Assembly: GCF_000488215.1 (NCBI RefSeq)
Contig: NZ_KI530712.1
Location: forward strand, 872,881 to 936,880
Length of the DNA: 64,000 bases
Reading direction: 5' to 3'
DNA from: Acinetobacter nectaris CIP 110549
GTDB lineage: Bacteria > Pseudomonadota > Gammaproteobacteria > Pseudomonadales > Moraxellaceae
The number at the start of each line of letters is the position of its first letter. Position 1 is the stretch's first letter. The notes under the pieces were generated by a model. It did no database searches. It was not told where the DNA came from and saw only the letters and a program-made list of their open reading frames with translations. The position numbers were made by a program, and so were the translations under genes. Shown here one piece after another: positions 1 to 64,000 of the stretch.

Positions 1-240
1 TTGTGTTGCATCGCAGTAGCTTTTTAAACCAGACATTGGTAAATAAAGTTTTGCTTTATCTACATTTTTACCAACTTCTAAAGCGGCTGTCTTTACTGCA
101 TTAAATTGCGGAACAATACTTTCTTCGTTGTAATATAAGCCAATACTTAAATTAACTTTATTGTCACGCTCATCTTTTTGGAATTTTTCCATTAGTGTTA
201 AGATTGGGTCGCCTGCATACGGCTCAACATGCTGAAACAT
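1..240 (-). CDS. tyrB: Aromatic amino acid / aspartate aminotransferase, N-terminal part (truncated by the window edge)
   Basis: The minus strand opens with ATG at 238-240 and reads without a stop to the window edge, giving 80 residues that begin MFQHVEPYAGDPILTLMEKF and include NLSIGLYYN. This is the N-terminus of class-I PLP aminotransferases of the AspC/TyrB group, where the GDPIL and NLxIGxY segments lie next to the substrate pocket. The enzyme would transfer amino groups between aromatic amino acids or aspartate and 2-oxoglutarate in the cytosol. The PLP lysine and most of the fold lie outside the window, so TyrB versus AspC specificity cannot be settled. It follows cueR on the same strand after about 130 bp and probably has its own promoter there. 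Confidence 0.8.
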   Translation of the reverse strand, partial: MFQHVEPYAGDPILTLMEKFQKDERDNKVNLSIGLYYNEESIVPQFNAVKTAALEVGKNVDKAKLYLPMSGLKSYCDATQ

Positions 241-365
241 AATTCACTCTGTCCACTCTATTGTTTCATCATTATATACATAGATTTATACTCAGGTGTG
301 CATAGATTTCACACAAACACAAAAAAATATGCCCGACTATAGTCTTATTGTTTTATGAATATAAA

Positions 366-382
366 GGTTCATTTACTGAACC
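366..382 (-). terminator. Small hairpin overlapping the cueR stop codon
   Basis: GGTTCA (366-371) and TGAACC (377-382) form a 6-bp stem with a 5-nt loop. Read on the minus strand it is followed by TTTAT. The stem includes the cueR stop codon (369-371). The T-tract is short, so this is a possible weak terminator of the copA-cueR transcript. Confidence 0.35.
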
Positions 383-782
383 AAATATTTTTCTCACCCT
401 GCTCTATTTTTTCTAAAATAGGACAGTCTGCATTTTCATTTCCTGAACAACATTCAGCAGTTTCTTTCAATACAGATACCATCGATTTTAGTTGCTCAAT
501 TTGAGTGTTCAATTGTGCAATATGCTTAGTTGCCAATGCCTTTACTTCTGCACTATGGCGGTCTTTATTGCGCCATAGCTGTAACAAGGCTTTCGTTTGC
601 TCTGTGGAAAAATTCAATGCTTTTGCATGTAATATAAACTGTAATGTCTGAACATCTGCCTGTTCATAAAAACGATAACCTGCATCTGTCCTTTTTACTT
701 TAGGTAAAAGCCCAATAGATTCATAGTAACGGATCATCTTATTAGACAATCCAGTTTTCTTTGAAACTTCACCTATATTCAT
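369..782 (-). CDS. cueR: Copper-responsive MerR-family activator CueR
   Basis: 137 residues. The N-terminal winged helix-turn-helix (MNIGEVSKKTGLSNKMIRYY, residues 1-20, then ESIGLLP and GYRFY) is typical of the MerR family. A dimerisation helix runs over about residues 75-110. The C-terminal metal loop CCSGNENADCPIL has the two cysteines spaced as in CueR, where they bind Cu(I)/Ag(I)/Au(I) linearly. The gene lies 15 bp downstream of copA on the same strand, so it should be co-transcribed with the pump it controls. The two 19-bp-spacer promoters between copA and copZ are its likely targets. A different monovalent-metal MerR regulator is possible but unlikely given the neighbours. Confidence 0.9.
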   Translation of the reverse strand: MNIGEVSKKTGLSNKMIRYYESIGLLPKVKRTDAGYRFYEQADVQTLQFILHAKALNFSTEQTKALLQLWRNKDRHSAEVKALATKHIAQLNTQIEQLKSMVSVLKETAECCSGNENADCPILEKIEQGEKNIWFSK

Positions 783-797
783 CTATATATCTCTATT

Positions 798-3479
798 TCA
801 TATCGGATAACTAAAACGCTTTAAACGCAATGCATTTGTCAGTACAAATACTGAAGACAATCCCATTGCAAATGCTGAAATCATTGGCAATAACAATATA
901 TGATAAAAAGGATATAAAGCACCTGCTGCAATTGGAATTAATGCAATATTATAAATAAATGCCCAAAAAAGATTTTGTTGTATATTGCGAATTGTAGCTT
1001 TGCTTAACGCAATTGCCTGCGTCACAGTTTGCAAATTACCAGACATCAACACCACATCTGCGGACTCAATCGCAACATCTGTTCCCGTACCTACAGCTAA
1101 ACCAATATCTGCTGTTGCCAATGCAGGAGCATCATTAATACCATCGCCAACATAACCTACCTTTCCATAAGTTTGCTGCAATTTTTGAATAGCATCTACT
1201 TTGCCTTGTGGCAATACTTCTGCAATTACATCGTCAATTTTCAGTTTTTGTGCAATTGCACGTGCCGTTTTGTAGTTATCTCCACTAATCATCACCACTT
1301 TCAGCCCAAGCTCATGTAACGATTGAATTGCTCGATAAGTCGATGGCTTAATATCATCTGCAACCGCAACAATGGCAACCACCAAGTTTTCAATTGCAAT
1401 GTAAAAAGGCGTTTTTCCATCTTCAGCAAGCTGTTCAGCTTTAACTGCAAAAGGCTTTATATCTAAATCTAGTTTTTCCATAAAACGGTCTGCACCAATA
1501 TATACAGACTTTTCATTAACAACTGCTTGAATACCGTAGCCTGCAATTACGCGCACTTCAGATGAATTAAGCAATGGAATTTGCTGTGCCTTTGCATGGT
1601 TTACAATTGCCTCAGCAACAGGATGCTCCGAATATTGCTCGACGGATGCCATATATTGTAAGACATCATCTTTATTTTGGTGATCTATCGTATCTAAGTC
1701 TGTTAGTTTTGGCTTACCTTCTGTCAGTGTACCTGTTTTGTCAAAGGCAATGACCTTTGCTTCTTTGAGCGTTTGCAACGCCTCGCCTTTTCGAAATAAC
1801 ACACCCATTTCTGCACCACGACCTGTGCTCACCATAATAGATGTTGGTGTAGCCAAACCCATTGCACAAGGGCATGCGATAATAAGTACCGCAACTGCAT
1901 TCACAAGCGCAAAAGAAAATGCTGGGCTCGGTCCGAAAACTAACCATGCAATAAAGGTTAATGTTGCCAAGCCAATCACAACAGGTACAAACCACATAGT
2001 AACTTTATTCACAATACTCTGAATAGGTAACTTTGAGCTTTGTGCCTCTTCAACTAAACGAATAATTTGGGAAAGTACCGTATCGTTACCTGTTGCATTA
2101 ACTTGAATATGCAGAATACCTTGCTGATTTACAGTTCCTGCGACAACGTGACTGTCTTTGTCTTTTTTTACAGCGATTGGTTCACCTGTAATCATAGACT
2201 CATCTACAAAACTATGACCATCAATTACAAGACCATCAACTGCGATCTTTTCCCCAGCTTGAACAACCACAATCATGCCATTGTGTACATCTGAAATATC
2301 TACTTCTTTCAGTTGACCATTTTGTAAAATGCGGGCTGTTTTTGGCTGAATACCTATAAGACGCTCTATGGCCTGTGATGTTTTTCCTTTCGCTTTTGCC
2401 TCTAAGTAACGCCCTAATAAAATTAGCGTTACAATGACAGCCGCAGCTTCAAAGTAAACATTGATTGTATTTTGAGGTAATAAATTCGGTAGAAATGTAG
2501 CAATACAAGAAAAGCCATATGCAGCCAATGTACCTAACGCAACCAAAGAGTTCATGTCTGGCGCTAAACGCCATAAGGCAGGTAAACCTTTTTTATAGAA
2601 CCTTCTTCCAGGGAACACCAACACAACGGTTGTCAAAATAAATTGAATATACCAACTCAGTTGTTGCCCAATGTGGGTTAATACAAATTTATGAAAAGAC
2701 ATCGAAAGATGTGTGCCCATCTCCAGAATAAAAACAGGCAACGTACAAATGAATGCAATAAACAAATCCTGTTTAAATAGCTGTGCTTCTGCTTCTCTCT
2801 TTACAGTCAATGATTCATCTTTTTCATTATTTTTTATTTTAAGTTGGGCGTCATATCCTGCCTTTTCTACAATTTGAACCAATAATTTTGGTTCTATATG
2901 CTCATCTGTTTCAACAGAAGCCGACTCAGTTGCCAAATTTACAGAGACATTTTTTACCCCTTCCACCTTACGCAATGCTTTTTCTACTCGCCCTACGCAA
3001 GAGGCACATGTCATTCCTTGTATTTCCAAATCAAGCGTTTTATTCTTTTGATTAACCTGTGATGCTGTATAACCCGCTTTTTCTATTGCTTTAAGCAATA
3101 CTAAAGGTTGTAAATTTACACCTTCTATAACAGCTTTTTCTGTCGCTAAATTTACGGAAACTGCCTCTACACCCTGTTGTTTTTGCAATACTTTTTCAAC
3201 ACGTCCAACACAAGAGGCGCATGTCATTCCTTCAATATGAAGTATGACTTGCATCGTTTGTGGCATGATTGCTTCGTATCCCGCACGCTCAATAATTGAA
3301 ACTATTTTTTCTTTATTTAAATCCCGCCCTAAAACTGCAACTTTCTCAGTTGCCAAGTTCACATTTACATCTTGTATATTTTCTTGCTTATGAAGGACTT
3401 TTTCTACTCGCCCGACACAAGACGCACATGTCATACCATGTACTGTAAACTCTAATCGTTCATATTCTTGAGCGCTCAT
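798..3479 (-). CDS. copA: Cu(I)-exporting P1B-type ATPase CopA with three heavy-metal-associated domains
   Basis: 893 residues. Three N-terminal HMA domains each carry GMTCASCVGRVEK (about residues 14-26, 84-96 and 155-167), followed by membrane segments. The P1B-1 signature CPC is in IIACPCAMGLATPTS (about residue 535). The phosphorylation loop is DKTGTLTEG (about 580), the HP motif is SEHPV (about 619) and the hinge is GDGINDAPAL (about 778). It pumps Cu(I) out of the cytosol across the inner membrane at the cost of ATP. Three HMA domains is one or two more than many bacterial CopA proteins. It is first in a copA-cueR operon, divergent from copZ, and is probably induced by copper through CueR. 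Confidence 0.96.
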   Translation of the reverse strand: MSAQEYERLEFTVHGMTCASCVGRVEKVLHKQENIQDVNVNLATEKVAVLGRDLNKEKIVSIIERAGYEAIMPQTMQVILHIEGMTCASCVGRVEKVLQKQQGVEAVSVNLATEKAVIEGVNLQPLVLLKAIEKAGYTASQVNQKNKTLDLEIQGMTCASCVGRVEKALRKVEGVKNVSVNLATESASVETDEHIEPKLLVQIVEKAGYDAQLKIKNNEKDESLTVKREAEAQLFKQDLFIAFICTLPVFILEMGTHLSMSFHKFVLTHIGQQLSWYIQFILTTVVLVFPGRRFYKKGLPALWRLAPDMNSLVALGTLAAYGFSCIATFLPNLLPQNTINVYFEAAAVIVTLILLGRYLEAKAKGKTSQAIERLIGIQPKTARILQNGQLKEVDISDVHNGMIVVVQAGEKIAVDGLVIDGHSFVDESMITGEPIAVKKDKDSHVVAGTVNQQGILHIQVNATGNDTVLSQIIRLVEEAQSSKLPIQSIVNKVTMWFVPVVIGLATLTFIAWLVFGPSPAFSFALVNAVAVLIIACPCAMGLATPTSIMVSTGRGAEMGVLFRKGEALQTLKEAKVIAFDKTGTLTEGKPKLTDLDTIDHQNKDDVLQYMASVEQYSEHPVAEAIVNHAKAQQIPLLNSSEVRVIAGYGIQAVVNEKSVYIGADRFMEKLDLDIKPFAVKAEQLAEDGKTPFYIAIENLVVAIVAVADDIKPSTYRAIQSLHELGLKVVMISGDNYKTARAIAQKLKIDDVIAEVLPQGKVDAIQKLQQTYGKVGYVGDGINDAPALATADIGLAVGTGTDVAIESADVVLMSGNLQTVTQAIALSKATIRNIQQNLFWAFIYNIALIPIAAGALYPFYHILLLPMISAFAMGLSSVFVLTNALRLKRFSYPI

Positions 3480-3515
3480 ATACGCCTCTATGCCTTTCTT
3501 TAGTCATTACATGTA

Positions 3516-3546
3516 AGTTTAAACCTTTACATCATGTTAAGGTCAA
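3516..3546 (-). promoter_or_regulatory. copA promoter of MerR/CueR type (19-bp spacer)
   Basis: On the minus strand, -35 TTGACC (complement of 3541-3546) and -10 TAAACT (complement of 3516-3521) are separated by 19 bp. The long spacer is the hallmark of MerR-family targets. The spacer region holds a 21-bp dyad at 3523-3543, ACCTTA-N9-AAAGGT, with one mismatch, matching the ACCTT/AAGGT half-sites known for CueR. Confidence 0.8.
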
Positions 3547-3548
3547 GC

Positions 3549-3579
3549 TTGACCTTATCCCTATGGTAAGGTTTAGACT
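3549..3579 (+). promoter_or_regulatory. copZ promoter of MerR/CueR type (19-bp spacer)
   Basis: -35 TTGACC (3549-3554) and -10 TAGACT (3574-3579) are separated by 19 bp. A perfect dyad ACCTTA-N9-TAAGGT lies at 3552-3572. The two divergent -35 boxes sit inside one perfect 18-bp palindrome, AAGGTCAAGCTTGACCTT (3539-3556). Same family of site as the copA promoter and better conserved. Confidence 0.82.
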
Positions 3580-3611
3580 CATACAACATAACCAACCTAA
3601 AGGTGCTTAAA

Positions 3612-3806
3612 ATGCAATTTGAAATTCCGAATATGACGTGTGGTGGCTGTGCTCGTGGTGTAACAGCAATTATTAAAGACCTTGATGAAAATGCTGAAGT
3701 AGATATCAATTTAGAAAAAAAACTTGTTACAGTAAACACTCATGAAACTGAAGAAAATGTAAAAGCAGCATTAACAGAAGATGGCTTCCCTCCAATTACA
3801 AAATAA
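3612..3806 (+). CDS. copZ: Copper chaperone CopZ (single HMA domain)
   Basis: 64 residues forming one ferredoxin-like HMA domain. The metal motif MTCGGC is at residues 7-12, followed by an aspartate/glutamate-rich second half. It binds Cu(I) in the cytosol and hands it to CopA or CueR. The ATG at 3612 is preferred over an in-frame GTG at 3603 because the likely Shine-Dalgarno AAAGGTG (3599-3605) overlaps that GTG and lies 6 nt before the ATG. The gene is divergent from copA and read from its own CueR-type promoter. A strong A/T-rich hairpin follows the stop. Confidence 0.92.
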   Translation: MQFEIPNMTCGGCARGVTAIIKDLDENAEVDINLEKKLVTVNTHETEENVKAALTEDGFPPITK

Positions 3807-3812
3807 TACAAT

Positions 3813-3849
3813 TCTACAGATAATAAATATATTTTATATTATCTGTAGA
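3813..3849 (+). terminator. Long perfect stem-loop after copZ
   Basis: TCTACAGATAATA (3813-3825) and its exact complement TATTATCTGTAGA (3837-3849) flank an 11-nt loop. The 13-bp perfect stem begins 7 bp after the copZ stop. It lacks a clean T-tract, so it may act as a terminator or as an mRNA 3' end stabiliser. Confidence 0.5.
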
Positions 3850-4073
3850 CCTTTCAATATTAATTCATTATTTATATCTATATAATAAAAATCATATTAT
3901 TTATAATAAGATTATTTAGTAACCAAAATTATTGAATAATTAATTATTTAAAATAAATCTTAAAAGTGAATAAAAAAAGTACTTAATGAAAATATAAATC
4001 TATTTTATGTTTTTTTAGTTAAATATTTTTTAAGGAATATTTAATAAAATAAATAATCTCTTAGGAGGGTTAT

Positions 4074-6482
4074 ATGGAAATAGAAACAACAAAGGGTAGT
4101 TCTGTCCCCGTTAAAATATTTGCAATTATTTTAACATTATTCGCTTTACCTCTACTGTTCGGCGGTATTTACCTCACTACACTTGGTGGCTCGTGGTATT
4201 ACTTAATTTCAGGATTGGTACTTGTGCTTTCAGGCATACTACTTTTCAAAAACAAACTCATCGGCGCAAAGATTTTTGGCGCTTTCTTTATTGCAACTAT
4301 TATTTGGACAATCTACGAAACAGGTTCGCGTTTTTGGGGATGGATTCCTCGACTCGCGATTTTCGCTGTCTTCGCTTTTTTTCTTACATTATTACTGCCC
4401 AAAATCGGTCATGGCGTAAGCAAAAAAATATCTCGTATTCTTACAGGTATTATTGTTATTTGCTTTGCAATTGCACTTGCATGTGCATTTGTACCACATT
4501 ATAGCTATAGTTCAGGTCAAGAAATCTCAGACCAACCATTGGTTAGCGGTGACGTAAGCAACGACCCTACACAATCAGATTCTGATTGGAAATACTACGG
4601 TCGTGATGCTGATGGCACACGTTATTCACCATTAAAACAAATTAATGCAGATAACGTTAAAAACCTACAACGTGCTTGGGTATATCACACAGGTGATTTA
4701 CCGCCTGCAGGTAAAAAAGATGTTTGGGCTGCTGAACATACACCAATTAAAGTCGGTAATGGCTTATATGTATGTAGTGCAACCAACAATGTAAGTCGTA
4801 TCGACCCTGCAACAGGCAAAGAGGTTTGGAAATTCAAATCGAATGTTGCTTATGACAGTATTCCGTATACTGCTGCTTGCCGTGGCTTAACTTACTATGA
4901 ATCTAAAGTCATTCCACGTGGTCAAGCTTGCCATACACGTATTGTGGTTGGCACATTAGACATGCGTTTAATTGCTTTAGATGCAGAAACGGGGCAACCA
5001 TGTGACAACTTTGGCGACCATGGTACAACTGACTTAAATAAAGGTCTTGGCTATACCGTACCAGGATTCGTTTCAGTAACTTCACCTGCTACGATTGTAG
5101 ACGATACAATCATTGTAAACCACGAAGTGCGTGATAACCAACGTCGTTGGGCACCATCTGGTGTTATTCGTGGCTACGATGCAGAAACTGGTAAATTCAA
5201 ATGGGCTTGGGACATGAAACGTCCGAATGACCATAGTGAACCAAAACCAGGACAAGAATATAGTCGTGGAACACCAAACTCTTGGGCACCAATGATCAGC
5301 GATGAGAAACTTGGTCTTGTTTACATTCCTATGGGTAACGCTGCTGCTGACCATTACACAGCAATGCGTAGTCCTGAAGAAGAAAAAGTAAATGCGGCAA
5401 TGGTTGCACTAGATGCAAAAACAGGTGACTTACGTTGGGCATTCCAAACTGTACATAAAGATGTATGGGATCAAGATTTAGGTTCTCAACCAACACTTAT
5501 CGACTATCCTGATGCAAATGGTAAGTCTGTGCCTGCAATGCTTGTGCCGACAAAACTTGGACAAACATTCTTATTAAACCGTGAAAATGGTAAACCACTC
5601 TCTCGCGTAGAAGAACGTCCTGTACCGACAACTGACGGCGTAAAAGATGATCCACGTTCGCCAACTCAACCATTCTCAGTTGATATTCCTCGTTTAGGTT
5701 TCCCAGATTTAAATGAAACAAAAATGTGGGGTATTTCACCAATTGATGAAATGATTTGTCGTATTAAATATCGTCAAGCAAACTATCAAGGTATGGATAC
5801 ACCTCCAAGTTTAGACAAACCTTTCATTATGTACCCAGGTAATAATGGCGGTAGCGATTGGGGTAGCTATTCTTATGACAGTAACCGCGGTGTAATTATT
5901 GCGAACTGGAATAATAACCCAATGTATGGTCAGCTTATTACACGTGCTCAAGCCAACAAAGATGGTTTAGAGTCGATGGATGCGAAAAACTATAAACCTG
6001 TTGGTGGTATTGGTCGTCCAATGGCAGATACTCCATATGGCGTAGAAATTAGTGCATTCTTTAGTCCTACAGGCATGTTATGTAGTGAACCACCATACGG
6101 TATGATCACTGCCATTGACCTACATACTAAGTCAATTTTATGGCAACATCCATTAGGCAGCGCCGAACGTAATGGTCCATTTAACTTACCAACGCATATG
6201 CCTATTAACATTGGTACACCAAATAATGGTGGTCCAATTACAACGGCTGGGAACATTATCTTTATTGCTGCAACAACTGACAATAAAATCCGTGCTTTAG
6301 ACCTTCGCACAGGTAAAGAGTTATGGAGTGATACACTTCCTGCTGGTGGACAAGCAACACCTATGACCTATTCAATTAATGGTGAACAGTATCTAGTTAT
6401 TATGGCTGGTGGTCACCACTTTATGCGAACTGGTGTAAGTGATGCACTTGTTGCATATAAACTTCCAAAAAATATGCAATAA
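4074..6482 (+). CDS. gcd: Membrane-bound PQQ-dependent glucose dehydrogenase
   Basis: 802 residues, the usual length for Acinetobacter membrane glucose dehydrogenase. About five hydrophobic segments occupy residues 15-150. A periplasmic PQQ beta-propeller follows, with DWKYYGRDADGTRYSPLKQI near its start and repeated W-docking motifs such as GKEVWKF, GKFKWAW, GDLRWAF and GKELWS. It oxidises aldoses such as glucose to the lactone in the periplasm and passes electrons to ubiquinone. A strong Shine-Dalgarno AGGAGGG (4063-4069) precedes the ATG. No pqq synthesis genes are in the window, so the cofactor must come from elsewhere. The 267 bp upstream is extremely A/T-rich and I could not fix a promoter. 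A bidirectional terminator follows. Confidence 0.96.
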   Translation: MEIETTKGSSVPVKIFAIILTLFALPLLFGGIYLTTLGGSWYYLISGLVLVLSGILLFKNKLIGAKIFGAFFIATIIWTIYETGSRFWGWIPRLAIFAVFAFFLTLLLPKIGHGVSKKISRILTGIIVICFAIALACAFVPHYSYSSGQEISDQPLVSGDVSNDPTQSDSDWKYYGRDADGTRYSPLKQINADNVKNLQRAWVYHTGDLPPAGKKDVWAAEHTPIKVGNGLYVCSATNNVSRIDPATGKEVWKFKSNVAYDSIPYTAACRGLTYYESKVIPRGQACHTRIVVGTLDMRLIALDAETGQPCDNFGDHGTTDLNKGLGYTVPGFVSVTSPATIVDDTIIVNHEVRDNQRRWAPSGVIRGYDAETGKFKWAWDMKRPNDHSEPKPGQEYSRGTPNSWAPMISDEKLGLVYIPMGNAAADHYTAMRSPEEEKVNAAMVALDAKTGDLRWAFQTVHKDVWDQDLGSQPTLIDYPDANGKSVPAMLVPTKLGQTFLLNRENGKPLSRVEERPVPTTDGVKDDPRSPTQPFSVDIPRLGFPDLNETKMWGISPIDEMICRIKYRQANYQGMDTPPSLDKPFIMYPGNNGGSDWGSYSYDSNRGVIIANWNNNPMYGQLITRAQANKDGLESMDAKNYKPVGGIGRPMADTPYGVEISAFFSPTGMLCSEPPYGMITAIDLHTKSILWQHPLGSAERNGPFNLPTHMPINIGTPNNGGPITTAGNIIFIAATTDNKIRALDLRTGKELWSDTLPAGGQATPMTYSINGEQYLVIMAGGHHFMRTGVSDALVAYKLPKNMQ

Positions 6483-6496
6483 CATCAGATAAAACA

Positions 6497-6525
6497 AAAA
6501 AGCCAGCATTTATGCTGGCTTTTTT
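6497..6525. terminator. Bidirectional terminator between gcd and the antiporter gene
   Basis: AGCCAGCA (6501-6508) pairs with TGCTGGCT (6513-6520) around TTTA. There is an A-run before and a T-run after, so it works in both directions for the convergent genes. Confidence 0.9.
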
Positions 6526-6539
6526 GTTTAAAAGTCACC

Positions 6540-8039
6540 TTAGAAATTATTTGGATTCTCTAACTTATTCACTTCACTCGCTTTATTTGGGTCATATACA
6601 GCAGCTACACCATCAGCATCAACAACATCAATATTTTGTTCAGGACTATAAATACTAATTGTTTCATTACCCTCAGTATCTTCACCCACAATATATTTTA
6701 CACCTGTGCGATTCATTTTATGGCATAGACGTTGATACCACCCTTTTAAACCTGTCGTTTCTTCATTTGGATTATGATAAAAAGCATTCATTACCGCAGG
6801 TAAGCCTAAACCACATACTAAACCTGACATCAATACACTAATAAACGTATAACCAATAAGAATACTACTGTATGGGCTGAGTGAAGGATGGTTTGCAACT
6901 GCAAGAATTAAGGCTAAAGAAATGCCACCACGTACGCCACCCCAGCTTAAAATGGTTAAACTGCCGTTATAGCTATTTTTTCTAAAGGCAGGAATGAAAG
7001 CAAAAGAGAGGAAGTTTGCTGCAAAACGTGAAATATGCAAGACAATAAAAGCAACCATACCACCTAAAATCATATCTACATTTAAATCTAGAATAAATAA
7101 CTCTAGACCGATTAAAGTAAATAAAAATGAGTTAATAATACCTTCAACAGTATGCCAAAAATGATTAATTTCTCTTGTTTCACTTTCGCCTAAAATCTCT
7201 TCCCATTTATTACCTACAATTAACCCACCAATAACACATGCAATTGGTGCTGATGCATGTGCAAACAAAGCGACCAAATAAGAACCACAAGCCAATAATG
7301 CTGTCGTTAAAATAAGAGACTCATGTTCATGCTTTCCACGCAATAAACGCAAAATGGCTGTACCAAATGCCCAACCAATTAAGACAGCCACAACAATTTC
7401 ATAAAGCAAAGTTTCTATTGTGCCGACTAATGTAAAATGATTGCCTTGAATTACATTGAGTAAAGTCATAAAAACGGCAATACACATGGCATCATTAAAT
7501 AATGACTCACCTTCTAACTTTACAATAAGATGATGTGGTGCTCTAACTGAGCTTAAAACACCCTTTACACCAATAGGGTCTGTTGCACCAAGTGCAGAAC
7601 CCAATAACAATAAAACCAATAATGGGACAGGACTACCAATAAGAAACTGGAATCCGTATAGCATCCCCCCAAAGAGTACAGCACAAAGCACTAAAGAAAT
7701 CGTTGCTAAAATACCAATTGGCTTCCAATGATTCCTCAAATCTGAAATTTTAAATTTAAGTGCAGAAGATGTTAAAATAAAGCAAATGACACCATTAATT
7801 AAAAAATCATAAAAATCAATATGTCGAACAGCATTTTCAATATTATGAATATTAATAGTAATAAACTGATTACCATTAAGTAAACTCGCCCCCCATTGCA
7901 AAATAAAAACCAACAATGCAGAAACAATAGGTACACCTATGGCTTGAGGAAAGCCTAATATACGTTTATTAAATATTGTTGTTGCAATAGATAATGCAAA
8001 AATTACAGCAAAAACCTGTAATATAAAATAACTTCCCAT
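6540..8039 (-). CDS. Na+/H+ antiporter of the CPA1 (NhaP-like) family
   Basis: 499 residues with about 12 predicted membrane segments. Family landmarks are LGATDPIGVKGVL, EGESLFNDAMCIAVF (the acidic ND site that carries the ion) and GGVRGGISLAL near the C-terminus. A soluble tail of roughly 80 residues follows, ending in an acidic stretch. It exchanges cytosolic Na+ or K+ for protons at the inner membrane, for pH and salt homeostasis. The substrate cation cannot be told from sequence. It is 45 bp downstream of the metallopeptidase gene on the same strand and shares a terminator with gcd. Confidence 0.88.
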   Translation of the reverse strand: MGSYFILQVFAVIFALSIATTIFNKRILGFPQAIGVPIVSALLVFILQWGASLLNGNQFITINIHNIENAVRHIDFYDFLINGVICFILTSSALKFKISDLRNHWKPIGILATISLVLCAVLFGGMLYGFQFLIGSPVPLLVLLLLGSALGATDPIGVKGVLSSVRAPHHLIVKLEGESLFNDAMCIAVFMTLLNVIQGNHFTLVGTIETLLYEIVVAVLIGWAFGTAILRLLRGKHEHESLILTTALLACGSYLVALFAHASAPIACVIGGLIVGNKWEEILGESETREINHFWHTVEGIINSFLFTLIGLELFILDLNVDMILGGMVAFIVLHISRFAANFLSFAFIPAFRKNSYNGSLTILSWGGVRGGISLALILAVANHPSLSPYSSILIGYTFISVLMSGLVCGLGLPAVMNAFYHNPNEETTGLKGWYQRLCHKMNRTGVKYIVGEDTEGNETISIYSPEQNIDVVDADGVAAVYDPNKASEVNKLENPNNF

Positions 8040-8084
8040 AAGTGTACCTTTTACTTAGAAGTAAGATAGCAATATAGCGTCTTC

Positions 8085-8984
8085 CTATATTGCTGAATTA
8101 AATGTATCGCAGTCATGGATATTGCCTGATTGAAAGCCCCTATCAAACCAGTGCATACGCTGTTGACTTGTTCCATGTGTAAAGCTGTCTGGGACAACTT
8201 GCCCAGTAGCACGCTTTTGCAAATAGTCATCCCCAATTTTCTCAGCAGCATCCATTGCTTGGTGAATATCACCCTCATCTAAGAACTTCACCCGATCATT
8301 TGTTCGTTTTGCCCAAACCCCTGCAAAACAATCTGCTTGTAATTCTTGTTTAACCGAAAGTTGATTCCCTACTTTCTCACTCGATTGACGGCGCAAGTTA
8401 TATACCTGATCAGATACACCTAATAAATTCTGCACATGATGCCCCACCTCATGCGCAATGACATAAGCCAGTGCAAAATCCCCTGCCTGATCTTTTCTTG
8501 AGAACTCGGTATTACCACTACTCCCCGTAATTCCCATTTTTGCTTTCATTTCTTGGAAAAAGGTTGTGTCCAAATAAATTTTTTGATCAGTTGGACAATA
8601 AAAAGGTCCCATTGCTGCACGGCCAGCACCACATGCTGTCTGTGTTGCACCGCTATATAAAACAAGTTTTGGGTCCGTATATTTCTTGCCATTCTCTTGA
8701 AAAATTTGCGTCCATGTTTTTTCAGTATCAGCTAAAACTGTAGATGCAAACTGCTTTGCTTCGGCCTGATCAACAGTTTGATGTTCTAGTGGTTTATTTG
8801 TAGGTTGTCCTTGTTGCTGAGTAACCTGTTTTGTAACCTGATAAGCTTGCTGAGGATTCACACCAAAAAATTTCCACGCAACAAATGCAACAACAATACC
8901 AAGGATACTAATACCACCTGCTTTTAGCCCGCCACCACGGCGGTCTTCAACATTGCTGCTTTCCTCTCGATCTTTCCAACGCAT
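8085..8984 (-). CDS. ypfJ: YpfJ-type neutral zinc metallopeptidase (membrane anchored)
   Basis: 299 residues. The start MRWKDREESSNVEDRRGGG is the charged N-terminus common in this family. A single hydrophobic anchor (about residues 22-42) is followed by the catalytic domain with zinc motif HEVGHH near residue 177 and a downstream ELQADCFAGVWA segment that probably supplies the third ligand. The family (PF04228) is predicted to be a periplasm-facing peptidase whose substrate is unknown. It sits between the DUF808 gene (22 bp upstream) and the antiporter gene (45 bp downstream), all on the minus strand and close enough to be one transcript. Confidence 0.87.
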   Translation of the reverse strand: MRWKDREESSNVEDRRGGGLKAGGISILGIVVAFVAWKFFGVNPQQAYQVTKQVTQQQGQPTNKPLEHQTVDQAEAKQFASTVLADTEKTWTQIFQENGKKYTDPKLVLYSGATQTACGAGRAAMGPFYCPTDQKIYLDTTFFQEMKAKMGITGSSGNTEFSRKDQAGDFALAYVIAHEVGHHVQNLLGVSDQVYNLRRQSSEKVGNQLSVKQELQADCFAGVWAKRTNDRVKFLDEGDIHQAMDAAEKIGDDYLQKRATGQVVPDSFTHGTSQQRMHWFDRGFQSGNIHDCDTFNSAI

Positions 8985-9006
8985 TGGTTTACCTTCTCTA
9001 TATCTA

Positions 9007-9915
9007 CTATGCTTTTTTTAATACTTTTTGGGCAGCCCCAACCACAAGAAAGACAAGCAATCCTGCAACAAATCCAAGTAATAAGTTAATAAGCATTGGG
9101 GTTGTACTACTTAATATTGTACCAAAGTTTGGAATTGACCCAACATAACTGACAGAATGTTCAGTTAAATGATGTGCTTGTGGTACAGCATGTGTAATAA
9201 TCCCTCCACCTACAAGAAACATTGCAACAGTTCCAACAATAGAAAGAAGTTTCATTAACTTTGGTGCAAACCCTAAAAGTAAACTTCCTATCGTTTGTTG
9301 CCATGCTTTTGCTTTCTTTTTTAAATACAAACCTAAATCATCAATTTTCACAATTAAAGCAACAAAGCCATATACACCAATCGTCATCACAAGTGAAATT
9401 AGACTCATTACAATCACTTTATCCATCAATGGTGCATCTGCAACTGTGCCTAAAGTAATAACAACAATCTCTGCCGACAAAATAAAATCGGTTTTTACTG
9501 CACCTTTTATTTTTTCTTTTTCATAATGCTCTAAATTATCTACACTAATCTGATCTGATTCCTCGTCAGACTTTCCTTTTTTACTTTGGAAAGCATGCAA
9601 TACTTTTTCAACCCCCTCATAACAAAGGAATAAACCACCTATCACCAAAAGCGGATTAATCAGCCATGCTGCAAAAACACTAATCACAAGTGCTAGTGGA
9701 ACAAGAATACATTTATTAATAAAAGAGCCTTTTGCAACAGACCAAACGACAGATAATTCACGATCTGCTTTAACACCTGTCACTTGTTGCGCATTCAATG
9801 CTAAGTCATCACCTAACACACCTGCTGTTTTTTTTGCTGCAACTTTGCTCATGACGGCAACATCATCTAAAGTAGATGCAATATCATCTAATAAAAGAAG
9901 TAAACTACCAGCCAT
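9007..9915 (-). CDS. DUF808 (YedI-like) inner-membrane protein
   Basis: 302 residues with several hydrophobic segments. The N-terminus [20 protein letters not shown] and the following [19 protein letters not shown] are characteristic of the DUF808/YedI family. Function is unknown. A soluble, lysine-rich stretch around residues 118-140 ([12 protein letters not shown]) separates two membrane regions. First of three closely spaced minus-strand genes, with ATG at 9913-9915. Confidence 0.85.
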
Positions 9916-10110
9916 TAGAGTTCCTTTTTTTGGTTTTTATACTTTATTTTAATCTGTTTTCTTGTTATTTAAATAGTAAATATCGCAATATCCATACAAA
10001 GCCTATTTATTGATGTGCATTCGTTGTGTCATTTATACATAATGCACTTTTATGGCGTACAATATGGTCATTTCCAAATTAAAATAGCTCACTCATTTTA
10101 GGATTATAGT

Positions 10111-11124
10111 ATGACAGTAGAAAATCAACGTCCAATTATTTTAACTGGGGACCGTCCAACAGGGCAGTTACATTTAGGACATTTTGTTGGTTCTTTACGT
10201 TCTCGCGTGGGCTTACAAGACTCTCATCATCAGCACATACTCCTTGCAGATGCACAAGCACTGACTGATAACGCAGACAACTTTGAGAAAGTTCGTCGCA
10301 ATATTATAGAAGTTGCAACCGATTACCTCGCTGTAGGAATTGACCCAAGCAAAACAACCATTTGTGTACAGTCTCACTTACCTGCTTTAAATGAGCTCAC
10401 AATGTTGTATTTAAACTTTGTGACTGTTGCGCGTTTAGAACGCAACCCTACAATTAAGTCTGAAATACAAATGCGTGGGTTCGAGCGTGATATCCCTGCG
10501 GGCTTTTTATGCTACCCAGTTGCACAGGCAGCAGATATTACTGCATTTAAAGCAACAGTTGTTCCTGTTGGTGAAGATCAAATACCAATGATTGAACAAA
10601 CCAATGAAATTATTCGTCGTGTAAATAGACAAATTGGAAACGATATCCTTCCTGAATGTAAAACACTTTTGTCGAATGTTGGACGTCTTCCTGGCTTTGA
10701 TGGCAAAGCAAAAATGTCTAAATCACTTGGCAACACCATTGTACTGAATGCAACAGATAAAGATATTAAGAAAGCTGTAAATTCGATGTATACAGACCCT
10801 AACCATCTCCGCATTGAAGATCCAGGTCAGGTAGAAGGCAATGTTGTATTTACTTATTTAGATGCTTTCGATACAAATAAAGAAGAACTTAAAGAACTCA
10901 AAGCACACTATCGTCGTGGTGGTCTAGGTGATGGTACTGTTAAGAAACGTTTAGAAGGTATCTTAAAAGAGCTTATCGAACCAATACGCGAACGCCGTAA
11001 TGAACTTTCTAAAGATCCTGACTACATTATGGATGTATTACAAGAAGGAACTAGGAAGTGTCAGATCGTTACACAAAACACATTAGATGAGATAAAGTCT
11101 GGTCTTGGTATGTTTAGATTTTAA
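10111..11124 (+). CDS. trpS: Tryptophanyl-tRNA synthetase
   Basis: 337 residues, the usual length for class-Ic TrpRS. The HIGH-equivalent is in GDRPTGQLHLGHFVGS (residues 13-28), QIPMIEQT contacts tryptophan and ATP, and the KMSKS loop is AKMSKSLGN (about residue 200). It charges tRNA(Trp) with tryptophan in the cytosol. The ATG follows AGGATTATAGT, a fair Shine-Dalgarno. It stands alone, divergent from the DUF808 gene, and ends at a good intrinsic terminator. I saw no trp attenuator or T-box upstream. Confidence 0.96.
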   Translation: MTVENQRPIILTGDRPTGQLHLGHFVGSLRSRVGLQDSHHQHILLADAQALTDNADNFEKVRRNIIEVATDYLAVGIDPSKTTICVQSHLPALNELTMLYLNFVTVARLERNPTIKSEIQMRGFERDIPAGFLCYPVAQAADITAFKATVVPVGEDQIPMIEQTNEIIRRVNRQIGNDILPECKTLLSNVGRLPGFDGKAKMSKSLGNTIVLNATDKDIKKAVNSMYTDPNHLRIEDPGQVEGNVVFTYLDAFDTNKEELKELKAHYRRGGLGDGTVKKRLEGILKELIEPIRERRNELSKDPDYIMDVLQEGTRKCQIVTQNTLDEIKSGLGMFRF

Positions 11125-11280
11125 TTAGTGCAAACTAAATCACACAATTATCTAAATGTATAATATATTTGAATTTTAAATTTACAGACAGTCACACTTA
11201 ATCACATAACTGTGACTGAACAATACAGCTATTACCGCTATTCTTTTTATATAAAGAAAACGATTTTAGTTTCGTTGTTA

Positions 11281-11316
11281 TACGCAGTGGCTCCCCAACC
11301 ATTGCGTATTTTTTTA
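11281..11316 (+). terminator. trpS terminator
   Basis: TACGCAGTGG (11281-11290) pairs with CCATTGCGTA (11299-11308, one G-U pair) and is followed by seven T residues. It lies about 155 bp after the trpS stop. Confidence 0.8.
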
Positions 11317-11334
11317 TCTGTATTTTTTACAAAT

Positions 11335-11364
11335 AAAAAAGCAGCCTATAAAAGACTGCTTTTT
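11335..11364 (-). terminator. Terminator of sucAB-lpd
   Basis: AAAAAGCAG and CTGCTTTTT flank an 11-nt loop. Read on the minus strand the stem is followed by a T-run, 17 bp after the lpd stop. Confidence 0.8.
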
Positions 11365-11380
11365 CAAATCGATAATATTT

Positions 11381-12859
<1,479 letters not shown>

Positions 12860-12880
12860 TTATCGCTATTTGTTTAAAAA

Positions 12881-14101
12881 TTAAAGGTCAAGAATCAGTT
12901 TTGCTGGCTCTTCTAAAAGCTCTTTCACTGTTACTAAAAACCCAACAGCTTCCTTACCATCAATCATACGGTGATCATAAGACAATGCAAGATACATCAT
13001 TGGTAAAATAACCACTTGACCATTTACGGCCATAGGACGTTCTTGAATTTTATGCATACCTAAAATACCAGTTTGTGGCTGGTTCAAAATAGGTGTTGAA
13101 AGCAATGAACCAAAAGTTCCACCATTAGTAATGGTAAATGTTCCACCCGTCATTTCATCAATAGATAACTTGCCATCGCGTGCTTTTTCAGCATAACCAC
13201 GAATGCCTGATTCAACTTCAGCATAACTCAAACGGTCTGTATCACGAAGTACAGGAACAACCAAACCACGCTCAGATGAAACAGCAACACCAATATCATA
13301 ATAACCATGATAAACAATATCATCGCCATCAATCGATGCATTTACCGCAGGATAACGTTTTAGCGCTTCTGTCACGGCTTTTACGAAGAAAGACATAAAC
13401 CCTAAACGTGAACCATGGCGCTTCTCAAAAGCATCTTTGTATTGCTTACGCATGTCCATGATTGGTTTCATGTTGACTTCATTAAATGTCGTTAACATTG
13501 CCGTTTCTTGCGTTGCGGACAGCAGTCTCTCAGCAACACGCTTTCTCAAACGTGTCATTGGTACACGTTTTTCAATACGCTCACCGACAGCCATACTCAG
13601 CGGTGCTGTTGCAGGCGTTGCTACAGTAGCAGGCTTACTTTGATGATTTACAACATCTTCTTTTGTAATACGACCGCCGCGACCTGTACCTTGTACTTCT
13701 TCTGCTGCAATTCCTGTTTCAGTCAATGCTTTACGTACTGAAGGTGCTTGACCCTGTACTTGTTCACGCTCAACAATTGCAGAAGCACCTGCTTCAGTTT
13801 GTGCTGTCGCAGCTTTTACAGTTTCTTTAACATCAGCAGATTGAGGTGTAGCCTGTGCAGCAGCACCTTCTTCAAACTGTGCAATGACTTCATTTGAAAG
13901 TACCGTATCACCTTCATTTTTGACAATTGCAACTAAGCTACCATCTGCAGGAGCAACAACTTCAAGCACCACTTTATCTGTTTCAATATCACAAATGACT
14001 TCGTCACGTGATACAGCTTCACCTACTTGCTTATGCCATGTAGCTATTGTTCCATCTGCTACTGACTCTGGGAATACCGGTGCCTTAATTTCGGTTGCCA
14101 T
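12881..14101 (-). CDS. sucB: Dihydrolipoamide succinyltransferase (E2 of 2-oxoglutarate dehydrogenase)
   Basis: 406 residues. One lipoyl domain has the modified lysine K43 in ETDKVVLEV. An Ala/Gln-rich linker, the E3-binding domain (about residues 118-155, [17 protein letters not shown] then [13 protein letters not shown]) and the catalytic core follow, the core with H377 and D381 in [12 protein letters not shown]. It transfers the succinyl group to CoA in the TCA cycle. The single lipoyl domain and position next to sucA distinguish it from pyruvate E2. The lipoyl group would be supplied by LipB, encoded in the window at 37.8 kb. Shine-Dalgarno AGGAGAAG lies upstream, and the gene starts 17 bp after sucA. 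Confidence 0.96.
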
Positions 14102-14118
14102 TATACTACTTCTCCTGA

Positions 14119-16953
14119 TTATTCAGCTTCAAGCGCCAGCGCGTCAGAAATAAGCTGAGCTTGTTGTTTTGCATGCAAATATGGTGAACCACATGCAGGG
14201 GCTGCTGATGCTTGGCGTCCTGCAAAATGAAGTTTAATTTGTTTTCCAGCAGTCATGAAACCATCGAATAAACGCGGTGCAATAAAGTGCCAAGCACCTT
14301 GGTTTTGTGGCTCTTCTTGACACCAAACTACATCTTTTGCGTTTGGATATGACTCAAGTACTTCCGCAAGGCGTTTTTCTGGATATGGATATAACTGCTC
14401 AACGCGTACTACTGCGACATTTTCTAAGTTTTCTTCACGGCGTTTTTCTAAAATATCATAGTAGACTTTACCACCGCACAGCACAACGCGACTTACGTCA
14501 GACTTATTCAATGCATCTACTTCATCAATGACTGTTTGGAATTGCCCTTGAGCAAGCTCTTCTAAACTCGATACCGCTTGTTTATGACGTAATAAAGACT
14601 TAGGTGACATCACAATCAGTGGTTTACGAATTGGACGCACAGCTTGGCGGCGTAAAAGATGGAAAATCTGTGCAGGTGTCGTTGGTGTAACCACTTGCAT
14701 ATTGTCTTCTGCACAAAGTTGCAAAAAGCGTTCTAAACGTGCAGATGAGTGCTCAGGCCCTTGCCCTTCAAAGCCATGTGGTAATAGCATTGCCAAGCCA
14801 CACACACGCTCCCACTTGGTCTCACCAGATGCAATAAACTGATCAATCACAACCTGTGCACAGTTAGCAAAGTCACCAAATTGTGCTTCCCAAACAACCA
14901 ATGCATGTGGTTGAGTCGTTGCATAACCATATTCAAATGCAAGAACAGCTTCTTCAGAAAGTAAAGAATCCCAAAGTGCAAAACGTGGCTGATTTTCTTT
15001 AATATGGCAAAGCGGTAAATATTCAGAACCATCTTTTTGGTTATGTAATTTTGCATGGCGGTGTGAGAACGTACCACGTCCAACATCTTCACCACTAATA
15101 CGCACAAGATAACCATCATCTAGAATAGTTGCATACGCTAAAGTTTCCGCAGCACCCCAATTTAGTGGTGTTTCACCTGTTTGCATTTTTAAGCGTTCAT
15201 CAATGACTTTCGATACTTGGCGCTGCATTTCAAACCCTTCAGGTAAGGTATGCATTCTACGTCCAAGCTCTTTTAAACGCTCGATATCAAAAGAAGTATC
15301 CCAATTGTCTGTATAATCTAAACCAAGATAAGGCTTCCAATCGACAAACATTTTTGTATTTGGTTCAAGTACAAGTGCATTGGCAACATGCTTACCTGCT
15401 TCCAAATCTGAGCGATAATGCTCAATCATTTTGTCCGCTTCATCACGATCTAAGACCTGATCTTGTACCAGTTTATCTGCATACAACGTACGTGTCGTTG
15501 GCTTCTTACTAATGACTTTATACATCATTGGCTGAGTTGCAGATGGCTCATCTGCTTCATTGTGACCACGACGACGATAACAGAACAAGTCAATCACTAC
15601 ATCTTTACGGAACGTATGACGGAAGTCATGTGCAAGCTGAGAAATAAATACAACAGCTTCAGGGTCATCACCGTTCACATGAAATATTGGTGACTGAACC
15701 ATTTTTGCGATGTCTGTACAATATTCAGTTGAACGCGCATCTTTAGGGTTGGATGTTGTAAAACCAACTTGGTTGTTTACTACAATATGTACTGTGCCAC
15801 CTACCGTATAGCCACGTGTTTGTGACATTTGGAAGGTTTCCATATTTACACCCTGACCTGCAAATGCAGCATCGCCATGTACAATAATTGGTAGAACATC
15901 GTCACCGCCAATATCTTTACGGCGTACTTGACGTGCTCTTACCGAACCTTCAACCACAGGCCCAACAATCTCTAAATGCGATGGGTTAAATGCAAGTGCA
16001 AGATGGACTTCACCACCCGGTGTCACCACATTTGACGAGAATCCTTGATGATACTTCACATCACCAGAACCTTTCTTCGTTAATGATTTCCCTTCAAACT
16101 CACCGAAGAGATCGGCAGGGTTTTTACCCATAATGTTGACTAAAAGGTTTAAACGCCCACGGTGAGGCATCCCAATAACAACCTCTTTACACCCAACCGC
16201 ACCAGCACGTTGAATCAGTTCATTAACCATAGGTATAAAAGACTCACCGCCTTCTACACCAAAACGTTTTGCACCAACGAACTTATTCCCTAAATATTTT
16301 TCTAAACCTTCCGCGGCAGTCAAACGCTCTAATACATGCTTTTTCTGACTTGCCGAAAAGTCAAACTGACCTTTTGCACCTTCTAAACGCTGTTGAATCC
16401 AACGCTTTTCAACAGTATTTACAATGTGCATATATTCAGCACCAATAGACTGACAGTAGGTTGCTTCCATCGCATCTACCATTTCGCCTAAAGTGGCATC
16501 ACTTTTACCAATAGCCAAGTTACCTGTATTAAATATTGTATCTAAATCAGACTTCGTGAGGCCATGTGCATTAAGCTCTAAATCGGGTACTTCTTCACGA
16601 GTTGCAATGCCCAAAGGGTCTAAACGTGCTTTTTGATGACCGCGATTACGATATGCTGCGATGAGTTGTAAAACACCAACTTGGCGACGCTCATGCTCTG
16701 TACTTACCGTACTTTGTCCAATTGGTTGGCCACGATTCGAGTTTCGACCGAGTAATAAAAATTGTTCACGCACAGTTCCATGTGGTTGATCGCCCTTGGG
16801 ATATTTATCGAAATACTTACGCCAGTCTTCAGTGACTGTAGATGGAGAAGTTAAGTACTGTTCATATAATTCTTCAATATATGCTGCACTATCAGCTGAA
16901 AGTTCAGTATCGAGACGCAGTGCGTCAGCAACTTCTTGCATTTTTGGACCCAT
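14119..16953 (-). CDS. sucA: 2-Oxoglutarate dehydrogenase E1 component
   Basis: 944 residues, normal for SucA. The N-terminal [13 protein letters not shown] segment that binds E2 is followed by the thiamine diphosphate domains, with [23 protein letters not shown] and [15 protein letters not shown], and a C-terminal transketolase-like part with [19 protein letters not shown]. It decarboxylates 2-oxoglutarate and succinylates the lipoyl arm of SucB. Start choice is uncertain. The ATG at 16953 lies directly against AAGGAA, which is too close, while the in-frame ATG at 16941 ([11 protein letters not shown]) has a better but long spacing; the two differ by four residues. First gene of sucA-sucB-lpd. 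Confidence 0.95.
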
Positions 16954-17456
16954 TTCCTTGTTGCAAAAACATTTACAGGCTACTCGTGAGGCAACCCATG
17001 ATCGATCGTGTCAATAATGTAAAAATACACTTATTATTATGCCCGACTAAAATGATATACGGGCAATACAGTGTATACATTAGATCAAATACTCACCTAA
17101 TGTGCCCAATGAGAAATTCATCTCACTTTATACATCACACCGCTCATTTATACCTTGTATAAAATCGTGCAATTTTTACTAATCGACTTAGAAAAAATAA
17201 ACCACTATTTAGCTTTTCTAAAGCGACTCAATCCTTGTGTACACTTTACTATTCTCTCACACTATATAGCATGGCTAAGATGGCTTTTTTCAATGTTCTT
17301 GTTCGGAAATTCTATCACAGCTACTTTCGCTTGTTACGCCTTTTGTCATCAGGATTTCATGAATAAATGACCCATGATTATCACTATTTCTAATGTTGAG
17401 CCGAGTACACCTTTTTTTCAAGAAAAATGCGTTATTAAAGGCCACTAAATTACATA
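16954..17456. other. sucA upstream region
   Basis: About 500 bp between sucA and the sdhB terminator with no convincing gene. It must hold the sucA promoter on the minus strand. A dyad TGCCCG-N14-CGGGCA spans 17040-17065, about 85-110 bp before the sucA start, overlapping a possible -35 (TTGCCC on the minus strand). I could not fix a single promoter. Confidence 0.5.
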
Positions 17457-17484
17457 AATAAAATAAAAGCGCACCGAAGTGCGC
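17457..17484 (-). terminator. sdhCDAB terminator with a UUCG loop
   Basis: GCGCAC and GTGCGC (17469-17484) close a tetraloop that reads TTCG on the minus strand. TTTTATTTTATT follows, 17 bp after the sdhB stop. Confidence 0.9.
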
Positions 17485-17500
17485 CTCTACTTACAACACA

Positions 17501-18211
17501 TTAACCCGCTTGATCTAAAAGCATATTACGAATATGACCAATAGCCTTTGTTGGGTTTAACCCTTTAGGGCAAACAGAGACACAATTCATAATTCCTTTA
17601 CAGCGGAATAAGCTAAATGGGTCATCTAAACGTGCTAAACGGTCAGCAGTCGCTGTATCACGAGAGTCAATAATAAAGCGATAGGCATTGAGCAATGCGG
17701 ATGGCCCTAAAAATTTATCTGGATTCCACCAAAATGAAGGACAAGAGGTCGAACAACACGCACATAAAATACACTCGTACAGACCATTCAAATGCTCACG
17801 CTCTTCAGGTGTTTGCAAGCGCTCTTTTGGTGGTGCAGGTTGATTGTTAATTAAAAATGGTTGAATCTTGTCATACTGATCATAAAACTGATTCATATCT
17901 ACAACAAGATCTTTAATCACAGGCAAGCCTGGTAAAGGTCGGATAACTATTTTTTTCGGCAAATCATTTAAGTTTTGCAAACAAGCCAAGCCATTTTTAC
18001 CATTAATATTTACACCATCCGAGCCACAAATACCTTCACGGCAAGAACGTCTAAACGTTAACGTTTCATCTTGAACTTTTAAAGCCAGTAAAGCATCTAA
18101 TAACATACGATGTTTATCTGTAAGCTCTAACTTAAAAGTTTGCATGTACGGCGCTTTATCCTTATCAGGATCATAGCGGTAGATTTCGAAAATACGGGTT
18201 CCTCTACTCAT
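17501..18211 (-). CDS. sdhB: Succinate dehydrogenase iron-sulfur subunit
   Basis: 236 residues from the ATG at 18209-18211, preceded by GGGAGATAGAA; the longer open frame overlaps sdhA and is not needed. Cysteine groups for the three clusters are visible: [10 protein letters not shown] plus a later Cys for [2Fe-2S], [12 protein letters not shown] for [4Fe-4S], and [17 protein letters not shown] for [3Fe-4S]. It carries electrons from SdhA to ubiquinone in complex II on the cytoplasmic face of the inner membrane. Last gene of sdhCDAB, 13 bp after sdhA, followed by a strong terminator. Confidence 0.96.
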
Positions 18212-18224
18212 TTCTATCTCCCAA

Positions 18225-20120
18225 TTAGAATGTACGTGGCTTCGGTTGAATAGCATCAACAGTTAACGGCGAATACCGCACTGGCTTGTACTCTAAATGG
18301 TTATCTGCGGCATACCAAAGTGTATGCTTCATCCATTCGTCATCACGGCGTCCGTAAGAGTACGTTGGATGATCTGCAGGTAGTTCATAGTCTACAACCG
18401 TATGTGCTCCACGACATTCTTTACGTGCTGCCGCAGAAATAAGCGTTGCTTTTGCAACTTCATACAGATTTTCAACTTCTAATGCTTCAATACGTGCAGT
18501 ATTAAATACTTTAGATTTGTCTTTTAAATGAATATTTCGAACACGTGGTTCAAGCGCTAAGATTTCTTTAACACCCTTATCAAGTAATGCTTGTGTACGG
18601 AATACACCTGCATGATCTTGTACAATGTCACGAATCGCATCAGCAACATCTTGTGCATTTTCACCCGATGCCGAACTATCCAATTTATTTACACGTGCCA
18701 ATGTTTTTTCTAAAACATTCGTTGGCAATGGCGTGTATTCATCACCATGATGCTTGGTCACATAATCGATGATATGCTCGCCTGCTGCTTTACCAAATAC
18801 GACTAAATCGAGTAAAGAGTTTGTACCCAAACGGTTTGCACCATGTACAGATACACATGAGCACTCGCCAATCGCATATAAACCTTTTACAGGTTGGGTA
18901 AAGTTACGCTGACTATTACTTTCATATTTATCTTCAGCAACATCATAGCCTGCTTCAAGTGAAGCATCTTGTTCACCCACTGGAATAACCACTTGACCAT
19001 GAATATTGGTTGGAATACCACCCATTTGATAATGAATAGTTGGTACAACAGGAATTGGCTCTTTTGTAATATCTACATTTGCAAACTTTTTGCCAATTTC
19101 AAACACAGATGGCAAACGCTTCATGATGGTATCTGCACCCAAATGCGTCATATCTAACAAGATATAATCACCTTTCGGTCCACATCCACGACCTTCTTTA
19201 ATTTCTTGGTCCATAGAACGCGATACAAAGTCACGTGGTGCAAGGTCTTTTAGTGTCGGTGCATAGCGCTCCATAAATGGTTCGCCATCTTTATTTCTTA
19301 AAATTGCACCCTCACCACGACAACCTTCTGTCAGAAGTACGCCTGCGCCAGCAACACCTGTTGGATGGAACTGCCAAAACTCCATATCTTGTAATGGAAT
19401 TCCTGCACGTGCAGCCATACCTAAACCATCACCTGTATTAATATAGGCATTGGTCGATGCACGGTATACACGACCTGCTCCACCAGTTGCAAACAATGTC
19501 GCTTTTGCTTGGAATACTGCAATGTCACCCGTTTCTTGATCGTAAGCAGTTACGCCCAGAACATCACCTTCCTCATTACGAATCAGGTCAAGTGCAATCC
19601 ACTCTACGAAAAACTGTGTACCCATTTTCACATTGCTTTGATATAGCGTATGTAGTAATGCATGCCCTGTACGGTCTGCTGCCGCACATGCGCGTGGTAC
19701 CGCTTTTTCACCATAATTTGCAGAGTGACCACCAAATGGACGTTGGTAAATTGTACCATCGTTATTGCGGTCAAATGGCATACCCATGTGTTCAAGTTCA
19801 TAAACAACTTTAGGCGCTTCACGGCACATAAACTCGATTGCATCTTGGTCACCTAACCAATCTGAACCTTTTACTGTGTCATAAAAGTGATAATGCCAAT
19901 TGTCTTCTTGCATGTTTCCAAGTGATGCACCAATACCACCTTGAGCAGCAACTGTATGCGAACGTGTTGGAAACACCTTGGTAAGTACAGCAACTTTCAA
20001 ACCTGCTTGAGCAAGTTGATACGCGGCTCTCATACCTGAGCCACCACCACCAACGATGACAGCATCAAATGTTAAATTTTGAATATTAGAATAATTTTCT
20101 TTGGGAGTAATTGCGCCCAT
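18225..20120 (-). CDS. sdhA: Succinate dehydrogenase flavoprotein subunit
   Basis: 631 residues. FAD-binding [17 protein letters not shown] is near the N-terminus and [16 protein letters not shown] carries the histidine that covalently binds [23 protein letters not shown] and the C-terminal RREAR-like capping region ([15 protein letters not shown]) complete the active site. It oxidises succinate to fumarate. It is about 30-40 residues longer than E. coli SdhA, mostly at the N-terminus. Shine-Dalgarno AGGAAG lies upstream of the ATG at 20118-20120. Third gene in sdhCDAB, 16 bp after sdhD. Confidence 0.96.
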
Positions 20121-20136
20121 GATGATGTCTTCCTAT

Positions 20137-20505
20137 CTATCGGTTTGCCCAAAAAATCTGGATACCCCAGATTGCATAAACGAATACAGCAATAATCACT
20201 GCTGTCGTCAGAACCAAGCGCAAACCCGATGCAGATGGCCCCATGTGACGTGTCGTAACATAGTCTGTAAAGACTTGCCACATACCAATCCATCCATGAG
20301 CAACTAAAGAAAGAATCGCAAGCAATGAGAAAACCTTCATTGGAAGCGTCATCATAAAACCAGACCACTGCTCATAACTAAAACCGCTATGAAACAAGAT
20401 CCACCCAAATACAATGACAGTATATGCCGCTAATACGATTGCGCTTATACGTTGAATAAACCAATCGCGGGAGCCTGAACCTGTTAAACCTGTAGCACTT
20501 TTCAT
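20137..20505 (-). CDS. sdhD: Succinate dehydrogenase membrane anchor subunit D
   Basis: 122 residues from the ATG at 20503-20505, which overlaps the sdhC stop as TAATG, implying translational coupling. An in-frame ATG five codons earlier (20520) is an alternative. Three membrane helices are predicted. HGWIGMWQVFTDYV contains H70, the likely haem b ligand region, and D81/Y82, equivalent to the quinone-site Asp-Tyr pair of E. coli SdhD. Together with SdhC it anchors complex II and forms the ubiquinone site. Confidence 0.92.
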   Translation of the reverse strand: MKSATGLTGSGSRDWFIQRISAIVLAAYTVIVFGWILFHSGFSYEQWSGFMMTLPMKVFSLLAILSLVAHGWIGMWQVFTDYVTTRHMGPSASGLRLVLTTAVIIAVFVYAIWGIQIFWANR

Positions 20506-20906
20506 TAGATTACGATCCATATAAACGCTGCGATTATCCCAATCGCAGACAAGCCCAATGAAACTGTAGCTGCCACTCGACCACTCTGTAGTTCCTCATT
20601 AAACCCGAGATCTGCAAACAAGTGCTTCATTCCCATAATAAAATGGTAAATCAGACCTGCAACAAAAGCCCAGACAATAAGGCGTACGAAGAAACTTCCG
20701 AAAATTTGTTCTTTCACATAAGTAAAGCCTTCAGGAGAAGACAATGACTTATCCAATATCCATAAAAGTACTGGAACCAACAAGAATACGATTACACCTG
20801 ACAAACGGTGTAGGATTGATGCAATAGCCACGGGAGAGCGTAAGTTAACCGCTAACACCTGTCCCATGGACAAATTGACAGGTCTGTTGCTTTTCACAGC
20901 GGGCAT
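20505..20906 (-). CDS. sdhC: Succinate dehydrogenase cytochrome b556 subunit
   Basis: 133 residues with three predicted membrane helices. The family signature RPVNL...SILHRLSG is at residues 8-37, and H95 in YHFIMGMKHLFADLG is the expected haem b axial ligand. It is the first gene of sdhCDAB. The ATG at 20904-20906 has the purine-rich AGAAGGAG some 20 nt upstream and ACAGG immediately before. A clear sigma-70 promoter lies about 100 bp upstream, with a perfect 19-bp palindrome between promoter and gene. Confidence 0.95.
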   Translation of the reverse strand: MPAVKSNRPVNLSMGQVLAVNLRSPVAIASILHRLSGVIVFLLVPVLLWILDKSLSSPEGFTYVKEQIFGSFFVRLIVWAFVAGLIYHFIMGMKHLFADLGFNEELQSGRVAATVSLGLSAIGIIAAFIWIVI

Positions 20907-20968
20907 CCTGTAAGTAAAAACTCCTTCTGGAGTTTGTTAGATTAATTCAAAGGAAAGCTAGCATATTA

Positions 20969-20987
20969 TTTAGGCATCATGCCTAAA
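20969..20987. promoter_or_regulatory. Perfect palindrome just downstream of the sdhC promoter, likely operator
   Basis: TTTAGGCAT-C-ATGCCTAAA is a perfect 9-bp inverted repeat. It starts roughly 13 bp downstream of the predicted sdhC transcription start, a position typical of repressor sites. It could instead form an RNA hairpin in the leader. The half-site recurs in the same intergenic region. Confidence 0.6.
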
Positions 20988-21006
20988 TTCTTTTCTACGT
21001 CTTTGA

Positions 21007-21035
21007 ATTATAGAACGGCTCTTGACAAATTTCAA
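21007..21035 (-). promoter_or_regulatory. sdhC sigma-70 promoter
   Basis: On the minus strand, -35 TTGAAA (complement of 21030-21035), a 17-bp spacer and -10 TATAAT (complement of 21007-21012). Near-consensus, about 100 bp upstream of sdhC. Confidence 0.8.
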
Positions 21036-21711
21036 ACAAGCCATTCGATCTAAAAACAAACAATTTTATTTAAATAATAATCATTTATAAAAACACAAAT
21101 AAAGCACTTTCCCAATTTAAAACTTCAAGAATCAATAAGCTATTTTTATTTTTAAAATCTTTTATTTTCTCATATTTTGATATATCACATAAATTTATTG
21201 ACTTTTTGCATCTTTATTTTTTTTTGCATTAAATTTATTACCTACTTTTAGGCAAGGTTAACCTTTGTTTTAATTCACCTTATCTGAGAAATATGATCAT
21301 TTTATGAAATTGAATGTATTTTTTTTAATCTTTTTTTTGACAAAAAGTACCACCGTTACAAAAAAGTTTTACTAAATATTTCTAAAGCAGAACCCTTTAT
21401 TTATCTACATTCCTGAGACTTTAGAGTTTAAAAAAACATCAATTTATCACTTATTTTAGCTTATTCTTCATCATGCCTAATGCATAAAACACTATATTTC
21501 TTCCCTTATCTTGCTGTACATTGGAAGGCATAAGGACAAGATATGTTTATTTTGCATACAATATTAAAAATAAAAGTTTAAACTTTATCCAAATATCGGA
21601 TGCAAACGGTAAATACACAGGTAGTGATTACAAGCAACTTTATCCAGCATAAGCAAGATAAAGCAGCTAAAAGCATATCAAATTACATTCACCAGGACAG
21701 GAGATCTATGA

Positions 21712-22986
21712 ATGTCTGAAGCAAATGGTAAGAAAGCCACACTCAAACTGAATGGAAAAGAAATTGAACTTCCAATTTACAGTGGAACATTAGGCCCAGA
21801 CGTTATTGATGTTAAAGATGTCCTTGCATCAGGACACTTCACTTTTGATCCTGGCTTTATGGCAACAGCATCATGTGAATCAAAAATTACTTATATCGAT
21901 GGTAATGCAGGTATCCTTTTACATCGTGGCTACCCTATTGATCAGTTAGCAACAAAAACAGACTACTTAGAAACTTGCTACTTGTTATTAAATGGCGAGC
22001 TACCAACAGCCGAACAGAAAAAAGAGTTTGATAGCCAAGTTCGTAACCACACAATGGTTCATGACCAAGTCAGCCGTTTCTTCAATGGTTTCCGTCGTGA
22101 TGCACATCCAATGGCAATTATGGTTGGTGTAGTCGGTGCACTTTCTGCGTTTTACCATAATAATTTGGACTTAGATGATGTAAACCATCGCGAAATTACA
22201 GCAATTCGTTTAATCGCAAAAGTGCCAACACTCGCAGCTTGGAGCTACAAATATACCGTTGGTCAACCATTTATTTATCCTCGCAATGACTTAGATTATG
22301 CAGAAAACTTTTTGCATATGATGTTCGCAACACCTGCTGACCGTGACTATAAAGTAAACCCTATTCTTGCTAAGGCAATGGATCGTATCTTTACACTACA
22401 TGCAGACCATGAACAAAATGCTTCTACCTCTACAGTCCGTTTAGCAGGTTCTACTGGTGCAAACCCTTACGCATGTATTTCCGCAGGAATTGCAGCACTT
22501 TGGGGGCCTGCACATGGTGGTGCGAATGAAGCTGTACTCAAAATGCTTGATGAAATTGGCTCAGTTGAAAATGTTGCGCCATTCATGGAAAAAGTAAAGA
22601 CCAAAGAAGTTAAACTAATGGGCTTTGGTCACCGCGTCTATAAAAACTTTGACCCTCGTGCCAAAGTCATGAAAGAAACGTGTGATGAAGTTCTTGGTGC
22701 ATTAGGTATTAATGATCCTCAGCTTGAACTTGCAATGGAACTTGAACGTATTGCGCTGTCAGACGAATATTTCATTAAACGTAACCTATATCCAAACGTG
22801 GACTTTTATTCAGGGATTATTCTAAAAGCCATTGGTATTCCAACATCAATGTTTACTGTAATCTTTGCGCTTGCACGTACTATTGGTTGGATTACACACT
22901 GGTTAGAAATGCAGTCTACTCCTCATAAAATTGGTCGTCCACGCCAGCTTTATACAGGTGAAAAACAACGAAATATCGACCGCTAA
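21712..22986 (+). CDS. gltA: Citrate synthase (type II, hexameric class)
   Basis: 424 residues, the length of Gram-negative NADH-regulated citrate synthase. The N-terminal beta domain starts [14 protein letters not shown]. Active-site segments [12 protein letters not shown] and [15 protein letters not shown] carry two of the catalytic histidines, and the catalytic Asp lies in NVDFYSGI. It condenses acetyl-CoA and oxaloacetate, opening the TCA cycle. ATG 21712 follows AGGAG by 9-10 nt. An out-of-frame ATG at 21708 sits closer to the Shine-Dalgarno and opens a 3-codon ORF that ends at TGA 21717-21719, overlapping the gltA start. Divergent from sdhCDAB. Confidence 0.97.
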
Positions 22987-23001
22987 TCAAGTATCAATCA
23001 T

Positions 23002-23029
23002 AAAAAAGCTGCCAATTGGCAGCTTTTTT
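23002..23029. terminator. Bidirectional terminator between gltA and the ferritin gene
   Basis: AAAAAAGCTGCC and GGCAGCTTTTTT are exact complements around AATT, so it terminates both convergent genes. Confidence 0.92.
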
Positions 23030-23041
23030 ATAGTCTAGTTT

Positions 23042-23506
23042 TTACATTTGGGATTGGATATAGTTTTGCTCGCCAATTAACTCTACAAGGCGAATTTGTT
23101 TTTCTAACCAATATGTATGGTCTTCTTCTGTATCAGATAATTGCTGGCGCAACATATCACGACTCACGTAGTCGCCATGTGTTTCACAAAGTGCAATACC
23201 TTGAACAAGTTTTTCACGTACATGATATTCAAGTGCCAAATCTGCTTTTAAGCAAGAAATCACATCTGTACCCACATCAATATCATCACGTCCCATATCT
23301 GGCGTACCACCTAGGAACAATACACGGCGGATAATGTCATCTGCATGAGATGCTTCTTCTTCCATTTCATGGTTAATGCGTTCGTATATCTTACTTAGAC
23401 CCCAATCTTCATACATACGAGAGTGAATTAAGTATTGATCTCTAGCAGCTAACTCACCACCAATAAGCATATTTAAATAATCTATAACTTCTGGATTGCC
23501 ACGCAT
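23042..23506 (-). CDS. Ferritin of the bacterioferritin family lacking the haem-ligand methionine (FtnA-like)
   Basis: 154 residues, a four-helix ferritin. Di-iron ferroxidase residues are present: E18, E51, H54, E93, E127 and H130. Aligned with E. coli Bfr without gaps over this helix, the haem-binding Met52 (EMKHAD) is replaced by alanine (EASHAD). It therefore resembles the Pseudomonas aeruginosa protein once called BfrA and now FtnA, a haem-free ferritin. It stores iron as a ferric mineral in a 24-mer cage. The usual annotation is bacterioferritin; haem-binding looks doubtful. No bfd ferredoxin gene is adjacent. Start ATG 23504-23506 follows AGGAGAATTC. Confidence 0.9.
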
Positions 23507-23828
23507 ATGAATTCTCCTAATCTAATGTCTATATTATGCTTATTTTTTATTACACTTGCAAAACAAAATATTTTATAAGTTACTGATTTTTATAAAATTA
23601 AAATGAGAAGCATACGCATTTGCAATTAAAAAAACATTTTCCTATTAAAAAATAACCCCTTAACAAATATCAAGGGGTTATTTATATTTAAAAAAGGTTT
23701 ACTCAGACAATAATCTTTTTTGTAAATAATTAGAATGCTTCTTATTTCTTAAGCTAGGTGTCTTGACACTTTCGTATAAAGATAGCGAAATAGTAAAATT
23801 AAATTGCCAAACCCACATCTACTACTCA
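23507..23828. other. 322-bp gap: ferritin promoter region and downstream terminator of the GNAT-like gene
   Basis: The right part carries the hairpin at 23650-23683. The left part is A/T-rich and should contain the ferritin promoter on the minus strand, but no clear -35/-10 pair or Fur box was found. Confidence 0.5.
23645..23683 (-). terminator. Terminator for the minus-strand GNAT-like gene
   Basis: AAATAACCCCTT (23650-23661) and AAGGGGTTATTT (23672-23683) form a 12-bp stem. On the minus strand the stem is followed by TTTTTTAAT. It lies about 145 bp after the stop of the 23829-24716 gene. Confidence 0.75.
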
Positions 23829-24716
23829 CTATGCTTCATCAAAAGATTTTATATAGGTATTATATTGACCAAGTGGGTTTACGTTTAAATGCTTTACTAA
23901 ACTGCTCATATAAAAGTCTGTAGTATCTGATTCAAGGTATAATATTTGATATTCTGTCAATAGCGTATTTAATACACTGCAAAAGAACCCCAAATAATAT
24001 TGAATATTGGATTCAAATTCGCCCCCGATGTAAGCAACTTCAATAGATTGCTCCGTTGACTCCCCAACCAAAATATAAGATACAATCTTTTTTTGCTCAG
24101 CTAAACTATTTGATACAAAGTCATAAAGAACTTCGGAACGTTTTAAATCTATGGTCTTCTCTATACTTTTAAAAAAAGTATTTTGATCTAATTTTGAATT
24201 AAGTGGGTTTACACTTTTATGATAGTGTAAATAATTTAAGTAAAATAGCCTTTTAACTTCGCTTAACTCACCAAGACTCAATTCATTTAGTTTTCTTGTT
24301 ATACGGCTACTAGTTTCTACAGGTGCTTGCTCTATCTCAACATCATAGGTCTTTCTTACCAAAGAAAATTGATGCCTTAATAAAAAATGGTTTGCAACTC
24401 TGTTTTCAGCATTAATCAAACACTGAAATGGAGCAATAAATGGCATATTTTTTTCTAAAAGACCTAATATTGTTGAGCCAACATTTCTACGTTGAAATGA
24501 ACCTAAGACATCAATGTAAAAATAATAACTATTAGGATGAAAGTTATTTATATAACGAATACCAAGACCTATCATTTTATCCATCTGAAATGTGAGTACA
24601 AAATAACTCGATGCATAATTTAAATGCTCAATTTTATTCGCTTGAAGATAGTGAATAAGTTTTGACTCAATGACCTGATCATAATTATCTTTACGGTCAT
24701 ATATTGTATATTTCAC
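23829..24716 (-). CDS. Putative GNAT-type acetyltransferase, unknown substrate
   Basis: 295 residues. The N-terminal half has a GNAT-like core: a beta-strand SYYFYIDVLGSF followed by QRRNVGSTILGLLEK (about residues 94-108), which fits the acetyl-CoA binding motif R/Q-x-x-G-x-G/A. The C-terminal half has no motif I recognise; its YIGGEFESN and ILYLESDTT strands could be a second, degenerate GNAT fold. Function is unknown. Codon use is strikingly A/T-rich compared with the flanking ferritin and ligA genes, and an IS5-family relic lies just upstream, which suggests acquired DNA. The ATG at 24714-24716 has no strong Shine-Dalgarno. Confidence 0.6.
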   Translation of the reverse strand: MKYTIYDRKDNYDQVIESKLIHYLQANKIEHLNYASSYFVLTFQMDKMIGLGIRYINNFHPNSYYFYIDVLGSFQRRNVGSTILGLLEKNMPFIAPFQCLINAENRVANHFLLRHQFSLVRKTYDVEIEQAPVETSSRITRKLNELSLGELSEVKRLFYLNYLHYHKSVNPLNSKLDQNTFFKSIEKTIDLKRSEVLYDFVSNSLAEQKKIVSYILVGESTEQSIEVAYIGGEFESNIQYYLGFFCSVLNTLLTEYQILYLESDTTDFYMSSLVKHLNVNPLGQYNTYIKSFDEA

Positions 24717-24890
24717 ATTGAACTCACAGACTATAATTTTGAAGACTCATAATTTAAAGTTTATTTTAAGCCATAAAGTATGGGGCTATTCAGTTACAAA
24801 AAACTAAAGATCAAAATAGAGTCCCATTAAAAAAACTGAATCATTAAAAATGTATTGAGAATTAATCACATTTGCACATATATTGATTGA
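24717..24890. other. A/T-rich gap upstream of the GNAT-like gene
   Basis: No gene. It contains a wide inverted repeat, ATTCAGTT (24788-24795) and AACTGAAT (24834-24841), of uncertain meaning, and probably the promoter of the GNAT-like gene. Confidence 0.35.
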
Positions 24891-25095
24891 CTATAAGCCC
24901 CTTTTTAGGCCTAATCCATGTCGATATACAAGATCAATTTCCTAATTCATAGCTGTCAAGGTGTTCTCAAATACACTAAATTTAACCCAGTCGCGATCTC
25001 GTTTTAAATATACCAAACTTAGGAAGCAGGGCTCGCCATCGGCTTCCTGTACGAGCTATCTATAAGACCGCTTCTAGGCCACTACGTCCACTCAT
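24891..25095 (-). pseudogene. Decayed N-terminal fragment of an IS5-family (DUF4096-type) transposase
   Basis: Read on the minus strand from 25095, one frame gives GLEAVL-stop-IARTGSRWRALLPKFG. After a +1 shift it continues VYLKRDRDWVKFSVFENTL, a stop, then EIDLVYRHGLGLKRGL before a final stop at 24891-24893. The order and spacing match IS5-family transposases: xxEAVLYIARTGxxWRxLPxxFG, then VYxRFxRW.xKGVFExL, then IDxTxVRxHQHxxGAKKG. Two in-frame stops and one frameshift show it is dead. No terminal inverted repeats or target duplication could be recognised, so only a core fragment remains. Confidence 0.72.
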
Positions 25096-25197
25096 TGCTT
25101 TTTCCTAACCAGTGAAATGCCATAACCATTGGATATATATCTTTTCATGACTATAGGACAAACAAGAACATAGTGTATGTCGAATTCTCAATACACC

Positions 25198-27284
<2,087 letters not shown>

Positions 27285-27299
27285 ATTTTTTAAATTTGA

Positions 27300-28340
27300 T
27301 TAGGCCGATGCTGTCGGTTTAAAGTCAATGACCTGACGGCGCCAATATTCTTTCAATTGCATAGACAATTCATCATTATTTTCATCAAAGACTTTGCCAT
27401 CAATTTCCCGTGCGATTAAGCCTGCTGTACTCGCCATTGTATCAAAACCTTCTTGAGCATACGCATTAGGTAGTGCCAAGAAAAATGCCAATCCATGCAC
27501 TTGCTCAGTCGATAAAGTTTCCAAGTCAAAACCAACAGGACCTTCATCTGAAATTTTAAGAACAGAAAACATCAATGGTGCCGCTTTTGCTTGATCATCT
27601 TGTGTCTCATCTAAATTTTTATAACGATGAAAGCAAGATAACTCTCCAAAACGCAAACCATATTTAAGCAGTATTTTTAAGGTTTTATCACCAGACAATA
27701 TACAACGTGGACCCGGATAAACATTTAGACTAATAATATGCTGTGCATTTGCCAATGAGCACTCGTCGTCATAGCGCTGTTGCTCATTGAGATGCATATC
27801 CAAAATAGAGCTTTCTTCATCAAACTCTTTAATTTCTGCTTTTTCAATATCTTTATTTAAGTGATAAACTGCTTCTTTTTTCGGCTTCTCTTCTGGCTGT
27901 TTTTCAACAGCTGCCGTAGCAGGTTGAACAACATCAGCCTTTTGAGCATCAGTTTCTTTTTTATCCTCAACACTCGAAGTTGCATCTTTCAACTCAGATG
28001 CTTTTACTTCAGCATGCTGGTTAGCATCTTCTATTTTTTTATTTGGTTCTTCAGCAGAATTCTGCGTATCTTTAGTTTCTGCAATTGTTTCAGCCTTCTG
28101 CTCAGTAGCTTTTTCTTTCACCACTTTAGCTGATTTTTTTTCTGGCGTTTGACCAAATTCGATCATGTTCAATTGCTGTCTAACAAATCTTGGTAAAACA
28201 GGTTGATTTGTTTCAGGATTAATATGTAGCTCAGCGTCTAGCGATGGTACAAATTCTCTTGGTTTTCTCAACAGTATATACAATGCAAAGATAATAATAC
28301 CTACTGCAATGACAATACCAATAATTGTAGTTGTTTCCAT
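27300..28340 (-). CDS. zipA: Cell division protein ZipA
   Basis: 346 residues from the ATG at 28338-28340. One N-terminal membrane helix (TTIIGIVIAVGIIIFALYIL, residues 3-22) is followed by RKPRE. A long charged linker rich in Lys, Glu and Ala covers about residues 60-195. The C-terminal FtsZ-binding domain (about 205-340) includes NVYPGPRCILSG, LLKYGLRFGELSCFHRY and FDTMASTAGLIAREIDG. It tethers FtsZ to the membrane at the septum. The ATG lies 1 bp after the smc stop and uses GCGGAG inside the smc end as Shine-Dalgarno, so translation is probably coupled. Confidence 0.95.
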   Translation of the reverse strand: METTTIIGIVIAVGIIIFALYILLRKPREFVPSLDAELHINPETNQPVLPRFVRQQLNMIEFGQTPEKKSAKVVKEKATEQKAETIAETKDTQNSAEEPNKKIEDANQHAEVKASELKDATSSVEDKKETDAQKADVVQPATAAVEKQPEEKPKKEAVYHLNKDIEKAEIKEFDEESSILDMHLNEQQRYDDECSLANAQHIISLNVYPGPRCILSGDKTLKILLKYGLRFGELSCFHRYKNLDETQDDQAKAAPLMFSVLKISDEGPVGFDLETLSTEQVHGLAFFLALPNAYAQEGFDTMASTAGLIAREIDGKVFDENNDELSMQLKEYWRRQVIDFKPTASA

Positions 28341-28341
28341 G

Positions 28342-31300
28342 TCAAGACTCCGCAACTAAGCCGTATTCTTTCGCTTCTTCTAAATTCACAGTAACTAGTT
28401 TTGATGTTCCTGGCTCGGGCATTGTAACACCAAGCAGATCTGTCGCCATCGTCATTGCTAGTTTATTATGGGTAATGTAAATAAATTGTACTTGTTCTGA
28501 AAGTTCTTTCACTAAATTGCAAAATCTGCCGACATTTGCATCATCTAATGGTGCATCAACCTCATCTAACACACAAAAAGGTGCGGGATTTAATCTAAAA
28601 ATTGCAAAAACAAGCGATAACGCTGTTAAAGCTTTTTCACCACCAGATAAAAGTGCCAATGAACTATTACGCTTACCTGGTGGACGTGCCATGAGTTTTA
28701 CACCTGACTGCCAATCGCCATCTAAACTTAAACTTGCTTCACCACCACTAAATACTTTTGGAAAGAGTATCTTTAATTCGGCATTGATCTTATCAAATGT
28801 TTGCATAAAAAGCTTTTTTGTTTCTTGATCAATACTTTTCATAGCAGCATGCAACTGCTCAATCGTATTTTCTAAGTCAGACATTTGATGCGTCAACTCT
28901 TCATGGCGCTGCTTCACATCATTATATTCAGCGGAAGCAACCAAATTCACTGCGCCTAACTTAGCAAATTTAGTTTGCAGTTTTGTGAGCTTTTCCTGAT
29001 GCACAGCAACATCAATAATTATATCTTTAAGACAGTTTGCATTTAGGTTTTCCAACTGCTCACTATAATGTGATAAATCAGATTTTACCGCATGCCATGC
29101 TAAACGCTTCTCTTCGAGTAAATCACGTAAGCGCTGATCATCAATTTCAAGCTGATGCCTTTTTTCAGTTAACTGCTGTTGTTTTGCCTGAATCGTATTT
29201 AACTCACACTGCCATTCGCTGAGTTGCGTTTGCAGTTTTTCCACACAAATCAGTTGCTCCTCATATTGCTGCTGCAATAAAGGAATTTCATCGGTAGATG
29301 GCTGAATTAGTGTCGTTAAATGTTTGATTTGTATATGTACTTGCTGTAATTGTGCAGTTAAAAATGATTGATCTTTATCTAAAAGACCACTTTCTTTCTG
29401 ACAAGCATTTAATTTTTCACGAACATCATGATAGTTTTGCTCACACTGTTTTAAAGTCTCTATAAGCATTTCGAGATCATTTTCAGATGCAAATACAACT
29501 TGCTGTGCCTGATCATATTCAGGTGTTAAAGCAGATAACTTCATTTGTATTGCGTGTATATCTATCTCTAGATCATCTTTTTGCATTGCATCTTCTTCAA
29601 GCTGAACATCCACTTGCTTTAACTGCTCATGCAACTGCTGGTACTGTGCTGTATATGCTTGATGCTGACTTTGTAGTTTAATCACTGAAACATTAAGCGC
29701 TTGTGCTTGGTTCTGCTGTTGTTTTAACTGCTGTTGCTGTGAGGAAATCACTTGCTGATGTTGTGCAAGTTTATCTTTCAACTCCGAAAGATTTTTTTCA
29801 TCTACAGCATACTTTTCTTCGAGTACCTTTAACTCATTGATGATTTCTTCGAGACGAATCTTATGACTCAGCATTCCCTGTGCGACTTGACTGTCTTCAT
29901 CATAAAATAAAGCAATAATCCAATCTGAACCAATCCAATATCCATCAAGCGTTAAAATCGTTTGCCCTACATTCAACCTGCTTTGTAATGCGATACCATT
30001 TTTAAATGTATCTACAATTGCAATATCATTACAGAAAGAAAGCTGTGGATGTTCAATCCATGAAGCAAGTACAGGTAAGCCTAAGATCTTTTGGTTAAGC
30101 TGATCTACCTTGTTCAATACGACTTGTCTAGCGACATCTTTCCTAAACTGATCTTCACTGTCCAAGACCGCAGCAGAAAGCCATTTTGCTAAAAATTTCT
30201 CTATTAAACTTGCATATGGTTTGGCTTCAGACGTTAACTCTAAAACTTGTATTAATTGTTGATATGGCTTTTTTTGCTTTGATACGGTTGTTTTTGCAAG
30301 TAGCTTTTCTAAGTTAATCTTTTCTTGCCGTAAAATTTTAATTTGTGAATGTACATCATCACAAGTTGTTTTTGCTTCATCATATGCTTGTTGAAACTGT
30401 TTTAACTTTAATGCATCATCACTTAAAATTTTTTCAGTCAGATCAATACCTGCCAATAAATCTTGGTATTCCTGCTGTAACTCTTGGACTAAACCATCAT
30501 CATTTTTTTTATTTAATCTTTTGAGCTGTAACAGTAAAACATCTTTTTGTTGCTGTCCTCTTTGAATATTTTTATTGAGCTGCACTTGTTGTGACTGTAA
30601 CGTCTGCTCTCTTTGCTTTTGTTGCTCAAATGTTTGGGATAATGTTTCTGATGCTTCTTTCTTATCTTTATATGAAAGCTTGATTTTTTCTATCGCTATT
30701 TTACTTTCAGAAACCTCTTTTTCACAGCGAATAACTTGCTGCTGCAAATCATCTTGTCGTGTATATAAATCATCAAGCTGAATATCAAGCAATTGTACTT
30801 TTTGTTTAATATCCTCTTTTTGTTTTTCTAATAGATGAAGTTGACTCTTATTCTGCTCAAGTAATTGAGTCTTCTGCTCTAACTGCATTTGCAGCGATAA
30901 TCTTTTGTTATCTGCAATTTGCCACTCTTGCTGTAAAGGTGAAGAGTTTTGTATTAAACGCTGAAAAATTTTACTGACATCATTTAAATCATGCTCAACC
31001 GTATTTAATTCAGAGCGTGTTTGCTTAAAAGACTCACCAAGTTCATCCATTTGTAGCGTATATTCTTGCTGTAGCTGAGTACTTTTTTCATACTGAAACG
31101 ATAAAATCTCCACTTTCACAGTCAGTATTTCTTTTTCTAACTCTTGGTATTGCACAGCATTTTCAGATTGGCGTTTTAATGTTTTAAGCTGTGCTTTTAA
31201 TTCACTTTCAATATCTTCTAAACGAGATAAATTTTGGGTTGTCTGTTCTAAGTGATGTAATGTTTCTTTACGGCGTGACTGATAACGAGAAATGCCCGCT

Positions 31301-31800
31301 GCTTCTTCAATAAAAATACGCATATCATCAGGCTTTGCATCAATCAAGCGATTAATCATCCCTTGCTCAATGACTGCATAAGAGCGTGGTCCAAGACCAG
31401 TTCCTAAGAAAATATCGGTAATATCACGACGCCGACAGCGTGTTCCATTTAAAAAGTACTCAGACTTACCCTCTCTAGTAACTTGCCTACGTACGGCTAA
31501 CTCATTATAAGCATTGTACTCACCGCCGAGCTTTCCATATGTATTGTCAAAGCGTAATTCTACACTTGCAACACCAACAGGCTTGCGTTTTGCTGTTCCT
31601 GTAAAGATAACATCCTGCATACTGCCACCACGTAATTGGCGAGCACTAGACTCTCCCATTACCCAGCGAACCGCATCAATGACATTCGACTTTCCACAGC
31701 CATTTGGCCCAACAATCGCACTACGGTTCGCTTTAAATTTTAATGTAGTCTGATCTGCAAATGACTTAAATCCAGAAAGTCTTAAACTGCTTAAACGCAT
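28342..31800 (-). CDS. smc: Chromosome partition ATPase SMC
   Basis: 1152 residues. Walker A GPNGCGKS (residues 32-39) is at the N-terminus. Two long Gln/Glu/Leu-rich coiled coils flank a hinge around residues 520-640. The ABC signature LLSGGEKALTALSL and Walker B VLDEVDAPLDDANV are in the C-terminal head. It is a true SMC rather than MukB. It compacts and segregates the chromosome with ScpA/ScpB, which are not in this window. It starts the smc-zipA-ligA cluster, divergent from the alpha/beta hydrolase gene. Opposite-strand open frames inside it are shadows of the Gln-rich coiled coil. Confidence 0.97.
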   Translation of the reverse strand: MRLSSLRLSGFKSFADQTTLKFKANRSAIVGPNGCGKSNVIDAVRWVMGESSARQLRGGSMQDVIFTGTAKRKPVGVASVELRFDNTYGKLGGEYNAYNELAVRRQVTREGKSEYFLNGTRCRRRDITDIFLGTGLGPRSYAVIEQGMINRLIDAKPDDMRIFIEEAAGISRYQSRRKETLHHLEQTTQNLSRLEDIESELKAQLKTLKRQSENAVQYQELEKEILTVKVEILSFQYEKSTQLQQEYTLQMDELGESFKQTRSELNTVEHDLNDVSKIFQRLIQNSSPLQQEWQIADNKRLSLQMQLEQKTQLLEQNKSQLHLLEKQKEDIKQKVQLLDIQLDDLYTRQDDLQQQVIRCEKEVSESKIAIEKIKLSYKDKKEASETLSQTFEQQKQREQTLQSQQVQLNKNIQRGQQQKDVLLLQLKRLNKKNDDGLVQELQQEYQDLLAGIDLTEKILSDDALKLKQFQQAYDEAKTTCDDVHSQIKILRQEKINLEKLLAKTTVSKQKKPYQQLIQVLELTSEAKPYASLIEKFLAKWLSAAVLDSEDQFRKDVARQVVLNKVDQLNQKILGLPVLASWIEHPQLSFCNDIAIVDTFKNGIALQSRLNVGQTILTLDGYWIGSDWIIALFYDEDSQVAQGMLSHKIRLEEIINELKVLEEKYAVDEKNLSELKDKLAQHQQVISSQQQQLKQQQNQAQALNVSVIKLQSQHQAYTAQYQQLHEQLKQVDVQLEEDAMQKDDLEIDIHAIQMKLSALTPEYDQAQQVVFASENDLEMLIETLKQCEQNYHDVREKLNACQKESGLLDKDQSFLTAQLQQVHIQIKHLTTLIQPSTDEIPLLQQQYEEQLICVEKLQTQLSEWQCELNTIQAKQQQLTEKRHQLEIDDQRLRDLLEEKRLAWHAVKSDLSHYSEQLENLNANCLKDIIIDVAVHQEKLTKLQTKFAKLGAVNLVASAEYNDVKQRHEELTHQMSDLENTIEQLHAAMKSIDQETKKLFMQTFDKINAELKILFPKVFSGGEASLSLDGDWQSGVKLMARPPGKRNSSLALLSGGEKALTALSLVFAIFRLNPAPFCVLDEVDAPLDDANVGRFCNLVKELSEQVQFIYITHNKLAMTMATDLLGVTMPEPGTSKLVTVNLEEAKEYGLVAES

Positions 31801-31957
31801 ACAATACCAATATTTTAAAAAACTTATCTTTTCTCGCTATAAATTATTTATAGCCATGACTAGGGGTGCTATTCTTGTTGAAAACACGGTATAAATAAAG
31901 TGCTTTTTTAAACTTATTCAATTAAAGTTAAAACAACAATCATAATTAATTAAAGAT

Positions 31958-32563
31958 ATGCACCATTTTTATTTTCTTCCCGGCGCTTCAGGCAATACAG
32001 ATTTTTGGCAGCCTCTTTTACAGAAGTATATAAATACCACACATGAAGGACAAATCATTGCCTATCCTGGCTTTTACAATATACCGTGTGAACCACATAT
32101 TCAGTCTTTTGAGCAACTGAGTGATCATGTTTTATCTAAAATTGTAAAACCGAGTATTCTCATTGCTCAGTCAATGGGTGGTCTATTTGCGATACGAGCT
32201 GCGCTAGAAAAAGGTGATTTGGTCAAAGGCTTAGTGCTTATTGCAACTTCAGGTGGCATTTGTTTAGATGAGTTCAATGTACAAGACTGGAGAGCAGACT
32301 ATCACCAACAGCAGGCTCAAACACCGAACTGGTTTGTAAAGACGCAAGCCAATTATGAAAAAGAACTGGCATCCATAAAAATACCCGTTCTTCTCATTTG
32401 GGCAGATGCAGATCCAATTAGCCCCTTACCCATTGCATTAAAACTACAGTCTTACTTACCTCAAGCTGAACTAAAGGTTATCAGGTCTACAAGCCATCAT
32501 TTTGCCTCATTGCACAGCACAAAAATTAAAGCTTATATCGATGAATACTTTCAATTACCTTAA
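31958..32563 (+). CDS. Small alpha/beta hydrolase
   Basis: 201 residues. The oxyanion region LPGASGNTDFW (residues 7-17) precedes the nucleophile elbow AQSMGG with S72. The acid is likely the Asp in LLIWADADPISP, and the catalytic His is in TSHHFASLH near residue 185. The fold and order fit the alpha/beta hydrolase-6 type. Substrate is unknown; esters or similar are possible. It has no partner genes. Its stop overlaps by 4 bp the stop of the convergent omptin gene, with no terminator between them. Confidence 0.82.
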   Translation: MHHFYFLPGASGNTDFWQPLLQKYINTTHEGQIIAYPGFYNIPCEPHIQSFEQLSDHVLSKIVKPSILIAQSMGGLFAIRAALEKGDLVKGLVLIATSGGICLDEFNVQDWRADYHQQQAQTPNWFVKTQANYEKELASIKIPVLLIWADADPISPLPIALKLQSYLPQAELKVIRSTSHHFASLHSTKIKAYIDEYFQLP

Positions 32564-33624
32564 AATTGATATTGTGCGCCAATGCCTAAATTATAGTATT
32601 TAGAGGAAATGCCGGCATTACCCTTAATATTACTCTCTTTAATTCTTATTGTTGCAGGGGAAAATTTATAATCACTCCAAGTAACCTCACTAAATAGCTT
32701 TACTTTAGGTGAAATATAATAACCACCATTTAGCGTTACTGAGTAGTAATCAGACATTTCACCTTTACTATAAAATGTAAGATCTCGATAATAATGCTCA
32801 TCATGGTCTTTTGCTTGAACCCATTGACTCATCTTAGCAGTGGCATTCAATTCATATTTATTATATGTATAACGGGCGACTAAACCGATATATGGTGCTC
32901 TAAATTTTTGTTTGTAACCAATACCTGACTCATCATCAGGAAAACTTCCCTCAAGCATCATCGCTGTGCCTTGAATATAGTTTCCTGAGGAATTTGTTGC
33001 TCCATAATGGTATCTACCTCCCTTAGAAGTCCAACTAAATTGGCTTTGCTCATAACCCGCGAGTACACCCATTTTATAATTTGGTGCCCGAACAAACCAA
33101 GAGATAAAATTAAGATCAAACTTATTTGCAGAATTCAGAGAAGTGTTTGGATGGTGTGACCAATCTGTATTGAGTGATCTTGTTTGAGGGTCTCTCCAAT
33201 CATAATCATCCATTTTTACAGTGTTTGAAGACAATGACGTCCAACCATTTATATTCATGGTTAACCATGAGTTCAATTCCCATGTAAAATCTGCCTTTAC
33301 TGTGGGTACATTTTTTATTTCCCAATTCAGCAAACTTAATATGCTATTATCATTCGCAAATACATATTTTCTAGCTTCTCCACCCGTTAAAATAGAAGGT
33401 GTTAAACTAAAATACATAGCCCCATTAGAAAGTGTGTCTTTTTCTTCTACCTGTTGTACATTTTGTTGATTAAGATATTGTTTAGATACAGGCTCAGCTA
33501 TAATTTCTGATTCATTTACAATTTCAACTGGATCTAATTTATCCCATGAAGTTGCATAAATAGATGTAATTGGTAAAAAACTAAAAATAAATAAGTAATT
33601 TAATGGTTTCAATTGAAAGTACAT
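32560..33624 (-). CDS. Omptin-family outer-membrane aspartyl protease (OmpT/Pla-like)
   Basis: 354 residues from the ATG at 33622-33624; the upstream open frame is rejected because MYFQLKPLNYLFIFSFLPIT is a clear signal peptide start, cleaved near IYA-TS (residue 24). The barrel matches OmpT throughout: GWTSLSS, DDYDWRD with D140/D142 (OmpT D83/D85), HPNTSLNSANKFDLN, YKMGVLAGYEQSQFSWTSKGG, GYKQKFRAPYIGL, DEH with D275/H277 (OmpT D210/H212), and a terminal YQF. All catalytic residues are kept. An extra 40-residue acidic segment (about 28-68) precedes the barrel, unlike OmpT. Expected to cleave peptides between basic residues at the cell surface. It lies 92 bp after the BLUF gene. Confidence 0.88.
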   Translation of the reverse strand: MYFQLKPLNYLFIFSFLPITSIYATSWDKLDPVEIVNESEIIAEPVSKQYLNQQNVQQVEEKDTLSNGAMYFSLTPSILTGGEARKYVFANDNSILSLLNWEIKNVPTVKADFTWELNSWLTMNINGWTSLSSNTVKMDDYDWRDPQTRSLNTDWSHHPNTSLNSANKFDLNFISWFVRAPNYKMGVLAGYEQSQFSWTSKGGRYHYGATNSSGNYIQGTAMMLEGSFPDDESGIGYKQKFRAPYIGLVARYTYNKYELNATAKMSQWVQAKDHDEHYYRDLTFYSKGEMSDYYSVTLNGGYYISPKVKLFSEVTWSDYKFSPATIRIKESNIKGNAGISSKYYNLGIGAQYQF

Positions 33625-33656
33625 TTGGTTTACTTCGTAAGAATTGTTAACCAAAT
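33623..33656 (-). promoter_or_regulatory. Inverted repeat across the omptin start codon
   Basis: ATTTGGTTTAC (33623-33633) and GTTAACCAAAT (33646-33656) pair over 10 of 11 positions with a 12-nt loop. In the minus-strand mRNA the 3' arm runs into the AUG, so the hairpin would bury the start. It could equally be a protein-binding dyad. Confidence 0.5.
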
Positions 33657-33716
33657 AATAACAAAACACCTAAAAATAGTATATTTTTTTATCATATAAA
33701 TAAGGATTTATATTAA

Positions 33717-34211
33717 TTAAATATAACTAATATAGCCTCGTTTATATCCTTTAGGGCTACTATTAAATACTTCTGCATCTTCACTTACTTTTTTCAAGGT
33801 GACTTCTTCTGCATCTAATAAATGTTGAATAAACTCAACAATTTGAGTTTCATTAAGTTTAGTAGGCTGAAAGTACTCATAGTTTTTAGCTTTAAAAAAT
33901 AGATCAACGCCTTTGTTACTTTGAACATATTTCATCGACCAATCACTAAACTGAATATTTGGGATTTCTTTTTTACTCAGTAAAATAATGTCTTGATGTC
34001 TTTTATCTTTTTTTATGCCTTCAAATAGCTGCTCTACAACCTCTTTTTCACCTTCTAAGCATTGAAAAAAAGAATTATGCGCATAATACAAAACACCATT
34101 GATATTATGAAGTCGGTTAAAACGAACGGCCGTCGTTAAAATATCACTCAGATCTTGTAACAATTCCTGATGATCTTTACGCGTGCTTGCATAGCATAAT
34201 TGTATTAACAC
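33717..34211 (-). CDS. BLUF-domain blue-light photoreceptor (BlsA-like)
   Basis: 164 residues. The BLUF fold fills residues 1-95 with all photocycle residues visible: Y7 (LCYAST), N32 (RFNRLHNINGVLYY), Q50 (FFQCLEG), and W91/M93 (SDWSMKY). A C-terminal helical extension follows, with no output domain. Short BLUF proteins bind FAD and act by protein-protein contacts; BlsA of Acinetobacter baumannii is the known example. The start is GTG (34209-34211), supported by AGGGGTG 5 nt upstream. An omptin gene lies downstream on the same strand with no terminator between, so co-transcription is plausible. Confidence 0.92.
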   Translation of the reverse strand: MLIQLCYASTRKDHQELLQDLSDILTTAVRFNRLHNINGVLYYAHNSFFQCLEGEKEVVEQLFEGIKKDKRHQDIILLSKKEIPNIQFSDWSMKYVQSNKGVDLFFKAKNYEYFQPTKLNETQIVEFIQHLLDAEEVTLKKVSEDAEVFNSSPKGYKRGYISYI

Positions 34212-34324
34212 AAGTCACCCCTGTTAAACTTTTATGTAGGTAGAATTAATTATTAACCACTTGACATTAACCGTTAATATACCTAAAACATTATCTATTA
34301 ACAAATTATTTTTTGATCTGTTTA

Positions 34325-34355
34325 ATAAAATGCCTCACATTTTAATGGAGGCATT
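34325..34355 (-). terminator. Terminator of the UPF0149 gene
   Basis: AATGCCTC (34329-34336) and GAGGCATT (34348-34355) form an 8-bp stem. On the minus strand TTTTATT follows. Confidence 0.75.
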
Positions 34356-34363
34356 CTTATCAA

Positions 34364-34891
34364 TTATGCATTTGGCGTATGATACATCAAATATAATTCA
34401 TTGAGATTATTGGGTATTTCTTCTGCAATTTCATCCATCAGTTGCCCATTTCTACGAAATGATTCCATCTGTGGATCTTCTTCATCAATACCGCTAAAAA
34501 CCATCATTGGTAAAGTTAAATCAATGAGCTGCTCTTCAAACTCAGGTGCAAACCAAGCTTCTTCATTCAAGAACATTGCATCGACAAATCCTACTGACCA
34601 ATCACCTAGACTCGAATCTACATCTGCTTCTTCCACTTCAAACGGGAAATCTATACCTTCCTCATTTGCAAGATTTTGGCGAATATCATCTAACCACAGT
34701 TTGACTTGTTCAATAATATTTTTTGGTACGGATTGCTGTTTTTGATCAAACAACTCTTCTAACCATTGTTTAAATAGTGGACCAACCGCAATTGCACTAA
34801 GAAAACCATGAGTTGCAGCAAAATCTAGACCATGTTCGTTTTGGTCACCATCTAAATATTCAGCCAAGAGATCTAAATCTAAAGCACTCAT
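34364..34891 (-). CDS. UPF0149 / YgfB-YecA family protein
   Basis: 175 residues if started at ATG 34889-34891 (MSALDLDLLAEYLDGD); in-frame ATG 34900 and GTG 34903 are alternatives. Family marks are the N-terminal THGFLSAIAVGP, WLDDIRQNL, the acidic DSSLGDWSVGFVDAMFL and the C-terminal PNNLNELYLMYHTPN. There is no C-terminal SEC-C zinc motif, so it is nearer YgfB than YecA. The YgfB-type family is cytosolic and poorly understood. It precedes the BLUF gene but is separated from it by a terminator, and follows the small acidic gene. Confidence 0.85.
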   Translation of the reverse strand: MSALDLDLLAEYLDGDQNEHGLDFAATHGFLSAIAVGPLFKQWLEELFDQKQQSVPKNIIEQVKLWLDDIRQNLANEEGIDFPFEVEEADVDSSLGDWSVGFVDAMFLNEEAWFAPEFEEQLIDLTLPMMVFSGIDEEDPQMESFRRNGQLMDEIAEEIPNNLNELYLMYHTPNA

Positions 34892-34961
34892 ATTTTCCAT
34901 CACTCATTTTAACTCTCTAATTTAGAGAGAATAACATTGATTTATGACAATCGTAAAAGGT

Positions 34962-35165
34962 TTACGCTTCATCATCGTCAAAATCATCATCATCAAAGTC
35001 ATAATCAAACTCTTTAAGTTCTTTTTCAAGACGACGCTGCGCGAGTAAGTCATCAATTAAACGACGTTTCTCTAATGACTCTTTTGCAGTGATTTTATTT
35101 GATGATTCGTCAAAACCCGAGTCATCATCATAACTTTCATCTAATTCAAAATCTGTAGAAGACAC
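34962..35165 (-). CDS. Small acidic protein, PA3496 family
   Basis: 67 residues. Both ends are very acidic (DESYDDDSGFDES and DYDFDDDDFDDDEA) around a basic central helix, AKESLEKRRLIDDLLAQRRLEKEL. This pattern fits the small PA3496-type family, tentatively linked to envelope integrity; the function is not established. The start is GTG (35163-35165) with GAGGTG about 9 nt upstream. It is divergent from rpoD, and the gap between them carries rpoD promoter candidates. Confidence 0.75.
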   Translation of the reverse strand: MSSTDFELDESYDDDSGFDESSNKITAKESLEKRRLIDDLLAQRRLEKELKEFDYDFDDDDFDDDEA

Positions 35166-35490
35166 TCAACTACACCTCAGTAAAATAATACCCTTAAAGC
35201 CGCTATTTATCGCGGTTTTATACTTTTGTCAAGAATAATATATCTAAATTCCTTCGTTCTTATGAAAAGTGCTTTTTTTATAACAAATTTGATATATTTT
35301 TATAGTACAGACATAAACATATCACGTATAACTTGAAAAAAAAGCATATACCCCTATATATCAAACAATACTGCATCAGATTTGATATAATGTCAGACAA
35401 CACATATCATTTCTCAAAAAAATATTCGTAAATTGTGCTATAATGCACGGTTTTTCACTGCCACAGATTCAACTAAAGAGTAAGCATAAG
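35166..35490. other. Control region upstream of rpoD
   Basis: 325 bp, no gene. Candidate rpoD promoters are TTGAAA (35333-35338)-16-TATATA (35355-35360), the extended -10 TGATATAAT (35383-35391) and the extended -10 TGCTATAAT (35436-35444). A weak dyad (CCGC-N8-GCGG) lies at about 35200-35215 in the leader of the small acidic gene. Confidence 0.55.
35436..35444 (+). promoter_or_regulatory. Extended -10 element, proximal rpoD promoter candidate
   Basis: TGCTATAAT is a consensus extended -10; its core is flanked by the inverted tetranucleotides GTGC and GCAC. It lies 47 bp before the rpoD ATG and has no good -35, as expected for an extended -10 promoter. A second extended -10 (TGATATAAT) lies 53 bp upstream. 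Confidence 0.6.
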
Positions 35491-37392
35491 ATGAGCGATA
35501 TGAATTCCCCTACTTCTCAAGTAGCGGCTCTGATTAGCCGAGGCAAAGAACAAGGTTATTTAACTTACGCTGAGGTTAACGATCATCTCCCAGACTCGAT
35601 TACCGAAAGCGAACAGATAGAAGACATTATACAAATGCTTCAGGACGTTGGTATTCCTGTCCATGAACGCGCTCCTGAAACTGATGACACTGTGTTTGGT
35701 GAATCTGCTGATACTGGCGATGAAGTCGCAGAAGAAGAAGCTGCTGCCGTTTTAGCATCTGTAGAAAGTGAACCTGGGCGTACCACAGATCCTGTTCGTA
35801 TGTATATGCGCGAAATGGGTACTGTAGAGCTTTTAACCCGTGAGGGTGAAATTAGTATTGCAAAACGCATCGAAGAAGGTATTCGTGATGTATTGCATGC
35901 GATTGCTTACTGGCCAAATGCTGTTGAAGTTGTACTCAAAGAATATGAAGATTATGGCAACGGCGAACGACGTTTAGCAGATATTCTATCAGGCTACTTA
36001 GACCCTGAGTCTGATGAAGAAATCCCTGAAGTTTTAGAAGACGAAAATCATTTAAATGATGATGAAGAATCAACGACTTCAACAAAATCTAAAAAAGACA
36101 CCAAATTAGATGATGATGAAGATGACGAGGATGAAGAATCTGACTCAGATTCAGATGATTCAGAAGGTGAGTCTGGACCTGATCCTGAAATTGCACGTGT
36201 ACGTTTCACAGAGCTACAACAATCATGGGCAACTGCAAAAGAAATTATTGCAAAGCATGGCCGTGAATCAAAAGAAGCTGGTGTTTCACTACAAAGTCTA
36301 GCAACTGTCTTCATGATGTTTAAATTCACACCTCGCCTATTTGAAATTATTTCAGAAATGATTCGTGGCACACATGACCAAATTCGTCAGTCAGAGCGTG
36401 AAATCATGCGCTATGCTTTACGTCGCGGTCGTATGGATCGTACTCAGTTTAGAAAAAGTTTTCCTGGACGTGAGTCTAGCTTAACTTGGCTAGATGAACA
36501 GCTTGAAGTCACACCTGCTGAAATGCGTGGTTATTTAGAAAAAGTACGTCCAGATATTCTTGCTTTCCAACAAAAAATCGCAGATACAGAAAAAGATCTT
36601 GGTTTATCTGTTGCAGAAATCAAAGACATTTCTAAACGTATGACAGTTGGTGAAGCGAAAGCGCACCGTGCAAAAAAAGAGATGGTTGAAGCAAACTTAC
36701 GTCTTGTAATCTCTATTGCTAAAAAATATACCAACCGTGGTCTACAGTTCTTGGATCTTATTCAAGAAGGTAACATTGGTCTAATGAAAGCGGTTGATAA
36801 GTTTGAATACCGTCGTGGTTACAAATTCTCAACGTATGCAACATGGTGGATTCGCCAAGCAATCACACGTTCAATTGCAGACCAAGCGCGTACCATTCGT
36901 ATTCCTGTACACATGATTGAAACAATTAACAAAATTAATCGTGTTTCACGTCAGCTTTTACAAGAAATGGGAAGAGAGCCAACACCTGAAGAACTTGGTG
37001 AACGTCTAGAAATGGATGAAGTTCGCGTTCGTAAAGTACTCAAAATTGCGAAAGAACCTATTTCAATGGAAACGCCAATTGGCGATGATGAAGACTCTCA
37101 CCTAGGTGACTTCATTGAAGATGCAAACATTACGTCTCCTGTAGATGCTGCAACTTCAGAAGGTCTAAAAGAAGCAACACGTGATGTACTTGAAAACCTT
37201 ACAGAACGTGAAGCACGTGTATTAAAAATGCGTTTTGGTATTGATATGCCAACAGACCACACCCTTGAAGAGGTTGGGAAACAATTTGATGTAACACGTG
37301 AACGTATTCGTCAGATTGAGGCGAAAGCATTACGTAAATTACGCCACCCTTCACGCTCAGAACACTTACGCTCATTCCTTGAGAATGACTAA
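35491..37392 (+). CDS. rpoD: RNA polymerase primary sigma factor (sigma-70)
   Basis: 633 residues from the ATG at 35491; the longer open frame adds a non-homologous leader. Region 1.1 starts [22 protein letters not shown]. An acidic insert follows with a run of Asp, Glu and Ser (about residues 190-230). Region 2 has [38 protein letters not shown] and [15 protein letters not shown], and region 4 ends [20 protein letters not shown]. It is the housekeeping sigma factor that recognises the -35/-10 promoters noted here. No dnaG or rpsU is adjacent, unlike the enterobacterial order. Confidence 0.98.
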
Positions 37393-37447
37393 GTTTTCAA
37401 GGGTTGAAAAATTATGATAAGCCCTTATATATAGCTTATCTGATATA

Positions 37448-37476
37448 AAAACGTCTGCATATCTGCAGGCGTTTCT
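37448..37476 (+). terminator. Hairpin between rpoD and ybeD
   Basis: AACGTCTGCA (37450-37459) and TGCAGGCGTT (37464-37473, one G-U) close a TATC loop. The T-tract is short (TTTC), so termination may be partial. A second hairpin, GATAAGC / GCTTATC, lies at 37416-37440. Confidence 0.5.
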
Positions 37477-37492
37477 ACATAAAGAGGCGCTT

Positions 37493-37780
37493 ATGTTAGA
37501 CCGTACCCCATCAAGAGAGCTACAAGAAGACCTTTGGGTATTTCCAATGGACTACCCAATTAAACTCATTGGCGAAGCAAGTGATGAGTTACATACAGCC
37601 GTTGTTGAAATTTTAGTAAAACATTTCCCTAATTTCGAGGAAGAAACGCTCGCTGTACAACCATCACGCACTGGAAAGTATCACTCGATTACTGCTCAGT
37701 TACGCTTTGATGAGTTAGAACAAGTTCATGCTTTATATGCAGACCTTGCAGCTTGTCCTTTAATCAAAACTGCTCTGTAA
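37493..37780 (+). CDS. ybeD: YbeD / DUF493 family protein
   Basis: 95 residues with the small ACT-like alpha/beta fold of the UPF0250 family. Family segments are FPMDYPIKLIG near residue 18 and PSRTGKYHSITAQLRF near residue 58. The function is unknown. In many proteobacteria it lies just before lipB, as here, which hints at a link to lipoate metabolism. ATG follows AAAGAGGCG. A strong terminator separates it from lipB. Confidence 0.9.
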   Translation: MLDRTPSRELQEDLWVFPMDYPIKLIGEASDELHTAVVEILVKHFPNFEEETLAVQPSRTGKYHSITAQLRFDELEQVHALYADLAACPLIKTAL

Positions 37781-37783
37781 CAT

Positions 37784-37820
37784 AAAAGAAACCAGTACAT
37801 TAGTGACTGGTTTCTTTTTT
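37784..37820 (+). terminator. Terminator after ybeD
   Basis: AAAAGAAACCAGT and ACTGGTTTCTTTT are perfect complements around a 9-nt loop, ending in T6. lipB begins 17 bp later. Confidence 0.88.
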
Positions 37821-37837
37821 CTATTTAGGGATTTCAC

Positions 37838-38509
37838 ATGCGTGAGTCTAGCACTACTGCCTCTCATGAGCTCAAAATCCGTTGTTTTAATCACCCTCAA
37901 GATTACAAACAACTTTTCGAATCTATGAAAGAGTTCACAAATTCTCGAGATGAAAATACACCTGATGAGATTTGGCTTTTACAACATAATAATACTTTGA
38001 CCCAAGGCCAAGCAGGAAAAGCAGAACATATTCTAACCCATAGCAATATCCCCATAGTACATACAGACCGTGGTGGGCAAGTTACATGGCATGGACCTGG
38101 CCAATTAATTGCTTATTTTCTATTAGATCTTAATCGTTTATCTTGGAATGTACGTACACTTGTCAGCTTTGCTGAAAAAATGATGATTGATTTACTTGAA
38201 AAATATGGAATCAAAGCATATGCCAAGCCAGATGCTCCTGGGGTCTATGTAGATGGGAAAAAAATTGGATCTTTAGGGTTTAAAATACGTAAAGGTCGCA
38301 GTTATCATGGGTTTGCATTAAATATAAACTGTGAACTTAATGCTTTTCATACGATTAACCCATGTGGTTATGCAGGTCTTGAAATGACTCGTATTCATGA
38401 CCTCATTCTCTCCAATAAGTTACCGACCATAGAAACCATCTACGAAGATGTAATTGCGTATTTATCAGACTCCAATTACTTTAAAAGAAGTCAGGTAAAC
38501 TACCTATAA
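37838..38509 (+). CDS. lipB: Octanoyl-[ACP]:protein octanoyltransferase LipB
   Basis: 223 residues. The signature RGGQVTWHGPGQLIAY (about residues 78-93), the catalytic Cys in INPCGYAGLEMT and the catalytic Lys in KKIGSLGFKIRKG are all present. It transfers octanoate from acyl carrier protein to the lipoyl domains of E2 and H proteins; LipA then adds sulfur. SucB in this window is an expected client. lipA is not next to it. ATG follows TAGGGAT. It is followed at 9 bp by the SCP2-like gene, so these and the dehydrogenase gene probably form one transcript. Confidence 0.95.
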   Translation: MRESSTTASHELKIRCFNHPQDYKQLFESMKEFTNSRDENTPDEIWLLQHNNTLTQGQAGKAEHILTHSNIPIVHTDRGGQVTWHGPGQLIAYFLLDLNRLSWNVRTLVSFAEKMMIDLLEKYGIKAYAKPDAPGVYVDGKKIGSLGFKIRKGRSYHGFALNINCELNAFHTINPCGYAGLEMTRIHDLILSNKLPTIETIYEDVIAYLSDSNYFKRSQVNYL

Positions 38510-38518
38510 GGATATGAC

Positions 38519-39043
38519 ATGCAAAAAAACCATATCAAACCTGCTATGCAGCATGCTTATGTTAAGTTTATGATGGATATTATTGGTCGTGGTCTTGTTA
38601 TGGCAAGCCAAGTGGATCAAGAAATTCAGCAAGAAGTTAAAGGTTTCCCACTTGGTTTTATTTTTGCAATGAAAGTATTTCCAAATGGTCCATCATTTAC
38701 ACTTAAAGTTCATAAAAATGGTCTACTTGAACAAGTCAGAACAGATGAAAGACCTCATCTAAGCATCATATTTAAACACCTCTACCATGCTTATTTGGTA
38801 TTTTCATTTCAAGAAAGTACAGCACGTGCTTTTGCCAATGACCGTATGATTGCAGATGGTGACTTATCACATGCTATTCGGTTAGTTCGCTGCCTAAATA
38901 AAATGGAGGCTTTGATTTTACCAAAGCCACTTGCAAACCTAGCTATTAAGCATTATCCATCTCAATTAAAGCTAAAAGATAAAGTAAGCCATGCGAGTCG
39001 CATCTATTTAAAACTTGCACAGTCTTTTGTAAAACGGAGTTAA
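38519..39043 (+). CDS. Conserved hypothetical protein, SCP2-like
   Basis: 174 residues, no signal peptide. The stretch FTLKVHKNGLLEQVRTDERPHLSIIFKHLYHAYLVF followed by STARAFANDRMIADGDLSHAIRLVRCLNKME resembles the core of sterol-carrier-2 type lipid-binding domains, in which a strand pair is followed by a v-x-GD-x-x-x-a-x-x-l helix. This match is by eye and weak. It lies 9 bp after lipB and 5 bp before the iron alcohol dehydrogenase gene, so all three should be co-expressed. Function is unknown; lipid or fatty-acyl binding is a guess. Confidence 0.65.
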   Translation: MQKNHIKPAMQHAYVKFMMDIIGRGLVMASQVDQEIQQEVKGFPLGFIFAMKVFPNGPSFTLKVHKNGLLEQVRTDERPHLSIIFKHLYHAYLVFSFQESTARAFANDRMIADGDLSHAIRLVRCLNKMEALILPKPLANLAIKHYPSQLKLKDKVSHASRIYLKLAQSFVKRS

Positions 39044-39048
39044 TATCT

Positions 39049-40233
39049 ATGACAAAACCATATTATGAGTTTTTTTGTCCCGTTAAAATCATTGCTGGGC
39101 ATGCTGCTTTAGAAAACATCCCTTTTGAGCTGCATACACTCGGCTCAAAAAACCCAATGATTATCACCGATGAAGGCGTTCGCAAAAACAATCTTATCTC
39201 ACCAATTGAAGATATTTTTACTGCTGCGAATGGTCAAATTGGTCATATTTTTGACAATGTGCCTACAGATTCGAGCTTAGAAACTGTTCAAGCAGCCGCA
39301 GATGCTTATAGAGCACACAATTGTGATTCTATTTTAGCAATTGGTGGTGGTTCAGTGATTGATACAGGCAAAGCTACCAATATTTTAGTTTCAGAAGGTG
39401 GTCATGATCTACTAAAATATGCAGGTGCACATAATCTTCCAAAACCTCTTAAACCTCTTTTTGTGATTCCAACCACATCAGGTACAGGTTCTGAGGCAAC
39501 TATGGTTGCTGTTGTTGCAGATAAAAAGAACAATGTAAAACTTGCTTTTGCATCTAACTACCTGATGCCAAATGCAGCTATTCTAGACCCACGAATGACT
39601 TTAACATTGCCTAGACATATTACAGCCATGACCGCAATGGATGCGCTTACACACGCCATTGAAGCATATACCTGCATGGCAGCAAACCCTTTAAGTGATG
39701 CATATGCAACAGCTGCAATTAAAAAAGTAAAGACTCATCTTTTTACTGTACTTAAAACCCCTAAAGATGAACAAGCAAGGCTCGAACTTGCACAAGCCTC
39801 AACAATGGCAGGCATTGCCTTTTCAAACTCAATGGTCGGTCTTGTTCATGCTTTAGGTCATGCCCTTGGTGCTGTTGCACACTTGCCTCATGGGCTATGT
39901 ATGAACCTATTTTTGCCTTATGTACTCGACTATAATTTGTCTCATAATTCAGAAAAGCTTGCTGAGCTTCTTTTACCGCTTGCGGGCTCTCAAATATATG
40001 CGGCAACCCCTCAAGAACATAGAGCCGAGCATACTATTAGTATGATTTTAGCAATGCGTGATCAACTCTTTGATATGGTGCAACTGCCTCGAACGCTTCG
40101 CGAAACACATAAAGTTTCTCATGAACAGTTTGATGAAATTGCAGAAAAAGCACTTAATGATGGTTCTATTATTTACAATCCTAAAGAAGCAACTCTCGAA
40201 GATTTAAAAAATATTCTAGAAAAAGCTTGGTAA
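39049..40233 (+). CDS. Iron-containing (group III) alcohol dehydrogenase
   Basis: 394 residues. NAD(P)-binding GGGSVIDTGKA (about residues 98-108), PTTSGTGSEAT and the metal-binding histidines in AMDALTHAIEAY, HALGHALGAVAHLPHG are those of the Fe-ADH family. It interconverts an alcohol and an aldehyde; the natural substrate is unknown. Last of lipB / SCP2-like / dehydrogenase, followed by a strong terminator. Confidence 0.9.
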   Translation: MTKPYYEFFCPVKIIAGHAALENIPFELHTLGSKNPMIITDEGVRKNNLISPIEDIFTAANGQIGHIFDNVPTDSSLETVQAAADAYRAHNCDSILAIGGGSVIDTGKATNILVSEGGHDLLKYAGAHNLPKPLKPLFVIPTTSGTGSEATMVAVVADKKNNVKLAFASNYLMPNAAILDPRMTLTLPRHITAMTAMDALTHAIEAYTCMAANPLSDAYATAAIKKVKTHLFTVLKTPKDEQARLELAQASTMAGIAFSNSMVGLVHALGHALGAVAHLPHGLCMNLFLPYVLDYNLSHNSEKLAELLLPLAGSQIYAATPQEHRAEHTISMILAMRDQLFDMVQLPRTLRETHKVSHEQFDEIAEKALNDGSIIYNPKEATLEDLKNILEKAW

Positions 40234-40255
40234 AGAAAAAACAAATAATCGATAG

Positions 40256-40292
40256 AAAAGCTCAAAAGCGTTTGTATTTTGAGCTTTTTTTA
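40256..40292 (+). terminator. Terminator after the alcohol dehydrogenase gene
   Basis: AAAAGCTCAAAA and TTTTGAGCTTTT pair perfectly around a 9-nt loop, with a further T-run. Confidence 0.88.
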
Positions 40293-40408
40293 TTATATAA
40301 AGAAACAAGCAATCTGTAAGAAAAAACAAATATTGTTAAAAAAACTATTTTTCCTTACAAATTTAAGAATCTTACTATAAAATTGCGCGCTTCACTAAAA
40401 AGTAGGGG

Positions 40409-40431
40409 GGATCGTTCGTCCTAAACGATCC
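40409..40431 (+). promoter_or_regulatory. Leader hairpin upstream of the APC permease gene
   Basis: GGATCGTT (40409-40416) and AACGATCC (40424-40431) form a perfect 8-bp stem with a 7-nt loop. A second GATCCTT copy at 40445-40451 could instead pair with the Shine-Dalgarno AGGAT (40465-40469). This could be a translational control element; no known riboswitch class was recognised. Confidence 0.45.
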
Positions 40432-40476
40432 TTAATTTCTAGCTGATCCTTGATCAAAAACATGAGGATATCGCCG

Positions 40477-41868
40477 TTGGATAATACATCTGGGACTCAA
40501 CCGGCAGCTTCACTGCAAAAATCTCTTCTCCTTGGACACATTATTGTTATTGGTTTGGCATATATACAACCAATGACTTTGTTCGATACCTTTGGAATGG
40601 TATCTGCAGCAAGTGTTCAACACGTTCCTACATCTTACTTTTTCGCGCTTTTGGCTGTGCTTTTTACGGCGATTAGTTATGGACATATGATTAAGCGTTA
40701 CCCATCTTCAGGTTCTGCTTACACTTATGTGCAGCGCTCTATTCATCCCAATGCGGGTTTTATGGTGGGTTGGTCTTCTCTACTCGACTATATCCTTAGC
40801 CCTATGGTAAATATCCTTTTAGCTGTTATTTATCTTACAAGTATGTTCCCTGATGTAAATCATTGGGTATGGGTCGTCGGACTAACACTCTTCATGACTT
40901 GGGTAAATTTAAGAGGAATTAAATTTGTCGCAAATCTCAATGGACTTATTGTACTTTTCCAAATACTTGTCATTGTTATTTTTACATTTTTAATTATTAA
41001 ACAATTACTCTTAGGTAATACTGCTTTAAATACCCTTGGAATATCACAAACACATGATGCTCAAATATGGTCAACAGCACCATTTTTCAGCGAACATGCA
41101 AAAATAGGGACTTTAATTGGTGGTGCAACTATCCTATGCTTTTCATTTACAGGATTTGATGCATTAAGCTCTCTTGCTGAAGAAACGCATAATACAGATA
41201 AAGTATTACCACGTGCTATTTTCCTTACTGCACTTATTTCAGGTTTAATATTTATTGCAGCAACATACTTCATGCAATTGTATTTCCCAGGAAATCCTAG
41301 CCAATATTTCTCAGATGTTAATGCAACTCAGCCTGATATTTTACGAATTGTCGGTGGTGAATTATTTAAATCTGTCATTCTTGGCTTTGCAATTATTACT
41401 GTGATGGCATCAGGTATCTCAGCACATGCAGGTGTGTCTCGCCTAATGTATGTCATGGGTCGCGACGGTGTATTTAATAAAAAATACTTTGGTCAAATTA
41501 GTCCGAAGACATCAGTACCAAAATTCAACATTATTTTAGTTGGTTTGATTGCATTATCAGCAGGGTTTACAGATTTAGATCACGTTGTTTCTTTAATTAG
41601 TTTCGGCGCACTCACAGCGTTTAGTTTTGTGAATCTTTCAGTAATTTCACAATATGCTCTTCGTGAAGGTCGTGTAAAAACACCTAAAGAAGTTTTCAAT
41701 TATATTGCTATACCAAGTCTTGGTTTTATAGCAGTCGGTCTACTCTGGCTACAGATTGATCACACTGCTTTAAAATGGGGAATTGTATGGGCTGTTATTG
41801 GTGTTTTATTCCTAGGTTATAAAACCAAAGGATTTAAAATTCCACCACCACAATATAAAAATGATTAA
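40477..41868 (+). CDS. APC-family amino acid / amine permease
   Basis: 463 residues with about 12 membrane segments. The TTG at 40477 is chosen as start because GAGGAT lies exactly 7 nt upstream and the protein then begins MDNTSGTQPAASLQKSLLLG. An ATG at 40462 has no Shine-Dalgarno. Family marks are IVIGLAYIQPMTLFDTFG in helix 1, YPSSGSAYTYVQRSIHPNAGF, and FSFTGFDALSSLAEET in helix 6. It is probably a proton-coupled importer of an amino acid or amine; the substrate is not evident. It has an unusual hairpin leader and a bidirectional terminator after it. Confidence 0.85.
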   Translation: MDNTSGTQPAASLQKSLLLGHIIVIGLAYIQPMTLFDTFGMVSAASVQHVPTSYFFALLAVLFTAISYGHMIKRYPSSGSAYTYVQRSIHPNAGFMVGWSSLLDYILSPMVNILLAVIYLTSMFPDVNHWVWVVGLTLFMTWVNLRGIKFVANLNGLIVLFQILVIVIFTFLIIKQLLLGNTALNTLGISQTHDAQIWSTAPFFSEHAKIGTLIGGATILCFSFTGFDALSSLAEETHNTDKVLPRAIFLTALISGLIFIAATYFMQLYFPGNPSQYFSDVNATQPDILRIVGGELFKSVILGFAIITVMASGISAHAGVSRLMYVMGRDGVFNKKYFGQISPKTSVPKFNIILVGLIALSAGFTDLDHVVSLISFGALTAFSFVNLSVISQYALREGRVKTPKEVFNYIAIPSLGFIAVGLLWLQIDHTALKWGIVWAVIGVLFLGYKTKGFKIPPPQYKND

Positions 41869-41871
41869 ATA

Positions 41872-41903
41872 AAAAAACCAGCGATTTCTATCGCTGGTTT
41901 TTT
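41872..41903. terminator. Bidirectional terminator between the permease and flavodoxin-type genes
   Basis: AAAAAACCAGCGAT and ATCGCTGGTTTTTT are exact complements around TTCT. Confidence 0.92.
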
Positions 41904-41915
41904 ATCAGAATAAAA

Positions 41916-42470
41916 CTAACCGACAATTTTTTCGGTAAGTGCTTTAACTCGTTGTGCAAAAGCTTTTGCTGTTTCTAAATCACCTTTAGGAATTTCATCT
42001 GCACCCGCATCAGATGGAGATTGCACCAATAACCCAACAGAACCACCAAGATTATTCACATCTTCACGCGTCGAGCTTTTTGTATTTGAAGGTAATAAAC
42101 CTAGGCTAATCCAGATACCACCATGCTGTGATGCCAATGTTTGGAACTGAATAAGTGTATTTTGCTTATCACCATTTAAGCTTGCACTATTTGTAAAGCC
42201 AGCAAAGACTTTATCTTGCCATCCTCTTACAAACCAAACTTTAGATGATGCATCTGCAAATTTCTTAAACTGCCAAGGTGCCGAACCCATATATGTTGGT
42301 GCACCAAATACAATTGCATCTGCTGCATTTAATGAATCCCAACCTGCTTGATCTAACTCACCGTCTTGATTAATTTCAACCAACGTCGCATCTGCCGCTT
42401 CTGCGAATGTCTGTGCAATTGCTTTTGTGTGTCCATATCCTGAAAAATAAACAACCGCAACTTTAGCCAT
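41916..42470 (-). CDS. Flavodoxin-type NAD(P)H:quinone oxidoreductase (WrbA-like)
   Basis: 184 residues. The FMN phosphate loop YFSGYGHTKAIAQ is at residues 8-20, and APTYMGSAPWQFKKFAD and GWQDKVFAGFTNSASLNGDK follow the flavodoxin-like order. The protein probably reduces quinones by two electrons, avoiding semiquinones. It is shorter than WrbA (about 198 residues), so the name is a family guess. It is divergent from an HxlR-type regulator. The 89-bp gap holds its sigma-70 promoter and overlapping palindromes, so repression by the neighbour is likely. Confidence 0.82.
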   Translation of the reverse strand: MAKVAVVYFSGYGHTKAIAQTFAEAADATLVEINQDGELDQAGWDSLNAADAIVFGAPTYMGSAPWQFKKFADASSKVWFVRGWQDKVFAGFTNSASLNGDKQNTLIQFQTLASQHGGIWISLGLLPSNTKSSTREDVNNLGGSVGLLVQSPSDAGADEIPKGDLETAKAFAQRVKALTEKIVG

Positions 42471-42501
42471 GGTATTACCTCTATATTTTTATGTAATATA
42501 G

Positions 42502-42529
42502 ATAATATACTTTAGAAACTAGCTGTCAA
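42502..42529 (-). promoter_or_regulatory. Promoter of the flavodoxin-type gene
   Basis: On the minus strand, -35 TTGACA (complement of 42524-42529), a 16-bp spacer and -10 TATTAT (complement of 42502-42507). The -35 is perfect. Confidence 0.78.
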
Positions 42530-42550
42530 TTAGTTACCTACCTGTAACTA
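42517..42550. promoter_or_regulatory. Probable HxlR operator
   Basis: A perfect dyad TAGTTAC-N6-GTAACTA spans 42531-42550. A further half-site AACTA (42517-42521) pairs with the TAGTT at 42531-42535. Together they bracket the -35 of the flavodoxin-type gene and sit just upstream of the hxlR-like start. Confidence 0.7.
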
Positions 42551-42559
42551 GGAGTCAAA

Positions 42560-42931
42560 ATGGGTAAATTAGAATCTTATAATATTCACTGTATGGATTG
42601 TCCTGCTCGACTCTTTTTTGAGGCCTTAGCAGACAAATGGGTACTACTTATTATTACTACACTTGAAAAAGATGCTCAACACTTTAATTTATTAAAAAAA
42701 AGTATAGAGGGCATATCACCAAAAGTACTCTCACAAAAGCTAAAACATCTTGAAAGATATGGATTTGTGCAACGTACGGTCTTAGATACATCACCCATTC
42801 GAGTAGAATATACACTCACAGAGTTTGGTAAAGATTTTTCTCAAACGGCTTATCAAATGAAATCATGGGCTGAGAACAATATTAGTAAGGTTCTCGCTGC
42901 CCAAAAAGAATATGATAAAAATCATATCTAG
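42560..42931 (+). CDS. HxlR-family transcriptional regulator with N-terminal cysteine pair
   Basis: 123 residues, a winged helix. The signature [19 protein letters not shown] is followed by [20 protein letters not shown] (recognition helix region) and [10 protein letters not shown] (wing). C11 and C14 (HCMDC) precede the helix, in the region where thiol-sensing members such as YodB and QorR carry their redox cysteine. It is likely to repress the divergent quinone reductase gene and be released by quinones or electrophiles; this is inferred from context. Its stop overlaps the trmL stop by 4 bp. Confidence 0.85.
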
Positions 42932-43401
42932 ATTAGTGGCTGAAATCCTTGCTGACGCCATGCCTCATATACAATCACAGCCGTTGCATTAGACAAATTT
43001 AGGCTGCGTGAATTTGCAGCCATAGGCAAACAAATCCATTGTTCTTCAGGAAACATTTTTCGTACATTTTCTGGTAAGCCTCTTGTTTCAGGCCCCATCA
43101 ATAATGCAACAGGCTGATTTAAGTTTACCGTATGAGGTGTTGCCTTCCCTTTTGTTGTTAAAGGAAAAATATGTTCAACACCTTGCTCATTTAAGTAGTC
43201 TAAGCATTCTTCAAAATGATCCCAAATTTTCATACGTGCATATTCATGATAGTCCAAACCTGCACGTCTTAATTTTTTGTCATCTAACTCAAACCCTAAG
43301 GGTTTCACTAAATGTAACTGCGCGCCTGTATTTGCACATAAGCGAATAATATTACCTGTATTACTTGGAATTTCAGGCTCAAATAAAACAACATGTATCA
43401 C
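42928..43401 (-). CDS. trmL: tRNA (cytidine/uridine-34 2'-O)-methyltransferase TrmL
   Basis: 157 residues, the minimal SPOUT enzyme. Motif 1 [18 protein letters not shown] is near the N-terminus. Motif 2 [12 protein letters not shown] and motif 3 IPM-like [26 protein letters not shown] form the knot and SAM pocket. It methylates the wobble ribose of tRNA(Leu). It is 36 bp after cysG on the same strand, so serS-cysG-trmL may be one operon. Convergent with the hxlR-like gene. Confidence 0.93.
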
Positions 43402-43437
43402 AAATTTTTCTCTACTTTTTCATTTAGCTAATCAAGA

Positions 43438-44811
43438 TTACTGCCATTGCAATTGCTCTCTTAATTTCACAACTTCACCAATAATTGTCAGTGTAGGTGC
43501 TTGTACTTCATACTGCATCACTTTTTCTGCAATATTTTCTAAGTTACCTATCACGACTTGCTGTTCTGGTGTTGTTCCTTTAGAAATAAGCGCAACTGGC
43601 ATATCTGGTCTTTGACCATGCTCAATCAAACGCTTGCAAATGGTTTCCAAACCAACCAACCCCATATACAAAACGAGTGTTTGGTTTTCATATACAAGCT
43701 CACGCCAAGGCAACTCAGGAGAACCTTCTTTTAAATGCCCAGTGAGAAATCGAACACTTTGTGCATAATCTCTATGAGTGAGAGGAATACCCGCATAAGC
43801 TGAACAACCCGATGCTGCCGTAATTCCGGGAACAACTTGAAAAGGTACATCAGCAGTCACCAGCTCTTGTATCTCTTCACCACCTCGTCCAAAAATGAAT
43901 GGATCTCCACCTTTTAAACGACAAACTCGTTTTCCATCTAAAGCATATTGAATTAAAAGTTGGTTAATACCTTCTTGCGGTACTGCATGATTTGATCGTG
44001 CCTTACCCACATAAATTTTTTCAGCATCGCGTCGGCATAGTTCTAAAATTGGTGAAGAAACCAAGCGATCATAAATGACAACATCAGCTTGTTGCATCAA
44101 TCGCAGTGCTTTTAACGTTAATAATTCAGGATCGCCCGGCCCTGCACCAACAAGATAAACCTCACCTTTTGGTTTACTCCATTTGGAAAGCGCATCTTCA
44201 ATCATTTGATTCGCAGTCGATAAATTATCGTTAAAAACCTGCTCTTTTAATGGACTCGCATATAAGTCTTCCCAAAAGATACGGCGTTCGTCAGGATTAT
44301 TTATTTTCTCTTTAACTGCTTTACGCCACTTTCCAGAAAACTCCGCCAGTTTTCCCATACCATGAGGAATAAGCGTTTCAAGTTGTGTACGTAACTGCCT
44401 AGACAGGACAGGCGATGTTCCATTTGAAGCAATAGAAATCACTAAAGGGGATCTGTCGATGAGTGCAGGAACCATAAACCGACAGTTCGGAATATCATCA
44501 ACACTATTAACCAATAAATTCTTTTTTTCACACGCAACAAATACATGATGGTTCACATCAGCCTGATCTGTTGCTGCAATAACTAGCTTATAAGGTTGAT
44601 CTAAATCTAACTCATCAAAAGGCTTTTGTTTAACTTCACCATTTGAAGATGCAACTAAGTTTCTTAGATTTATATCTACTTCTGGTGCAACAACATGAAG
44701 TATTGCACCAGCTTTGGCTAATAATGATGCTTTACGAAAAGCAATACTTCCACCACCAACGATAAGACATAACTGCTGTTTCAATTTCAATGAAATTGGA
44801 AAAATATCCAC
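43438..44811 (-). CDS. cysG: Siroheme synthase CysG (trifunctional)
   Basis: 457 residues. The N-terminal dehydrogenase/ferrochelatase part has LIVGGGSIAFRKASLLAKAG (NAD site) and SIASNGTSPVLSRQLR. The C-terminal uroporphyrinogen-III methyltransferase part has GEVYLVGAGPGDPELLTLKA, RLKGGDPFIFGRGGEE and PVALISKGTTPEQQVVIG. It converts uroporphyrinogen III to siroheme, the cofactor of sulfite and nitrite reductases. Downstream of serS by 56 bp. Confidence 0.95.
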   Translation of the reverse strand: MDIFPISLKLKQQLCLIVGGGSIAFRKASLLAKAGAILHVVAPEVDINLRNLVASSNGEVKQKPFDELDLDQPYKLVIAATDQADVNHHVFVACEKKNLLVNSVDDIPNCRFMVPALIDRSPLVISIASNGTSPVLSRQLRTQLETLIPHGMGKLAEFSGKWRKAVKEKINNPDERRIFWEDLYASPLKEQVFNDNLSTANQMIEDALSKWSKPKGEVYLVGAGPGDPELLTLKALRLMQQADVVIYDRLVSSPILELCRRDAEKIYVGKARSNHAVPQEGINQLLIQYALDGKRVCRLKGGDPFIFGRGGEEIQELVTADVPFQVVPGITAASGCSAYAGIPLTHRDYAQSVRFLTGHLKEGSPELPWRELVYENQTLVLYMGLVGLETICKRLIEHGQRPDMPVALISKGTTPEQQVVIGNLENIAEKVMQYEVQAPTLTIIGEVVKLREQLQWQ

Positions 44812-44867
44812 AAAAACCCCTTAATTACAACTTACCGTATACTGTGAAAACTTGCTATAACATCTAC

Positions 44868-46163
<1,296 letters not shown>

Positions 46164-46261
46164 CTAGATATAGTGTAATCTGTTCATTCATAAAAATAAA
46201 CGTACTTCGATGCTTTCACCTACAGTACATCCAAGTTCATGAATGACTGTAGGCGTAATAG

Positions 46262-47056
46262 TCATTTTGGTAAGTATTGTGAGTTTATTAATCCCTTTGC
46301 TGCACTATACGGTAAAACTAACTCAGTCATGCCTTCTGAATATGGTGCTAACTCATATAATGGATAAACAAATACTAACCCCTTACTATTATAATAAAAA
46401 TTATCTGTTGGCTCTAAACGACCAGATTGTATTCCATGAGCTTCAAGCCAAGGTTGATTTGCATTAAATACTGCTTGATAAACGGCTATTTGCTTATCTG
46501 AGCTAAATAAGTCTGCCATTGTAATACGCTTATGCGTGTTTAAATCAAAAATAATATATTCATGATGATACATTCCATGCGCAGCACCTGCTGCATATGT
46601 TGTTGTATCTAAAACAAAAATAGCTAAATGACCTCGCTGACCCAAAAATCGGGCACTATAACTACTTTGATTAATTTGTGAAGGTGCTAATGTAGATGCA
46701 GGTAAGTGTGTAGACTTTTGAAAGGCCAAAGGTGCATCTTTTTGCAGACGTCCTACAAAATAATCATTAATCCAATCGACATTCGTTTCAATAGTATCTA
46801 CTTTATATTCCGTACATTCGTCAGATTCACATGATACTTTTTGCGGCAATGTCATTGACATTGTTTCTGCATGAATCTTTGTTGGTGTATCTGAAATAAT
46901 TGTTGGCATAACCTCTGAAGTAGATGTCTTCTGCTCAGAAACAGCTGTTGTTTTTTCATCTGAAGAGGGTTGTTTTTGCTCACAACCAACAAAGGCTACT
47001 GTGAACATACAACTCGATAGAAGCAAAGCCAATCGCATTTTTTGCTGTAAATACAT
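46262..47056 (-). CDS. Putative lipoprotein, RsiV-like (DUF3298/DUF4163) domain
   Basis: 264 residues from ATG 47054-47056 (AGG about 8-10 nt upstream); a TTG three codons earlier and an ATG six codons later are alternatives. The signal ends in VAFVGC, a fair lipobox, with Cys25 and then an S/T/E/K-rich tether (about residues 26-60). The folded part contains SSYSARFLGQRGHLAIFVLD, YAAGAAHGMYHHEYIIFD and LVFVYPLYELAPYSEGMTELVLPY, which fits the DUF4163-DUF3298 pair found in RsiV-type proteins. Its role here is unknown, and no sigma factor is adjacent. Exposed in the periplasm. Confidence 0.75.
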   Translation of the reverse strand: MYLQQKMRLALLLSSCMFTVAFVGCEQKQPSSDEKTTAVSEQKTSTSEVMPTIISDTPTKIHAETMSMTLPQKVSCESDECTEYKVDTIETNVDWINDYFVGRLQKDAPLAFQKSTHLPASTLAPSQINQSSYSARFLGQRGHLAIFVLDTTTYAAGAAHGMYHHEYIIFDLNTHKRITMADLFSSDKQIAVYQAVFNANQPWLEAHGIQSGRLEPTDNFYYNSKGLVFVYPLYELAPYSEGMTELVLPYSAAKGLINSQYLPK

Positions 47057-47138
47057 ATAAAACAACCTAAAATTGATTTACCTACACTATACAAACTTTC
47101 AACCAAATAAAAAAATACTAAAAATGTATCCCCTAATA

Positions 47139-47164
47139 AAAAAAACGCTATAAAAATAGCGTTT
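47139..47164 (-). terminator. lolA terminator
   Basis: AAAACGCTA (47142-47150) and TAGCGTTTT (47156-47164) form a 9-bp stem. On the minus strand a run of eight T residues follows, 18 bp after the lolA stop. Confidence 0.85.
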
Positions 47165-47181
47165 TCTCATCACTTCTTTCA

Positions 47182-47877
47182 TTATTGGTCAATAATATCT
47201 GTGCCTTTAGGTGGAACAAAGTGAAATACTGATGCAGGAATATCTACATTCTTAGCAACATTGTTAAAGTGTACTGTTGTAACCTGACCCAAAGAATCAT
47301 TTAAAATCATAAGTGTTGGTGTACCTTGAGCACCAAAACTAATCGTTAAATCTTGAAAAGCTGTATCTTTTGCTCTAGGTAAAAGCGTGTAATAGTTTTT
47401 GGTTTGATCAGGCTGTGTCACTTTATACGCTTGCATAATCGTATTGGTATTTCCCGACAATAAAAGCGCTGGTGTATTTGCGACCTGATCACTTACATTT
47501 TGACGTACAACTTGCTGTAAGTCAGGGTCATAAATCCAAATAGTCTTTCCTGTCGTAATAATAGACTGTTTAGATGGTTGTGTTGTTTCCCAAAAAAACT
47601 TACCTGGACGCTCAACCTTAATTACACCTGTAAATGTTTGATTTAGGTGTTGTGATGTCAGCCCCTTTTTCTGCACTACTGTTTTACCACTTGCTTTAGT
47701 GGTTTGCTCAAAATTTGCAGTAAAACTACGCAACCCCGAAAGCTGTTTTACAAGACTCTGTGTTGCTTGTTGCTCTGATGCGGGTGTGGATGCGGCAAAT
47801 ACAGTTGTACTCAAAACAGGAGCAAAGGTTACTAAAGTTACTGCAACAGCACCTAATGTTTTACGAAGCATCTTCAT
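47182..47877 (-). CDS. lolA: Outer-membrane lipoprotein carrier LolA
   Basis: 231 residues with a signal peptide (MKMLRKTLGAVAVTLV... cut near VFA-AS, residue 29). The mature protein has LRSFTANFEQTT, VERPGKFFWETTQP, GKTIWIYDPDLQQVV and the C-terminal NVDIPASVFHFVPPKGTDII, all typical of LolA. It shuttles lipoproteins across the periplasm from LolCDE to LolB. Likely clients in this window are AdeI, AdeK and the RsiV-like lipoprotein. No ftsK or rarA is next to it. Confidence 0.95.
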   Translation of the reverse strand: MKMLRKTLGAVAVTLVTFAPVLSTTVFAASTPASEQQATQSLVKQLSGLRSFTANFEQTTKASGKTVVQKKGLTSQHLNQTFTGVIKVERPGKFFWETTQPSKQSIITTGKTIWIYDPDLQQVVRQNVSDQVANTPALLLSGNTNTIMQAYKVTQPDQTKNYYTLLPRAKDTAFQDLTISFGAQGTPTLMILNDSLGQVTTVHFNNVAKNVDIPASVFHFVPPKGTDIIDQ

Positions 47878-48341
47878 TGATTCACCTTTGATTAAATATG
47901 CAAATTATATTTACATTCATATTTATATTACCTGAGCATATCAAATCTAAGAATATAAAAAATAAAGATTTTTGTATGAGTATGATCCTCATTTATGTAT
48001 TTATATGCAAATTACTGTAACTTTATAATGGAGCAATAGATGCCTATTAAGATTAAGGCAATTGTTCAATCTATGTCTACATCATCACATATTCCTAAAA
48101 GCAACAAAAACTATATCACTAAAACAACAAACTAAGCCAAATCAAAAACAGGAAATTAATTATTATAAAACAATATATTACAGTCAATAAAATTTCATAA
48201 CCCATTAAAATTCAGTATAATTCATTCTCTTTTATTATTGTAAACCCTATTTATCTATACAGATTAATTTGCGAAAACAATATATATTTAAACATTATAT
48301 ATAATATTTTCTATTGAGATCATCTCTATCTAGGAACACTT
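47878..48341. other. 464-bp A/T-rich gap between lolA and pstS
   Basis: Contains a possible 31-codon small ORF (48040-48135) and the promoters of lolA and pstS, which I could not fix. A run resembling a Pho box (CAGTCAATAAAATTTCAT, 48181-48198) matches the consensus poorly. Confidence 0.5.
48040..48135 (+). CDS. Possible 31-residue small protein
   Basis: ATG at 48040 follows GGAG (48030-48033) by 6 nt, an ideal spacing, and reads 31 codons (MPIKIKAIVQSMSTSSHIPK then SNKNYITKTTN) to TAA at 48133-48135. The product would be basic and Ser/Thr-rich with no membrane segment. I do not recognise it. The good ribosome site is the only support, so it may be chance. Confidence 0.25.
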   Translation: MPIKIKAIVQSMSTSSHIPKSNKNYITKTTN

Positions 48342-49367
48342 ATGACCAACTTAACAAAGAATTTTGTGAAGTCATCTTTACTTGGGCTACTTCTTCCTCT
48401 TACATTATCGTTAGGACATGCAGCTGAAATTACAGGTGCTGGATCTAGTTTTGTCTATCCTATCCTCTCCCAATGGGCGGCTACATATAGTGCAAAAACG
48501 GGTCATCAAATTAACTACCAACCTATTGGTTCTGGGGCAGGTATTACACAAATTCGAAGTGGTAATGTCACGTTTGGGGCATCTGATATGCCATTAACAC
48601 CACACGAATTAAATAAAGCAGATTTAAAACAATTCCCTCTTGTCATTGGTGGTGTTGTTCCAATCGTAAATGTTGAAGGTATTTCTGCAGGTGAATTACG
48701 CCTAACAGGGTCTATTCTTGCAGATATTTTCTTAGGAAAAATTACAAAGTGGAACGACCCTGAAATTCAGGCATTAAATCAAACAATTAAACTACCAGAT
48801 CAACGCATTTTTGTAGTACGACGCTCTGATGGCTCAGGAACAACCTTTAACTGGACAAACTATCTTTCTAAGATAAGCCCAACTTGGAAAAGTCAGGTTG
48901 GCGATGGAACTTCTGTATCATGGCCTGTTGGTACAGGAAGCCAAGGAAATGAAGGTGTCGCTCGATCTGTTAAACAAATTAGGGGTGCAATTGGTTATGT
49001 AGACCTTGCATATAGCGTAAAAAATAAAATGAGCTATACTTCTCTACAAAATAAAGATGGGAAATTTGTACAACCAAATGCAGCATCATTTCAAGCGGCT
49101 GCTGTAAATACAAATTGGAGCCAATCTCCAGATTTTTATAATATTATTACGAATGCTTCAGGTGAAAATGCTTGGCCAATTACAGCCACAACATTTGTCA
49201 TCATGCAAAAAAATGGAAGCTCTGCTGAAGAAACTAGTGAAGCTTTAAAATTCTTTAAGTGGTCTTTAGTGAGCGGTCAAGTTGATGCAAAAATGTTGGA
49301 TTATATTCCACTCCCTAATGAGCTAGTCAAAAATATCGAAGTATATTGGTCTTCTAATATTAAATAA
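48342..49367 (+). CDS. pstS: Phosphate ABC transporter substrate-binding protein PstS
   Basis: 341 residues. A signal peptide (cut near GHA-AE, residue 28) precedes ITGAGSSFVYPILSQWA and QPIGSGAGITQIRSG, the phosphate loops of PstS, with RRSDGSGTTFNWTNYL, GNEGVARSVKQIRGAIGYVD and AWPITATTFV further on. It binds phosphate in the periplasm for PstCAB. The usual pstC, pstA and pstB genes do not follow; a strong terminator does. It may be a second copy or split from the rest of the operon. Confidence 0.93.
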   Translation: MTNLTKNFVKSSLLGLLLPLTLSLGHAAEITGAGSSFVYPILSQWAATYSAKTGHQINYQPIGSGAGITQIRSGNVTFGASDMPLTPHELNKADLKQFPLVIGGVVPIVNVEGISAGELRLTGSILADIFLGKITKWNDPEIQALNQTIKLPDQRIFVVRRSDGSGTTFNWTNYLSKISPTWKSQVGDGTSVSWPVGTGSQGNEGVARSVKQIRGAIGYVDLAYSVKNKMSYTSLQNKDGKFVQPNAASFQAAAVNTNWSQSPDFYNIITNASGENAWPITATTFVIMQKNGSSAEETSEALKFFKWSLVSGQVDAKMLDYIPLPNELVKNIEVYWSSNIK

Positions 49368-49370
49368 TAA

Positions 49371-49418
49371 GTTAACATAAAAAAAGCTCGCAAATATGCG
49401 AGCTTTTTTTATGTTAAC
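49371..49418. terminator. Bidirectional terminator with a 22-bp perfect stem
   Basis: 49371-49392 and 49397-49418 are exact complements around AATA. The core GCTCGCA/TGCGAGC with flanking A and T runs serves pstS on one strand and rpmA on the other. The stem extends outward through GTTAAC. Confidence 0.92.
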
Positions 49419-49428
49419 TATTTAAATC

Positions 49429-49686
49429 TTAAACAGATTCAACAGTTACATAACGACGGCCGAATTGACCTTTCACTTCAAATTTAACTACACCATCAGA
49501 TGTAGCAAATAAAGTGTGGTCACGACCCATACCAACGTTTGCACCAGCATGGAACTCTGTACCACGTTGACGAACGATGATGCTACCAGCTGCGATAGCT
49601 TGGCCACCGTAAACTTTAACACCTAGCATTTTTGGGTTTGAATCACGACCGTTACGTGTCGAACCACCAGCTTTCTTGTGAGCCAT
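49429..49686 (-). CDS. rpmA: 50S ribosomal protein L27
   Basis: 85 residues. The N-terminal [20 protein letters not shown] is the universal L27 start, with the tail reaching the peptidyl-transferase centre. [28 protein letters not shown] follows. No Firmicutes-type cleaved extension is present. It is 18 bp after rplU in the usual rplU-rpmA operon; the common next gene obgE is absent, a terminator comes instead. Confidence 0.97.
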
Positions 49687-49704
49687 GTCTCTTACTCCTC
49701 GTGA

Positions 49705-50016
49705 TTAGCCTGAAATACCAGTAATTTTCAACTCAGTGAACCATTGACGGTGACCTTGTTGTTTACGGTAATGTTTACGACGACGCATTTTTACAATACG
49801 AATTTTGTCGTGACGACCATGACTAACCACTTCTGCAGTTACTTTAGCGCCAGCTACAACTGGAGCACCGATTTGAACGCTATCGCCATTCACAACCATT
49901 AATACATCATCAAATGTAAGAGTTGTGCCTGTTTCAGCCTTCAACAATTCAACTTTAAGGGTTTCGCCTTCAACCACACGGTGCTGTTTACCACCGCTTT
50001 GGATTACTGCGTACAT
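49705..50016 (-). CDS. rplU: 50S ribosomal protein L21
   Basis: 103 residues from the ATG at 50014-50016 ([14 protein letters not shown]), preceded by GGAG at 7-8 nt. The longer open frame upstream is G+C-rich leader, not coding. The signature [16 protein letters not shown] is near the C-terminus. It binds 23S rRNA domain I and L20. A clear sigma-70 promoter lies about 90 bp upstream, leaving a leader of about 84 nt. Confidence 0.97.
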
Positions 50017-50369
50017 AAGTGTACTCCAACTTGCCCGTGTCGTCGTGCCGATAAAGGGACATACCGATCTTAAAACGAACGCCACTGGGGGTATCTAAAG
50101 GGGGGTTATTTTAAGTAAAATTGAACAAAACAACAAGTACTATACTTTGTTTTTTTCTTATACAGCCATTTTTATTATATAAAGCTATTTAATTGGTTAT
50201 TTTTAATAAGAATAATAATGAAGAAAGAGAAGTTTTATAAAGAGTTAACGTTTTTATGGTATAAAACGAATGTTTTAAAGCTAAAATCTCAAAGTGTAAT
50301 TAAGTGTCTTAATTTATGCTTTATTGATCTTGAAAAAACATCTTCACATCCTTAAAGGTTTTAAATTCT
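50017..50369. other. Divergent gap between rplU and ispB (353 bp)
   Basis: Holds the rplU promoter and its G+C-rich leader (50017-50100), unusual for this A/T-rich genome. The remainder is A/T-rich; no sharp ispB promoter was found. Confidence 0.55.
50108..50136 (-). promoter_or_regulatory. rplU-rpmA promoter
   Basis: On the minus strand, -35 TTGTTG (complement of 50131-50136), a 17-bp spacer and -10 TAAAAT (complement of 50108-50113). Confidence 0.65.
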
Positions 50370-51347
50370 ATGGCCATCGACTTCAAGCACGATATTCTTG
50401 CACCTGTTGCTGCTGATTTTACTGCAATGGATAAATTTATTAACGAGGGGATCAGCTCAAAAGTTGCATTGGTCATGTCTGTCAGCAAACATGTCGTTGA
50501 AGCTGGCGGTAAGCGAATGCGTCCAATTATGTGCTTACTTGCTGCACAAGCATGTGGTGAAACAGACCTAGCTCGCACTCAACGTCTGGCGGCAGTTATT
50601 GAAATGCTGCATACGGCAACCCTTGTTCATGATGATGTCGTAGATGATTCTAATTTACGCCGTGGTAAACCAACAGCAAATGCAACTTGGAATAACCAGA
50701 CTGCTGTATTAGTAGGTGACTTTCTCATTGCCCGTTCATTCGATTTGTTGGTTGACTTAAATGATATGGCACTACTTAAAGAGTTTTCGACAGGTACTTG
50801 TGAAATTGCCGAAGGTGAGGTTTTACAGCTTCAAGCCCAACACCAGCCAGAAACATCTGAGGAAACTTATCTCAATATTATTTATGGTAAGACATCTCGC
50901 CTATTTCAGCTAGCAACTGAGGGGGCTGCAATGCTTGCAGGCACACCAGAGTACCGTGATGGTTTAAAACGTTATGCTGGACATTTTGGCAATGCTTTTC
51001 AAATTATCGATGATATTTTAGACTACACATCAGATGCAGAAGTCTTAGGAAAAAATATTGGTGATGACCTCATGGAAGGCAAACCAACACTTCCTCTTAT
51101 TGCAGCTCTAAAAAACACAACAGGTGCAACGCACGATGTTATTTATAAGAGTATTGCCACAGGTGGTTTAAATGATCTTGAAGAAGTAATATCTATTGTG
51201 CAAAACAGCGGTGCTTTAGATTATTGCCGTCGCCGTGCTCATGAAGAAACTCAAAGTGCTATTGATGGCTTGAATGTACTTCCTGAAAGCCCTGCTAAAA
51301 AAGCACTTTATAATTTAGCCATGATGGCTCTAAATCGTATTCAATAA
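50370..51347 (+). CDS. ispB: Octaprenyl / polyprenyl diphosphate synthase
   Basis: 325 residues. First Asp-rich motif D88-D89-x-x-D92 in LVHDDVVDDSNLRRG and second in FQIIDDILDYTSD, with GKPTLPL at the C-terminal side. It builds the long isoprenoid tail of ubiquinone by head-to-tail condensation of isopentenyl diphosphate; chain length depends on the residues before the first motif and is not read here. It is divergent from rplU, as in many gammaproteobacteria, and 15 bp before the Gcr-type gene. Confidence 0.94.
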   Translation: MAIDFKHDILAPVAADFTAMDKFINEGISSKVALVMSVSKHVVEAGGKRMRPIMCLLAAQACGETDLARTQRLAAVIEMLHTATLVHDDVVDDSNLRRGKPTANATWNNQTAVLVGDFLIARSFDLLVDLNDMALLKEFSTGTCEIAEGEVLQLQAQHQPETSEETYLNIIYGKTSRLFQLATEGAAMLAGTPEYRDGLKRYAGHFGNAFQIIDDILDYTSDAEVLGKNIGDDLMEGKPTLPLIAALKNTTGATHDVIYKSIATGGLNDLEEVISIVQNSGALDYCRRRAHEETQSAIDGLNVLPESPAKKALYNLAMMALNRIQ

Positions 51348-51362
51348 CTTAAAGTTAAACCT

Positions 51363-53420
51363 ATGAAAAAAAAATCATTCGATGTGGTTTATCAAGAAAT
51401 ACAACAACAGCTTGAACAACCTCAAGCTGTTTTAAATGAACAACCTCTTGTTCAGCTTGTTGCCAATATTCGTCCTAAAAGCCCTAAAAACACACAAGAA
51501 ATAAAAAAAAATATTCAGGTTTTCATACAAGCATTAGAAGAAAACCCAAATTTTAGTAGCACGTTAAGCCAGTATCTTCTCAAACTCATTACACAGTACA
51601 AACAAGCCAACCTATATGCAGACAGTGGTATTCTCGCCTTAGATGGATTTTGGAATCAACTGAGTCAAAGGATGATGTACCACCTACTTCCTCCTATTAT
51701 TGATCATGCTGAAATTAAAGAACTCATTGCCAAAGTATTTTACTTATCGAGTGACAGACATTGGTTGGATCGTATTGAAAAAGATGATTGGAATACTATC
51801 TTTCAATCTTTATCTATAGATCAAGAATTACAAGCTGAAAAATCTCAAATTAAAGAGAATCTATTAAAAGCCATTAACATCTTAAGTTATCGCATTAGTG
51901 GTATTGGCCTTTTCCCTGAACTGATTTATGCAGAGCCAAAACTAAATGAGCATGAGTCTCCATTTCTTGCTCAAAACCGAGAAATTACAGATTTTATTGC
52001 AAAATATAAAAATAGTATAGAAAGTGCACAACAAGTAAGTGTTTCTATTCCGCCAGATGCTGCACAAGCTTTTGTAATGATTGAACAATGCCAAGGTGTT
52101 GTAAATAGTATTCGCCGTGCAACTAAAAGAATAGGTGTAAGTCTTACTCTCACCTATTTACTGACAGTATTAGAACAAAGTCTCGAACGGCTTGAAATTC
52201 TTCTACAAATTGTGAGCAACCATGCCAACACACAAAAACAAGCAACACATGACTTACTCTATGACCTTGTAAAAGCAAACCACAGTGAAAAACGCGTGGG
52301 TGCTTTGCTTTCTGCAAATAGTGAATTACTTGCTCTACAAGTGACAGAGAATGCGAGCAAAACAGGCGAACACTATGTAAGTACAGATAAAAAAGGCTTT
52401 TTTGCAATGTATAAAGCTGCCGCAGGTGCAGGCTCTATTATTGCAACAATGTCTGTTATTAAAATTTTACTTACACGACTTTCGCTTGCACCCATTTTAC
52501 ATGCCTTCACTTATAGCATGAACTACAGCCTAGGCTTTGTATTTATTCATGTTTTGAATTTTACAGTTGCCACTAAACAACCCGCTATGACTGCCGCAGC
52601 CCTTGCCTCAACAGTACAACAGCGCAAAGGCTCAAGAACAGCTCAGCTTGCAGAGCTCACCGAACTCATTGTAAATATTATTCGAACACAGTTCATTGCA
52701 ATATTAGGAAATATTTCAATTGCTATTCCTGTTGCAGCAATTATTACACTTTCATGGCCTGCTTTATTCGGTGAAAAATTATTGAGTAATACCAAAGCAA
52801 CCAATCTTTTACATACTTTAGACCCTTTTACCTCACTTGCAGTTCCTCATGCAGCAATTGCAGGTGTATGCCTCTTTCTATCAGGTTTAATTGCTGGCTA
52901 TTTTGACAACATGGCAATCTATAGAAAAATAGGACCTCGTTTAAAAAAACATACAGGACTAAGAAAAGTTCTTGGTGAAAAAAGACAAATTAAATTTGCA
53001 GACTATATTGAAAGAAACTTAGGTGCAATTTCGGGTAACTTTTTATTTGGTATCATGCTTGGAAGTATGGGAACGCTTGGATTCATTTTAGGACTACCCC
53101 TTGATATTCGCCATATTGCCTTTGCTTCAGCAAATTTAATACAAGGCTTGCTCTCTGTAGGTGGGCCTCCTGATCTTGGTCTTATTCTTATTTCATGCTT
53201 AGGTGTTGCACTCATTGGTATTACAAATTTATTTGTAAGCTTCAGCTTAACCATTCTTGTTGCTCTACGAGCAAGACAAGTAAGATTTGAACAATGGAAG
53301 CCACTAGCAAAACTCGTACTGACTCACTTCTTTACACGACCAAGTGATTTCTTTTGGCCGCCTAAGGAGAAAATATCAATGAACAATGACGTAAAACAAA
53401 CACAAAAAAAAGATAACTAA
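51363..53420 (+). CDS. Gcr-family membrane protein (annotated site-specific recombinase)
   Basis: 685 residues. The N-terminal half (about residues 1-335) is soluble and helical. The C-terminal half has roughly six or seven membrane segments, including FIHVLNFTVATKQPAMTAAALA, AIAGVCLFLSGLIAGYFDNMA and a GGPPDLGLILISCLGVALIG helix. This matches the PF10136 family, named after gonococcal Gcr. I see no Ser or Tyr recombinase catalytic motifs, and the multi-pass C-terminus argues against a DNA recombinase, so the true function is unknown. It is 15 bp after ispB. Confidence 0.82.
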   Translation: MKKKSFDVVYQEIQQQLEQPQAVLNEQPLVQLVANIRPKSPKNTQEIKKNIQVFIQALEENPNFSSTLSQYLLKLITQYKQANLYADSGILALDGFWNQLSQRMMYHLLPPIIDHAEIKELIAKVFYLSSDRHWLDRIEKDDWNTIFQSLSIDQELQAEKSQIKENLLKAINILSYRISGIGLFPELIYAEPKLNEHESPFLAQNREITDFIAKYKNSIESAQQVSVSIPPDAAQAFVMIEQCQGVVNSIRRATKRIGVSLTLTYLLTVLEQSLERLEILLQIVSNHANTQKQATHDLLYDLVKANHSEKRVGALLSANSELLALQVTENASKTGEHYVSTDKKGFFAMYKAAAGAGSIIATMSVIKILLTRLSLAPILHAFTYSMNYSLGFVFIHVLNFTVATKQPAMTAAALASTVQQRKGSRTAQLAELTELIVNIIRTQFIAILGNISIAIPVAAIITLSWPALFGEKLLSNTKATNLLHTLDPFTSLAVPHAAIAGVCLFLSGLIAGYFDNMAIYRKIGPRLKKHTGLRKVLGEKRQIKFADYIERNLGAISGNFLFGIMLGSMGTLGFILGLPLDIRHIAFASANLIQGLLSVGGPPDLGLILISCLGVALIGITNLFVSFSLTILVALRARQVRFEQWKPLAKLVLTHFFTRPSDFFWPPKEKISMNNDVKQTQKKDN

Positions 53421-53489
53421 ATTTATTTTCAGTTATATTTCTACAGTATCTTTACATAAATTATGTAGAGTACATTTGTCGCTTGAAAA

Positions 53490-53513
53490 AAAGTGTACTG
53501 ACGAGTACACTTT
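53490..53513 (+). terminator. Hairpin after the Gcr-type gene
   Basis: AAAGTGTACT (53490-53499) and AGTACACTTT (53504-53513) are exact complements around GACG. The T-tract is short, so it is a probable but not certain terminator. Confidence 0.6.
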
Positions 53514-53555
53514 AAATAATCCTAACAATTTGCGCTAACTTTATAGGTGTAATAC

Positions 53556-53978
53556 ATGGCGTATTACTTATTTTTCATAGGTAGTATTCTTTTTATGTGT
53601 AAGCATTTTTTGCATTGCACCCATAACATTCAGCCAAAATATCAAATATATAAATCTTATTTTGATAGTAAGAAACTTAAAAAATTCTTACATGTGGGTA
53701 TATGCTTATATACTGTAAGATTGATTGGCAATAACTTAAAATTTTTAAGAAAAATAGGTTGCCTTAGTTTTATATTTAGACTGCTTAATCTATATATAAC
53801 TGTATTCTCTTACATATATAACAATAGTAATTTTTATTATCTCCTACCTATCGCAATACATTCGTTTTGGTCTAAAGCCTTAAACACGATTGTATTTAAT
53901 ATATTTTTTACTTTTTCTTGGTTTAAAAAGCCAATATACCTACAAAATAATTTGCAGGTAATACGTTATGCAAACTAA
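53556..53978 (+). CDS. Doubtful ORF upstream of adeI
   Basis: A 140-codon frame with AGGTGT about 8 nt before its ATG. The translation is rich in Tyr, Phe, Asn and Lys with three hydrophobic patches and matches no family I know. Its length is unusual for such A/T-rich DNA, but the best adeIJK promoter and a 22-bp dyad lie inside its 3' end, which argues that the region is regulatory. More likely not a gene. Confidence 0.2.
   Translation: MAYYLFFIGSILFMCKHFLHCTHNIQPKYQIYKSYFDSKKLKKFLHVGICLYTVRLIGNNLKFLRKIGCLSFIFRLLNLYITVFSYIYNNSNFYYLLPIAIHSFWSKALNTIVFNIFFTFSWFKKPIYLQNNLQVIRYAN
53918..53959 (+). promoter_or_regulatory. Candidate adeIJK promoter with overlapping operator
   Basis: -35 TTGGTT (53918-53923), a 17-bp spacer and -10 TACAAA (53941-53946). 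The -10 lies inside the dyad ACCTACAAA-ATAA-TTTGCAGGT (53938-53959), whose arms match at 8 of 9 positions. It is about 125 bp before the adeI start. In Acinetobacter baumannii adeIJK is repressed by the TetR-family protein AdeN, so this is a plausible AdeN-type site; that link is inference. Confidence 0.5.
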
Positions 53979-54081
53979 AGAATTAGTTGTATTTGGGTTT
54001 CTTTACTTACTGGTTCTATTTATCATCATAAGTAAACAAAATCTAACAATGAAATTTAAAAATCAAAACGAGGTGGAAAGA

Positions 54082-55302
54082 ATGAGGTCAGCTAAACTTT
54101 GGGCACCAACTTTAAGTGCTTGTGCTTTGGCTGTAAGCTTAGCCCTTGTTGGCTGTAGTAAAAATGCTTCTTCGGAAGCAGGTGCTGGTCAACAGCAAGC
54201 CCCTGCTCCTGAAGTTGGTGTAATTACAGCACAGCCACAAAATGTAGAGCAATCTATTGAGCTCTCAGGGCGTACTACAGCTTACCAAGTATCAGAAGTT
54301 AGACCACAGACCAGTGGCATTATTTTACGTCGCTTATTTACAGAGGGTAGCTTTGTTCGTGAAGGACAAGCACTTTACCAGCTTGACTCACGCACCAATA
54401 AGGCAAGTGTAGAGAACTTCAAAGCAACACTATTACAGCAAGAAGCAAATCTTAAATCATTACAAATCAAACTAAATCGTTATAAAGAACTTGTATCTAG
54501 CCATGCTGTTGCAAGACAAGATTATGATGACCTAGTTGGACAAGTAAATGTAGCAAAAGCTCAAGTAGATGCTGCACGTGCACAAGTGAATAATGCTGAG
54601 GTTGACTTAGGTTACTCAACAATTCGCTCACCAATTTCAGGTCAGTCTGGGCCATCATCTGTAACAGCAGGTGCATTGGTCACGGCAAATCAAACCAATT
54701 CGCTCGTTACTATTCGACAGCTTGATCCAATTTATGTAGATATCAACCAATCTAGTACGGAACTGCTACGTCTACGTCAAAACTTGAGCCAAGGTAGTAT
54801 AGATCGTAGCAACAATACTAGAGTTAAGCTAAAACTTGAAGATGGTAGCTACTATTCAACTGAAGGTACATTGGCATTCTCTGATGCAAATGTAAATGAG
54901 CAAACAGGAACAGTGACTGTACGTGCTGTATTCCCCAATACAAAACATCTACTTCTTCCTGGAATGTATGCAACTGCTGAAATTGCTCAAGGTGTTATAC
55001 CAAATGCCTACCTTATTCCACAGCTTGCTTTAAGTCGTACTCCATCTAATCAGGCTATCGTATTTGTTGCCAATGAGAAAGGTGTTGTCGAATCTCGTCC
55101 TGTAGAAACATCGGGTACTCAAGGTCAAAATTGGATTATTACAAAAGGTCTAAACCCTGGTGATAAAGTCATTGTTGATGGTGTTGCAAAAGTAAAAGCT
55201 GGTGAGCAGGTAAAAATCAAACCGTATCAAACCAATGAAGGACAATCAATGACTGGTGCACAAGCACCGTCTGCATCCAACCGAAATACAACTAAAGGGT
55301 AG
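54082..55302 (+). CDS. adeI: RND efflux periplasmic adaptor AdeI
   Basis: 406 residues from the ATG at 54082, with GAGGTGG 8 nt upstream; the open frame extends 38 codons further without homology. A lipoprotein signal ends LALVGC with Cys25. The HlyD-type order follows: beta-barrel strand SIELSGRTTAYQ, lipoyl half GIILRRLFTEGSFVREGQ, a coiled-coil hairpin (about residues 115-165), second lipoyl half LGYSTIRSPISG, and a C-terminal membrane-proximal domain. It links AdeJ to AdeK across the periplasm. The N-terminal sequence closely resembles Acinetobacter AdeI. Confidence 0.95.
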   Translation: MRSAKLWAPTLSACALAVSLALVGCSKNASSEAGAGQQQAPAPEVGVITAQPQNVEQSIELSGRTTAYQVSEVRPQTSGIILRRLFTEGSFVREGQALYQLDSRTNKASVENFKATLLQQEANLKSLQIKLNRYKELVSSHAVARQDYDDLVGQVNVAKAQVDAARAQVNNAEVDLGYSTIRSPISGQSGPSSVTAGALVTANQTNSLVTIRQLDPIYVDINQSSTELLRLRQNLSQGSIDRSNNTRVKLKLEDGSYYSTEGTLAFSDANVNEQTGTVTVRAVFPNTKHLLLPGMYATAEIAQGVIPNAYLIPQLALSRTPSNQAIVFVANEKGVVESRPVETSGTQGQNWIITKGLNPGDKVIVDGVAKVKAGEQVKIKPYQTNEGQSMTGAQAPSASNRNTTKG

Positions 55303-55308
55303 GATACG

Positions 55309-58300
55309 ATGGCTAGATTTTTCATACACCGCCCTATTTTCGCTTGGGTTATTGCATTAGTTATTATGCTAGCAGGGATCATTTCCCTGTTGAACATGCC
55401 TGTTTCTCAGTACCCAACCATTGCTCCACCAAAAATTTCTATTGCTGCAACCTACCCTGGTGCTTCTGCTCAAACCATTGAAAATACAGTAACGCAAGTT
55501 ATTGAACAGCAAATGAATGGTTTAGATGGTCTACGCTACATTACATCAACCAGCTCTGCTACAGGTGCTGTAGAAGTTGATGTAAACTTTAAACAAGGCG
55601 TAGATCCAAACATTGCACAAGTACAAGTACAGAATAAAATGCAAACAGCACTTGCTTCTTTGCCTGAGTCTGTACAGCGTCAAGGTGTAACCATTAAGAA
55701 ATCTGGGGCAAGCTTTTTACAGTTCTACTCTTTCTACTCACCAGATCATAGTCTAAGTGCAGCTTATATTAAGGATTATGTAAATAGTCATATTGCAGAT
55801 CCTTTAAGCCGTGTTTCAGGTGTCGGCGAAGTTCAAGTATTTGGTGGTGCATATGCTATGCGTATTTGGTTAGACCCAAATAAGCTTACTAGCTACCAGC
55901 TTACTCCTGCCGATATATCTACTGCCATCCAAGCACAAAATACACAAGTTGCTGGTGGTCAAATAGGTGGTGCACCTTCAGTTTCTGGACAGGTTCTTAA
56001 CGCAACAGTAAATGCACAAAGTTTGCTACAAACACCAGAACAATTTAAAAACATTATTTTGAAAAATAATGCCGGTGCAATTGTTCGCTTAAAAGATGTT
56101 GCTAAAGTTGAATTGGGCTCATCAAACTATGCATTTGACTCTAAATTTAATGGTGAACCTGCAGCAGGTATTGCAATTCGTCTTTCAACAGGTGCAAATG
56201 CATTAGAAACTGCAAAAAATGTTGAATCGGCTCTTGCAAGCTTACGACCTAACTACCCTCAAGGTCTTAAAGATGCGATTGCTTATGACACAACGCCATT
56301 TATTAAAATTTCAATTGAAAATGTAGCACATACCTTAATCGAAGCGATTGTATTGGTATTTATTGTCATGTTTTTGTTTTTACAAAACTGGCGTGCCACT
56401 ATTATTCCAACACTTGCAGTTCCAGTCGTTGTACTTGGAACATTTGCAATGATTAACCTTTTTGGCTTCTCTATCAACACGCTGACTATGTTTGCAATGG
56501 TACTTGCCATTGGTCTCTTAGTCGACGATGCGATCGTTGTTGTTGAGAATGTTGAACGGATTATGACGGAAGAACATTTAGATCCTGTCACTGCAACTGA
56601 AAACTCAATGAGTCAAATTTCAGGTGCATTGGTTGGTATTACAACGGTACTTACAGCAGTATTCGTTCCAATGTCATTCTTCTCTGGAACAACTGGTGTA
56701 ATTTACCGTCAATTCTCCATTACACTTGTTACAGCAATGATTTTATCTCTTATTGTTGCTTTAACATTTACACCTGCACTTTGTGCAACCATTCTTAAAA
56801 AGCACGATGCGAATAAGCCTGAAAGCAATTCAATTCTTGCTCGTTTCTTTAGATGGTTTAACCATAACTTTGACCGTATTGCACATCGTTACCAAAATGG
56901 TGTGAACCGTATGACACATCATCGTTTGGTTTCTGGTGTTTTTTATATTCTCTTAATTGCTGTTTTAGGCTTCCTTGTTAAGACTCTACCAACTTCATTC
57001 CTACCAGATGAAGACCAAGGCATGGTACTTACACTTGTACAGCTTCCAGAAAATGCAAGTCTAGAGCGTACAGATAAAACACTCGATCAGATCAGTGACT
57101 ATTATCTAAACAAAGAAAAAGATACTGTAAAATCTGTATTTAGTGTTGCAGGCTTCTCTTTCACAGGACAAGGACAAAACCAAGGTATTGCCTTCGTTCG
57201 TTTAAAAGATTGGAGTGAGCGTAAGACACCTGAAACACAAATTGGTGCGCTTACCAAACGTGCATTTGCTTTAAATGCAATGGTTAAAGATGCAACGCTG
57301 ATTTACCCAACCCAGCTTCCTGCAATGCCTGAACTTGGTACAAGCCAAGGCTTTGACTTCATGCTTAAAGACCTTAATGGTCAAGGCCATGAAAAACTAT
57401 TAGCAGCACGTAATGCTGTACTTGGTCTAGCATCAAAAGACAAACGTATTGGTATGATTCGTCCAAACGGTATGGAAGATGAACCACAATATCAAGTCAA
57501 TATTGATCAAGCAAAAGCAGGTAGCTTAGGCGTTAGTATTGCAGACATTAACAATACGATGAGCATTGCATGGGGTAGTAGTTATGTAAATGACTTCCTA
57601 GACCATGGTCGTGTGAAGAAAGTTTACCTACAAGGACAAGCTGACTCACGCATGATGCCTGATGACCTGAACAAATGGTATGTTCGTAGTTCTAATGGCA
57701 GTATGGTTCCATTCTCAGCATTTACATCTGGTCATTGGACATACGGTTCACCAAGTTTAATGCGTTATAACGGCGTATCTGCGATGGAGCTACAAGGCTC
57801 TCCTGCTGAAGGTGTAAGCTCTGGTGAAACAATGCTTGCAATGGAACAAATTATGCAGAAACTACCATCTATGGGACTTTCTGGATTCACATATGAATGG
57901 ACTGGTCTTTCTTTAGAAGAACAAGACTCTGGGTCACAAGGTGTTTATCTGTATGCACTTTCATTGTTAATTGTGTTCTTATGCCTTGCTGCACTTTATG
58001 AAAGTTGGTCAATCCCATTCTCAGTACTCTTGGTCATTCCACTAGGTATTATTGGGGCTGTTTCACTCACTTATTTTGGATTCTTCATTCTCAAAAACCC
58101 GAACTTGGTTAATAATATTTATTTCCAAGTCGCCATGGTTTCGGTAATTGGTTTATCTTCCAAAAATGCGATTCTAATTGTTGAGTTTGCGAAAGAGCTA
58201 CAAGAAAAAGGACAAGACTTATTTGAAGCAACGCTACATGCTGCAAAAATGCGTCTAAGACCAATTATTATGACCACACTTGCCTTTGGTTTTGGTGTAC

Positions 58301-58485
58301 TTCCTCTTGCGCTTTCTACAGGTGCAGGTGCAGGCAGTCAACACTCGGTTGGTTTTGGTGTACTTGGTGGCGTAATTAGCTCTTGTTTATTGGGTATATT
58401 CTTTATCCCAGTCTTCTTCGTATGGATACGTAGTATCTTTAAATATAAACCAAAAACTGCAAATACTCAGGAGCATAAATCGTGA
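55309..58485 (+). CDS. adeJ: RND multidrug transporter AdeJ
   Basis: 1058 residues with 12 membrane segments and two large periplasmic loops. The start MARFFIHRPIFAWVIALVIM and YPTIAPPKI are those of the HAE-1 family. The proton relay aspartates lie in GLLVDDAIVVVENV in helix 4, and GVYLYALSLLIVFLCLAALYESW leads the second half. It expels drugs, dyes, solvents and fatty acids using the proton gradient. It begins 6 bp after adeI, and its stop overlaps the adeK start. Confidence 0.97.
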   Translation: MARFFIHRPIFAWVIALVIMLAGIISLLNMPVSQYPTIAPPKISIAATYPGASAQTIENTVTQVIEQQMNGLDGLRYITSTSSATGAVEVDVNFKQGVDPNIAQVQVQNKMQTALASLPESVQRQGVTIKKSGASFLQFYSFYSPDHSLSAAYIKDYVNSHIADPLSRVSGVGEVQVFGGAYAMRIWLDPNKLTSYQLTPADISTAIQAQNTQVAGGQIGGAPSVSGQVLNATVNAQSLLQTPEQFKNIILKNNAGAIVRLKDVAKVELGSSNYAFDSKFNGEPAAGIAIRLSTGANALETAKNVESALASLRPNYPQGLKDAIAYDTTPFIKISIENVAHTLIEAIVLVFIVMFLFLQNWRATIIPTLAVPVVVLGTFAMINLFGFSINTLTMFAMVLAIGLLVDDAIVVVENVERIMTEEHLDPVTATENSMSQISGALVGITTVLTAVFVPMSFFSGTTGVIYRQFSITLVTAMILSLIVALTFTPALCATILKKHDANKPESNSILARFFRWFNHNFDRIAHRYQNGVNRMTHHRLVSGVFYILLIAVLGFLVKTLPTSFLPDEDQGMVLTLVQLPENASLERTDKTLDQISDYYLNKEKDTVKSVFSVAGFSFTGQGQNQGIAFVRLKDWSERKTPETQIGALTKRAFALNAMVKDATLIYPTQLPAMPELGTSQGFDFMLKDLNGQGHEKLLAARNAVLGLASKDKRIGMIRPNGMEDEPQYQVNIDQAKAGSLGVSIADINNTMSIAWGSSYVNDFLDHGRVKKVYLQGQADSRMMPDDLNKWYVRSSNGSMVPFSAFTSGHWTYGSPSLMRYNGVSAMELQGSPAEGVSSGETMLAMEQIMQKLPSMGLSGFTYEWTGLSLEEQDSGSQGVYLYALSLLIVFLCLAALYESWSIPFSVLLVIPLGIIGAVSLTYFGFFILKNPNLVNNIYFQVAMVSVIGLSSKNAILIVEFAKELQEKGQDLFEATLHAAKMRLRPIIMTTLAFGFGVLPLALSTGAGAGSQHSVGFGVLGGVISSCLLGIFFIPVFFVWIRSIFKYKPKTANTQEHKS

Positions 58486-59951
58486 TGCAAAATATATGGT
58501 CGATTACCGGTCGTAGTATTGCAGTCTCCTCTCTTGCGCTTGCTTTGGCTGCCTGCCAAAGCATGCGTGGGCCAGAGCCTGTCGTAAAATCAGATATTCC
58601 TACAGATTTTTCGGTACAACATAGCACGGGCAAATCAATTGCTGAGCAAGGATATAAAGACTTTTTTTCTAGCCCACAGTTAGTACAAGTCATCGACCTT
58701 GCATTAAAAAATAATAGAGATATGCGAACAGCAATTCTCAATATTCAAAAAGCAGAAGCACAGTATAATATTACGGAAAATAATCGCTTACCAACACTCG
58801 GTTCAAGCGTTGGTTTTGATCGTGCACGCTCAAAGAGTGCATTAACAGGTCAACCTGTAACAGGTAATGTATACTCTGCTGGACTCGCAGTGACATCTTA
58901 CGAACTAGACTTCTGGGGTCGTCTCGAAAGTCTTAAAGATGCTGCTTTAGATAACTATTTATCGTTACAAAGCACACGCGATGCAACTCAAATTAGTTTA
59001 ATTAGCCAAGTGGCTGAAGCTTGGTTACAGTACTCATATTCGAATGCAAACTTAAAACTTGCGGAAGACACTTTAAAAACACAAATTCAAGCATATAACT
59101 TGAACAAAAAACGTTTTGATGTGGGTATAGATAGCGAAGTTCCATTACGCCAAGCACAAATTTCTGTAGAAACAGCACGCGCGGACGTAGGAAATTACCG
59201 TACCCAAGTTGCACAGGCACAAAATGCATTAAACCTATTGGTTGGTCAGTCTGTACCTACAGATCTACTGCCAAGCAATACTATTCGTAGCATTACTAAT
59301 GAAAAAGTCTTTGCAACAGGTCTAAGTAGTGATCTATTGAACAACCGTCCAGATATCCAACAGTCTGCATATACTCTAAGTGCAGCTGGTGCAAATATCG
59401 GTGCAGCAAAAGCACAACTGTTCCCAACAATTAGTTTAACAAGCTCTGCCGGCTTTGGTTCATCTGAGCTATCAGACTTGTTTAAATCAGGCTCATTTGT
59501 TTGGTCGGTTGCCCCTTCTCTCAACTTACCAATTTTTGACTGGGGTACACGCAAGGCGAATGTTAAGATTTCTAAGGTAAACCAAGAAATTGCGCTAACC
59601 TCGTATGAAAAAACCATTCAAACTGCATTTAAAGAAGTGAGTGATGCTTTAGCAACACGTGCAAATATTGATGAGCGTTTAGACGCACAGCGTGACCTTG
59701 TTTCTGCAACTAATCGAACATATCAGCTTTCAACTGCACGCTATCGCGCAGGTATAGATGGCTATTTAACTGTGCTAACTGCACAGAAAGATGCCTATAC
59801 TGCTGAACAATCTTTACTTGGTTTAGAATTGACAAATCTCAACAATCAGATTGAGCTTTACAAAACGCTTGGTGGTGGTGTGAAAGTGTATAACACTGAT
59901 CAGGTTTACCATCAGCCTTCAAGCTCAGAAACTGAATACAGTAAAAAGTAA
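58485..59951 (+). CDS. adeK: RND outer-membrane channel AdeK
   Basis: 488 residues from the ATG at 58485, overlapping the adeJ stop as TGATG; a GTG at 58482 one codon earlier is equally placed to AGGAG. The lipoprotein signal ends LALALAACQS with Cys24. The TolC/OprM-type repeat follows, with SYELDFWGRLESLKDAALDNYLS and the second-half equivalent SLNLPIFDWGTRKANVKISK. A trimer forms the exit duct through the outer membrane. Last gene of adeIJK; a strong terminator follows. Confidence 0.95.
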   Translation: MQNIWSITGRSIAVSSLALALAACQSMRGPEPVVKSDIPTDFSVQHSTGKSIAEQGYKDFFSSPQLVQVIDLALKNNRDMRTAILNIQKAEAQYNITENNRLPTLGSSVGFDRARSKSALTGQPVTGNVYSAGLAVTSYELDFWGRLESLKDAALDNYLSLQSTRDATQISLISQVAEAWLQYSYSNANLKLAEDTLKTQIQAYNLNKKRFDVGIDSEVPLRQAQISVETARADVGNYRTQVAQAQNALNLLVGQSVPTDLLPSNTIRSITNEKVFATGLSSDLLNNRPDIQQSAYTLSAAGANIGAAKAQLFPTISLTSSAGFGSSELSDLFKSGSFVWSVAPSLNLPIFDWGTRKANVKISKVNQEIALTSYEKTIQTAFKEVSDALATRANIDERLDAQRDLVSATNRTYQLSTARYRAGIDGYLTVLTAQKDAYTAEQSLLGLELTNLNNQIELYKTLGGGVKVYNTDQVYHQPSSSETEYSKK

Positions 59952-59954
59952 CCC

Positions 59955-59987
59955 TAAAAAAACCCACATATAAATGTGGGTTTTTTA
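59955..59987. terminator. Bidirectional terminator after adeK
   Basis: ACCCACAT and ATGTGGGT (59962-59981) around ATAA, with seven A before and six T after. It also serves the convergent hypothetical gene. Confidence 0.9.
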
Positions 59988-59989
59988 TT

Positions 59990-60673
59990 TTAAGCTTCAT
60001 CATGCAAAAATTGCATAAAATGGTCAATGTAATATGGTGCTGAACTAAGTTCTACTTCTCTCCCTAAAGAAGAAAGCCGTTTATATGCCATATTTGTACT
60101 TACTTGAATAACACCATTCAGTGTTTTATCTACAACCAAATTAAATTTTAATAATGTTTTTGGTTTTCGAATAAGCTGATCTACGCCTGTATCAATCACC
60201 TCATTTAAACAGTCAAATGCAAGCGCAATTTCAGATGCATCTCCCTGCCGAATCGCTTCCACTTTTTTTAATATCTTTTCTGCTAAATCAGATGCGACGT
60301 GATATCTCACATAGATTTCACCATTTTCATGATGAACCATTTCTGAGAAATACTCTACTATTGGCTGTAGTCGTTCATTACCAAAAAGTGCAATTGCCCA
60401 TGGTAAGTATTTTTTAAATGCAGAAAGAACGTGTTCAATCACTTTCTCTGAATCTGCTGCAACCTTATGTCCTTCAGGTCTTGTTAAACGGCGTTTTTGT
60501 TGTTCAAGCAAATCAATAAAAGCTTGCTGAATAATTTGTACAGAAACATCAGCCAATACATCACCTAACTCATGTGCTAGCTTCTGTTTTTCCCCTGCAT
60601 TAAGACGTTCTTGAATAGAAATAAATTTTTGATAGGTTTGTGCTTCTACTCGTAAATACACCGCATACGACAT
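59990..60673 (-). CDS. Conserved hypothetical protein
   Basis: 227 residues, mostly helical, with no signal peptide or membrane segment. The N-terminal third (QERLNAGEKQKLAHELGDVLADVSVQIIQQAF) and the HHENGEIYVRYHVASDLAEKIL stretch are amphipathic helices, followed by a long C-terminal region ending HFMQFLHDEA. I recognise no family. The frame is well supported by codon use and by a convergent terminator immediately after its stop. It is divergent from valS, but shares no obvious function with it. Confidence 0.7.
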   Translation of the reverse strand: MSYAVYLRVEAQTYQKFISIQERLNAGEKQKLAHELGDVLADVSVQIIQQAFIDLLEQQKRRLTRPEGHKVAADSEKVIEHVLSAFKKYLPWAIALFGNERLQPIVEYFSEMVHHENGEIYVRYHVASDLAEKILKKVEAIRQGDASEIALAFDCLNEVIDTGVDQLIRKPKTLLKFNLVVDKTLNGVIQVSTNMAYKRLSSLGREVELSSAPYYIDHFMQFLHDEA

Positions 60674-60774
60674 AAATCAAAAATCCAAAATTATGTTGCT
60701 ATAAGTTACCACGTTATTTACTTTGTTGTTATACATCACAGAATGATACATGTCCGCTCAAGCATTATTTTTTT

Positions 60775-60783
60775 TGCTACAAT
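60775..60783 (+). promoter_or_regulatory. Extended -10 upstream of valS
   Basis: TGCTACAAT is a good extended -10 about 37 bp before the valS ATG, without a clear -35. Confidence 0.4.
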
Positions 60784-60819
60784 ACATTTAATTATTCATT
60801 CACTTTTGATCTGTTTACT

Positions 60820-63723
60820 ATGACTGACTCACAAGCTACTTCAGCTCAGAATATTGCAACAACGTACGATCCAACCGAGATCGAAAAAAAATGGTACAAA
60901 ACTTGGGAAGAAAATGGTTACTTTAAACCATCAGACCAAGGCGAGTCTTTTTGTGTCATGATCCCACCACCTAATGTAACAGGAAGTTTACATATGGGTC
61001 ATGGCTTCAATAACACCATTATTGATGCTTTCACTCGCTACAACCGTATGATGGGTAAAAACACCCTTTGGCAACCTGGTACAGACCATGCAGGAATTGC
61101 AACACAAATGGTTGTGGAGCGCCAACTTGCGGCTGAAAATATTAGTCGTCACGACTTAGGCCGCGAAAAGTTTATTGATAAGGTTTGGGAATGGAAAGAA
61201 CAATCTGGTGGTAATATTACTCGCCAAATTCGTCGCCTAGGCTCTTCTGTAGATTGGTCTCGTGAACGCTTCACTATGGATGAAGGTCTCTCTCACGCTG
61301 TAAAAGAAGTGTTCGTTCAATTACATGAACAAGGGCTTATTTACCGTGGTAAACGTCTTGTAAACTGGGATCCTAAATTCCAAACCGCGCTTTCTGACTT
61401 AGAAGTTGAAAACCATGAAGAAAAAGGTTCTTTATGGCATTTCAAATACTTCTTTGAAGATGAGTCTCTACAGACACAGAACGGTGCAAACTATCTTGTT
61501 GTTGCAACCACACGTCCTGAAACATTACTTGGCGACAGCGCTGTTGCTGTACACCCTGAAGATGAACGCTACCAGCATCTGATTGGCAAAAATATTGTCC
61601 TTCCAATTAGTGGTCGACTTATTCCTATCGTTGCCGATGAATATGTAGAAAAAGATTTTGGAACAGGATGTGTAAAAATCACACCTGCACATGACTTTAA
61701 CGACTATGAAGTTGGTAAACGTTGCCATCTGCCAATTATTAATATCTTTAATAAAAATGCTGAAGTGCTTGCTGAGTTTGAATACATTGCAAAAGCAGGT
61801 GAGCAGATTTCAAAAACAATTGCTGCACCAAATGACTATATTGGTCTAGAACGCTTTGAAGCACGTAAAAAAATGGTTGCTCAAGCTGAAGTCGAAGGTT
61901 GGTTAGAAAAAATCGAACCTTATGACTTAAAAGCACCACGTGGTGACCGCTCAGGTGTTATTGTAGAACCATTACTTACCGATCAGTGGTATGTAAAAAT
62001 TGCTCCTCTTGCAGAACCTGCTGTAGAAGCTGTAAAAGATGGTCGTATTAAGTTTGTTCCAGAACAATACACCAACATGTATATGGCTTGGATGAACAAT
62101 ATTCAAGATTGGTGCATTTCTAGACAGCTTTGGTGGGGTCATCGTATTCCTGCATGGTATGACGCTGAAGGCAATGTATATGTAGGTCGTAATGAAGAAG
62201 AAGTTCGCCAAAAGCATGATATTGCAGACCATATCGAACTCAACCAAGATGAAGATGTTCTCGATACATGGTTCTCATCAGGATTATGGACGTTCTCAAC
62301 ATTAGGTTGGACTGGTGATGCAGCAAAAGATGCACTCAACGATGCATTAAAAACATTCCACCCGACAGACCTTCTTGTAACAGGCTTTGACATCATTTTC
62401 TTCTGGGTTGCCCGTATGATTATGATGACCATGCACTTCATGAAAAATGAAGATGGTACCCCTCAAGTCCCATTTAAAACAGTGTATGTACATGGGCTTG
62501 TACGTGATGGTGAAGGTCAAAAAATGTCTAAATCTAAAGGAAATGTCTTAGATCCTTTAGACCTTATTGATGGTATTGACCTTGAAAGCCTTGTGAAAAA
62601 GCGTACTTTTGGCTTAATGAATCCAAAACAAGCTGAAAAAATCGAGAAGTCTACTCGTAAAGAGTTCCCTGATGGTATTAACTCTTATGGGACAGATGCT
62701 GTGCGCTTTACTTTCTGTGCACTGGCAAATACAGGTCGTGATATTAAGTTCGATTTAAAACGTGTCGAAGGATACCGTAATTTCTGTAATAAAATTTGGA
62801 ATGCAACACGCTTCGTCCTAATGAATATTGAAGGTCAGGACGTTGCTCAAACTGCTAATCCAGACTTATGGGAACTTCCTGAAAAGTGGATTATCAGCCG
62901 TCTACAAAAAGCGGAAGCAAATGTACACCAAGCATTTAAAACACACCGTTTAGATATCGCTGCACAAAATATTTATGACTTTATTTGGAATGAATACTGC
63001 GATTGGTATGTTGAACTCACAAAACCTGTTTTAAACGATGTAAATGTTTCTGCTGAACGTAAAGCAGAAGTTAGACGTGTACTACTTAGCGTAATGGAAA
63101 CATCTTTACGCCTTGCTCATCCACTTATGCCATATCTTACAGAAGAAATTTGGCAGATTTTAGCACCAATGGTTGGTCGTGAAGGTAAAACCATCATGAC
63201 AGCAAATTACCCTATTGCTGAAGAAGATAAGATCAATGAGCAAGCTGAAACTGATATGAGCTGGTTACAAGGCTTAATTGGTGCAGTTCGTAATATCCGT
63301 GGTGAAATGGGTCTAGGTAATGCACGCCTACTTCCTGTATTACTTAAAAATATTACAGATGCTGAGCAAACACGTATTCAACGCATTGAACCTTTATTTA
63401 AAGCCCTTGCTAAAGTTGAAAGCATTGAGTTTCTCAGTGACTCACAAGAGCCACCGCTTTCTTCATCGAGTGTAATTGGTCATGCGTCTGTATTTGTACC
63501 AATGAAAGGGTTAATTGATCCAAAAGCAGAGCTTGCACGTCTACAAAAAGACTTAGACAAAGTTCAAAAGCAACACGATCAAATTGCAAATAAACTTTCA
63601 AATGAAGGTTTTGTGAAAAAAGCACCTCCTGCCGTTGTCGAAGGTGAAAAAGCAAAACTTGCAGAGTTTGTAGCTCAACTTGAAAAAGTAAAATACAACA
63701 TGGAACAAATTGCAAACCTATAA
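60820..63723 (+). CDS. valS: Valyl-tRNA synthetase
   Basis: 967 residues. The HIGH box is in [16 protein letters not shown] (about residues 50-65). The editing domain (CP1) includes [19 protein letters not shown] and [19 protein letters not shown]. The KMSKS loop is [20 protein letters not shown] (about residue 566), and the C-terminal coiled coil [20 protein letters not shown] binds tRNA. It charges tRNA(Val) and edits mischarged threonine. It stands alone, without the holC-pepA neighbours of enterobacteria, and ends at a bidirectional terminator. Confidence 0.98.
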
Positions 63724-63731
63724 AACATAAT

Positions 63732-63761
63732 AAAAAAGGGCTGATTATTCAGCCCTTTTTT
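63732..63761. terminator. Bidirectional terminator after valS
   Basis: AAAAAAGGGCTGA and TCAGCCCTTTTTT are exact complements around TTAT. The T-tract overlaps the stop codon of the convergent gene at 63760. Confidence 0.92.
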
Positions 63762-64000
63762 ATACAAAGAATGTAATTATTAATAAGCATCCACACAATA
63801 CATTTATCATTGTAAGAAACATGGGTAAATCTGTCCGATATCCCTCAATCATTTCATTTTCTGTAAGTGATTTCAGCGCGATTTTATACTGTCGAACAGA
63901 CCATAGACTAATAATAATACCCAATATAACAATAACAACTGCAAAAGCTTTACTTAATAATATTTTGTGTGCTTCCCCATTTGGATTTAAAAAACTTCCT
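63760..64000 (-). CDS. Small membrane protein, probable DUF202 family, C-terminal part (cut by window edge)
   Basis: The minus strand reads 79 residues from the edge to TAA (complement of 63760-63762). Two membrane helices are visible, SKAFAVVIVILGIIISLWSV and MFLTMINVLCGCLLIITFFV, separated by RQYKIALKSLTENEMIEGYRTDLP. This helix-RxY-loop-LP-helix layout is that of the C-terminal half of YidH/DUF202 inner-membrane proteins of unknown function. The N-terminus is outside the window, so the family call is tentative. Confidence 0.55.
   Translation of the reverse strand, partial: GSFLNPNGEAHKILLSKAFAVVIVILGIIISLWSVRQYKIALKSLTENEMIEGYRTDLPMFLTMINVLCGCLLIITFFV

Follow-up and report, generated by a model that had tools for sequence, protein, structure and literature searches.

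Background

Most work on omptins concerns pathogens of animals and plants. In OmpT, E27 and D208 form the floor of the S1 pocket, as described in PMC11410778. The window (the whole stretch of 64,000 nucleotides of the Acinetobacter nectaris genome that was analysed here) holds an omptin gene, whose product shares D83, D85, D97, S99, H101, D208, D210 and H212 with OmpT and OmpP of Escherichia coli. Phage 2G7b carries an OmpT-type omptin of E. coli, on which the OmpT numbering is based. The window protein differs from OmpT and OmpP in having Lys in place of E27, and Gln, Gln and Glu in the places of E136, R138 and K226, as well as in possessing an extra N-terminal segment. OmpT and OmpP fell outside the Acinetobacter omptin clade in our tree.

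The plasmid omptins Kop, Epo, Cpa and that of Serratia marcescens were 41-46% identical to the window protein over the barrel (tblastn) and had the same catalytic residues. Unlike the window protein, they lacked the segment of 47 residues (the E27 column was at residue 48-52, against residue 86 in the window) and they retained Glu27 where the window has Lys86. The omptins of other Acinetobacter (G017, G047, G066, G067 and G149) formed one clade with the copies from nectar species, yet they differed from the window protein in having no segment and in keeping both E27 and D208.

Omptin-like stretches were present in 1263 of 72,556 plasmid records, mostly from Escherichia, Klebsiella and Shigella, and also from Erwinia, Pantoea and rhizobia. 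They were also present in 14 of 50,697 phage records, 13 of which were Escherichia phages. No relative of the window omptin was detected among the viral_contigs scanned. No treatment of these Acinetobacter omptins was found in the open-licence literature, and the words omptin, OmpT, protease and peptidase do not occur in the main text of PMC11774029, which deals with the nectar species. The omptin family is old and well known, and the window protein is a variant of it with an altered S1 pair.

Identification of the omptin gene

A first-pass annotation of this DNA had placed an omptin gene at the coordinates given in Table 1. The coordinates stood, but the strand had been left out; the gene lies on the minus strand. 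An alternative GTG start at 33669 would yield a protein of 369 aa. The ATG at 33624 was preferred because it aligns with the starts of related proteins (MYFKIK..).

The identity of the protein was borne out by Pfam family PF01278, which we take to be equivalent to MEROPS A26. It matched aa 81-354 with an E-value of 2.2e-80 and a score of 270.2 bits, against a cut-off of 22.6, and was the sole Pfam family recovered at E-values up to 1. The annotation had held that closest matches outside A26 would count against an omptin; no significant ones were found, and the weak extra matches had E-values of 0.06 and 0.56. Six NCBIfam omptin models matched with E-values between 9e-75 and 2e-30, each below its own cut-off, and the single match in PHROGs was phrog_19858 (E 6e-74), a family of unknown function. 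Chains of Pla were the top matches among solved structures (E 1e-64), together with OmpT (E 1e-53); Pla stood outside the 53-row alignment and the leader comparison described below. Since the sequence matches solved omptins, a ten-stranded outer-membrane barrel is expected. An AlphaFold model of the window protein had a mean pLDDT of 35.2 (from an alignment of three sequences, those of the window, A. baretiae and A. boissieri), and the placement of the catalytic residues was read from the alignment to solved omptins.

The catalytic residues D140, D142, D275 and H277 were found at the very numbers that the annotation had listed. They align with D83, D85, D210 and H212 of OmpT, and these four columns were identical in all 53 rows of the alignment. 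The S99 column (S156 in the window) was likewise constant in 53 of 53 rows. H101 (H158 in the window) was kept in all six nectar rows. Family match and catalytic residues thus confirmed that the window gene encodes a genuine omptin, a predicted outer-membrane protease.

Table 1. Features of the omptin locus (positions within the window)
Feature	Position	Strand	Remarks
Alpha/beta hydrolase gene	31958..32563	+	Convergent; overlaps the 3′ end of the omptin gene by 4 bases
Omptin gene	32560..33624	-	354 aa; ATG at 33624, stop 32560-32562
Omptin barrel domain, aa 72-354	32563..33411	-	PF01278 aa 81-354; alignment to 2x56 and 7xw0
Catalytic His277 (OmpT H212)	32794..32796	-	Alignment
Catalytic Asp275 (OmpT D210)	32800..32802	-	Alignment
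Asp273 (OmpT D208, S1 pocket)	32806..32808	-	Alignment; retained; Ser/Thr in three nectar relatives
Asp154 (OmpT D97, S1′ pocket)	33163..33165	-	Alignment; retained
Catalytic Asp142 (OmpT D85)	33199..33201	-	Alignment
Catalytic Asp140 (OmpT D83)	33205..33207	-	Alignment
Lys86 codon (OmpT Glu27, S1 pocket)	33367..33369	-	Alignment
Acidic N-terminal segment, aa 25-71	33412..33552	-	47 aa; net charge -6
Signal peptide, aa 1-24	33553..33624	-	Cleavage after ..SIYA placed by eye; starts aligned in relatives
BLUF blue-light sensor gene	33717..34211	-	92 bp upstream of the omptin gene, same strand; order shared with G069

Phyletic distribution

Omptins were found in 11 of the 175 Acinetobacter species genomes surveyed, and in 10 of the 169 with a completeness of 90% or more and a contamination of 5% or less (one carrier, G079, has 9% contamination). 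Among 299 genomes drawn from the family, matches were confined to one of 16 genera. Several matches were left out of the alignments before rows were counted: L016 and L021 (missed by the profile), L017, L020, L065 and L066 (weak or partial, by our own choice) and L012 and L013 (copies of L005 and L008). In addition, 6 of the 36 matches of one search were not included.

PMC11774029 describes a single nectar-dwelling Acinetobacter clade of six species, with genomes of 2.38-2.75 Mb, that acquired genes for GH28 polygalacturonase and PL1 lyase. GH28 was detected in seven of the 175 genomes: that of the window (G000), A. baretiae (G005), A. boissieri (G009), G003, G069, G079 and G144. These seven formed one clade in an RpoD tree (99/99; 28 genomes, picked by us). 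The window genome possesses GH28, falls within this RpoD clade and comprises 2,668,938 bases, against the published 2.38-2.75 Mb. The GH28-bearing clade matches the published floral-nectar clade. Omptins were present in six of the seven GH28 genomes versus five of the 168 others (Fisher 8.6e-8, given as description only, the species being related). The nectar genome G003, which is 99% complete, had no omptin match anywhere. The omptin of G144 was interrupted by one in-frame TAA and the remaining frame was readable; it is therefore either a young pseudogene or the product of an assembly error.

Phylogeny of the Acinetobacter omptins

The Acinetobacter omptins formed one clade, both in a first tree (90/86) and in a second that included the named omptins (99/99). 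The five intact nectar copies were a clade with 100/99 in both trees, and their branching, ((G000, G069), (G005, (G009, G079))), was that of SMC. The RpoD tree differed within G005, G009 and G079, pairing G009 with G005. The SMC tree covered 27 of the 30 genomes searched, as G003 had no match and G179 and G182 had partial ones. Like the RpoD set, the SMC genomes were our own selection from the 175 Acinetobacter genomes and two others.

The interrupted copy of G144 had a long branch. It joined the other nectar copies in the first tree (92/83); in the second, G017 fell between G144 and the other nectar copies, and constraining the six together was not rejected (AU p 0.45). A single nectar clade for the omptin gene itself is thus not secure. 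Support for the placement of the tree neighbours of the Acinetobacter omptins was weak (84/73 and 56/11). The named Enterobacterales omptins, in the tree that included them, lay outside the group of rows belonging to the order of G808. An omptin with an N-terminal tail was probably already present in the ancestor of the nectar clade.

Selection on the gene

In the pairs for which both rates could be estimated, barrel dN was far below dS. It was 0.128 versus a dS of 2.39 between G000 and G069, and 0.090 versus 1.66 between G009 and G079. As dS was near saturation, the ratios are rough; there was no dS estimate in three of the ten pairs and an absurd one of 26 in one more. In four yardstick genes, dN was 0.121-0.176 for G000/G069 and 0.034-0.143 for G009/G079. 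With the tail included, whole-gene dN was 0.179 and 0.103 respectively, the former being slightly above all four yardsticks. Purifying selection continues to act on the barrel.

These values bear on the possibility of gene decay in the nectar clade, in which the altered S1 residues, the broken copy in G144 and the absence from G003 would mark stages in the loss of the omptin. The stop codon in G144, the lack of an omptin in G003 and the genome reduction in the nectar clade described in PMC11774029 would agree with such a course. However, all catalytic residues were intact in the six nectar rows, and the low barrel dN was within the range of other genes for the same two close pairs, which makes decay very unlikely.

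The N-terminal segment

The annotation had also reported an extra acidic segment ahead of the barrel and its absence from classical omptins. The segment is present, following the signal peptide of 24 aa, and among its 47 residues are nine D/E and three K/R. Its absence from classical omptins holds for the named ones that we compared. All six nectar copies possessed a segment, which was 47-62 aa long and included 9-12 acidic residues and 2-7 basic ones; none of the five other Acinetobacter omptins did. Accordingly, the E27 column was found at residue 86-100 in the nectar copies, at residue 48-50 in the five non-nectar Acinetobacter omptins (with starts picked by us) and at residue 47-52 in six named gammaproteobacterial omptins. 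Longer leaders are possible elsewhere, with 73 residues to E27 in a Microvirga ORF and 96 from the first Met in L063, true starts being uncertain in both.

Segment identity among the five intact nectar copies was 68% between G009 and G079 and 45% between G000 and G069, and only 5-20% between these two groups. Segment dN/dS was about 0.24 (G009/G079) and 0.66 (G000/G069), above that of the barrel. By charge and hydropathy, all six nectar segments were on the disordered side, that of A. boissieri barely so. In OmpT, both ends of the ten-stranded barrel are on the periplasmic side. The segment is therefore expected in the periplasm and not at the cell surface. Most likely, the tail is a disordered periplasmic extension without a catalytic role, its side of the membrane being deduced from omptin topology.

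The S1 pocket and specificity

The acidic S1 pair of OmpT, which determines the preference for Arg/Lys, is broken in the window protein, as E27 is replaced by Lys86, with D208 kept as Asp273. A HMMER alignment to solved OmpT (7xw0) gave the same pairing of Glu27 with Lys86. The column was Glu in all 52 other rows, very distant omptins included. Sixteen columns were invariant among the 47 non-nectar omptins, and 15 of them were invariant in the six nectar rows too, E27 being the single exception. At D208, Asp was found in 46 of the 47 non-nectar rows and Ala in the remaining one, a distant omptin from Microvirga; D208 is thus not an untouchable site. In the nectar copies this residue was Asp in the window, G069 and A. 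baretiae, Ser in A. boissieri and G079, and Thr in G144.

One member of the E27/D208 pair was consequently lost in four of six nectar copies versus one of 47 other rows, and in no row were both lost. In an earlier alignment of 46 rows, the pair was broken in four of six nectar copies versus none of 40 others (Fisher 9e-5, the rows not being independent). Counted as three, the S1 changes all fell within a subtree making up 13% of the length of a tree from which Microvirga was absent; the probability of this is 0.002, and 0.005 when three long outgroup tips are removed. All statistics on the S1 pair were computed after the pattern had been seen and are descriptive.

Placed beside Asp273, Lys86 would give the S1 pocket a roughly neutral floor, and the enzyme of the window species would then probably have a weak preference for Arg/Lys at P1 or none. 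The omptins of G069 and A. baretiae should retain this preference. Since these two keep both S1 acidic residues, a change of specificity throughout the clade is not required. The annotation had proposed a cleavage assay on dibasic peptides, which alone is too narrow a test given Lys86 at the Glu27 position.

The protein could instead cut dibasic sites in the ordinary manner of OmpT, for instance in cationic antimicrobial peptides from plants or bees, with Lys86 a tolerated change, one specific to the strain or a sequencing error. Lys86 is a single AAA codon in one genome, and the closest relative (G069) has the full acidic pair, as does A. baretiae. Asp273 is retained in the window and so is the acidic S1′ residue D97, as Asp154, in a column that was His in 15 of 35 unnamed rows. 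OmpT cuts dibasic sites and probably serves in defence against cationic peptides, according to PMC7356225. Against this, a residue conserved as Glu as far as very distant omptins has undergone a charge reversal that should disfavour Arg/Lys, and its partner D208 is altered in three other nectar copies. We regard an ordinary dibasic-site protease as unlikely.

The barrel might also have adhesion or a receptor role at the surface as its main function, with proteolysis secondary and the pocket changes neutral. For Pla, adhesion and invasion reportedly do not depend on proteolysis (PMC7696990). That the six nectar rows all keep the catalytic residues along with S99 and H101 speaks against such a role, which seems to us extremely improbable.

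From these comparisons, the window omptin is probably a working surface protease with a shifted specificity, which would be due to Lys86. More tentatively, the acidic S1 pocket may have been dismantled three times or more, in separate lineages (E27K, D208S and D208T). Under this broader proposal, which is possible and to which we would give less credence, surface proteases that no longer prefer Arg/Lys would act on proteins of nectar, pollen or pollinators, for nitrogen or for evasion of defences, and would carry an acidic periplasmic tail specific to the clade.

Loss of LPS-binding residues was considered as a further nectar trait and rejected, as E136 and R138 vary widely among non-nectar omptins. 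Together with K226, these are residues that we take to be LPS contacts of OmpT.

Genomic context

The hydrolase gene that overlaps the omptin gene adjoins smc in G000, G005, G009, G069, G079 and G144, and it is retained in G003. Omptins were found in three different places. In G000 and G069 the gene was near the smc, hydrolase and BLUF genes; in G005, G009 and G079 it was near a large sensor kinase gene; and in G144 it was in another place. No omptin was present beside the kinase gene in G000, G069, G003, G144 or the non-nectar genome G012. With three places and one copy per genome, the gene must have moved within the nectar clade. Purifying selection would have kept the omptin while its chromosomal place changed.

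The gap of 92 bp between the omptin and BLUF genes contained no terminator-like site, promoter- and terminator-like sites were at the level of shuffled sequence, and the gene order was seen in two genomes (G000 and G069). An operon shared by the two genes is possible, and so is expression of the protease linked to light through its BLUF neighbour.

Location of the omptin within a pectin-enzyme island was considered and did not hold in A. boissieri, where Pfam identified the genes next to the omptin as those of a Slam (surface lipoprotein assembly modifier) protein and of a surface lipoprotein. The C-terminal barrel of this lipoprotein resembles those of factor-H-binding protein and TbpB. Slam and lipoprotein genes 77% identical to these accompany the omptin in G079, and they are missing from the corresponding locus of A. 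baretiae; these observations refer to L023:4721-7638 and L029:9315-12271.

G003 has apparently lost smc. Only 779 bp separate its hydrolase gene from zipA (L159:6875-7652), and the 75 C-terminal residues of SMC were weakly matched there (33% identity, E 2e-6 when that stretch was searched alone). The whole genome of G003 gave no SMC match at E-values up to 0.001.

Implications for nectar Acinetobacter

The nectar omptin would be secreted to the outer membrane, with its active site opening at the cell surface, and its substrates may be peptides and proteins from floral nectar, from pollen or from pollinators. Nectar is poor in nitrogen, and Acinetobacter benefit from pollen in nectar, as described in PMC11774029. 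Use of proteins or peptides, or evasion of plant or bee peptides, are therefore plausible ecological roles. The nectar copies offer a natural set of omptins in which two specificity residues vary and the catalytic ones are constant, and thus a ready test of how acidity of the S1 pocket relates to specificity. They would also add a secreted protease to the pectin enzyme genes that have been linked with the transition of Acinetobacter from soil into nectar.
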